This document shows, in pieces, positions 1 to 36,554 of a DNA stretch of 36,554 nt (positions are counted from its first letter, which is position 1; each line of letters opens with the position of its first letter). A program made the translations under genes and the position numbers. This DNA comes from Nitrospirota bacterium (GTDB lineage: Bacteria; Nitrospirota; Thermodesulfovibrionia; Thermodesulfovibrionales; JdFR-88): assembly GCA_021789555.1 (NCBI GenBank), contig JAJYJK010000021.1:1-36554 (forward strand), given 5' to 3'. Below the pieces are notes generated by a model. That model saw only the letters and a list, made by a program, of their open reading frames with translations, was not told the origin of the DNA and ran no database searches.

Positions 1-58
1 CTCGAAAACCGTTGTGGGGGCGACCCCACCCAGGGTTCGAATCCCTGCCTCTCCGCCA
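1..58 (+). tRNA. tRNA-Ser(CGA), 5' part outside window
   Basis: The window opens inside the anticodon loop. Bases 1-7 read CTCGAAA, giving anticodon CGA at 3-5, followed by the 3' half of the anticodon stem. A class II long variable arm follows (pairing GTGGGG/CCCCAC around 14-29). The T arm has CAGGG at 31-35, TTCGAAT in the loop and CCCTG at 43-47. The acceptor strand CCTCTCC is at 48-54, discriminator G at 55 and an encoded CCA at 56-58. The long variable arm together with CGA identifies serine. The D arm and 5' acceptor strand lie before the window. Confidence 0.93.
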
Positions 59-60
59 TT

Positions 61-459
61 CTAGCAGGACAGGAATTTTTCCCAGAGGCGGTCTTCGTAT
101 TCCTCAAGATACGGGGGGCGGTTCAGCAGGACCCCCAGTTTGGCGAGCTTGAAGTCGAGCTCCCGCAGTTTTTTGAGCCTCTGCTTGTCGTCGTCTATTG
201 AATTTATCAGGTCCCTTAAATTCATGATCTCTTTTTTAAGCTCCACTTCAGGGGGCGCAAATCCGGCATTTTTAAGGACCCGGAAGGCAAGTTTTAAATC
301 CTCGGGGACGAAGCTGTCGTCTTCAAATGAGAGGGGCTTACCCGCGCCGGCCAGGTTTTCAAAGGCGCCCTCGCCCATTGCCTCCTCGATCTTACGTTCA
401 GCTATTTTTGTCAATATATCCAGCAAGCCACTCCACCCATTGGCCGATGCCATCCCCAT
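61..459 (-). CDS. DUF1992 / DnaJ-homologue subfamily C member 28-like domain protein
   Basis: A 132-residue protein carrying the DUF1992 signature: an IAERKIEEAM helix, then GAFENLAGAGKPL, then a charged helical tail with the conserved LNRPPYL segment. The family (E. coli YhdN-like) is short, cytoplasmic and of unknown biochemical role despite the DnaJC28 name; no J domain is present. The reading frame overlaps the 3' end of hypB by about 60 nt if the ATG at 459 is used. A TTG at 426 would start the protein about 8 residues before IAERKI, closer to the usual family start, and would shorten the overlap. It is the last gene of the leftward der-to-hypB run and ends 2 nt from the tRNA-Ser gene, which reads in the opposite direction. 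Confidence 0.85.
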   Translation of the reverse strand: MGMASANGWSGLLDILTKIAERKIEEAMGEGAFENLAGAGKPLSFEDDSFVPEDLKLAFRVLKNAGFAPPEVELKKEIMNLRDLINSIDDDKQRLKKLRELDFKLAKLGVLLNRPPYLEEYEDRLWEKFLSC

Positions 460-1054
460 TCCTGGCCGATACCTCGAAGATGTTGAGCGAGGGGTTTAGA
501 GACAGCGAGTCTTTCCTTATCTTCCCGACATCGACGTCGAGATAGGGTTTCAGATCCATCTTGTTTATTATGAGCGCCCTCGATTCCTGGAACATGAGCG
601 GGTATTTCAGGGGCTTGTCGTCCCCCTCGGCAATCGAAAGGAGCATCACCTTGGCGTCCTCGCCCACGTTGAATTCCGCGGGGCAGACAAGGTTGCCCAC
701 GTTTTCTATTATCAGGAGGCCGATTCCGGCAAGCGGCAGGTCCGGCAGCGCCTCTCTGACCATGTTGGCGTCCAGGTGACAGGCCCCGCCCGTGTTTATC
801 TGCACGACGGGCACGCCCAGCGCCCCTATCCGCTCGGCATCGGACGTCCCCTGGATATCGCCCTCGATGACCGCGACGCGCAGCCCCCTTGCCTCAAGCG
901 CCTTTATCGTGGCCTCTATGAAGGTGGTCTTTCCCGCGCCGGGGGAGGACATTATATTCAGGACGAAGACCCCGCTTTCTTTGAAGAGCGCCTTGTTTTG
1001 CTCCGCGAGCCTCTCATTGGCCTCGAGAATCCGGGTCACTATGTTAACTTTCAT
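398..1054 (-). CDS. hypB: HypB, hydrogenase nickel-incorporation GTPase
   Basis: A 218-residue SIMIBI-class GTPase that, in the known family, works with HypA to deliver Ni to [NiFe]-hydrogenase precursors. Visible motifs are the P loop SSPGAGKTT (residues 36-44), the EGDIQGTSDAERI switch region, the dimer metal site in GGACHLDA (Cys92-His93), ENVGNLVCPAEF, and the NKMDL guanine-specificity motif. The N-terminal CXXCGC high-affinity Ni site and the His-rich stretch of some HypB proteins are absent, so this is the short form. It follows hypA, but no hypC, hypD, hypE, hypF or hydrogenase gene is in the window. Its ATG is the third copy of a 29-bp repeated start region that begins at the hypA stop. 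Confidence 0.96.
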   Translation of the reverse strand: MKVNIVTRILEANERLAEQNKALFKESGVFVLNIMSSPGAGKTTFIEATIKALEARGLRVAVIEGDIQGTSDAERIGALGVPVVQINTGGACHLDANMVREALPDLPLAGIGLLIIENVGNLVCPAEFNVGEDAKVMLLSIAEGDDKPLKYPLMFQESRALIINKMDLKPYLDVDVGKIRKDSLSLNPSLNIFEVSARNGDGIGQWVEWLAGYIDKNS

Positions 1055-1112
1055 AAAACCCTCAACTCGGGGTTAACTTTCATGAGACCCTCAATTCGGG
1101 GTTGACCTTCAC
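1042..1112 (-). repeat. 29-bp tandem repeat duplicating the hypB start region
   Basis: On the minus strand, units 1112-1084 and 1083-1055 are near-identical (about four differences, for example GTGAAGGTC versus ATGAAAGTT). The first 13 nt of a third unit (1054-1042) are the actual hypB start. Each full unit has a start codon, four codons encoding (M/V)KVN, then PELRV and a GAGGGT purine run placed 5-6 nt before the next ATG. Confidence 0.93.
1051..1112 (-). promoter_or_regulatory. Chain of two overlapping 10-codon leader ORFs between hypA and hypB
   Basis: Leader 1 runs from GTG 1112 to TGA 1080 and encodes VKVNPELRVS. Leader 2 runs from ATG 1083 to TGA 1051 and encodes MKVNPELRVL. hypA ends at TGA 1109 inside GTGA; leader 1 ends in ATGA with the leader 2 start; leader 2 ends in ATGA with the hypB start. 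Ribosomes finishing hypA could therefore hand over through each 4-nt overlap to hypB. The reading frames are seen directly; translation and coupling are inferred. Confidence 0.55.
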
Positions 1113-1453
1113 GAGACTTCCATCCCGGTGAGGTCAAGCTCCCTGCCCCTCGTAATATCGAGGCGGCTCCCGGCGCAGGCCGGACACTGGAAGACGAACC
1201 TCTCGTCCGTGGAAAAATCCTCCCCGCAGGAAAGGCAAACACCTCCGACCGGGACCTCATCGATAACCAGGGCGGCCCCGTAAAACGGGGTGCCCGGTTT
1301 TAGGGCCTCGAAGGCGAATTTCAGGGCGTCGGAGACTACGCCTGTCGCCCGGCCGATCCGAAGCGATATGGAGTCCACCCTTTCGTAGCCGGAGCCTTCG
1401 AGTTTCCCGAGCGCGATTTCAAATACGCTTTGCATTATCGAGGCTTCATGCAT
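1109..1453 (-). CDS. hypA: HypA, hydrogenase nickel-insertion accessory protein
   Basis: A 114-residue protein that starts with the invariant MHE (His2 is the Ni ligand in the family). It has a Zn ribbon formed by two CXXC pairs (Cys73/Cys76 and Cys90/Cys93). The length is normal for HypA. It is known to bind Ni and pass it to HypB and the hydrogenase large subunit. The start overlaps the upstream ytxH-like stop by one base (TGATG), so the two are probably translationally coupled. Its stop lies in the GTGA that begins the repeated leader preceding hypB. Confidence 0.96.
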   Translation of the reverse strand: MHEASIMQSVFEIALGKLEGSGYERVDSISLRIGRATGVVSDALKFAFEALKPGTPFYGAALVIDEVPVGGVCLSCGEDFSTDERFVFQCPACAGSRLDITRGRELDLTGMEVS

Positions 1454-1782
1454 CAGGACTGGGCGGATTCTTCGTCCCGCTCCACGCGCTCTTTCTCCCG
1501 GACATAGGCCTCCTTTCCGGCTTCCAGGGCGCTTTTAATCATGTTTTTCCTGTCGCTGACGGCCTCCCTGCCCTTCTGGATGCCCTCACTTACCTTGCCT
1601 TTCACGTCGCCGACGTAGTCGCCGGCCTTGCCCATGACATCTCCGGTAAAATCCTTGATGCGCTTCCTGGTCTCGCTGCCGGACGCGGGCGCAAAAAGGA
1701 CCGCGGCTGCCGCGCCTACAAGCGCCCCAAGAGTGAACGCCAAAATGACATTGCCGCTGTTGCGGCCGCTTTCATCACCCAT
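1453..1782 (-). CDS. YtxH-like small membrane-anchored protein
   Basis: A 109-residue protein with one N-terminal hydrophobic segment (VILAFTLGALVGAAAAVLFA, residues 12-31) and the SGSETRKRIKDF stretch that follows it in YtxH / gas-vesicle-like proteins. The rest is a charged amphipathic, probably coiled-coil tail with repeated GDxxGK/GDVKGK units and a Lys/Glu-rich end. The family function is unknown; general-stress and cell-envelope roles have been suggested. It overlaps the DUF948 gene upstream by 8 nt, and this DUF948-YtxH pairing is common. Confidence 0.8.
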   Translation of the reverse strand: MGDESGRNSGNVILAFTLGALVGAAAAVLFAPASGSETRKRIKDFTGDVMGKAGDYVGDVKGKVSEGIQKGREAVSDRKNMIKSALEAGKEAYVREKERVERDEESAQS

Positions 1783-2215
1783 TGTCGGAGCCTCCTTTTT
1801 TTAGGAAATTGGCCTTTAAAAATTTCAAGGCCGCCCAAATCCCGGCCTTAAACCCCTCCACGCTCGCCCTTGCCTTGAGCGTCGTGGAGCTGATCGTATG
1901 CGTGATCTTGTCTATCTCCTTCGCCAGGTCCTGGCCCGCGCCGCTTACCTGTCTTACGTCGTCGGCTATGCCGTTTACCTTTTCAACTATCCCTTTGACC
2001 CCCATAATCGTCTCCGAGACCTCTTGTATTGTCGGGAAAAGGGTATTTTCCAGCCTCTGAAGGGACTGGTTCAGGATGCGGACCTCCCTTCTGAACTCTA
2101 TCAGGCTTAAAACGATGGCAACGGATATAACGAGCACCAGCAGGGACGTCACGGCAATCAGGACATCGATCAAATTAGCAGTCCTCCCTCCGTAAAATAA
2201 CCACCTCCGCCCCAT
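1775..2215 (-). CDS. DUF948 domain membrane protein (YtxG-like)
   Basis: About 146 residues: a single N-terminal transmembrane helix (LIDVLIAVTSLLVLVISVAI region) followed by a long helical domain with the TIQEVSETIMGVKGIVEKVN pattern of DUF948. It is predicted to be tethered to the inner membrane. The ATG at 2215 is chosen; a TTG at 2224 is further upstream. A TTG at 2173 preceded by GGAGG with 9-nt spacing would start right at the membrane helix, as in many relatives, and is a serious alternative. It is translationally coupled to the ytxH-like gene by an 8-nt overlap. Confidence 0.78.
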   Translation of the reverse strand: MGRRWLFYGGRTANLIDVLIAVTSLLVLVISVAIVLSLIEFRREVRILNQSLQRLENTLFPTIQEVSETIMGVKGIVEKVNGIADDVRQVSGAGQDLAKEIDKITHTISSTTLKARASVEGFKAGIWAALKFLKANFLKKGGSDNG

Positions 2216-2250
2216 AACCTCCAACCCAATTTTATATTATCCGGGGGAAA

Positions 2251-2433
2251 TTAAAAAGGGGAGTCCGCATCTTTTTCCTTTTCCCTTATAAAAGCAATAT
2301 TTTCAAGCGGGACCGAGACCCAGCCCGTCTCGGACTCCAGCCAGACCTCGGCCTCCCCGACCCAGGCAAGCCGGCCCGTGTAAACAAGCTCCGCCGTCGC
2401 CACCTCCACGATCTTGCCTGTCAGCTCCATCAT
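2251..2433 (-). CDS. Small hypothetical protein, probable beta-rich fold
   Basis: A 60-residue reading frame placed 19 nt after the yihY-like stop, with an AAAGGG ribosome-binding site before tandem ATG codons. The sequence alternates hydrophobic and polar residues (LTGKIVEVATAELVYTG, EAEVWLESETGWVSVPLENI), resembling a small Sm-like or SH3-like beta barrel. I do not recognise a family. Position, direction and coding pattern favour a real gene. It is followed by about 27 nt before DUF948. Confidence 0.6.
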   Translation of the reverse strand: MMELTGKIVEVATAELVYTGRLAWVGEAEVWLESETGWVSVPLENIAFIREKEKDADSPF

Positions 2434-2452
2434 GATCCCTTTGCCCCCTCCC

Positions 2453-3250
2453 CTATTTGCCAGCGCCGGCGTTATGCGCGACCTCGCCGCCGATGATGAA
2501 TATGCAGCAGCAATAGAATATCCACAGCAGGAACACCATGAAGGCCGAAAGCGGCCCGTATATCTTTCCGATGCAGAAAGATTTTATGTAGACCGCAAAA
2601 AAGCGCTTCGCCGCCTCTATCGTTACACTGGTAAAGAGGGCGCCCCACACGGCATGCGCGAGCCTTATCCTCCTTGCGGGTATAAAGAAATAAACGGCGG
2701 CGGAGACGGCAAACAGCAGCGCCCCCGGCACGATATATTTTATCGTCACCAGATGGACCGCCCTGAGCCTGAAAGTCTCTCCTATAAACGACAGAAACGG
2801 CTCGAACCCGTTAAAGACGATTGAAAACAGGATCAATACCCCTATCACCGATATGACAAAAAGGGCAAGCAGGGCGGAATGGAGGACGTGCCGCCCCTTC
2901 TTGACCTTGAAGACCACGTTCATGGCCCTTTCCAGATTCAAAAAGAGCCCGTAGGACAGGAGGCCGTAAATCGCCAGGCTCGCCATACCGGCGTTATGGT
3001 AGCGGCCGAGGCCCCTGACTATCCACGCCATCTTCTCCGTCCCCTGCGGGAAATAGTTGATTATCCTGGAGAAGAAGAAGCGGTAAAACCTCATGCTGCC
3101 CATGAAATAGCCGGTAAAGGACACGAGGAATATGAGAAAGGGCACCATCGTCATCATCGAGAAATATGCGAGGGCGGCCGCCTGGGCCACTCCGCCGTCA
3201 AGATAAAAATCCCTGAAACTCCTGGCGAGCACCCGGAGGGCCCTTATCAT
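2453..3250 (-). CDS. YihY/BrkB-family inner-membrane protein
   Basis: A 265-residue polytopic membrane protein with about six hydrophobic segments. It has the family features: an N-terminal FRDFYLDGGVAQAAALAYFS stretch with the A-AAALAY-S pattern, MTMVPFLIF, a short YNLERAM-like loop (LFLNLERAMNVVFKV) and a C-terminal YGPLSAFMVFLLWIFY. The family was once called ribonuclease BN by mistake; its true role (possibly transport or envelope function) is not settled. Its ATG overlaps the der stop in an ATGA, so it is co-translated with der. Confidence 0.9.
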   Translation of the reverse strand: MIRALRVLARSFRDFYLDGGVAQAAALAYFSMMTMVPFLIFLVSFTGYFMGSMRFYRFFFSRIINYFPQGTEKMAWIVRGLGRYHNAGMASLAIYGLLSYGLFLNLERAMNVVFKVKKGRHVLHSALLALFVISVIGVLILFSIVFNGFEPFLSFIGETFRLRAVHLVTIKYIVPGALLFAVSAAVYFFIPARRIRLAHAVWGALFTSVTIEAAKRFFAVYIKSFCIGKIYGPLSAFMVFLLWIFYCCCIFIIGGEVAHNAGAGK

Positions 3251-4557
3251 CTCTTCCTCTTGGCGACTATCTTGACGGGGGTGCCGGCAAAGCGAAACCT
3301 CTCACGCAGGAGTCTTTCGAAAAATTTCAGGGCTTGGGCCGTGAGGCCCGCGGGCTCACTGCAGTAAAGGGCGAAGACCGGCGGCTCCTTGCCGATCTGC
3401 CTTATGCCATAGACCCGCACCTTCCTGCCCCTGTAGAGGGGCAGGCGCAGCCCCGCGCCCGCCTGCTCCAGCAGCTCGTCAAGCTCCTCGGGCGGCACGG
3501 TCTTCGCGCGCTCGGCAAGCACGCCGTCTATGAGTGGGAATATCTTCGTTATCCTTTTCAGTTCGAGGCCGGAGGCGGTAAGCAGGGGGGCATGGTTGAA
3601 AAACCATATCTTGCGCGCAAACTCCGCCATGAAATCCTTGTACGCCTCTTCGGGATTGGAGACCAGGTCCCACTTGTTAAGGACGAAGACCGCCCCCTTG
3701 CCGCTTGCATGCACCAGGCCGGCTACCTTCTGATCGTCGGAGACTATCCCCTTACTGGCGTCCATCAGTATGACGGCCACATCGGAGCGCTCTATGCTGC
3801 GGTATGCCATCACCATGGAGAATTGCTCGACGGGGTAATTTTTCGACTTTCTCCTTATGCCTGCCGTGTCTATGAAGAGGTATCGCCTGCCGTAGTAGCT
3901 GCAGACCACGTCTATCGAATCCCTGGTGGTCCCGGCAACGGGCGTCACCACGAGCCTTTTTTTACCCAGCAGTGAATTTATGAAAGTCGATTTCCCCACA
4001 TTCGGCCTGCCCACAACGGCCACTTTCGGCATCCTGTCGGCGGTCCCGGGGCCGGCGCTTTCAGGCAGCAGCTCCGCCACCTTCTCCATGAGCTCCTCGA
4101 ACATATATCCGGTCGCGGCCGACACCGGCAGCACCTCACCGCCCCCTATCCGGTAAAAATCGTAAAAGAGGTCTTCCCTCGGCGGGGCGTCCACCTTGTT
4201 GACCACCCAGAGGACCTTCTTTCCCGAGGACCGAAGCATCGCGGCTATCGCCTCATCGGCGGGCAAAAGCCCCTGCCTGGCGTCAAGGAGATGGATTATC
4301 AGATCGGCCTCATCGACGGCAAAGAGCGCCTGCTCCTTTACCTCCGAAAATATCTCCTCAGCCGGCTCGGGATAAAATCCCCCCGTGTCCACTACGATGA
4401 AACGCTTCGCCTCCCACCGGGCCTGGGCGTAATTCCTGTCCCTGGTGACACCCTCCACCGCCTCCACAATGGCGCGCCTTCCCCCCACCATGCGGTTAAA
4501 GAGAGTGGATTTGCCGACGTTCGGCCTTCCTATAATCGCCACCAGCGGTTCGGACAT
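3247..4557 (-). CDS. der: Der (EngA), tandem-GTPase ribosome assembly factor
   Basis: A 436-residue essential GTPase for 50S subunit assembly. Two full G domains are visible. GD1 has GRPNVGKSTLFN (about residues 9-20), DTGG and NKVD. GD2 has GRPNVGKSTFIN (about 183-194), GTTRDSID, DTAG and NKWD. A C-terminal KH-like domain ends in a basic tail (KIVAKRKR). Length is normal. It is the first gene of the leftward operon. No strong Shine-Dalgarno lies directly before the ATG; a GGAAGG run sits about 15 nt upstream. Confidence 0.97.
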   Translation of the reverse strand: MSEPLVAIIGRPNVGKSTLFNRMVGGRRAIVEAVEGVTRDRNYAQARWEAKRFIVVDTGGFYPEPAEEIFSEVKEQALFAVDEADLIIHLLDARQGLLPADEAIAAMLRSSGKKVLWVVNKVDAPPREDLFYDFYRIGGGEVLPVSAATGYMFEELMEKVAELLPESAGPGTADRMPKVAVVGRPNVGKSTFINSLLGKKRLVVTPVAGTTRDSIDVVCSYYGRRYLFIDTAGIRRKSKNYPVEQFSMVMAYRSIERSDVAVILMDASKGIVSDDQKVAGLVHASGKGAVFVLNKWDLVSNPEEAYKDFMAEFARKIWFFNHAPLLTASGLELKRITKIFPLIDGVLAERAKTVPPEELDELLEQAGAGLRLPLYRGRKVRVYGIRQIGKEPPVFALYCSEPAGLTAQALKFFERLLRERFRFAGTPVKIVAKRKR

Positions 4558-4589
4558 ATCTTAGAATTTCACCTTCCACGCGGCTATTA

Positions 4590-4621
4590 CCGCGGTGAAT
4601 CCGATGCAAAGCTCACCGCGG
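4590..4621. repeat. 9-bp perfect inverted repeat in the der leader
   Basis: CCGCGGTGA (4590-4598) and TCACCGCGG (4613-4621) are exact inverted copies separated by 14 nt. The element lies 33-64 nt upstream of the der ATG, in the AT-richer 265-nt gap (4558-4822) shared with the divergent HD-GYP gene. It could be an operator, or a hairpin in the der mRNA leader. No run of T follows on either strand, so a terminator is unlikely. Nothing else in the gap is clear beyond the 6-bp hairpin TCCTTG/CAAGGA near 4762-4778. Confidence 0.55.
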
Positions 4622-4822
4622 CCCCGGCAGGCCCGCCACATGAATTCATTGAAATTTTTCAAGTATTTATTCATATAATTCAGAAATTGCGTTAATTATA
4701 GCAGTGGATATTTGAAAAATGTGTGAAATCACGTAAGAAAAAAACAACACCTTTTTATAACTCCTTGAAAAACAAGGATATATCAAAAGGCATAAATATT
4801 GCAAGGGCATTATGGAGTAATT

Positions 4823-6811
4823 ATGCCATTAAAGACCAGAATGATAGGCATTATCGCGCTGGTTATAACAGCCTCCGTTGGCCTGTCCACCGCCATAGTC
4901 CTTAACTACCAGTCGAACCGTCTAACGGAAATGAATGCGGAAAACCTGCGGCTAATGAGCAAGGTCATCATCCAGGGCATGGAAGACGACATGCTGCGGG
5001 GCTTTGCCGGAACGGAGCTGCAGAGGACGATCACGAACATCGGCAAAAACTCCGAGATAATGAGCCTCAGGATTGTCTCGCCGGACGGCTACGTGCTGAA
5101 TTCCAACATACCCTCGGAGATAGGATACAAATCCAAGGACTTCGTCTATGTCCGGGCCCTTGCCGGCGAACCCGTGGTCAGGGGCGGCGCCATGGTCCTC
5201 CATACCCCGATAATGAACAAACCGGCGTGTTACAGCTGCCACAGCAAACAGATAAAGGTAAACGGCGTTGTGGAGATAAAGTCGGATTTCTCCGGCACCA
5301 GGGACGAAATATTTTCCCTGAGGCGGTTCCTCATCCTGCTGAACCTGGCGACCGTGCTCGTCGTCTCGCTGGTGCTCAGTCTGCTCTTTGCGAAAAACAT
5401 AATCAAGCCCATCAAGGCGCTCGTCGACACCATGAGGAAGGTCGAAGGCGGGGACCTCGACGCGCGGGTGGAAACCGGCGCCACCGGAGAGTTTGGCGCG
5501 CTGGCGGACTCGTTCAACCGGATGATAGGGCAGGTAAAGGACCTGTATGAGAAGAACCTGAAGAAGGAGAGGAAGATAAACAACGCACGCGTGGAGCTTG
5601 ACCACAAGCGCATACTGGAGGAGCTAAACAGCCGGCTTGAATTCAAGGTTAAGGAAGTGGAGACCGCGAACAAGGCCATCCTCAGCCTCACGAGGGAACT
5701 CAAGACCAAGAACCTGGAGCTTGAAAAAATGGTCGAGCGCCTGAAGAAGATAAGCGATGTTGGAAGAGCGCTCGCCTCGATAATAGAGATGGAAGAGCTA
5801 ATAAGGCTCATAATCCGCACGGCCTCGGAACTCCTGAAAGCCGGCAGCGGCTACATCTGCGTCGAGAAAAAAGACAACGAGAGACTCATCCTCCAGTATC
5901 GGAAGGGGATGGGCGTGGAAAACGTGGATGTCCCCCCGGAGACGAACCCGCTCTATTTAAAACTGATTAACGAGGGGATCGGCGTCTTCGTGAGGGCGGC
6001 TGAGGGGCCGGGCGGGGTCTCCACAATCGGCGTGCCCCTCAAGGTGAAGGGCAGGATGATAGGCGGGATGCTTCTGGACAAGGCGGATTCCAGCTTTACC
6101 GAGGACGAACTGGATATACTCTCCACGATGGCCAATCAGGCGACGGTGGCCATCGAGAATGCCTGGCTCTACGAATCGGTGAAATCCAATTATTTCGGCA
6201 CCATCCAGGCGCTCGTAAACGTGCTCGAAGCGAACGACAAGTACACGCGCGGCCATTCCGAGAGGGTAAAGACCCTCGCCCTCATGATAGGCAGAAGACT
6301 CGGGCTGAACCACCAGGAAATAGAGCTCCTGGAACACGCGGCGATACTGCATGACATAGGGAAGATAGGCGTGAATTCAATGGTCCTCAATAAAAACGGC
6401 AGGCTCACGCCCGCGGAGTTCAGCCTGGTGAAGGCCCATCCGCTTATCGGAAACGAAATCCTGGGGCCGATTGGCACCCTGGAAGGGATAAGGACCACCA
6501 TCCTGCAGCACCATGAAAGGTACGACGGAAACGGCTATCCGCACGGCATAGCCGGGGAAGAGATAACCCTCAAGGCGAGGATACTGTCGGTCGCCGACAC
6601 ATTCGACGCCATGATGACGGACAGGCCCTACAGAAAGGCCCACACGATCCGGAAAGTAAAAGATGAGCTTCAGGCGTGCTCCGGTTCCCAATTCGATCCC
6701 CTTGTGGTAAGCACCTTTGTGGATATGCTGGACTCCAGCGAGCAGGAGATACTTCATTTGGCCGGCTACTCAATAGAGAAGGCCGAGGACAGGGCCGCCC
6801 AGAGCGCCTGA
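4823..6811 (+). CDS. Periplasmic c-haem sensor with HAMP, GAF and HD-GYP phosphodiesterase
   Basis: The ATG at 4823 is preceded by GGAG with 5-nt spacing, giving 662 residues (an upstream TTG at 4799 is less likely). TM1 is near residues 6-27. A periplasmic domain carries CYSCH (residues 136-140), the CXXCH attachment motif for covalent haem c. TM2 is around 168-190, then HAMP, a long coiled coil (about 240-310), a GAF domain (about 315-450) and a C-terminal HD-GYP domain with HDIGK and HHERYDGNGYP (563-573). HD-GYP enzymes hydrolyse cyclic-di-GMP; c-haem PAS-like periplasmic sensors are known in Geobacter signalling proteins. I infer that redox state or a gas ligand at the haem controls c-di-GMP turnover. 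It stands alone, divergent from der. Confidence 0.93.
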   Translation: MPLKTRMIGIIALVITASVGLSTAIVLNYQSNRLTEMNAENLRLMSKVIIQGMEDDMLRGFAGTELQRTITNIGKNSEIMSLRIVSPDGYVLNSNIPSEIGYKSKDFVYVRALAGEPVVRGGAMVLHTPIMNKPACYSCHSKQIKVNGVVEIKSDFSGTRDEIFSLRRFLILLNLATVLVVSLVLSLLFAKNIIKPIKALVDTMRKVEGGDLDARVETGATGEFGALADSFNRMIGQVKDLYEKNLKKERKINNARVELDHKRILEELNSRLEFKVKEVETANKAILSLTRELKTKNLELEKMVERLKKISDVGRALASIIEMEELIRLIIRTASELLKAGSGYICVEKKDNERLILQYRKGMGVENVDVPPETNPLYLKLINEGIGVFVRAAEGPGGVSTIGVPLKVKGRMIGGMLLDKADSSFTEDELDILSTMANQATVAIENAWLYESVKSNYFGTIQALVNVLEANDKYTRGHSERVKTLALMIGRRLGLNHQEIELLEHAAILHDIGKIGVNSMVLNKNGRLTPAEFSLVKAHPLIGNEILGPIGTLEGIRTTILQHHERYDGNGYPHGIAGEEITLKARILSVADTFDAMMTDRPYRKAHTIRKVKDELQACSGSQFDPLVVSTFVDMLDSSEQEILHLAGYSIEKAEDRAAQSA

Positions 6812-6891
6812 TTCAGGCAGCAAGAAACATCTGAAAGCTTTTAACTTGCAATTCCCTGCAGCTTGCCGCAGGGTGGTTCATTCTTGTGTGA

Positions 6892-6917
6892 AACCCTCTC
6901 CCCTTGGGGAGAGGGTT
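6892..6917. terminator. 12-bp inverted repeat between convergent genes
   Basis: AACCCTCTCCCC (6892-6903) and GGGGAGAGGGTT (6906-6917) are perfect inverted copies separated by TT. They sit between the HD-GYP gene (rightward) and the RidA-like gene (leftward). A second GAGAGGGGTTTC (6920-6931) can compete for the same left arm. A T run follows on the plus strand at 6941-6947 after CCCAGGGGG. It probably ends transcription, although the ccctctcccc motif is also typical of dispersed intergenic repeats. Confidence 0.55.
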
Positions 6918-6944
6918 GGGAGAGGGGTTTCCCAGGGGGTTTTT

Positions 6945-7406
6945 TTATTCTCCTGCCTCGAATATGAAGTCCGCTTCGAGCGGGCTGTCAAGGGGCAGCA
7001 CGGAGACGCCGACGGCGGCGCGGGCGTGCCTGCCTGGGTCTCCGAAGACCTGGACCAGAAGTTCGGAGGCCCCGTTGAGGACGGCGGCCTGTCCTGTAAA
7101 GCCGGGGGCGGATGCGATATAGCCGGTGATTTTTACGCATTTTCTGACCTTCGCAAGCTCTCCCAGGTGCGATTTCAAGACCGCAAGCGCGTTTATCGCA
7201 ACGGCCCTCGCAAGCCGCACGCCCTCTTCCGCCGTCACCTGGTCGCCGATCTTTCCCGTCTTCAGGAGCTTGCCATCGGCAAGGGGCAGCAGCCCGCTTA
7301 AAAAAAGGAGGTCCCCCGTCCTCTGGACGGGGAGATAGGCCCCAAGGGGCGCGGTAGAGGCGGGCAGCTCTATGCCGAGCGCCGCCAACTTCTGTTCGGG
7401 GGTCAA
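6945..7406 (-). CDS. RidA/YjgF-family protein (enamine/imine deaminase-like)
   Basis: 153 residues from the TTG at 7406 (MTPEQKLAALGIELP). The open frame extends upstream, but that part overlaps leuC in another frame and is Arg/Gly-rich, so it is not real. The fold signature is seen in LLFLSGLLPL, an NALAVLKSHLG helix, a conserved-type KITGYIASAPGF strand and the C-terminal VGVSVLPLDSPLEADFIFEA. RidA proteins release ammonia from reactive enamines made by PLP enzymes; this longer subfamily (about 150 residues) is less well characterised. The start is only 5 nt from the leuC stop, so the two form an operon. Confidence 0.85.
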   Translation of the reverse strand: MTPEQKLAALGIELPASTAPLGAYLPVQRTGDLLFLSGLLPLADGKLLKTGKIGDQVTAEEGVRLARAVAINALAVLKSHLGELAKVRKCVKITGYIASAPGFTGQAAVLNGASELLVQVFGDPGRHARAAVGVSVLPLDSPLEADFIFEAGE

Positions 7407-7411
7407 GCTGA

Positions 7412-8686
7412 TCAGAGCCCCAGCTCTTCGGGCACGCCGATTCTTCCCAGCACCGCGGAGGCCGCCGCAACGGCCGGCCCGGAGAGATACACCTCGCTTT
7501 CGGGGTGTCCCATCCTGCCTACGAAATTCCTGTTCGTGGTGGCAAGCGCCCTTTCCCCTTTTGCCAGTATGCCCATGTGGCCGCCGAGACACGGCCCGCA
7601 GGTCGGGGTGGAAACTACCGCCTCGGCCTCGACGAATATCTCAAAAAGTCCCTCTTTCATGGCGTCAAGATATATCCGTTGGGTGGCCGGTATCACCAGG
7701 AGCCTGACATTCGGGTCCACTTTCCTTCCCTTCAATATCCGGGCAGCCTCGCGGAGGTCCTCAAGCCGCCCGTTGGTGCATGAGCCTATGACGACCTGGT
7801 CCAAGCCGACATGGGAGAGCTCCGCTGCGGGTTTTGCGTTTGACGGCAGGCTCGGGACCGAGACCGTGAGCGGGATTTTTGAGGCGTCGTATTCCTTTAT
7901 CTCCACGTAGCTCGCATCCTGGTCCGACGTGAAGAAAGTGAATGCCCTTTTCGCCCTGCCCTCCACGTACATTCTGGTCACTTCGTCGGGCACGATGATG
8001 CCGGACTTGGCGGCCGCCTCTATCGCCATGTTGCACATGGTAAGCCTTGCGTGCATAGGCAGCGAGTGTATGGTCTCCCCGTCAAACTCCATGGCGCGGT
8101 AAAGGGCGCCGTCGACCCCGATGTCGCCTATCGTGTGAAGGATGATGTCTTTTCCGCCGACCCATTTGCCGAGCTTGCCGTAATATATGAACTTCATCGA
8201 CTCGGGCACCTTGAACCAGAGCTCGCCCGTTGCCATGGCGGATGCGACATCGGTGGAACCCACCCCCGTGGCAAAAGCGCCCAGGGCCCCGTAGGTGCAG
8301 GTATGGCTGTCGGCCCCGACTATGACGTCGCCCGGCAGCACCAGGCCCTCCTCCGGCAGGAGCGCGTGCTCCACGCCCATCCTTCCGACCTCGTAGTAAT
8401 ATTTCAGCCCGTGCTCATGGGAGAACTCCCTGAGGAGCTTGCACTGCTCGGCCGCCTGGATGTCTTTTTGCGGGGCGAAATGGTCCGGCACGAAGGTCAC
8501 TCTCTGCCGGTCGAAGACGTCCCCGGCCCCGATGCGCCCGAATTCCCGGATGGCTATGGGGGCGGTTATGTCGTTTGCCAGGATGAAATCCACCCGCGCG
8601 TTTATGAGCTGGCCGGGAAAGACCTCCTTTTTCCCGTCTTCATTGTCTGAGAGGTGCCCGGCCAGTATCTTCTCGGTTATATTCAT
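7412..8686 (-). CDS. leuC: 3-isopropylmalate dehydratase large subunit (LeuC / HACN type)
   Basis: A 424-residue aconitase-superfamily large subunit of the shorter, archaeal-like type. It includes ADSHTCTYGALGAFATGVGS, the Fe-S cysteine in GSCTNGR and the pair in PTCGPCLGG, giving the three ligands of the [4Fe-4S] cluster. The family isomerises 2- and 3-isopropylmalate in leucine synthesis; homoaconitase-type substrates cannot be excluded from sequence alone. The small subunit leuD is not adjacent: the next gene is a RidA-like gene. AGGAGG-type sequence (on minus, near 8697-8703) precedes the ATG. Confidence 0.9.
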   Translation of the reverse strand: MNITEKILAGHLSDNEDGKKEVFPGQLINARVDFILANDITAPIAIREFGRIGAGDVFDRQRVTFVPDHFAPQKDIQAAEQCKLLREFSHEHGLKYYYEVGRMGVEHALLPEEGLVLPGDVIVGADSHTCTYGALGAFATGVGSTDVASAMATGELWFKVPESMKFIYYGKLGKWVGGKDIILHTIGDIGVDGALYRAMEFDGETIHSLPMHARLTMCNMAIEAAAKSGIIVPDEVTRMYVEGRAKRAFTFFTSDQDASYVEIKEYDASKIPLTVSVPSLPSNAKPAAELSHVGLDQVVIGSCTNGRLEDLREAARILKGRKVDPNVRLLVIPATQRIYLDAMKEGLFEIFVEAEAVVSTPTCGPCLGGHMGILAKGERALATTNRNFVGRMGHPESEVYLSGPAVAAASAVLGRIGVPEELGL

Positions 8687-8749
8687 GCGTTTAAATCCTC
8701 CTTTTCATCCGGACCATCCGTCCTTAACGCCTTTTGATTCGAGTTTTTT

Positions 8750-8779
8750 ATTATATCCCCTTCATACGACGCTGGGCAA
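8750..8779 (-). promoter_or_regulatory. Possible sigma70 promoter for leuC
   Basis: On the minus strand a perfect TATAAT occupies 8755-8750. It is preceded by a weak -35 TTGCCC at 8779-8774 with an 18-bp spacer. Transcription would start near 8743, leaving a leader of about 57 nt before the leuC ATG. The 185-nt gap between leuC and the divergent TPR gene holds nothing else clear. Confidence 0.4.
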
Positions 8780-8871
8780 GACGGGCTGTGGGAGAGAGAG
8801 GAGCGAAGCGGAGGGTGAGGGCATCCGCCAGTCCATTTGCTTATTTTTCCCTTCCGGGCTATGATAGGCCC

Positions 8872-9618
8872 ATGGCAGGTTCTGACAGGATTGAAATCAA
8901 ATCCGGGGCCAGCTACCTCCTTGAGGCCAGCCTCACCATAAACTCAAAGCGCTATCTCGTGCTTACGGAACCCGCAGGGGACCTGATAATAACGCGCGTG
9001 TATCTGAATGGCCAGATCATTTCCACCAAAAAATCCGAATACCAGAAGGCGAGCGGCCAGGACGAAAAGACCGGCCCGGCCTTAACGGAGCTCATGCGGC
9101 GCCAGCACGAGCTTGCAATCGCCGGGCTCAAAAAAGAGCTTTGCCCGGAGGAGGCCGAAGCATTCCTCAAGGAGACGCTGGGCCTTTTAAGGAAAGGCCG
9201 GGGCCGTTTGGCCTTCGATGTGCTCTCCGAGGGGCTCGCCCATTACCCGGACAACTCCTTCCTTCTTTCCTATCACGGGTTTTTGAGGGCGAAGCTGGGC
9301 ATCGGTGTTTCCGAGGGGATCGAGGAGTGCATGAAGGCGGTCAAAAACACATTGAAGCTGCCCTTCGGGGCGGAGTTCTACCATCCGTTTTTGTACCTGA
9401 ACCTGGGCAGGGCATACCTCGCGGCGGGCAGGAAGCGGGAGGCGATGAGCGCGTTTAAAAAGGGGTTTGCCGCGGACCCCTCAAACAGGGAACTCCAGTC
9501 CGAGATAAAAAAGATGGGGTTAAGGAAGAAACCGGCCGTCCCCTTTCTGGACAGGGGCAACCCGATCAATAAATACGCCGGTAAATTCAAGAGCGCGCTT
9601 TCCCGAGGAAAAGACTAA
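8872..9618 (+). CDS. Tetratricopeptide-repeat protein of unknown function
   Basis: 248 residues from the ATG at 8872. An upstream start at 8734 would add 46 Arg-rich residues translated from a purine-rich intergenic stretch and is rejected. The N-terminal third has alternating strands (ASYLLEASLTINSKRYLVLTE, LIITRVYLNGQIISTKK). The remainder is helical, with TPR-like units (LLRKGRGRLAFDVLSEGLAHYP; LYLNLGRAYLAAGRKREAMSAFKKGFAADP). A basic C-terminal tail follows. No signal peptide is seen, so it is probably a cytoplasmic adaptor. It overlaps the convergent glgC by 4 nt. Confidence 0.8.
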   Translation: MAGSDRIEIKSGASYLLEASLTINSKRYLVLTEPAGDLIITRVYLNGQIISTKKSEYQKASGQDEKTGPALTELMRRQHELAIAGLKKELCPEEAEAFLKETLGLLRKGRGRLAFDVLSEGLAHYPDNSFLLSYHGFLRAKLGIGVSEGIEECMKAVKNTLKLPFGAEFYHPFLYLNLGRAYLAAGRKREAMSAFKKGFAADPSNRELQSEIKKMGLRKKPAVPFLDRGNPINKYAGKFKSALSRGKD

Positions 9619-10838
9619 TAGGCGGGTATCTCTTTTCTGCCCTGCCTGGGCAAGACGGCTATGCCCGAGGCGTCTATATGGCAGCGGAACATGTCCCTGG
9701 CCGGGTCGTAACCGATCGTCTCGTCCCGCTCTATCAGGTTCATCTTATCGATGACCGCGTTTTTCAGCTTCGCCCCGCGCTTGATGACGCAGTGGTCCAT
9801 GATTATGCAATTGTCTATGACCACCCCCGGCTCTATCCTAACGCCGCTTCTTATGAAGGACCTCCGGATGGTGGCGCCTTCTATCAGGCAGCCGTCGGCG
9901 ATGACGCTGTCCGTAATCTCTCCGCTTAAGATCTTTGTGGCCGGCCCCTCGAAAAACGCCGGGTGTATGGGCCAGAGGCTGTTCATGGGGTCGAACCCTG
10001 GTTCCGGCCCGAGCATGTCCATATGGGCGTCGTAATACGATTTTATCGTCCCCACGTCCCTCCAGTAGCCGGTCTCCTCAAAGGGCTTCATATCGGGGAT
10101 GGCGTTCGAGGAGAAATCGTAGGCGAAGACCCTGCCCTTCTCCAGAGAGGCAGGCAGTATATGCGTGCCGAAATCATGCTGTCTTTTTGCCTGCGCCTCG
10201 ACCAGAGCGCGGATGAGGAAGTCCCTGCCGAAGATGTAATTGCCCATGGAGACGTAGGCCCTGCCGGGGTCGGTGGCCATCGGTTTGGGTTCCTTCGGCT
10301 TCTCCTGGAAGGAGATGATCCTCTGGTCGGCGTCCGCCACGATGACGCCGAAGTTCGAGGCCTCCTCAAGCGGCACCGGCCTCGCCGCAACCGTTATGTC
10401 GGCCTTTTTCTCCAGATGAAAATCCATCATCTGCCTTATGTCCATGCGGTAGACGTGGTCCGCGCCGAATATGATCACAAGCTCCGGGTTCAACTGGCTT
10501 ATGAAGGCCAGGTTCTGGAAGACGGCGTCCGCCGTGCCCTGGAACCACTCCGGCCCCATCCTCATCTGCGGCGGGACGACCGCGACAAAGTGCTCGCGCA
10601 TGACCGAGGAGAGCACCCAGTTGTGCCTGACATGCTCTATCAAAGACTGGGACTTGTATTGAACGAGCAGGTATATCGAATAAATCCTCGAGTTTATGAG
10701 ATTGCTCAGGGCGAAGTCCACGATCCTGTATCTGCCGCCAAAGGGGACCGACGGCTTCGACCTCATCGCCGTAAGCGGAAAGAGCCTTTCGCCTTTCCCT
10801 CCGGCAAGAACGAACGCGAGTGTTGTCGGATGCGCCAT
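9615..10838 (-). CDS. glgC: Glucose-1-phosphate adenylyltransferase (ADP-glucose pyrophosphorylase)
   Basis: A 407-residue nucleotidyltransferase that makes ADP-glucose for glycogen synthesis. It shows the N-terminal AGGKGERLFPLT signature with KPSVPFGGRYRIVDFALSN, FGADHVYRMD, the FQEKPKEP lysine segment and SMGNYIF, followed by a left-handed beta-helix C-terminal domain with hexapeptide-like repeats (SVIADGCLIEGATIRRSFIRSG). Length is close to the bacterial norm (about 420). AGGGAG precedes the ATG. The other glg genes are not in the window. Confidence 0.96.
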   Translation of the reverse strand: MAHPTTLAFVLAGGKGERLFPLTAMRSKPSVPFGGRYRIVDFALSNLINSRIYSIYLLVQYKSQSLIEHVRHNWVLSSVMREHFVAVVPPQMRMGPEWFQGTADAVFQNLAFISQLNPELVIIFGADHVYRMDIRQMMDFHLEKKADITVAARPVPLEEASNFGVIVADADQRIISFQEKPKEPKPMATDPGRAYVSMGNYIFGRDFLIRALVEAQAKRQHDFGTHILPASLEKGRVFAYDFSSNAIPDMKPFEETGYWRDVGTIKSYYDAHMDMLGPEPGFDPMNSLWPIHPAFFEGPATKILSGEITDSVIADGCLIEGATIRRSFIRSGVRIEPGVVIDNCIIMDHCVIKRGAKLKNAVIDKMNLIERDETIGYDPARDMFRCHIDASGIAVLPRQGRKEIPAY

Positions 10839-10931
10839 TATCTGTCTCCCTGGCTATCTCTGCAGTCTTGAAAAATTAAAATTTACAAGTAAAAGTAAAA
10901 AATAAAAAAACTTGAAGGCGGTTAAAGAACT

Positions 10932-10954
10932 GAAAGCCTGCCTTTTCAGGCTTC
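10932..10954 (-). terminator. Hairpin at the stop of the peptide-binding lipoprotein gene
   Basis: On the minus strand, GAAGCCTG overlaps the stop codon and pairs with CAGGCTTTC across a short A/G-rich loop. Only a weak T-containing tail (AGTTCTTT) follows directly; a longer T tract lies further down, around 10902-10916. It probably reduces read-through into glgC. Confidence 0.5.
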
Positions 10955-12563
10955 AATTATACCACAGGGCCTTGTCGGCGGGGACGCGCCAGTGGATGAA
11001 GTCGTACCATATGCCGATGGGCGCTTCATGCACGCCCTTGAACCTCCTGCTCAAGACGGGCAGGGCGTCGGGCACATAGAGAAAAGTATAGGGCTGGTCC
11101 CAGGCGAATATCGCATGGAGCTTGTGATAAATGGCTTTTCTCTTCCTGAGGTCCAGGGTGCTGCGGCCCTCCTCTAGGAGCCTGTCGGCCTGCGGGTCCT
11201 TATAGGAGATAAAGTTGAATTCCCCTTCTTTTGTCTGCGAGGAATCGAATATCTGGTAGAGGTCCGGGTCCCTTGACAGCGACCAGCCCATCAGCACCGC
11301 CTCGAAGCGCTTTTTGTCCACGAAATCATGAAGCATGGCCTGCCATTCGAGGACCTTTATATGGGCCTCGACGCCGACTTTTTTCAGGTCCTCCTTTATG
11401 ATCTGGGCCGCCAGCAGCCGCTCGGTGTTGCCCTGGTTCGTGATGATGGTGAAGCTGAAGGGCACCCCGTCTTTCTGGAGCACGCCGTCTTTGAGCGTCC
11501 AGCCGGCCTCGCGGAAAAGCTCGAGGGAGCGCGCCGGGTCGTAAGAGGGGTCCTTGACATCCGGGTTATAGGCCCAGGAGCCGGGAAGGAAAGGCCCGGT
11601 GCACGGCGTGCCGTATCCCATGAGCACCCCCTTTATGATGGATTTCTTGTCTATCGCATGGGAGAGCGCCCTCCTGATCCTGACATCCTTAAACCTGCTG
11701 TCGAGCTCGTTCCATCCCAGGTAGGTAAAGGCGAAGGCGGGATAGCGGAACCGCTGAAAATACCTTTCAAAAAACCTGGAGCGGGAGACGACGAGCTTGT
11801 ACTGCTGGGGCGTGACATCCATGTAGTCTATGCCCCCGAATTTCAGCTCCAGAAACATGGTGGCGTTATCGGGGATGATCCTCATTATGAATTTTTTTAT
11901 CCCCGGCCTGCCTTCAAAATAGCCGTCGAAGGCGTCGAGCTCTATGCTCTGCCCCGTTGTCCAGCGTTTCAGCCTGTAAGGGCCGGTGCCGACCGGGTGT
12001 CTTGAAAACCTCTCATCGGTCATGTCCCTGCCTTCAAGGATGTGCTTTGGGATTATGCCCATGCCCCAGGATTCAAGGGCCGGGGCGTAGGGTTTTTTGT
12101 AATAGACCCGGACCGTGTACGGGTCCGGGGCCTCCACTTTTCCCACCGGGCCGTAATTGCTCGAATAAGGAGTCGGGACCTTCGGGTCGGTGACGGTATC
12201 GTAGGTGAAAAGGACGTCGGCGGACGTGAACTCTTTTCCGTCCTGCCATTTGACCCCCCGTCTTAAGTGGAAGATTATCTCCAGGCCGCCATTTTTTATC
12301 TCCCAGCTCTTTGCGAGGTCCGGCACGATTTTGAGGTCCTTGTCGTATTTGGTGAGCCCGTTAAAGATCCAGCCGCTTATTTCCGCGGAGGCCGAGTCGC
12401 TGGCCATAAGGGGCAGGGGATTTCTTGCGTCCGCGAGCGAGCCGACCACAACGGCATCCGGCATGTGGATGCTGGGCGCCCTCCGGCAGGCAGTCAGCAG
12501 TGAAAGGGCAAAAAAGACGGCTGCTAAAAGGACTGAAGCGCGGTAAAACCTTCTAAAAGACAC
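10953..12563 (-). CDS. Peptide/oligopeptide ABC transporter substrate-binding lipoprotein (SBP_bac_5)
   Basis: 536 residues from a GTG start. A lipoprotein signal with lipobox LTAC (Cys26) follows a basic FRRFYR N-terminus. The mature domain has cluster C features of the DppA/OppA family: WIFNGLTKYDKDLKIVPDLA, WEIKNGGLEIIFHLRRGVKWQDGKEFTSADVLFTYD, RRALSHAIDKKSII and a C-terminal WYDFIHWRVP. It would capture peptides or similar ligands at the outer face of the inner membrane. No permease or ATPase genes are adjacent. It follows secG by 6 nt, so it is probably co-transcribed with tpiA-secG. Confidence 0.92.
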   Translation of the reverse strand: MSFRRFYRASVLLAAVFFALSLLTACRRAPSIHMPDAVVVGSLADARNPLPLMASDSASAEISGWIFNGLTKYDKDLKIVPDLAKSWEIKNGGLEIIFHLRRGVKWQDGKEFTSADVLFTYDTVTDPKVPTPYSSNYGPVGKVEAPDPYTVRVYYKKPYAPALESWGMGIIPKHILEGRDMTDERFSRHPVGTGPYRLKRWTTGQSIELDAFDGYFEGRPGIKKFIMRIIPDNATMFLELKFGGIDYMDVTPQQYKLVVSRSRFFERYFQRFRYPAFAFTYLGWNELDSRFKDVRIRRALSHAIDKKSIIKGVLMGYGTPCTGPFLPGSWAYNPDVKDPSYDPARSLELFREAGWTLKDGVLQKDGVPFSFTIITNQGNTERLLAAQIIKEDLKKVGVEAHIKVLEWQAMLHDFVDKKRFEAVLMGWSLSRDPDLYQIFDSSQTKEGEFNFISYKDPQADRLLEEGRSTLDLRKRKAIYHKLHAIFAWDQPYTFLYVPDALPVLSRRFKGVHEAPIGIWYDFIHWRVPADKALWYN

Positions 12564-12569
12564 GCACGG

Positions 12570-12908
12570 TCATTTCCCAGCGGGGCCCGCAGGGGGGACA
12601 TTCCCTGGCGGCTGAGGCGTAAAGGGCATCTGGCGCGCCGGCATCCGCCCGGCCGCGGAGGGTCTCAGTATGGACCCGCGGCCCCTCATGGACGTCAGCG
12701 TCAGCACCATCGAGGTCACCATGAAAAGGGCCGCAAAGGCCGTTGTGAGCTTGCCCAGGAAGGTCGCCGCTCCTCGGCTGCCAAACAGCGTCTGGCTCGA
12801 ACCGCCGAATGCGGCGCCAAGCTCCGCCCCCCTTCCGCCCTGTATGAGCACGACGAAAATCAGGAACAAACAGATAAGAACGTGCAGGATCGTAACAACT
12901 ATGGTCAT
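12570..12908 (-). CDS. secG: SecG, preprotein translocase subunit
   Basis: 112 residues from the ATG at 12908. The frame stays open upstream, but that part lies inside tpiA. Two transmembrane helices flank the SecG signature LIQGGRGAELGAAFGG followed by QTLFGSRG. A Pro-rich C-terminal tail (about 40 residues) follows the second helix. SecG assists SecYE during protein export. The start lies 2 nt after the tpiA stop, the usual tpiA-secG arrangement. Confidence 0.95.
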   Translation of the reverse strand: MTIVVTILHVLICLFLIFVVLIQGGRGAELGAAFGGSSQTLFGSRGAATFLGKLTTAFAALFMVTSMVLTLTSMRGRGSILRPSAAGRMPARQMPFTPQPPGNVPPAGPAGK

Positions 12909-12910
12909 CT

Positions 12911-13678
12911 CTATCCTTTCTTGAACATCACAAGTCTTGAAAAGCTCTCCGGATCCAGGCTTGCCCCGCCTACCAGGGCCCCGTCCACATCCGGGCATGC
13001 CATTATCTCATCGACATTGTCCGGCTTTACGCTGCCGCCATAGAGTATCCTCATGTCGCCCGCTATGTCCCCGCCGTAAATCTCCTTCATGACCGAGCGT
13101 ATGAAGAGGTGCGCCTCTTCAGCCTGCTCGGGCGTTGCCGTAACCCCGGTGCCGATAGCCCAGATCGGCTCATAGGCGAAGACGGTATTTTTGAAATCCG
13201 CCTCCTGAAATTCCACCAGCGCCTCGGAAACCTGCCTCTTGACAACATCGAAGGTCCTGCCCGTATTTCTTTCCTCGATGGTCTCGCCCACACAGATTAT
13301 GACGCCCAAGCCCCCCTTGAGCGCGGCCTTCGCCTTTTTGTTTACGAGGCTGTCGGTCTCATGGAAGTACTGCCTCCGCTCCGAATGGCCGACGATCGCA
13401 AAACCGCCGCCCGCGTCCCTTATCATCGACGGGGAGACCTCGCCGGTGAAGGCGCCTTTCTCCTCGTAAAAAACGTCCTGGGCGGCGACGAAGATGTCCG
13501 TCCTGCCCCCCTTCTTAAGCGCCGCCGCCACGGAGCTTATGGCGGTAAACGGCGGGGCTATGAGGATGTCCACATCCGCCGCGTTCCTCACCATCGGCAC
13601 AAACCGACCGACATAGGCGACCGCCTCCGGGATGGTCTTGTACATCTTCCAGTTCGCCGCTATCATAGGTCTCCGCAT
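12911..13678 (-). CDS. tpiA: Triosephosphate isomerase
   Basis: A 255-residue TIM barrel interconverting dihydroxyacetone phosphate and glyceraldehyde 3-phosphate. Seen are NWKMYKT (catalytic Lys), GHSERR (catalytic His), YEPIWAIGTG (catalytic Glu and start of the phosphate loop) and the phosphate-binding GGSVKP near the end. The ATG at 13678 gives the canonical MRRPMIAANWK start. A second ATG at 13666 has a GGAG 4 nt upstream. The promoter sits so close that the mRNA leader would be almost absent for the first ATG. Confidence 0.97.
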   Translation of the reverse strand: MRRPMIAANWKMYKTIPEAVAYVGRFVPMVRNAADVDILIAPPFTAISSVAAALKKGGRTDIFVAAQDVFYEEKGAFTGEVSPSMIRDAGGGFAIVGHSERRQYFHETDSLVNKKAKAALKGGLGVIICVGETIEERNTGRTFDVVKRQVSEALVEFQEADFKNTVFAYEPIWAIGTGVTATPEQAEEAHLFIRSVMKEIYGGDIAGDMRILYGGSVKPDNVDEIMACPDVDGALVGGASLDPESFSRLVMFKKG

Positions 13679-13686
13679 TCTAAGAA

Positions 13687-13714
13687 TTTATAGGGAAAAG
13701 GACCCAAATGTCAA
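13687..13714 (-). promoter_or_regulatory. Near-consensus sigma70 promoter of tpiA-secG
   Basis: On the minus strand TTGACA (13714-13709), a 16-bp spacer and TATAAA (13692-13687). The predicted start point near 13680 is about 2 nt before the first tpiA ATG. Confidence 0.75.
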
Positions 13715-13766
13715 GTTTTTCGGGTACAGTTTGAATTTTCTACGCCTTCATGATCCTTTGACTTCG

Positions 13767-13837
13767 CAAGCATTCCGGCATGGGTGAGCTTGAAATGGCG
13801 AATACGAAAGCTATGCCGGAGATGAGCGGAATGCTTG
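13767..13837. repeat. Large imperfect stem-loop at the island edge
   Basis: Nested inverted repeats: CAAGCATT (13767-13774) with AATGCTTG (13830-13837), CCGGCAT (13775-13781) with ATGCCGG (13813-13819), and AGCTT (13787-13791) with AAGCT (13808-13812). Together they give about 20 paired bases around a 16-nt loop. Further partial copies of the ATGCC/GGCAT motifs continue to about 13885. It lies between the glycosylase gene and the tpiA promoter, in an otherwise gene-free 281-nt gap. It may be a dispersed repeat, a terminator-like RNA or an insertion scar. Confidence 0.65.
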
Positions 13838-13959
13838 AAGCGCACTCCTTGCCCATGCCAGGGGCAAGCACATGCCTTCGCTCCTCCGAGGCTTGTCCTT
13901 AGCCTTGCGGGAGATGAGAGTTTTCAGCAACTCTCGGCCAAGCTAGGCATTCAGTATTG

Positions 13960-14655
13960 TCAGCCTTTTTCCTGACAAAAAGCAGCTATAACGCATTCGC
14001 TACACTTGCGGGAGCGCGCAGTGCATATCTTGCGGCCATGAGAAACCATGTTCACATGTAAAGAGAAGCGAAATTCGGGCGGGATAAGCTCCTGTAGATA
14101 GTCTATAGCATTGTCGATGCCCTGTTTGCTGTTCCGCTTCTCGCCAAGCCATCCTAATCTACCCGCAATCCGCCAGCAGTGGGCGTCTACCGGGAAAACC
14201 TGCCGGTCAAGCGAATAAAGCATCACACAGCGGGCAGCTTTTTTCCCAATCCTAGGGAGACCGGTGAGAAACTTCTCGCACTCCTCACCTGACATCTTTT
14301 TGAGGGGAGCTAAGGTCGGCTTGCCAAATCTCTCAATCAGGTGTTTGACGATTTCTTTGGCAGCGGCGGCCTTCTGATTTTGCAGCCCGCCCCAGGCGAC
14401 GGTTCTGCTTATCTTATTCGCCGATGCAGTAGCAAGCAGCTCATATCTCGGGTAATTTCGTTTCAAGGACCGGAAGGCTTTGCGGTAAACCTTCTCGCTC
14501 CTCTTAACGCTGCACAGGATAAAGAATAGCTCATCCAAAGGGTTCTTTTTATTGTGGTGTGCAAAATCCTTATATTCTTTCCTTAATTCCAGCGTTACTC
14601 CTTCTACGTTTGCCGTCAACCACTGCGCAGCAAGCTGGGCCGCATCGTCGCGCAT
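13960..14655 (-). CDS. Endonuclease III-like HhH-GPD DNA glycosylase with Fe-S loop
   Basis: 231 residues from the ATG at 14655 (a TTG at 14667 is possible). It has a helix-hairpin-helix LPRIGKKAA (about 133-141), the catalytic-type Asp in PVDAH (Asp157), a Lys at the position of E. coli Nth Lys120, and four cysteines spaced C-X6-C-X2-C-X5-C (211, 218, 221, 227), as in the Nth/MutY [4Fe-4S] loop. The Lys predicts a bifunctional glycosylase/AP lyase. It sits 14 nt (or 2 nt) after the HNH gene, as third member of a restriction-modification-type cassette. It may repair lesions at modified sites or act in defence; it is not a standard chromosomal nth by context. Confidence 0.85.
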   Translation of the reverse strand: MRDDAAQLAAQWLTANVEGVTLELRKEYKDFAHHNKKNPLDELFFILCSVKRSEKVYRKAFRSLKRNYPRYELLATASANKISRTVAWGGLQNQKAAAAKEIVKHLIERFGKPTLAPLKKMSGEECEKFLTGLPRIGKKAARCVMLYSLDRQVFPVDAHCWRIAGRLGWLGEKRNSKQGIDNAIDYLQELIPPEFRFSLHVNMVSHGRKICTARSRKCSECVIAAFCQEKG

Positions 14656-14669
14656 TATAAATTTCAAGG

Positions 14670-15674
14670 CTATGTAAATGCCTTTGCATTCCAGCCGCGA
14701 AGGACTTGCCCTAATATCAGATAGTCCCGGTCGGGATAAAATTCCTTTCGTTTAGGAACATTGATTGCGTCGCGGCAGGTTTTCTTGAACTCGGATTCTC
14801 CGCCATCCCACCCAAGCGCTCTCAGACGGTCGAACCGCTCCTCATTAAAAATAATCGAATAATTCCGCTTGATCCCAATAAGCCCTTGATCAAAAGCCCG
14901 GTGATGAAGTGCACTCAAACACAGGCCGTTTCTGGTCTCATCCGTCCCTTTTGGGTGTTCTACTGGAATAATATGGGCAGCATCAAGCAAATCGAGTTGT
15001 ATGTCGCTCATAGCACATCTGAAGCCGTAAGCCACAAGAACATTCTTCCTGAATCTCGCGTCGCGTACTTTTCGCTTTAGCTTCTCCATGACTGTTCTTC
15101 GTGATCCGGCAGGCACATCTTTGACCTGCCACTCAATATCACTCGCTGCGAGCTCTTCCAGACGCTTTATATCAACTGGGCGTTGCGCCGCGCCGTGAAG
15201 GTCCTCAAGCTCCTGCACGTAAGTTACAAAGAACTCCGGTCTGAATGCGATCACATTTTCCTGATTGCCCCTAACCTGAGGGAAAAAGTCCTTGATCTTT
15301 GCTGTCTGCAAAGTCTCGCGCCTCACCTGAAGGGAGGGTGATCTTCCCTTCATTGAAATGAGGTGCTTCGTGACATCGAAACCGGCAAACATTCTCTCTT
15401 CCTCGCTCCAGCCAAGAAGTAATGTTTTGACTCCGGTCTCGACCTGGAACCGATCGACACCAGTAATCTGGATTCGAAGCTCATTAGGGTTTCGCGGATA
15501 GCCGCCGTGGGTCATGTTCCAGATATAGCAGAGGACTACAAGCGTGGTATTGCTATCGAAAATTGATAGCCGGAAAGGTAAAGCTTGAGACAGAACGATA
15601 GCATTCCATCCTGACGACCGGACAGCCCAAAGGACCCGCTGTAAGAGGTCTTGTTTTCCTAACCGAGCCTCCAT
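14670..15674 (-). CDS. HNH endonuclease, probable cognate restriction enzyme
   Basis: 334 residues from the ATG at 15674 (a TTG directly before it is the other option). The N-terminal 200 residues are unrecognised (FRLSIFDSNTTLVVLCYIWN; HGGYPRNPNELRIQITG) and probably form the DNA-recognition part. The C-terminal HNH_2-type nuclease reads YGFRCAMSD, then LDAAHIIPV, then a conserved Asn in RNGLCLSALHHRAFDQGLIGI. The gene begins 4 nt after the methyltransferase stop, which strongly suggests a type II restriction pair. No Cys-Zn knuckles are seen. Confidence 0.82.
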   Translation of the reverse strand: MEARLGKQDLLQRVLWAVRSSGWNAIVLSQALPFRLSIFDSNTTLVVLCYIWNMTHGGYPRNPNELRIQITGVDRFQVETGVKTLLLGWSEEERMFAGFDVTKHLISMKGRSPSLQVRRETLQTAKIKDFFPQVRGNQENVIAFRPEFFVTYVQELEDLHGAAQRPVDIKRLEELAASDIEWQVKDVPAGSRRTVMEKLKRKVRDARFRKNVLVAYGFRCAMSDIQLDLLDAAHIIPVEHPKGTDETRNGLCLSALHHRAFDQGLIGIKRNYSIIFNEERFDRLRALGWDGGESEFKKTCRDAINVPKRKEFYPDRDYLILGQVLRGWNAKAFT

Positions 15675-15678
15675 CAAT

Positions 15679-16848
15679 CTACACCGGTTTTTTCACGCTG
15701 CGTTGCTTAGCAACATAAGCCTTCCGGCTCTCCAGCAATTTCATTTGCGCTGGCTTTTCTTCAGTATGCCCGTACTCGTGCACTGAACCTGAAGAAGTGC
15801 CTTTGCGCAATACCCTTTTCGCGCCTCCGTCTTTCGGCAGAAGAGCTTCATCTGTGCCGTTCCACATAAGGCCAGGCTTGAAAGCCCTGTAAAAATTCTC
15901 CACCTGACCCGCCGAGATTGTGGGCGTTCTATTTTCCGCTCTTCGTCCGGGCTGGAACCGGCCCAAGGCCCCTTCCACATATTCGAGGACAAGCTCACAG
16001 CATATCCATTTACGATTTGTTTTTTCAGCGGCTTCACCAGTAACGCAGCTTCCAGCGAATGGATCGACAACAAGATCCTGAGCGTCAGTAAGCATCCTGA
16101 TAAAATATTCTGGTAAATCTACAGGGAACCGGGCGGGGTGAGGCTTTATTCCATGATCTCTGCAATATCGAATATAGAGCGAATTGCTCTCCGTGTGGGC
16201 AAGAGCAAGCAGATTGGGCGGGATAGCCGCGCCGTTATCAGTGCCGAACTTATTCGAAATATCATGACCGGATGGTCTCATTTTCGGCTTATATCCTTTG
16301 ACCAGAAGTTCCTTCATGCTTTCTGAATAGGGCTGCAAGACGCGTCGATTGCTTGCTTTCGGCCAGGGTGTGGGAGAAAGCCACCATATACAATTAATGG
16401 CGTCTTTGACGCGAATCCTTCGTACCGTCACCCACTCCGCCGGGGTTGGCAGCCGCGCGGGATTCCACCAGAAAAACTCTTGTGCAAGGTGAAAACCGAA
16501 TTCTTGGCACAGCATGAGCAGGAGTTCGTAATGGTAAAGGCTACGTGTCGGCTGCCCCGGAATCCAGGAACCGCCGATATCGATAACTAATGACCCATGA
16601 GGTTTTAGAGACTTGTGAATCGCTTCTGCAAATGGACGAAACCATTCAACGTATTTGTCCGCGTCGACATTGCCGTAATCTTTTTTTCTAACCAATCCAA
16701 AGGGCGGGCTGGTCATAATAAGGTCAACGGATTGTGGCGAAATTTCATCACGTAAGACCGCCAACGAATCACCGTGAAAAATACGTCCATGCCGTGTACG
16801 ATAAAACAACTTTGCCGACTCCGGTCCGATTCTATTCACTGTTCCCAT
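15679..16848 (-). CDS. Beta-class DNA methyltransferase, M.PvuII-like (probably N4-cytosine)
   Basis: A 389-residue S-adenosylmethionine-dependent DNA methyltransferase in beta order. Motif IV TSPPFG lies at 46-51 and motif I DPFAGS at 262-267, with RPSGHDI and PPNLL segments between. The run KDYGN-DADKYVEWF and the HPARFP-LPEYFIRMLT block are strongly reminiscent, from memory, of the PvuII methyltransferase, an N4-cytosine enzyme. The C-terminal 90 residues are basic and extra. It is first in the three-gene leftward cassette. Base target and site cannot be proven from sequence. Confidence 0.9.
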   Translation of the reverse strand: MGTVNRIGPESAKLFYRTRHGRIFHGDSLAVLRDEISPQSVDLIMTSPPFGLVRKKDYGNVDADKYVEWFRPFAEAIHKSLKPHGSLVIDIGGSWIPGQPTRSLYHYELLLMLCQEFGFHLAQEFFWWNPARLPTPAEWVTVRRIRVKDAINCIWWLSPTPWPKASNRRVLQPYSESMKELLVKGYKPKMRPSGHDISNKFGTDNGAAIPPNLLALAHTESNSLYIRYCRDHGIKPHPARFPVDLPEYFIRMLTDAQDLVVDPFAGSCVTGEAAEKTNRKWICCELVLEYVEGALGRFQPGRRAENRTPTISAGQVENFYRAFKPGLMWNGTDEALLPKDGGAKRVLRKGTSSGSVHEYGHTEEKPAQMKLLESRKAYVAKQRSVKKPV

Positions 16849-17086
16849 TTTGCCTATGAGTTTAGCAGCTCACTTTGCAACTAAGCAATCTCGCGTATTG
16901 CCTGGGTCTTTAGCCCCTGAAACCGGAGTCAAAATATCAAACGGAGTTGACACCACGGACGAAGCAGGGGACAATTTGTAGGGCAATCTGGAAATAAACG
17001 GGCGCAGCCCCCCGCGGCTGATAAAAAAACAGTTGCATCGGGATTTTGACCGCGCGGGCGCTTCAATCGAAGGAGAGGGATTTGGG
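16849..17086. other. Gene-free flank of the restriction-modification cassette
   Basis: 238 nt between the methyltransferase start and the divergent transpeptidase. A leftward open frame (16870-17148) is present but overlaps the transpeptidase signal peptide region and has no recognisable content. A weak minus-strand -35/-10 pair (TTGCTT, 18 nt, TAAACT) lies just before the methyltransferase. An AAGGAGAGGG ribosome-binding site for the transpeptidase lies at 17070-17079. No repeat matching the stem-loop at the other island edge is seen. Confidence 0.5.
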
Positions 17087-18010
17087 TTGGCAAAATCCAT
17101 TCTGACAGTCATCCTGGCCCTCGGGATCATTGTCCCACATGAGGCCATGGCAGGCGGGGCCTATCCATACGGCCCCCGGGACACGGTAATCGGCGCTCCG
17201 CAGACATATACCATTAGAGATGACGAATCGCTCATAGAGCTTGCGCCGGAGTTCGATGTGGGCTATAACGAGATAACCGATGCCAACCCCGGGGTCGACC
17301 CCTGGGTCCCCGACAAGGGCACCATCATAAAAATTCCCACCTTCAGGGTGCTCCCCAACGCCCCTCATCGCGGCATCGTGATAAACCTGGCCGAGATGAG
17401 GCTCTACTACTATTTAAGCTCCCGGCTCGTGATCACCTACCCGATAGGGATAGGCATGCAGGGGTTTAATACGCCCCCCGGCGTCTACAGGGTGATACAG
17501 AAGATCAGAGACCCGGCATGGTATGTGCCGCCCTCCATAAGGAAACAGGACCCGGAGCTACCCCCGGTCTTGCCCCCCGGGAAGGACAACCCGATGGGGC
17601 GGTTCGCCCTGAGGCTCTCGCGGCCCACATATCTCATTCACGGCACGAACAGGCCTTTTTGCGTCGGCCTGAGGGCAAGCCACGGGTGCATAAGGCTTTA
17701 TAACGCGGACATAGCGCAGCTCTTCCGGCTGGTCCGGGAAAATACACAGGTCACGATAGTCTACCAGCCGGTGAAGGTGGGCGTGCGGGACGGCCTGATC
17801 TATGTGGAGGCGCACAGGGACTACCTGCACAGGGAGCCGGACCCGCTCGAGGTCATAGGGTCCCGGCCGAGGGTTGAAAACAACTTCCATCCGATAGATA
17901 TGAAGAAGCTCAGGCGGGCGCTTAAAGAGCGGACGGGGATGCCCGTTGCCATCATGCGGGCGCGCCGGCACGTCTATCTCCCGGACAAAACCGTTAAAAA
18001 GAATTATTGA
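17087..18010 (+). CDS. LysM-YkuD L,D-transpeptidase, periplasmic
   Basis: 307 residues from a TTG at 17087, chosen because AAGGAGAGGG lies 7 nt upstream and the product then begins with a clean signal peptide (AKSILTVILALGIIVPHEAMA, cleavage before GG). An upstream TTG at 17033 would bury the signal. A LysM-like peptidoglycan-binding unit (YTIRDDESLIELAPEFDV...PDKGTIIKIP) is followed by a YkuD domain with the catalytic HGT...SHGCIRL motif. The family makes 3-3 cross-links in peptidoglycan or attaches lipoproteins to it. The convergent neighbour is an Ala-zipper lipoprotein, a plausible but unproven substrate. Confidence 0.93.
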   Translation: MAKSILTVILALGIIVPHEAMAGGAYPYGPRDTVIGAPQTYTIRDDESLIELAPEFDVGYNEITDANPGVDPWVPDKGTIIKIPTFRVLPNAPHRGIVINLAEMRLYYYLSSRLVITYPIGIGMQGFNTPPGVYRVIQKIRDPAWYVPPSIRKQDPELPPVLPPGKDNPMGRFALRLSRPTYLIHGTNRPFCVGLRASHGCIRLYNADIAQLFRLVRENTQVTIVYQPVKVGVRDGLIYVEAHRDYLHREPDPLEVIGSRPRVENNFHPIDMKKLRRALKERTGMPVAIMRARRHVYLPDKTVKKNY

Positions 18011-18042
18011 AGGATGATTGCCCGCCCTTTAAGATTGAAGTG

Positions 18043-18080
18043 CCCCGCGCGGCCAAAAAAGCTTTTTTGACCGCGCGGGG
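18043..18080. terminator. Bidirectional intrinsic terminator
   Basis: CCCCGCGCGG (18043-18052) and CCGCGCGGGG (18071-18080) form a 10-bp GC stem. After one C/A mismatch it extends by CAAAAAA/TTTTTTG around a GC centre. It lies between the convergent transpeptidase and lipoprotein genes and has A/T runs usable from both sides. Confidence 0.75.
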
Positions 18081-18103
18081 GCCTCCAACAGGAAAATGCC
18101 CTC

Positions 18104-18508
18104 TTATTTTCTCTGCCTCAACTTGAAAGCCTTCTCGCACTTCTTTGCAGCCTTCTCGCACTTGTTTGCGGCCGTCTCCGCCCGGTTTGCCGCATCCTCG
18201 GCCCGCTTGGCCGCGGACTCCGCCTGGCTTGCGCTGGCGCTCGCGCTGGATTTGGCCTCCTCGGCCATCTTCTTCGCGTCGGCCACGTCATTTTTCAAAT
18301 CGTTGATGGCCGCGTTTTGCACGCCCAGCCTGGAATCCAGGTCGGCCACCTTCTTGTCGAGGTCGTCGAGGCGGCTTTCGACCTTCGCAAGCCTGTCTGA
18401 AAGCGGCTGCACCTGCTGCATCACAAATGTCTTGCTCGCGCAGCCGGTAAGGATAAACAAGAACCCCAGGACCACCACAAACCTCGTAAAAAGAAATCCC
18501 TTCTTCAT
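18104..18508 (-). CDS. Alanine-zipper (Lpp-like) outer-membrane lipoprotein
   Basis: 134 residues from the ATG at 18508, preceded by AAGGAGG with 5-nt spacing; the longer frame has no such site. A lipoprotein signal ends in LTGC. The mature chain is entirely helical: a Leu/Val heptad part (LSDRLAKVESRLDDLDKKV) and then an Ala-rich zipper (AESAAKRAEDAANRAETAAN) ending in Lys-Arg residues. This resembles Lpp/OprI-type trimeric lipoproteins. It carries two unusual NKCEKAAKKCEKAF cysteines near the C-terminus. Structural tethering of the outer membrane is inferred from the L,D-transpeptidase next door. Confidence 0.85.
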   Translation of the reverse strand: MKKGFLFTRFVVVLGFLFILTGCASKTFVMQQVQPLSDRLAKVESRLDDLDKKVADLDSRLGVQNAAINDLKNDVADAKKMAEEAKSSASASASQAESAAKRAEDAANRAETAANKCEKAAKKCEKAFKLRQRK

Positions 18509-18729
18509 CCGCACCTCCTTTGAGAAATTCTGGAATTTGATAAAAAAAACATTGCCTGTTCTCCGGCTCCTTGGGCCCCTTGCAATCGGTAATGGCATGC
18601 ACGGACCGGTAGCTGCACAAATTATAGGACGATTTCCGCCCCCCTGCAATCGGTATGGCGCACGCCGCAGGGCAGTGGCGGCGTCACCCGCAGCCGCGGG
18701 CTTTTGTGTGTTATCATCAGTCAAAAGGG

Positions 18730-19320
18730 ATGAAGCGCTTCATACTGGGCATAAGCGGGGCAAGCGGACAGGCGATTGGCGTTAAACTGCTGCGGGAGCT
18801 CCTTGAGAGGAATTTTGAAGTCCACCTGGCAATTTCAAGACAATCGCTTCCGATCCTGGAGCAGGAGACCGGGATCAAATACGGCTCCGGGACCCAGGGG
18901 GAAAAGGCCCTTCGGGGGGGCGTGCGCGGGGGAAAGCTCTTTTATTACGACGAGACCGAAATGTCGGCCCCGATTGCAAGCGGCTCTTTCAGGACGGAGG
19001 CGATGTTCATCGCGCCCTGCTCGATGAAAACCCTTTCGGCGGTCGCAAACGGATATGCCTCCAACCTGCTTGAAAGGGCCGCGGACGTGAAGATAAAGGA
19101 GGGCGGCAAGCTGATACTGTCTCCAAGGGAGATGCCCTTCTCCGCAATACATCTGGAAAACATGCTTAAACTGGCCAGGCTGGGCGTGACGATAGCCCCG
19201 CCCGTGGCCGCCTTTTACCACGGGCCTCGCACCATCGAGGCGATGGTGGAGTTCTTCGCCGGCAAGCTCCTCGATCAGGCGGGCATCGAAAACAACGCCT
19301 TCAAAAGATGGCGGGGGTAA
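18730..19320 (+). CDS. ubiX: UbiX-type flavin prenyltransferase
   Basis: 196 residues from the ATG at 18730 (the frame is open upstream but overlaps nothing conserved). The N-terminal GISGASGQAIGVKLLREL and the APCSMKTLSAVANGYASNLLERAADV block are the FMN-binding signatures. LSPREMPFSAIHLENMLKLARLG is the typical second half. UbiX attaches a dimethylallyl group to FMN to make the cofactor of UbiD decarboxylases. No ubiD is in the window. A short insertion (SGTQGEKALRGGVRGGK) lies in the variable loop. Confidence 0.94.
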   Translation: MKRFILGISGASGQAIGVKLLRELLERNFEVHLAISRQSLPILEQETGIKYGSGTQGEKALRGGVRGGKLFYYDETEMSAPIASGSFRTEAMFIAPCSMKTLSAVANGYASNLLERAADVKIKEGGKLILSPREMPFSAIHLENMLKLARLGVTIAPPVAAFYHGPRTIEAMVEFFAGKLLDQAGIENNAFKRWRG

Positions 19321-19368
19321 TGATTTAAGTCATAGCGGCGCGCCTGCCGCCCTGTTATAAAATAGATA

Positions 19369-19650
19369 ATGGCGAAGGAAGGCTGTCCGGGGAGCCGGGA
19401 GATAACGAACCCTCACCCTGAGGAAATCCGGTGCCGCCACTGCGGCGCGGCAAACGAGATATGGTCGGACGAGCCGGAGATTGAGTGCGGGGGCTGCGGC
19501 CAAACCATCTCAAGGCGGATGGCTTACAATTGCATCCTCTGGTGCCCAGCCGCAAGACAGTGCGTGGGCGAAGAAAAATACGAAAGGCTCATTAAATCGA
19601 TGAAAGGCCCCGCGGCCCGAATCAATAAAAAGCCCGGCCCCGAAGCTTGA
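19369..19650 (+). CDS. Small cysteine-rich zinc-ribbon protein
   Basis: 93 residues. A zinc ribbon formed by C22RHC25 and C40GGC43 is followed by a second cysteine group C55-X3-C59-X5-C65 in the string NCILWCPAARQCVGEEKYERL. I recall that last motif from small proteins and from tails of HD-domain proteins in anaerobes. No enzymatic domain is seen. It starts 48 nt after ubiX on the same strand and may be co-transcribed. It could bind zinc or an Fe-S cluster; function unknown. Confidence 0.72.
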   Translation: MAKEGCPGSREITNPHPEEIRCRHCGAANEIWSDEPEIECGGCGQTISRRMAYNCILWCPAARQCVGEEKYERLIKSMKGPAARINKKPGPEA

Positions 19651-19695
19651 CCAATCAATAAAAAGCCGGAGCGCGGCCGCTCAGGCGTATGGTCT

Positions 19696-20223
19696 TCAAT
19701 TCCCCTTGAGCTTGTCTATCTCCTGCCGGATGCCTGCCGCGTCCGGGGCGGAGGGGTTCAGTTTGAGATATCTCTCGAACATCTTTTTCGCCTCTGCCGG
19801 CTTGTGCAGGTCGTAAGCGAGGACGACCCCCATGTTTCTCGTCGCAATCGGATGGTTTGGATTAATCCTGAGGGCCTCTTTATACTCGGCAATCGCCTTT
19901 TGGGGGTCTCCGATGTCCCTGTAGCATGTGCCCATATCGACCCGCACGTTTACATCGCGGGGGTCAAGTTTCAGGGCCGCGCCGTAGGCGTCTATGGCAT
20001 CCTGGTAGCGGCCGGAATCCATCGAGATGTCGCCCAGATCGATCCATGCCTTTTTGTTTTTCGGGTCCTGGCTGACTACCCCCTTCAGCGCGCTTATCTG
20101 GCTGTCCGGACTAATCGCGGCCCCCGCGCCCATCCCCCCGTTGCCAGAGGAGCCCCCCTGGTTTTGACACGAAAAGAGAAACAAAGCGGCCGTTACAAGG
20201 CAGAAAAAAACCGATTTCCTCAT
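19696..20223 (-). CDS. TPR-repeat lipoprotein
   Basis: 175 residues. A lipoprotein signal ends in LFSC, followed by a Gly/Ser-rich linker. Three TPR units follow (AWIDLGDISMDSGRYQDAIDAYGAALKLDP; VRVDMGTCYRDIGDPQKAIAEYKEALRINP; ATRNMGVVLAYDLHKPAEAKKMFERYLKLNP). AAGGAGGT precedes the ATG. Predicted to be anchored in the periplasm as a scaffold. Convergent with the zinc-ribbon gene, with 45 nt between. Confidence 0.88.
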   Translation of the reverse strand: MRKSVFFCLVTAALFLFSCQNQGGSSGNGGMGAGAAISPDSQISALKGVVSQDPKNKKAWIDLGDISMDSGRYQDAIDAYGAALKLDPRDVNVRVDMGTCYRDIGDPQKAIAEYKEALRINPNHPIATRNMGVVLAYDLHKPAEAKKMFERYLKLNPSAPDAAGIRQEIDKLKGN

Positions 20224-20302
20224 AAATCACAGACCTCCTTTTGATGCGCCCAGCTACTTATTTTACATCAAGCAGCTTTGATCTTGCCTTGCGGCCTTAT
20301 CA

Positions 20303-20320
20303 AATTTGCATGTGCAAATT
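20303..20320. promoter_or_regulatory. 8-bp-arm palindrome, possible operator
   Basis: AATTTGCA (20303-20310) and TGCAAATT (20313-20320) are exact inverted copies separated by TG. The palindrome lies 27 nt upstream of a strong promoter, in the 320-nt gap between the TPR lipoprotein and the small protein at 20544. The size suits a dimeric helix-turn-helix regulator. Confidence 0.5.
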
Positions 20321-20346
20321 GCATAGACAATCTTATTTATATATAG

Positions 20347-20375
20347 TTGACTATAAAAAAATAAACTGCTAAAAT
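20347..20375 (+). promoter_or_regulatory. Sigma70 promoter for the 82-residue protein gene
   Basis: TTGACT (20347-20352), a 17-bp spacer and TAAAAT (20370-20375). Transcription would start near 20382, giving a leader of about 160 nt that contains strong secondary structure. The -35 also lies inside a short palindrome, TATAGT-TG-ACTATA (20344-20357). Confidence 0.72.
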
Positions 20376-20419
20376 AAATCAGCCTTAAACGAGATGTACC
20401 CTCCCACTCGATGAGGCAT

Positions 20420-20535
20420 GCCCGGGGAAACACCCCGTATCCCCGGGCTCTAATTTTCCACAGATTCCCCGCTTGCGGAGCCTCCCGTTTTGTATCATAA
20501 TCTGAAAGATTGAAATTAAGAAAAAAAGCGGGAGG
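20420..20535 (+). promoter_or_regulatory. Structured 5' leader able to hide the ribosome-binding site
   Basis: A GC hairpin GCCCGGGG (20420-20427) with CCCCGGGC (20441-20448) comes first. CCTCCCG (20481-20487) is an exact complement of CGGGAGG (20529-20535), which is the ribosome-binding site of the next gene. CCCGCTT (20468-20474) is an exact complement of the overlapping AAGCGGG (20526-20532). The two pairings exclude each other. A small CCGC/GCGG hairpin (20469-20478) adds a third state. I do not recognise a known riboswitch class. Confidence 0.55.
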
Positions 20536-20543
20536 TTTTTATC

Positions 20544-20792
20544 ATGGGCTACACGGTGGTAGCGCTAAAAGACAAGATAACGGAGATGTATCCTGAGATC
20601 GGGCGGCATGGTATATCGGTGGGCATTGCCTTCAGCGCGGAAAAGAACGCCTATATCGTAAAATTCAGCAAAAACGGCCATGAACTCACGACGCATCTGG
20701 AGAAAAAAGACGCCGATGAGTGCATGGACGGCATCAAATGCGTATATCTGGGGGTCCAGATAGGGCAGTTCGTAACGAACTTCACCGGCTGA
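20544..20792 (+). CDS. Small protein of unknown function (82 residues)
   Basis: An acidic-basic mixed 82-residue protein with strand-helix alternation (ALKDKITEMYPEIGRHGISV; AYIVKFSKNGHELTTHLEKKDADECMDGIKCVYLGVQIGQFV) and two cysteines ten apart near the C-terminus. The ribosome-binding site GGGAGG and ATG are well placed. I recall close-looking proteins from Thermodesulfobacteriota annotated as hypothetical, but cannot name a domain. Its own promoter and long folded leader suggest regulated expression. Confidence 0.78.
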   Translation: MGYTVVALKDKITEMYPEIGRHGISVGIAFSAEKNAYIVKFSKNGHELTTHLEKKDADECMDGIKCVYLGVQIGQFVTNFTG

Positions 20793-20811
20793 TTTTTTTT
20801 AATGAATCGCC

Positions 20812-21015
20812 TTATTCGCCTTCTTCCAGCGAAATCGCCTCCTCGGGGCAGTTTTCGGCCGCGGCCTCGCAGCAGCCGGCAAACTCACAGCCCTCGGGGT
20901 CCATTACCTCCGCCTTGCCGAGTTGCTCGTTCAAGTGAAAGACGGCCGGGCAGACCTCTTCGCAATTCCCGCAGCCGATGCATTTATCGGGGTCGATCTT
21001 CGGTATCATCATCAT
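20812..21015 (-). CDS. [4Fe-4S] ferredoxin
   Basis: 67 residues from the first of three consecutive ATGs (21015, 21012, 21009); the longer frame has no start signal. CIGCGNCEEVCP supplies CXXCXXCXXXCP, and the C-terminal NCPEEAI supplies the fourth cluster ligand found in monocluster ferredoxins. Extra cysteines in GCEFAGCCEAAAENC may form a disulfide. The acidic tail (SLEEGE) is typical. It is a small electron carrier of anaerobic metabolism, convergent with the small protein gene before it. Confidence 0.92.
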   Translation of the reverse strand: MMMIPKIDPDKCIGCGNCEEVCPAVFHLNEQLGKAEVMDPEGCEFAGCCEAAAENCPEEAISLEEGE

Positions 21016-21078
21016 TATTATATCGGCTCGGAAGAGGGCTTTACAAGAAAACGGAAAATCCATTCTATAAAAAAGGAC

Positions 21079-22302
21079 TTAAACGGGCGCGCCGGGCTCC
21101 CTGAGAGGTGCGATAAAGGCGAGGCCGAGGAGGAACAGCCCGCCCACTGCGGCAACCGCCGGCCTCTCGGAGCCTGTCAGGCGCGATACGAGCCCGAAGA
21201 TCAAAGGCCCCGCTATCGCGGAGGTCTTCCCCATCATCGAATATACGCCAAAGAATTCCGATTGACGCCCAGGCGGGATAAACCTGGAAAAAAGCGTCCT
21301 CGATGCCGCCTGGATGCTGCCAAGCCCAAGCCCCGCGATCCCGGCAATCGCCCAGAACTGGTCCTTCTGCCGGACAAAAGTAGCGGCCGCGGCGACAAAC
21401 ACCCATAGAAAGAGCGTAAACACTATGACCTTTTTCGGCCCCCAGAGGTCCGCAGGCTTTGCCATCGCAAACGCCCCCAAAAACGCCGTTATCTGCACCG
21501 CCAGATAAAGGGCCACCAGTTCGGTGGGGCCGAATCCGAGGCTCTTCGAGGCGAAGATGCTCGAAAATATTATGACCGTATTCACCCCGTCCTGATAGAA
21601 GAGATAAGAAAGGAGAAAGCTCCTTGCGCCAGGGTTTTCCAGCCAGAGCCATCTTAGCGCGGAGATGGCGCTCTTTGTCCCCTCGGCGGCGTAATGGATA
21701 ATACTTCCCTCTCCTGCAGTCCGTTCGTCCCGCGGCAGAAAGTGAAAAGCCGGGAGCGAAAAAATGAGGAAAAAGGCAGATACCGAAAGCCATACCAGAG
21801 GGAAACGCCCCGTCCTGACAAGGGGAAGGGCAATAAGAAGCGCGGCCGCCGAGCCCACATATCCAAGCGCGAAACCCCAGGCCGAAACCCTCCCCCTAAA
21901 CTCCCACGGGGCGATGTCCGGCAGATAGGAGTTATAAAACACGATGCCGCCCTCCTTCGCCACGTTGGCCGCCACCATGAGCAAAAATCCCCCGATGACC
22001 ACGCCCGCCTTGAGAAAGGAAAACATGGATACAAAAAAAACCGCGGCCAGCGTGTAGGCAATCAGGAATTTCTTCCGCACCCCCGCCCTGTCGGCTATCC
22101 CCCCTGCAAACGGCGAGGTGACGGCCACTATCAGCATGCTAAGCGAGATGGCCCTGCCCCACCACAGGTCCCCAAGCCCGGCCGTATTGCCCACTATGTG
22201 GTTGGCATAGTAGACAGGGAAGATTACGGCTGCAATCACGGCGGCGTAGCTTGCGCCCGCGAAGTCGTAGAGACACCAGCTTATAATCACGCTTTTTTTC
22301 AT
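21079..22302 (-). CDS. MFS transporter, Atg22/UMF1-like
   Basis: 407 residues with 12 predicted transmembrane segments. The N-terminus SWCLYDFAGASYAAVIAAVIFPVYY is characteristic of the Atg22/UMF1 subgroup, as are FNSYLPDI-like YNSYLPDIAPWEFRGRVSAWGFALGYVG and FFGVYSMMGKTSAIAGPLIFG. In yeast Atg22 exports amino acids from the vacuole; bacterial substrates are unknown. GGAG lies 4 nt before the ATG. It stands alone, divergent from the NUDIX gene. Confidence 0.92.
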   Translation of the reverse strand: MKKSVIISWCLYDFAGASYAAVIAAVIFPVYYANHIVGNTAGLGDLWWGRAISLSMLIVAVTSPFAGGIADRAGVRKKFLIAYTLAAVFFVSMFSFLKAGVVIGGFLLMVAANVAKEGGIVFYNSYLPDIAPWEFRGRVSAWGFALGYVGSAAALLIALPLVRTGRFPLVWLSVSAFFLIFSLPAFHFLPRDERTAGEGSIIHYAAEGTKSAISALRWLWLENPGARSFLLSYLFYQDGVNTVIIFSSIFASKSLGFGPTELVALYLAVQITAFLGAFAMAKPADLWGPKKVIVFTLFLWVFVAAAATFVRQKDQFWAIAGIAGLGLGSIQAASRTLFSRFIPPGRQSEFFGVYSMMGKTSAIAGPLIFGLVSRLTGSERPAVAAVGGLFLLGLAFIAPLREPGAPV

Positions 22303-22406
22303 GCCGCTCCATATAATATCCGATTTTACATTCCGGACGTTCCACTACCGGCAGCTTTTGGGTTAAAATTAAAATACCGGCAAAGGAAAAAAGGAAGGAG
22401 CGGGTC

Positions 22407-22904
22407 ATGGCTGAGGAATTTTTAGAGATAGTAGATGAGAAGGGCGAAGTGAAGGGTCTTGCCCCGCGGTCGCAGATACACGGCAACCCTGCGCTCATGC
22501 ACAGGGTCGCCCATGTGCTTGTCTTCAACCGGAAGGGGGAGATACTCCTTCAGAGGCGGTCGATGAACAAGGATGTCGCACCGGGCCGGTGGGACACCTC
22601 GGTAGGCGGGCATGTCGACCCGGGCGAAAGCCCGGAGGGGGCCGCGCTCAGGGAGATGAAGGAAGAGATTGGAGTGGATGGGCGTATCGAATTCCTGCAC
22701 TCATACATCCACACCAACGACTATGAGACGGAGCTTGTGCATACCTTCCGCGCCCTGAAGGACGACGGCTTTGAATTCAATGCCGAGGAGATAGAAGAGA
22801 TAAGGTTCTGGGACCTGGGGGAAGTCGAAAGGGCCGTCGGCACAGGGGTTTTAAGCGACAATTTCGAGCGCGAGATAAACATTTATCTGGGAAAATTCCG
22901 GTAA
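22407..22904 (+). CDS. NUDIX hydrolase (YfcD/IPP-isomerase-like subgroup)
   Basis: 165 residues with a complete Nudix box in GGHVDPGESPEGAALREMKEEIG (G-X5-E-X7-REUXEEXGU). The preceding block (EVKGLAPRSQIHGN.ALMHRVAHVLVFN-KGEILLQRRS) is shared with the isopentenyl-diphosphate isomerase-like NUDIX proteins. It is probably a pyrophosphohydrolase of unknown substrate. AAGGAG precedes the ATG. The gene ends 13 nt from the convergent dehydratase gene. Confidence 0.9.
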   Translation: MAEEFLEIVDEKGEVKGLAPRSQIHGNPALMHRVAHVLVFNRKGEILLQRRSMNKDVAPGRWDTSVGGHVDPGESPEGAALREMKEEIGVDGRIEFLHSYIHTNDYETELVHTFRALKDDGFEFNAEEIEEIRFWDLGEVERAVGTGVLSDNFEREINIYLGKFR

Positions 22905-22917
22905 GGCGGGCGCATAT

Positions 22918-24924
22918 CTAAAGAGGCCCCGCTAAGGCCGCATTTCCGCCCGGCCTTTCCTTGCCGTTTTGAGGGCCGTTTTTGGGGCCGTTTTGGGGCG
23001 TGGCCTCTTTTTTGAAATTGGGCACAATCTTTTGGATTTCTGAAAAGACCCCCTCCACGTCGTCCCGCGAGACCAGTTCCCCGAGCATGGCCAGATGGCG
23101 TCGCATGGCCTCGCGGCTCGGCACGTGGGCAGGCACGGCGGTCGTCAGCCTCTCGTGGGGCGAGGCCTGCATCATCTCGGTCTCATCAAAGAGCTCTTCA
23201 AAGAGTTTCTCTCCCGGCCTTAAGCCCGTGAACTCTATTTTTACGTCCTTATGCGGGGCGAAGCCGGAGAGTTTTATGAGGTTTTCCGCGAGGTCGAGGA
23301 TCCTTATCTGACGGCCCATGTCAAGCACGAATATCTCTCCTCCCCTTCCGCGGGCGGCGGCGACCAGCACCAGGTGCACGGCCTCGTCCGTCAGCATGAA
23401 AAACCGCTTTACCTCCGGATGAGTGACGGTGAGCGGCCCCCCCCGCCTTAGTTGCTCCCTGAATATGGGCACCACGCTGCCGCTGCTGCCAAGCACGTTG
23501 CCGAAACGCACCGTCGTGGACTTCATTCCGGAGGCGCGGCCCGTCGCCATCGCCAGGAATTCGGCGACTCTCTTTGTCGCACCCATCATGTTTGCGGGGT
23601 TCACCGCCTTGTCCGTAGAGATCATCACGAAACTTCCTGCGCCGTGGCGGCACGCGGCCTTGATGAGGCTGTCCGTGCCGAAGATGTTGTTTTTCACCGC
23701 CTCCAGCGGGTTATTTTCCATCAGGGGCACATGCTTGTGGGCGGCCGCGTGGAAGACTATATGCGGGGCATGGGCCGAAAACAGGCGCTCCAGCGCGGCC
23801 TCATCCAGCATGTCCCCAACGATGCTCACCACCTTCGTCCCGCCTCCCCCATTTTCCCCGTCCCGCCTTTGGAGGCCATCATGGTCACGGAGGCCATCAT
23901 GGTCCTTTGCGGCCAGCTCACAGCCGATGGCGAAGAGGCCGTTTTCGCACCGGTCGAAGAGGAGGAGTTTTGAGGGCCCGTACGCGATGATCTGCCTCGA
24001 AAGCTCCGAGCCTATGGACCCCCCGGCCCCGGTGACGAGGACCGCCTTGCCCCTTATATAATCGCCGACCGCCTTCATATCGGCGCTGACCGGCTTGCGC
24101 TGCAGGAGGTCTTCCAGCCGGAGCGGCTTTATCTGAGTGACGGATATCCTTCCGCCGAGTATGTCGCCAAGCCCGGGGAGCGTCTTTATCGGGATGTCAT
24201 GCGGCTTGCATAGCTCATATATCCCGCTGACCGCCCCGCGGCCCGCCGAGGGCATGGCAATCAGTATCTCATGCGGCCGGTGCGCCTTTATGACCGAGGC
24301 AAGGGACTCTCTGGCGCCGAAGATCGGCCGGCCGTGTATCACGAGCCCGGTCTTGTGTTTGTCGTCGTCTATAAACCCGATGGGATCATACCCGTACTCC
24401 GGGTTGTTGAGCATGTCCCTTGCGATCATCTCCCCGGCGTCTCCCGCTCCGATGACGAGTATCTTCCGGCGGCCCGATTCCCGCGCCGTTTTCGCGGCCG
24501 CCTCCGGCCTGCGCTGCCTGTATATCCTTATGAGCAGCGCGCCTGCGCTGCCCACCATGACCAGCAGCAGCCAGTCAAGCACATATATGGAGAGGGGATA
24601 GCCGGCGTCGCCTATCGCGTATCTCACCATGGCGATGAAGACGGCGCTGCCGAGGGCGGCCGAGCCCGCAAGGCGCATGAGGCCTTCCACGCTGAAATAC
24701 CGCCAGAAATCCCGGTGTAGTCCCATCAGGGCGAAAAAGACCAGGCGTATGGCGAGAAGAAAGGGCAGATAGAAAAACATCCGCTCCAGATCGGCCGCGG
24801 GTATAGCCATGTCGAACCGCAGAAAAAAGGCGAGATAATTGGCAAGGGCCGCCTCCCCCAGGTGGACAAGGGTGAGGGCGGCGCGCCTGTAGTCCGCAAT
24901 GAAGGCCTTCAACTCTCGTTTCAT
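22918..24924 (-). CDS. UDP-GlcNAc 4,6-dehydratase, membrane form (WbpM/PglF type)
   Basis: 668 residues from the ATG at 24924, which overlaps the upstream stop in ATGA; the longer frame lies in another gene. Four N-terminal transmembrane helices are followed by a CoA-binding-like Rossmann unit (VIGAGDAGEMIARDM) and a catalytic SDR domain with VTGAGGSIGSELSRQI. The STDKAVNPANMMGATKR motif has Met where Tyr is usual, the SMK triad known in WbpM. It makes UDP-4-keto-6-deoxy-HexNAc for bacillosamine or QuiNAc-type sugars. Odd features are a DHDGLR repeat in a variable loop and an NGPKNGPQNG tail. It is last in the polysaccharide operon. Confidence 0.94.
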   Translation of the reverse strand: MKRELKAFIADYRRAALTLVHLGEAALANYLAFFLRFDMAIPAADLERMFFYLPFLLAIRLVFFALMGLHRDFWRYFSVEGLMRLAGSAALGSAVFIAMVRYAIGDAGYPLSIYVLDWLLLVMVGSAGALLIRIYRQRRPEAAAKTARESGRRKILVIGAGDAGEMIARDMLNNPEYGYDPIGFIDDDKHKTGLVIHGRPIFGARESLASVIKAHRPHEILIAMPSAGRGAVSGIYELCKPHDIPIKTLPGLGDILGGRISVTQIKPLRLEDLLQRKPVSADMKAVGDYIRGKAVLVTGAGGSIGSELSRQIIAYGPSKLLLFDRCENGLFAIGCELAAKDHDGLRDHDGLQRRDGENGGGGTKVVSIVGDMLDEAALERLFSAHAPHIVFHAAAHKHVPLMENNPLEAVKNNIFGTDSLIKAACRHGAGSFVMISTDKAVNPANMMGATKRVAEFLAMATGRASGMKSTTVRFGNVLGSSGSVVPIFREQLRRGGPLTVTHPEVKRFFMLTDEAVHLVLVAAARGRGGEIFVLDMGRQIRILDLAENLIKLSGFAPHKDVKIEFTGLRPGEKLFEELFDETEMMQASPHERLTTAVPAHVPSREAMRRHLAMLGELVSRDDVEGVFSEIQKIVPNFKKEATPQNGPKNGPQNGKERPGGNAALAGPL
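23871..23904. repeat. 16-bp direct repeat, period 18, inside the WbpM-like gene
   Basis: Two identical 16-bp copies at 23871-23886 and 23889-23904 encode a duplicated DHDGL segment in frame, in a Gly-rich loop of the catalytic domain. It looks like a recent slippage or duplication event. Confidence 0.85.
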
Positions 24925-25517
24925 GCCCTGCCTCCTCCCTTGATGCGAAGGAGCGTGCGAACGATGATGCCCACGTCTGCCGTCAGCCGGGGGGCCGCGG
25001 CGTAGCTGGCCGCAAGCCTTATCTTTTCGGGCAGCACATGCCTTATGTAGTCCTCCTCCGCATCCGGCGATGAGGCCAGGATGCATTCCTCATCGCTGTA
25101 CCGGATGGACGCCGGGTCCGTAATCCCCGGCCTTACCTTCAGGAGCCGCTCGTAATCCTCCCTGAAGAGCCCGACGTATTTTTCGACCTCGGGGCGGGGG
25201 CCCACAAAGCTCATCTCGCCCTTGAGGACGTTTATCAACTGCGGCAGCTCGTCAATCTTGGACCTCCGCAAGATCCTCCCCGCCCTTGTGACCCTCTTGT
25301 CGCCGCGGGCGGTCAAGGACGGGCCGGAATTACCCGTATACATGCTCCTGAATTTATAGATACTGAACCTCCTGAAATCCCGGCCCACCCTCTCCTGCCT
25401 GAAAAAGACCGGCCCCGGGCTGTCGAGTTTTATCAAGAGACCGATTACGGGAAAAAAAGGCAGCAGCGCGGCAAGCCCGGCGATGGAGAGGGCGATATCG
25501 AAGAGTCTCTTTGCCAC
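24921..25517 (-). CDS. Initiating phosphoglycosyl transferase (PglC/WcaJ catalytic-domain type)
   Basis: 198 residues from a GTG. It is the small monotopic form: an N-terminal membrane helix ([29 protein letters not shown]), [18 protein letters not shown], the catalytic Asp-Glu in [24 protein letters not shown], and a C-terminal PGIT region. The family transfers a sugar 1-phosphate from UDP-sugar to undecaprenyl phosphate, starting glycan assembly. Placed with a PglF/WbpM-type dehydratase, it may use a bacillosamine- or QuiNAc-type sugar. Confidence 0.94.
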
Positions 25518-25534
25518 TGAGGCCTACCCCTTCT

Positions 25535-26257
25535 TTATAACGCCGATGTAGTGGGTATTGAATATCTTCGCCTGTTCAAGAAGATAACAGAGCAGACTGG
25601 AATGGGGGCTATCGCCCTTGCAAGCGGCGGCGCAAGGATGACGCGCCTCATGCGAATTTCAAGACCCCGGAAGATATCACGGAGTTCCCGCATCTTTATC
25701 CCCCGGACATCGGCATTTTTCGGGTTGTCCATATGGAAGTCGCACCAGAGGATGACGCCGCCGCGTTTCAGGACCCGTTCCATCTCGCCCGCAAGATTTC
25801 TCTTCATTTCCATGTCAAGTATGGATGTGAATACGGTGATGCACAAGATGATGTCAAATGCCCCGCCCCTGAAAGGCAATCGCTCGGCGTTGCAGCACCT
25901 GAAGTCGATATTCGGCGACAGCCTCCTGGCTTCGTCAATTTTCCAGGGGAGGAGGTCCACGCCGAAGCAATTTTCAGGCCTTGCGCCATACCTTAAAAAA
26001 TCCCTTAAAACGCTCCCATCGCCGCAGCCGACCTCGAGGATTTTTTCCCCGGAGATATCTCTCATGTCCTCCGAGCAGAGCGTCTTCAGTATCTCCTTTT
26101 CCCGCTGCTGATACATAAAAAGAGCGGCCGGTCTGAAAAAAGAATAAATGGTGTCCTTCCCGTCCGAATCCCTGCGGTCATAGACCCGCTTTATCCTTTC
26201 GGCCTCTTCCGCCGTCGCCATTTCCCGCATATCCCCGGCCGCCGAAGGTCTGCTCAT
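25535..26257 (-). CDS. Class I SAM-dependent methyltransferase
   Basis: 240 residues with motif [10 protein letters not shown], a following acidic [14 protein letters not shown], the CNAERLPF segment and [13 protein letters not shown]. This is the Methyltransf_11/25 fold. The start overlaps the aminotransferase stop in ATGA. Within this operon a role in methylating a sugar or the chain end of the polysaccharide is likely but unproven. Confidence 0.88.
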
Positions 26258-27594
26258 CCGAGGAGAATGTCCCTGACCGCCCTGATCACCATTTCCTGGT
26301 CGTCCCCGGACATCCTGGTGTAGATGGGCAGGCTCACGGCTTTTTCATAAACGCGAAGCGTCTGCGGGAAATCCTCCGGCCTGAGGCCGTACTTGCTCCT
26401 CCAGTAAGGCTGTATGTGCAGGGGGATGAAATGGACGCTGCAGCCAACTCCCTTTTGGGCCATGAGGTCTATGAAGGTGTCGCGCGATATCTTTGCTCCG
26501 CACAGACGGATCACATAGAGGTGCCATGAGTGGATATCCGCGCCCTTCGCCCTCGGCGGCAGGATGACGGGGAGCCCGCTAAAAGCCTCGTCGTAACGCT
26601 CCGCCATCTCTGAGCGGCGCCGCTGGAAGGCCCATGCCTTCTTGAGCTGATGGATGCCGATTGACGCCGCCACGTCCGTCATGTTGTATTTGAAGCCCGG
26701 GGCGACCACTTCATATTTCCAGGAAGGTTTGTGTCCCAGGGAGGGCGTCCGGTATCTTTCGAAGACATCGCTCGATATACCGTGCAGCCGCATGAGACGG
26801 CACCGGTTTGCCATCCTGCGCCGCCTTGTAACGATCATGCCGCCCTCGCTCGTGGTTATGGTCTTTGTCGCATAGAAACTGAAGACGGCGGCATCGCTGT
26901 CAAGAGAGCCGACAAGGCCGCCCTTGTACGAGGCCGGCAGCGCGTGGGCGGCGTCCTCGATCACCTTGAGGTCGTGCCGCATGGCGATATCGAGGATGGC
27001 ATCCATGTCGCAGGGCAGCCCGCCGAAATGCACCGGGATTATCGCCTTCACCGTATTTTTTCCACCCTGACGCCTAAGTGCCAGGCACTGCTCGATGCGG
27101 GCAGGGTCGATATTCAGGGTGTCCGGGTCGATGTCCACGAATATGGGGTCGGCCCCCAGATAACGGACCACCTCCGCCGTGGCGGTGAAGGTGTGGGGGG
27201 TTGTGATAACCGAGTCCCCCGGGCCTATCCCCGCCGCCTCCAGGGCGAGGTGAAGACCCGAGGTCGCCGAGTTGACCGCGATCGCCTCGACGCCCCCCGC
27301 GCCCTGGGCCATCATCCCCTCCGGCGTCTCATCAACGCCAATAAGACTGACATCGGGCGGGACAAAAACGTCCCCGATGAAGGCCGCAAAATCCCGCTCG
27401 AAGCGCCTCGTCCTTGGCCCCGTCGTTATCCACCCGGAGCGCATCGCCTCGACCACCTCCGCTATCTCCTCCTCTCCTATATCGGGCAGGGCAAATGGCA
27501 GAAACCGGACGCCCTTATCACCGGTACCCTTGCCTGAGGGGACTGGCCCCTTGGGGGCTGGTCCCCTATTTGCGCCAAACGGTGCGGTTGACAT
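26254..27594 (-). CDS. DegT/DnrJ/EryC1 sugar aminotransferase with unusual insertion
   Basis: 446 residues, longer than the usual 370-390. PLP-enzyme features are [42 protein letters not shown], the [13 protein letters not shown] block and the catalytic Lys in [13 protein letters not shown]. Two oddities are a Gly/Pro-rich N-terminal extension of about 30 residues and an insertion of about 28 residues ([18 protein letters not shown]...) between the N-terminal helix and the SATSG loop. The probable role is amination of a 4-keto sugar nucleotide, such as the WbpM/PglF product. It overlaps the wecB-like end by 29 nt. Confidence 0.9.
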
Positions 27595-28696
27595 AGTCCG
27601 TATAGCTCATGATTATCCTCACCACTTTTTTCGATACGTTGCCGGTATCGTAATCCCCGACTATCCTGAAATCCCGTCTGCCGTTTTTAAACTGCGCCGT
27701 GACGATATCTATCGACTCCAGCACCCGGCGGGATGAAAGTCCGCACATTATGAGGACGCCCTCGTCCATCCCCTCCGGCCGCTCGTGGGCCTCTCGTATC
27801 ATGACCGCCGGGAACTTGAGTATCGCGGACTCCTCCGTGATGGTCCCGCTGTCGGAGACGACGCAGAAGGCGGACATCTGGAGTTTCACGTAATCCAGGA
27901 ACCCCAGGGGCTTCATAAACCTTATGCCGCGCTCCAGGGGATCCTGCCTTTTTTGCCCGACTTCCTCCAGCCTCTTTCTCGTCCTTGGGTGCGTGGAGAC
28001 TATCACGGGCCACTTGTATTTGCGCGCGATGCAGTTCAGGGTCTCAAGCAGGTTGCCGAAATTGACATCCGAATCGATATTCTCCTCGCGGTGCGCGCTC
28101 ACCACAAAAAATTTGCCCGGTTCGAGCCGCAGCCGCTCAAGGACGTCCGAGCCCTGTATGCGCGGCATGTAATATTCGAGTATCTCTTTCATCGGGGAGC
28201 CGGACTTGATGACGGTCTCCGGCCTGAAACCCTCCGAGATGAGGTACCTCCTTGCGTGCTCCGTCAGCGTAAGGTTTATGTCGCTTAGGTGGTCCACGAT
28301 CTTCCTGTTTAATTCCTCAGGCACGCGCTGGTCGAAACACCGGTTGCCGGCCTCCATGTGGAATATGGGAATCTTCCTCCTTTTTGCCGCGATGACGGCC
28401 AGGCAGCTGTTGGTGTCCCCGTAGAAGAGCACCGCGTCTGGTCTCTCCTTCTCCATCACCTTGTCGGACCTGGCTATCACCGCGCCGATGGTATCGGCGA
28501 CGCTTTCTGCCGCAGCCTCCAGAAAATAATCCGGCTTCCTCACCCCGAGGTCCTGGAAAAATATCTCATTGAGCTCATAATCGTAATTCTGCCCGGTGTG
28601 CACGAGGACGTGCCGGACGTGCTTCTCCAACTCGTACATGGTCCTGCTCAGCTTGATTATCTCGGGCCTGGTGCCCACAATGGTCATTACCTTCAT
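27566..28696 (-). CDS. UDP-N-acetylglucosamine 2-epimerase family (WecB / CapG / WbvD type)
   Basis: 376 residues from the ATG at 28696, which overlaps the aminotransferase stop in ATGA; an upstream open frame is only a shadow of that gene. Motifs are [68 protein letters not shown] and DSGTITEES. The order with a CapE-like and an RmlD-like gene matches the known three-enzyme pathways to UDP-L-FucNAc (CapEFG/WbjBCD) or UDP-L-QuiNAc (WbvBRD), in which this enzyme does the last C2 epimerisation. Confidence 0.93.
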
Positions 28697-29835
28697 GCCA
28701 GCTTTTCGGCCTCCATCACCGCCTGGGAGACAAAGCGGATTTGCTCTTCGGCCAGCCCTATCCAGGTAGGCAGGCAGATTCCGCGATGGTAGGCCAGGTT
28801 GGAGTTTTCGAAGTCCCCGTCCCGGCATCCCAAATGCCTGTAACAGGGCTGCCTGTGGAGCGGATAGAAGAGGCTCCTGGGCTCTATCCCTTTCCGGGCC
28901 ATGTACGCCATGGTCTTTTCCGCGTCCCTGACGAATATCACCACCCTGAAGGGTATGTACGCGTAATCGGTCCTGGGTTCGAGGAACTCCACGCTGTCTT
29001 TGAGCCATCTGCGGTAGGCGTCGTATATCATCCGTTTTTCCCTTATGATGGTGGGCAGCTTGTCGAGCTGGGAGAGCCCGAGCGCCGCCTGAATGTCCGT
29101 TATCCTGAAGTTGTAGCCTATCTCGGGATGAATGAACGTGCCGCTTTTTTTCCTGCCCTGGTTCCTCAGATACTGCATCCGCTCGAAGAGCCGGGGGTCC
29201 CCGGTCACGACAAAGCCGCCTTCGCCCGTGGTGATCGTCTTGTCCGCGTAAAAGGAGAACACCCCTGCGCGCCCGAAGGTGCCCAGGTGCCGCATCTTGC
29301 TGCTGACCCCCAGCGCCTGCGCGGCGTCCTCGACCAGGTATATGCCGTGTTTCCGGCAGAACTCCGCAACCTCTTCGGTGTTGCTGTTTGCGGTCCCGTA
29401 CAGATGGGCCAGTACGAGGGCCTTCGTTTTTTTGGACGGCCGGACCTTGTTCAAATCTATAGTGAGGTCCTTGTAGGAGAGCACGTCGGCGAAGACGGGG
29501 CGGGCCCCGGTCATCTCAACCGCATTGGCCGAGGCGATGAAGGTGACGTTCTGCACTATGACCTCGTCTGCCGGCCCGATGCCCAGGGCCCTCAGCGCCA
29601 GGTACAGGCCGGTGGTCCCGCTCGTCGCAAACGCGCCGTATCTCGCCCCGATCAGATCCAGGAGCCTCATTTCGAACTGGAGCGCATACGGCCCCTCCGC
29701 GATGTGGTGGTTTTCAAACACCCCGGAGAGGTTCGCGTAATCGGTCTTGTCCACAAAAGACCTGAACTGCGGGATCACCCCGCTCGGGTGCGCGGCCGTC
29801 TTCTCCGCGCTATTCATAGATGGCTTGGCTTGCAT
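28693..29835 (-). CDS. DegT/DnrJ/EryC1 sugar aminotransferase
   Basis: 380 residues. The ATG at 29835 is preceded by AGGAGG with 4-nt spacing; ATG 29817 has none. PLP-binding features are FATSGTTGLYLALRALGIGPADEVIVQNVTFIASAN, EDAAQALG and the catalytic Lys in FYADKTITTGEGG, with a YNFRITDIQAALGL C-terminal block. It is a normal-length VioA/PglE-like enzyme, distinct from the second copy in the operon. It lies between the RmlD-like and WecB-like genes, overlapping the first by 26 nt and the second by 4 nt. Confidence 0.93.
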   Translation of the reverse strand: MQAKPSMNSAEKTAAHPSGVIPQFRSFVDKTDYANLSGVFENHHIAEGPYALQFEMRLLDLIGARYGAFATSGTTGLYLALRALGIGPADEVIVQNVTFIASANAVEMTGARPVFADVLSYKDLTIDLNKVRPSKKTKALVLAHLYGTANSNTEEVAEFCRKHGIYLVEDAAQALGVSSKMRHLGTFGRAGVFSFYADKTITTGEGGFVVTGDPRLFERMQYLRNQGRKKSGTFIHPEIGYNFRITDIQAALGLSQLDKLPTIIREKRMIYDAYRRWLKDSVEFLEPRTDYAYIPFRVVIFVRDAEKTMAYMARKGIEPRSLFYPLHRQPCYRHLGCRDGDFENSNLAYHRGICLPTWIGLAEEQIRFVSQAVMEAEKLA

Positions 29836-30769
29836 GGCGCCTCCTGACTGCCTGATAAAAAACGTCCTCCTCGGCCAGTTCCTCCATCATCCGGCCCCAC
29901 GGGGGGACCTCGATTCCGGTGGCCTCCCTGAACCGGCTTCCTATAAGGGTCCGCGCGCAGAAGAAATCATCATCGGGGACGATCTCCACGTCCAGCCCGA
30001 AGGCGTCCCTCGCCAGGCAGAGCAGGTCGTATTTTGAAATGACCTCCCCCGAGAGGTGATAAAGGCCCGAGAGGCGCGGATGATACTCTATGAGGTCCCC
30101 TACTACCCTGCTTAAAAAAACAGTCGACACGCCGGTATAGAGCGCCCTCCGGAAACCCTTTATCGTTTGGCCTTCCTGCGCCAGGAACCACTCCAGAAGC
30201 TCGGTAAAACCGGTGATCTCCCTGCCGATAAACGACGTGCGAAGGGTAAGACAGTTTTCCTCCTTCAGTTCCCCCAGGTACTTGCTCTGCCCGTAGATGT
30301 CCCTTGCGGTGGGCGGGCTTTCCTCCCGGTAATAGCCCCCCTGCGAGACTGGCCCCCCGTGGACCGGGCTACCGCTGAAGACGCAGTCCGTGCTGAACTG
30401 AAAGACCCTTGCGCCCCTGTCACTCGCCCACTCCGCCAGCCTGTGCGGCAAGAATGAATTCAGCACCAGGCTGGGTATCGTATTTCCCGAATCCGTCTTT
30501 CTCTTTGTGATGCCGTCGCAGTTCAGTATGACGTCCGGCCTTATCTCTGCCAGTATGTCGTAGAGCATGCGAAAATCCGTTACGTCCACGCCGTCCATCA
30601 CCCGGTCGCCCTCGTCCGGATTGTACGGGCCGGTCCCGTAGAGGCCCGTCCATTCAAGTTGGCCTTTTTTCCCGTGGATGATCGCGTGGACGTCCGGGAA
30701 CCTTCTGCCCAGGTCCAGCCAGAGCCTGTGGCCTATCATCCCCGTGCCTCCGATTATAAGTATCCTCAA
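29810..30769 (-). CDS. RmlD/WbvR-type sugar nucleotide reductase (SDR)
   Basis: 319 residues from a TTG at 30769 with a GGGGG-rich ribosome-binding site. It has a Rossmann GGTGMIG, NCDGITK, FSTDCVFSG and the catalytic YGQSK. LTLRTSFIGREITG, the YHLSGEVISKYDLL block and a C-terminal IPDDDF-like EIVPDDDFF match my memory of the RmlD-like reductases placed between CapE/WbvB and WecB homologues. It lacks the cupin domain of CapF/WbjC. It would reduce UDP-4-keto-L-sugar to UDP-L-RhaNAc-type product, which the 2-epimerase converts. Confidence 0.9.
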   Translation of the reverse strand: MRILIIGGTGMIGHRLWLDLGRRFPDVHAIIHGKKGQLEWTGLYGTGPYNPDEGDRVMDGVDVTDFRMLYDILAEIRPDVILNCDGITKRKTDSGNTIPSLVLNSFLPHRLAEWASDRGARVFQFSTDCVFSGSPVHGGPVSQGGYYREESPPTARDIYGQSKYLGELKEENCLTLRTSFIGREITGFTELLEWFLAQEGQTIKGFRRALYTGVSTVFLSRVVGDLIEYHPRLSGLYHLSGEVISKYDLLCLARDAFGLDVEIVPDDDFFCARTLIGSRFREATGIEVPPWGRMMEELAEEDVFYQAVRRRHASQAIYE

Positions 30770-30842
30770 ATTACGCCCCCTTTCACTATGGATTTTTGGA
30801 TTTCAATTGAATTGCCCCTGGCAAGCTGCCGGGCATTCCAAG

Positions 30843-31967
30843 TTAAATCCCCCTTTGGCGCCAGTCCGTCTTATACGGGTCGGGGCGTGCCGAAAGGGGC
30901 GTTATCTTCAGGGCGCCCTTCGCGCCGTGCAGGATATTAGCAGCGGCGCGCCTGCCCATCTCCTCCATCTCCTTCCTGATCTCCGGCAGGCCCAGCAGCA
31001 GTCCCTCCACGCCCCCGACGTCGAGCCTTTGCGTGCTGTGGGACGTGTAGTCTTCAATGTGGGAGCCCCCCGGGTCGCCCTCGGTGAAATATTTGCTGTA
31101 ATTCAAGTCCCTGTTGTCCATCTGTATCCTGTAATATTCGCCCAGGTCGTCGGACCTCCGTAATTCCTCCTTTGTAAGCAGGGTCTCGTAAATCTTTTCC
31201 CCGTGCCTGATGCCGATGACCCTTGTCTGGCAGTCGGAGGCGAAGAGGTTTTTCAGCGCGGTGGTGAGGTCCATTACCGTGCAGGCCGGGGCCTTCCTGA
31301 CGAAGATGTCGCCCTGCCGGCAGCGCCCGAACGCATACAGGACAAGGTCTATCGCGTTTTCCAGTGAGAGCATGAACCTGGTCATCGAGGGCTCGGTCAC
31401 GGTAAGCGGCTTTTTTTCCTTTATCTGCTTCACAAACAGCGGGATGGCCGAGCCGCGCGAGTACATCACGTTGCCGTAGCGCACGCAGCATACCATGGTG
31501 CCGCCGGGCCCGGCCGAGCGCGCGGCCGCCTGCGCCACCTTTTCCATGAGCGCCTTCGTCATCCCCATCGCGTTTATCGGGTAGACGGCCTTGTCCGTGC
31601 TGAGGCACACCACCCTGGAGACCCTCTGCCTTATCGCGGCCTCAAGTACGTTGGAGCTGCCGATAACGTTGGTCAGGACGGCCTGCATCGGAAAGAACTC
31701 GCAGGAAGGGACCTGCTTCAGGGCGGCGGCATGAAACACGAGGTCCACGTTTTTCATTGCAGCCTCTACGCTGTCCCTGTTTCTGACATCCCCGATATAG
31801 AATTTCACCTTCGGGTCTCCAAGCTCGTTTCTCATCAGTTCCTGTTTCAGCTCATCCCTGCTAAAGACCCTGATCTCCCTGCAATCAAAATCGCAGAGCC
31901 TCCTTAATACCGCGTTGCCGAATGACCCTGTGCCGCCGGTTATCAGTATCGTCTTGTCCCTGAACAT
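30843..31967 (-). CDS. UDP-GlcNAc 4,6-dehydratase/5-epimerase (CapE/WbjB/WbvB type)
   Basis: 374 residues, a cytoplasmic extended SDR. Motifs are LITGGTGSFGNAV, FSRDELKQ, AALKQVPSCE and STDKAVYPINAMGMTK with Met in place of the catalytic Tyr, as in this family, then RYGNVMYSRGS and RHGEKIYE. It inverts C5 while dehydrating UDP-GlcNAc, the first step of L-sugar synthesis. The last 30 residues (NILHGAKGALKITPLSARPD) go beyond the usual end. A 73-nt spacer separates it from the reductase, the longest gap in this part of the operon. Confidence 0.93.
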   Translation of the reverse strand: MFRDKTILITGGTGSFGNAVLRRLCDFDCREIRVFSRDELKQELMRNELGDPKVKFYIGDVRNRDSVEAAMKNVDLVFHAAALKQVPSCEFFPMQAVLTNVIGSSNVLEAAIRQRVSRVVCLSTDKAVYPINAMGMTKALMEKVAQAAARSAGPGGTMVCCVRYGNVMYSRGSAIPLFVKQIKEKKPLTVTEPSMTRFMLSLENAIDLVLYAFGRCRQGDIFVRKAPACTVMDLTTALKNLFASDCQTRVIGIRHGEKIYETLLTKEELRRSDDLGEYYRIQMDNRDLNYSKYFTEGDPGGSHIEDYTSHSTQRLDVGGVEGLLLGLPEIRKEMEEMGRRAAANILHGAKGALKITPLSARPDPYKTDWRQRGI

Positions 31968-33298
31968 TTTCCCGTCCTCTCCGGAGCCCCAATTTTTTCA
32001 TTTTTTTCATACGGCCGCCGGCCGCTTGAGAGAAATCCCCCATCCGCCTGAAGCCCCCCGGTCAGCCTGTCCTCCGCGACCTGTCTGAAAAGCCGCTCGT
32101 ATCTTTCAATCCCGGCCGCGGCCGTGAGGTTCTTTAGATAGAAATCCCTTCCCAGCTGCCCCATTTCCTTTCGCTTTTGGGCCGGCATCAGAAATAGCTC
32201 CATCACCTTTGCCGCCAGGTCGGCCGCGTCCCCCGGTCTCGCCACGAGCCCCGCCTGCGCCGCCGAGACGAACTCCGCGGCGTCGCCCCTGGCCGCCATC
32301 AGAACGGGTTTCCCGCATGCCAGATAGCTGTGGGTCTTAAGCGGGATCGTTATCTCGCACAGCGGGGCATCCATCAGGCTGACCAGAAGGACGTCGGCAA
32401 GCGCGAAAAAATCCGCCATCCTCGATGCGGGCTGTCCCGGTATGAACCGGACGTTTCCGAGGCCGCCCTCCCTCGCCATGCGTTCGAGCGCGGGCTTCCC
32501 GCTCCCCTCCCCGACGAACACGAACTGGATGCCTCCCGTCCCCGATGCGCCTTTTGCCCGGAGCATGCGGGCCGCCTCCATGACACTCCAGAGGCCCTGG
32601 GCCGCTCCGATGTTTCCCGCGTACATCACGTTGAAGCGGCCGCCAAGACCGGTCTCGCGGGCGAGCCGCTCGTCCCGGCCCACCGGCCTGTAAATCCTTT
32701 CATCGGCCCAGCTGTAAATGACGTGAACTTTTTCCTCCGGCACCCCCTTGCCGGCAAGGTTTTTCTTGAAACCGGGCGATATGACCGAGATGGCAGCGGC
32801 CTTTTTATATAAAAAGCCGCAAAAGCCGCCGACGGCCCTGTAGAGCATGTGCCCCCTTGAGATGCCAAGCGCCTCCAGGGACTCGGGAAACATGTCCTGC
32901 AGGTTGTAGACGAACGGGGCGCCGCGCATGAGCCCCATGAACCAGGCCGGGATGCACATGGTAATCAGGTCGAAGACGAAGATGACGTCGGCGGGGCCGC
33001 TTAGAAGCGGCCCGAGGACGGAGGCGGCGAGCGGCAGGCTCATGTAATAAGCGGAGCGCCGGAGCGCCGAGAGGCTGTGGTCCGGTATGAGCGGCAGCCG
33101 GAGCGCCTTTACCCCTTCCACCTCGTCCCACTGCCAAGGCCGCTGCCGGTATCCTTCGTAGATCGCGCCCCTGGGGTAATTGGGGAACCCGGTGATGACA
33201 AGCACCTCATGCCCCCGCTCCATCATGCCCCTTGCCAGCTCATGCGGCAGCGGCATCGGCTCTGGCCAGTAATATGGTGTAAGCACAAGGACGCGCAT
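31943..33298 (-). CDS. GT4 glycosyltransferase (WbuB-like)
   Basis: 451 residues. A GT-B fold with N-terminal LTPYYWPEPMPLPHELARGMMERGHEVLVITGFPNYPRG, typical of WbuB/WcaI-like FucNAc or related transferases, and a C-terminal donor site with MYAGNIGAAQGL and PLKTHSYLACGKPVLMAARGDAAEFV (the E-X7-E region variant). The C-terminal 45 residues are low-complexity. WbuB-type enzymes transfer L-FucNAc, which fits the L-sugar genes next to it. It overlaps the dehydratase start by 25 nt. Confidence 0.92.
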   Translation of the reverse strand: MRVLVLTPYYWPEPMPLPHELARGMMERGHEVLVITGFPNYPRGAIYEGYRQRPWQWDEVEGVKALRLPLIPDHSLSALRRSAYYMSLPLAASVLGPLLSGPADVIFVFDLITMCIPAWFMGLMRGAPFVYNLQDMFPESLEALGISRGHMLYRAVGGFCGFLYKKAAAISVISPGFKKNLAGKGVPEEKVHVIYSWADERIYRPVGRDERLARETGLGGRFNVMYAGNIGAAQGLWSVMEAARMLRAKGASGTGGIQFVFVGEGSGKPALERMAREGGLGNVRFIPGQPASRMADFFALADVLLVSLMDAPLCEITIPLKTHSYLACGKPVLMAARGDAAEFVSAAQAGLVARPGDAADLAAKVMELFLMPAQKRKEMGQLGRDFYLKNLTAAAGIERYERLFRQVAEDRLTGGLQADGGFLSSGRRPYEKNEKIGAPERTGKCSGTRRY

Positions 33299-33361
33299 TT
33301 TTCCGGTTTTCAGCGGCTGGTTCCGGGGCCTATCTGGCAGAGACGCTGCGCCCGCTTTTTT

Positions 33362-34597
33362 TCATGTTTTACGCCCGGCAGCGATCCTTCGGTAAAACAC
33401 CGCGTGTTTTTCCGCGCATATCCCGACATCCAGCTCCCTTACCGCGACCTCTCTGGCCCTCCTGCCGAAAGTCCTCCTCATGCGCTCGTCCTCTATCAGC
33501 GTCCTCACCTTCTCAGTCATCGCCCGCACGTCGCCCACCGGTACGATAAACCCGTTTTCCCCGTCCCTGATGTATCTGCGGACATCGCCCACGTCCGTCG
33601 AGACCACCGGCTTCTCCATCGACATGGCTTCCCACACGCTCATGGGGCTGGCCTCGCTCAGCGAGGAGCAGACGTATATGTCGGCCGTTTCGAGCAGCAC
33701 TGAAACATCGTCCCTTCGCCCGAGGAAAAAAATATTTTCCAGTCCTTTGGATTCAATCATGCGCTTCAGGCCGGAAAAATAACCGGTATGGCTGGGATAT
33801 ACCCCCCCGGCCGCGAGGAATTGCAGGTTGCCGTATGTCTGCGTCAGGGCGGCCGCCATTTCTATGAAATGCCTGTATCCCTTCCACGGGTTCACGTTTG
33901 CAACCGTAAGTATTCTTATGTCTCTGCGGGAGACGGGCCGGCCCTCCCGCCCTCCGTTTGTTTCAGCCGGCCGGCCATTTGTTCCGTTTGGACAAAAAAA
34001 CCCCGTGTCCACCGGGGCGGGGATTTGGATGCACGGCTTTCTTTTGAGACCCGTCCCCTCCAGATAAAAATCCCGCACCCTTTCCCCGGAAACGATAAAT
34101 CCGGATGCGCAGAACCGCGCAATAAAATGAAAGAGTCTTTTTATGGTACCGGGCATGCCACTATCGTTCAGGTGCCAGACCACCGGGACCCCGGCGAGCC
34201 TGCCTGCGACGGCGCCCTTAAGCTGATATGAGCCATTTACGTGGACCAGGTCGAAACGCTCCCGCCTGAAGATACGATAGAGCATTAAAATCTCTGCGGG
34301 AAAACCAACGACGTATCTGACCATGGTCGTTTTCCCCCTGCCGGGCTTCGCGATATTTATCGCGACCCCTTTGATGCCCGCTTCGGAGAGCCTTCGGGCG
34401 AATCCATCGGAGCCTTCCTTCGAAAAGAACACCGTGGTCTCAATTGCCATGGCGTCAACAAGGGGTGCAACCTGCGCCACGCGCATCTGCGGCCCCCCCA
34501 ATCTCGAATCTTCAAGGACAACGGCCGCGCGGAGTAGTCCGGCGGGGGTCATGGCCCCTTTATATGAGAGGGTATTATGACTGTGCGGCAAAAGCAT
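33362..34597 (-). CDS. GT4 glycosyltransferase
   Basis: 411 residues. The N-terminal part has the acceptor-side motif LGGPQMRVAQVAPLVD and DLVHVNGSYQLKGAVAGRLAGVPVVWHLND. The C-terminal donor domain has LTVANVNPWKGYRHFIEMAAAL and the EASPMSVWEAMSMEKPVVSTDVGDVRRYI retaining-GT4 motif. A basic/Gly-rich linker (NGTNGRPAETNGGREGRP) joins the two. Preceded by AGGGG and separated by one base from the next GT gene upstream. A 63-nt gap without clear signals follows it. Confidence 0.92.
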   Translation of the reverse strand: MLLPHSHNTLSYKGAMTPAGLLRAAVVLEDSRLGGPQMRVAQVAPLVDAMAIETTVFFSKEGSDGFARRLSEAGIKGVAINIAKPGRGKTTMVRYVVGFPAEILMLYRIFRRERFDLVHVNGSYQLKGAVAGRLAGVPVVWHLNDSGMPGTIKRLFHFIARFCASGFIVSGERVRDFYLEGTGLKRKPCIQIPAPVDTGFFCPNGTNGRPAETNGGREGRPVSRRDIRILTVANVNPWKGYRHFIEMAAALTQTYGNLQFLAAGGVYPSHTGYFSGLKRMIESKGLENIFFLGRRDDVSVLLETADIYVCSSLSEASPMSVWEAMSMEKPVVSTDVGDVRRYIRDGENGFIVPVGDVRAMTEKVRTLIEDERMRRTFGRRAREVAVRELDVGICAEKHAVFYRRIAAGRKT

Positions 34598-34598
34598 A

Positions 34599-35738
34599 TC
34601 AGTCCCCTGTCAGACCCTCGATGATGCTCTTTAATTTTGTAATTTCCCCGTCCACGTTGCGGCTCTCTTCAATCCGCCTGCGCGCGGCCAGCCCCAGCCT
34701 TTGCGCCTCCCCCGCCGCGCTCATCATGTGTATGATCTTTTCCTTCAGTTGGTCGGCCCCGTTTATCAGAAAGCCGGTTTTACCGTCGATGATTACCTCG
34801 CCTACGCCTCCTACGTCCTTTGCGATTGAGGGGACGCCTCTTTCCGCCGCTTCGAGAATGGAGCGCGGGGTCCCCTCGGTCGTGGAGAACATGAGCATGC
34901 AGTCAATGGCCGTAAAGGCGATGTCCGGGTCCTTGACCCACCCTTGAAACCGGACGACATTCCCCAGTCTCAGGTCACGCGCCAGCGCCCGGAGTCTTTC
35001 CCCGTCGTTGCCGTCCCCGAACACCAGCAGGCGGAAATTTTCCCCGCGTTCAAGGGCCACCTCTTTGATTAGACGAAGGACTGCATCTATCCTCTTTTCC
35101 GGCGACAATCTTGACACTATTCCGAATGTGAACGGGTCATGCGTCTTCCTCGCCTCAAATGGTCTCACCCTGATGCCGATGGGGACCACTTCGATCTTCC
35201 GCTCATCCACTCTGTATTCGTCGCAGAGAAGCCTGGCGTCATGCCGACAGATGCATATGACCCCGGAGGCGCATTTAAACGCCGATTTTGAAAGGGTCGC
35301 ATACAACTTTTTCTTTAAAAAAAATTTAACCGGCGGCATGGGATTGCCGGCCACATAGACGATATGGGCAATGGAAGGGGCCCCCGAGACCAGCCGGAGT
35401 CGCATCGCCGCCGAGACAAGGAAATCGGCCCAGACAAACATGCTTATGACGGCATCCGGCCCAAATGACTTTATTTCATTGTAAACGGCCGCAGCCCCCG
35501 CTATGACTGTGAGCCTTCCGGCACGTCCAAGCCTTCCGTCGTTTTTTATCGCGGGAGCTGTCAGTCCCGGGATCTTGGACCCCAGGATTTCAAGCACGGC
35601 AGCGTCCACGCCGTGACAAAGCACCCTCAGATCGTAATCCGCGGACAAAAAATCCGTCCATAGAGACAATCTGCGGATTGACCCTCCGCGGCTGGAAAGG
35701 GGAGTAATTACGATTAGAACCCGCTTTAAATTCTTGAT
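34599..35738 (-). CDS. GT4 glycosyltransferase with apparent ATC start
   Basis: About 379 residues if started at ATC 35738, or 356 if at the first standard start (TTG 35669). The first 23 codons upstream of that TTG encode KNLKRVLIVITPLSSRGGSIRR, exactly the first beta strand and Gly-rich loop a GT4 needs. AGGAGG lies 8 nt before the ATC, and an in-frame TAG is just beyond it. ATG would be one base away. The C-terminal half has FGIVSRLSPEKRIDAVLRLI and the EGTPRSILEAAERGVPSIAKDVGGVGEVI donor motif. It overlaps the ligase stop by 13 nt. Confidence 0.85.
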   Translation of the reverse strand: MKNLKRVLIVITPLSSRGGSIRRLSLWTDFLSADYDLRVLCHGVDAAVLEILGSKIPGLTAPAIKNDGRLGRAGRLTVIAGAAAVYNEIKSFGPDAVISMFVWADFLVSAAMRLRLVSGAPSIAHIVYVAGNPMPPVKFFLKKKLYATLSKSAFKCASGVICICRHDARLLCDEYRVDERKIEVVPIGIRVRPFEARKTHDPFTFGIVSRLSPEKRIDAVLRLIKEVALERGENFRLLVFGDGNDGERLRALARDLRLGNVVRFQGWVKDPDIAFTAIDCMLMFSTTEGTPRSILEAAERGVPSIAKDVGGVGEVIIDGKTGFLINGADQLKEKIIHMMSAAGEAQRLGLAARRRIEESRNVDGEITKLKSIIEGLTGD

Positions 35739-36491
35739 GGCGACTGCCTCCTGCTAATGAAGTAAAAGCTGTTCATCAGGCCAAGGTACATCCATATCTG
35801 TTTTTCCCCGCCGCCGTATAACATCAGGTTGCACATCATCCCGGAAAAACCGGCGACAAGGCATGCGGCCTCCTTCTTCAGCCGGCCCGAGGCCGTTCTC
35901 CAGACCCCGGTTATCATCAGAAAGGTGCAGATGAAAACCAGCGCCACCGGCAGCGCCCCGGCTATGCCGTTTGTGGCCGCTATGGCAAGGAAAAAATTAT
36001 GTATCTCCTCATTAAGCCAGCCCAGGTCTCCGCTTTGAGCGTGCGAAACGCCGAAAAAGGGGTTTTGAGCAATGCAATTGAGGGCGTCACGGTCGACCCA
36101 TATCCTCTGGTTTGCCGACAAGCGGCCTATATTGTAAAGGCCCTCAAACAGACTGGCGATGGTGTTGCCAAGCATAACGGATACCGCGATGACGGCAGGC
36201 AGGACCGCCCCGATGAAGAGGCCTAAAAAACTCTTGAGGTCCCGCGCAAGGTAATTCAGCGTGAAGAACAGGACCGTGACCACTGCAAACATGCCCCAGG
36301 TGGCCCTCGACCCCGATATGATGATGCCGAAGATCAAGACCGAAAGCAGGGCGAGATAGACCGCAACCCGCGGCGCGTTGCCCGCGGGCGCTGTCCTCAT
36401 GGCCTTTATCTTGTCGGCAATTGAAAGATAAACCCACCAGTTGCAAAAAATAATTGAAAAAAGAGGGATGACAGCATTGTAGAATGGCCTC
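35726..36491 (-). pseudogene. O-antigen ligase/polymerase-family (Wzy_C), N-terminus lost
   Basis: Only the C-terminal 250 or so residues of a normally 400-plus-residue polytopic protein remain. The frame is open from about 36516; the first ATG is at 36400. Seen are transmembrane segments (VYLALLSVLIFGIIISGSR, the usual SGSR motif), and the Wzy_C/WaaL-type periplasmic HNFFLAIAATNGIAG with its conserved His. Upstream of about 36492 the sequence changes to an insertion-sequence-like end, and the frame meets TGA at 36517-36519. I infer disruption by insertion. The remnant still overlaps and probably leads the GT operon. Confidence 0.75.
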
Positions 36492-36554
36492 TGTACTGGA
36501 TAAAATAGAGTTGCTCACACCCAAAATATCCAGTACAGGAGGCCACCAAAGGTG
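36492..36554 (+). mobile_element. Probable left end of an insertion sequence (IS21-like), partial
   Basis: The segment starts with TGTACTGGATA and contains an inverted copy, TATCCAGTACA, at 36527-36537, giving terminal-repeat-like structure (wider imperfect arms 36486-36502 and 36527-36544). AGGAGG at 36537-36542 is followed after 9 nt by GTG at the last three bases, as if a transposase gene begins there. IS21-family ends begin with TG and carry internal repeats, but the transposase itself is outside the window, so the family is uncertain. Confidence 0.55.

Follow-up and report, generated by a model that had tools for sequence, protein, structure and literature searches.

The closest precedent for the locus described here is provided by the mycobacterial MIRUs in senX3-regX3. 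MIRUs are units inserted at start codons, with their ORF being coupled at −4 spacing (review PMC12548453), and the same review attributes the description of the senX3-regX3 MIRUs to Supply et al. (1997). Units at that site measure 77 and 53 bp in CDC1551/H37Rv (PMC4213456), and the number of units varies from one BCG strain to another (PMC9392950). Two further systems are related: termination-reinitiation coupling at ATGA junctions (PMC6728339, PMC10666635) and engineered bicistronic designs (BCD), in which a short leader cistron feeds ribosomes to the next start (PMC5995908; PMC12548453). A literature search that combined hypA, hypB, and translational coupling yielded no match.

We analyzed a stretch of 36,554 nucleotides from an uncultured Nitrospirota bacterium, referred to here as the window. 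On its minus strand, the hypA stop codon, two 10-codon ORFs (mini-ORFs), and hypB are linked via three 4-nt overlaps (GTGA at 1112–1109, ATGA at 1083–1080, and ATGA at 1054–1051) that lie inside a 29-bp tandem array, in agreement with an earlier note on this DNA that had proposed such a series of GTGA/ATGA overlaps. The features are as follows.

hypA: 1109–1453, minus strand; TGA stop at 1111–1109, 3′ end ...GATGGAAGTCTCGTGA (TGMEVS*); from the ORF list and NCBIfam model TIGR00100.
Mini-ORF 1: 1080–1112, minus strand; GTG start at 1112, VKVNPELRVS*, stop at 1082–1080; 4-nt overlap with the hypA stop.
Mini-ORF 2: 1051–1083, minus strand; ATG start at 1083, MKVNPELRVL*, stop at 1053–1051; 4-nt overlap with mini-ORF 1.
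hypB: 398–1054, minus strand; ATG start at 1054, 218 amino acids; 4-nt overlap with mini-ORF 2; TIGR00073.
Repeat copy 1 (read as the original): 1101–1129, minus strand; hypA tail, GTG start, and KVN codons; identical to copy 2 at 19 of 29 positions.
Repeat copy 2: 1072–1100, minus strand; Shine-Dalgarno (SD)–like GAGG, ATG at 1083, and KVN codons; identical to copy 3 at 26 of 29 positions.
Repeat copy 3: 1043–1071, minus strand; SD-like GAGG, ATG at 1054 (the HypB start), and KVN codons.

Among NCBIfam models, HypB matched TIGR00073 (4.7e-81), and HypA matched TIGR00100 slightly below the model cut-off (3.2e-24). Given that HypB of relatives begins with MKVxVV(T/S)RIL, as does the protein encoded here, ATG 1054 appears to be the correct HypB start, and the KVN of the mini-ORFs is therefore a copy of the HypB NH2-terminus. 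The 3′ end of hypB overlaps a downstream DnaJC28/YhdN-like gene (longest frame 61–459) by 62 nt, at window positions 398–459, and the same gene order and overlap were observed at L273 and L276.

In its mode of action the array would resemble a MIRU array, but it does not belong to that class. As in the MIRU case, tandem units lie between two operon genes, the mini-ORFs run in the same direction with −4 overlaps at both ends, and the unit length of 29 is 2 mod 3, as are 77 and 53 (our own arithmetic, this criterion being unpublished). MIRUs are dispersed and apparently mobile, whereas the unit here was copied locally from the hypA/hypB junction, occurs at one genomic site, and has ORFs of 10 codons. 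With ATGA-coupled pairs the locus shares the 4-nt stop/start overlaps, here behind weak SD-like sequences within the preceding ORF, but it has three serial overlaps through two mini-ORFs rather than one between two genes. It resembles BCD in the use of short leader cistrons, although here the relay is natural, tandem, located within an operon, and made by duplication.

Tandem Repeats Finder (TRF) detected a period of 29, with 2.6 copies, 86% match, no indels, and a score of 108, which was the highest in the window. Self-similarity at lag 29 amounted to 40 of 46 matches, with every other lag from 5 to 69 giving fewer than 24. The repeated unit with a start, KVN codons, and an SD site that the earlier note had pointed out was thus confirmed, with the SD sites being weak (−6.1 to −6.5 kcal/mol). 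The array is better read as three copies, with the first consisting of the authentic hypA tail and the ancestral GTG start. The hypA COOH-terminal sequence TGMEVS is also present in hypA of the sister genus (L272), with TGLEVS at L271. Copy 1 carries this conserved tail and stop, and the unit therefore appears to be the native hypA/hypB junction, with copies 2 and 3 derived from it. Counting against duplication, copy 1 is only 62–66% identical to the other copies (19 of 29 positions for copy 2 and 18 of 29 for copy 3). Transitions account for 8 of the 10 and 9 of the 11 differences, respectively, and in the hypA-coding part the purine/pyrimidine class is the same at 15 of 17 positions (shuffle p = 0.002). 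Taken at the level of sequence, the array shows a tandem origin by copying of the junction. A 29-bp segment across the 4-nt hypA/hypB overlap, consisting of 17 nt of hypA ahead of the start codon and the first 12 nt of hypB, would have undergone tandem duplication, followed more recently by a second duplication of one of the derived copies that yielded copies 2 and 3. Replication slippage is the most likely route for both events.

A search of the organism's own genome with up to three mismatches allowed found the unit only as the two copies at the hypA-hypB junction, and a scan of 2.16 Mb of this genome revealed no further match above 21/29. A mobile or dispersed repeat was rejected because these searches found no other copies in the genome. 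The genome is a draft of 108 contigs, and an assembly or sequencing artefact might be suspected for that reason. The copies differ at 3 and at 10–11 of 29 positions, however, with each retaining its start and stop, and assembly stutter was rejected because it would give identical copies. We consider an artefact extremely improbable.

The regularity of the chain follows from the repeat length. In a 4-nt overlap junction, the TGA starts one base inside the start codon. If d nucleotides spanning such a junction are duplicated in tandem, the frame set by the first start coincides with the second TGA only for d = 2 mod 3. The length of 29 fulfils this relation, and reading from the start in each copy therefore gives a 10-codon ORF closed by the TGA that overlaps the start codon of the next copy. 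When one duplication of an ATGA junction was simulated, relays arose in 63% of cases with d = 29 and in 59% with d = 32, and none arose with d = 27, 28, 30, or 31. The three overlaps are one coincidence rather than three, because one ancestral overlap and one length yield them all, and the regular chain is a fortuitous consequence of the repeat length rather than an established means of control. The arithmetic rule for tandem duplications that span an ATGA overlap is that only those with a length of 2 mod 3 produce serial overlaps; no other change in sequence is needed, as long as the new frame is free of stops. The MIRU unit lengths obey this rule as well. The rule is a testable account of which junction duplications might survive.

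Two-reporter experiments in E. coli and H. volcanii have indicated that coupling requires overlaps or very short gaps, that a gap of ~20 nt almost abolishes it, and that 15 nt of upstream coding sequence are sufficient (PMC10666635). The distance from the hypA stop to the HypB start is 54 nt, and direct hand-over from hypA to hypB is therefore unlikely. The three serial 4-nt overlaps fall within the stop-start distance of a termination-reinitiation pair, whereas the 54-nt distance alone does not. An insertion that leaves 54 nt between the hypA stop and the HypB start would otherwise separate HypB from HypA translation, and it may instead have given rise to a relay with three −4 overlaps in series. 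On this view, ribosomes that terminate at hypA would reinitiate stepwise at 1112, 1083, and then 1054.

Pairing energies of the SD sites at starts 1112, 1083, and 1054 were −6.5, −6.1, and −6.1 kcal/mol, respectively. A strong SD has been defined as one below −8.4 kcal/mol (PMC6728339), and the hypB starts of relatives had a median of −10.5 kcal/mol, stronger than all three sites here. Weak SD sites at all three starts could render each reinitiation step inefficient, and some direct initiation would be expected at each of them. Judging from the layout, termination-reinitiation could probably proceed along the relay, and the net outcome is likely a leaky relay together with some direct initiation. 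HypB translation would stay tied, at least in part, to that of HypA, perhaps with a lower output per hypA passage. The frame shift with each unit noted earlier was confirmed. The accompanying claim that the chain works only by termination-reinitiation held in part: this route is the most likely one if hypA ribosomes reach HypB, and initiation directly at 1054 may also occur. Taken as a whole, the locus is in our judgment explained with reasonable probability by a junction duplication that made a relay and left HypB at least partly coupled to HypA. As a putative natural example of chained reinitiation, it could serve for measurement of reinitiation efficiency per step.

The array might, on the other hand, be an inert remnant, with ribosomes loading directly onto the SD of ATG 1054 to make HypB and the mini-ORFs being unused leftovers of a neutral duplication. 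The weakness of the SD at 1054 (−6.1 versus the median of −10.5 kcal/mol) argues against this possibility, and a stop-to-start chain in a translated operon likely catches some terminating ribosomes. Relatives with hypA-hypB gaps of 44 to >300 nt still keep hypB, which favors a remnant in that the overlap is dispensable, as does restriction of the array to one genome. The doubled HypB start pattern was found in 1 of 176 genomes of the order, that is, in this genome only, with the pattern defined as an exact doubled HypB start 8–38 nt apart, such that diverged doublings could escape. We regard an inert remnant as possible though rather unlikely, and continue to prefer a relay with partial coupling.

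None of the 88 hypA-hypB junctions read directly contained a doubled start. Among these 88 distinct junctions, the genes overlap by 1 nt in 19 and by 4 nt in 11, with the others ranging from longer overlaps to long gaps. Within the family, L003 and L112 have a single TGATG (−1) overlap and L007 and L008 a single ATGA (−4) overlap, all without the repeat, and one genus has a 5-nt gap. In the sister genus (g2), hypA stays beside a YtxH-like gene and hypB is present at a separate locus. Two congeners lack hypAB; in one of them (G001), the YtxH-like and DnaJC28-like genes adjoin with no hyp gene between them (L261, G001:C89, 1684–1876). Given that the same-genus genomes lack hypAB, a single-copy ancestor of this lineage is out of view. 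With 0 of the 175 other genomes of the order matching the exact doubled-start pattern and none of the 88 junctions showing a doubling, a conserved regulatory feature was rejected. The comparison of repeat number among relatives that the earlier note had suggested gave no support to a regulatory role. In another genus of the order (L015, L017, L023, and L061), a 45-nt hypA-hypB spacer is conserved in length, and the L017-type spacer contains a 10-codon mini-ORF, ATGCAAAAAATTATCAGGGGGCAAATAAAGTGA, that overlaps the GTG of hypB by 4 nt without a repeat.

The earlier note had also suggested that the array sets the HypA:HypB ratio or changes it with copy number. According to such a scheme, the number of units would set HypA:HypB stoichiometry under selection and vary within populations. 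The presence of three copies, the recent origin of copies 2 and 3 (26/29), and the variation of MIRU copy number between mycobacterial strains at an analogous place (PMC9392950) are in its favor. Confinement of the array to one genome speaks against it, and so do the separate hypA and hypB loci of the sister genus, which indicate that tight stoichiometric coupling is dispensable in the family. Neither ratio setting nor copy-number-dependent change was borne out: one genome alone has the array, relatives that lack the repeat have an intact hypA-hypB pair or, in some cases, the two genes apart, relays through mini-ORFs are about as frequent in this genome as expected by chance, and the divergence can be explained without selection. 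We consider a selected ratio tuner very unlikely.

Retention of the relay is compatible with neutrality. The probability that the relay would be retained by chance was 12% under independent divergence of copies 2 and 3 from copy 1, and 67–76% under a recent second duplication (three differences only), with the latter figure also being in line with an inert remnant. No test therefore favors selection, and the inference of selection from the preserved frame was dropped. We find no support for selection, for control of the ratio, or for switching through copy number, and the locus by itself is of small importance.

We also counted chains of −4 overlaps through mini-ORFs between neighboring genes (ATG or GTG starts) in 2.16 Mb of the 2.85-Mb genome, with shuffled spacers as the null. 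Chains with one intermediate numbered 17, compared with 15.7 expected, and those with two intermediates numbered 2, compared with 2.65 expected; gene pairs <6 nt apart were left unshuffled, so that this null is partly tied to the observed counts. The similar numbers obtained with shuffled spacers ruled out the relay as a statistical anomaly, and the count for two intermediates again fits an inert remnant. By TRF score, the 29-bp array ranked 14th among arrays with a period of 8–120 in the 2.16 Mb.

For the 12 same-strand gene-junction arrays with a TRF score of at least 40, the period was 2 mod 3 in eight, 0 mod 3 in four, and 1 mod 3 in none, a skew that is post hoc and from a small sample; at a score of at least 30 it faded (8/7/4 for 2/0/1 mod 3). 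It is highly doubtful that 2 mod 3 duplications of coupled junctions are tolerated or preferentially kept as a recurrent bacterial route, with copy number thereby becoming a tunable resistance in series with the downstream gene. A second start relay was observed at the junction of FtsX-like and MacB-like permease genes (L188, G000:C76, 14621–14659), where 14-bp tandem units ATGAgTTGAAGGATGAAAGATGAAGGATAAAAGTTGA, of period 2 mod 3, each carry an AGGA-type SD and an NTGA start. Tandem duplications that give NTGA-linked mini-ORFs were also seen after carA (17 bp; L143, 6640–6673), before rsfS (11 bp; L252, 15198–15225), and at a further gene junction (5 bp; L247, 14690–14685, minus strand).

Elsewhere in the window, overlapping 21-bp tandem arrays are present at 18128–18249 (TRF scores of 81 and 61), close to a reading frame that starts from TTG at 18123. 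Positions ~1–59 form a tRNA-like conserved stretch. Window positions 1–127 are identical to the terminal positions 204689–204815 of contig C99 from this assembly, and the two contigs therefore probably adjoin.
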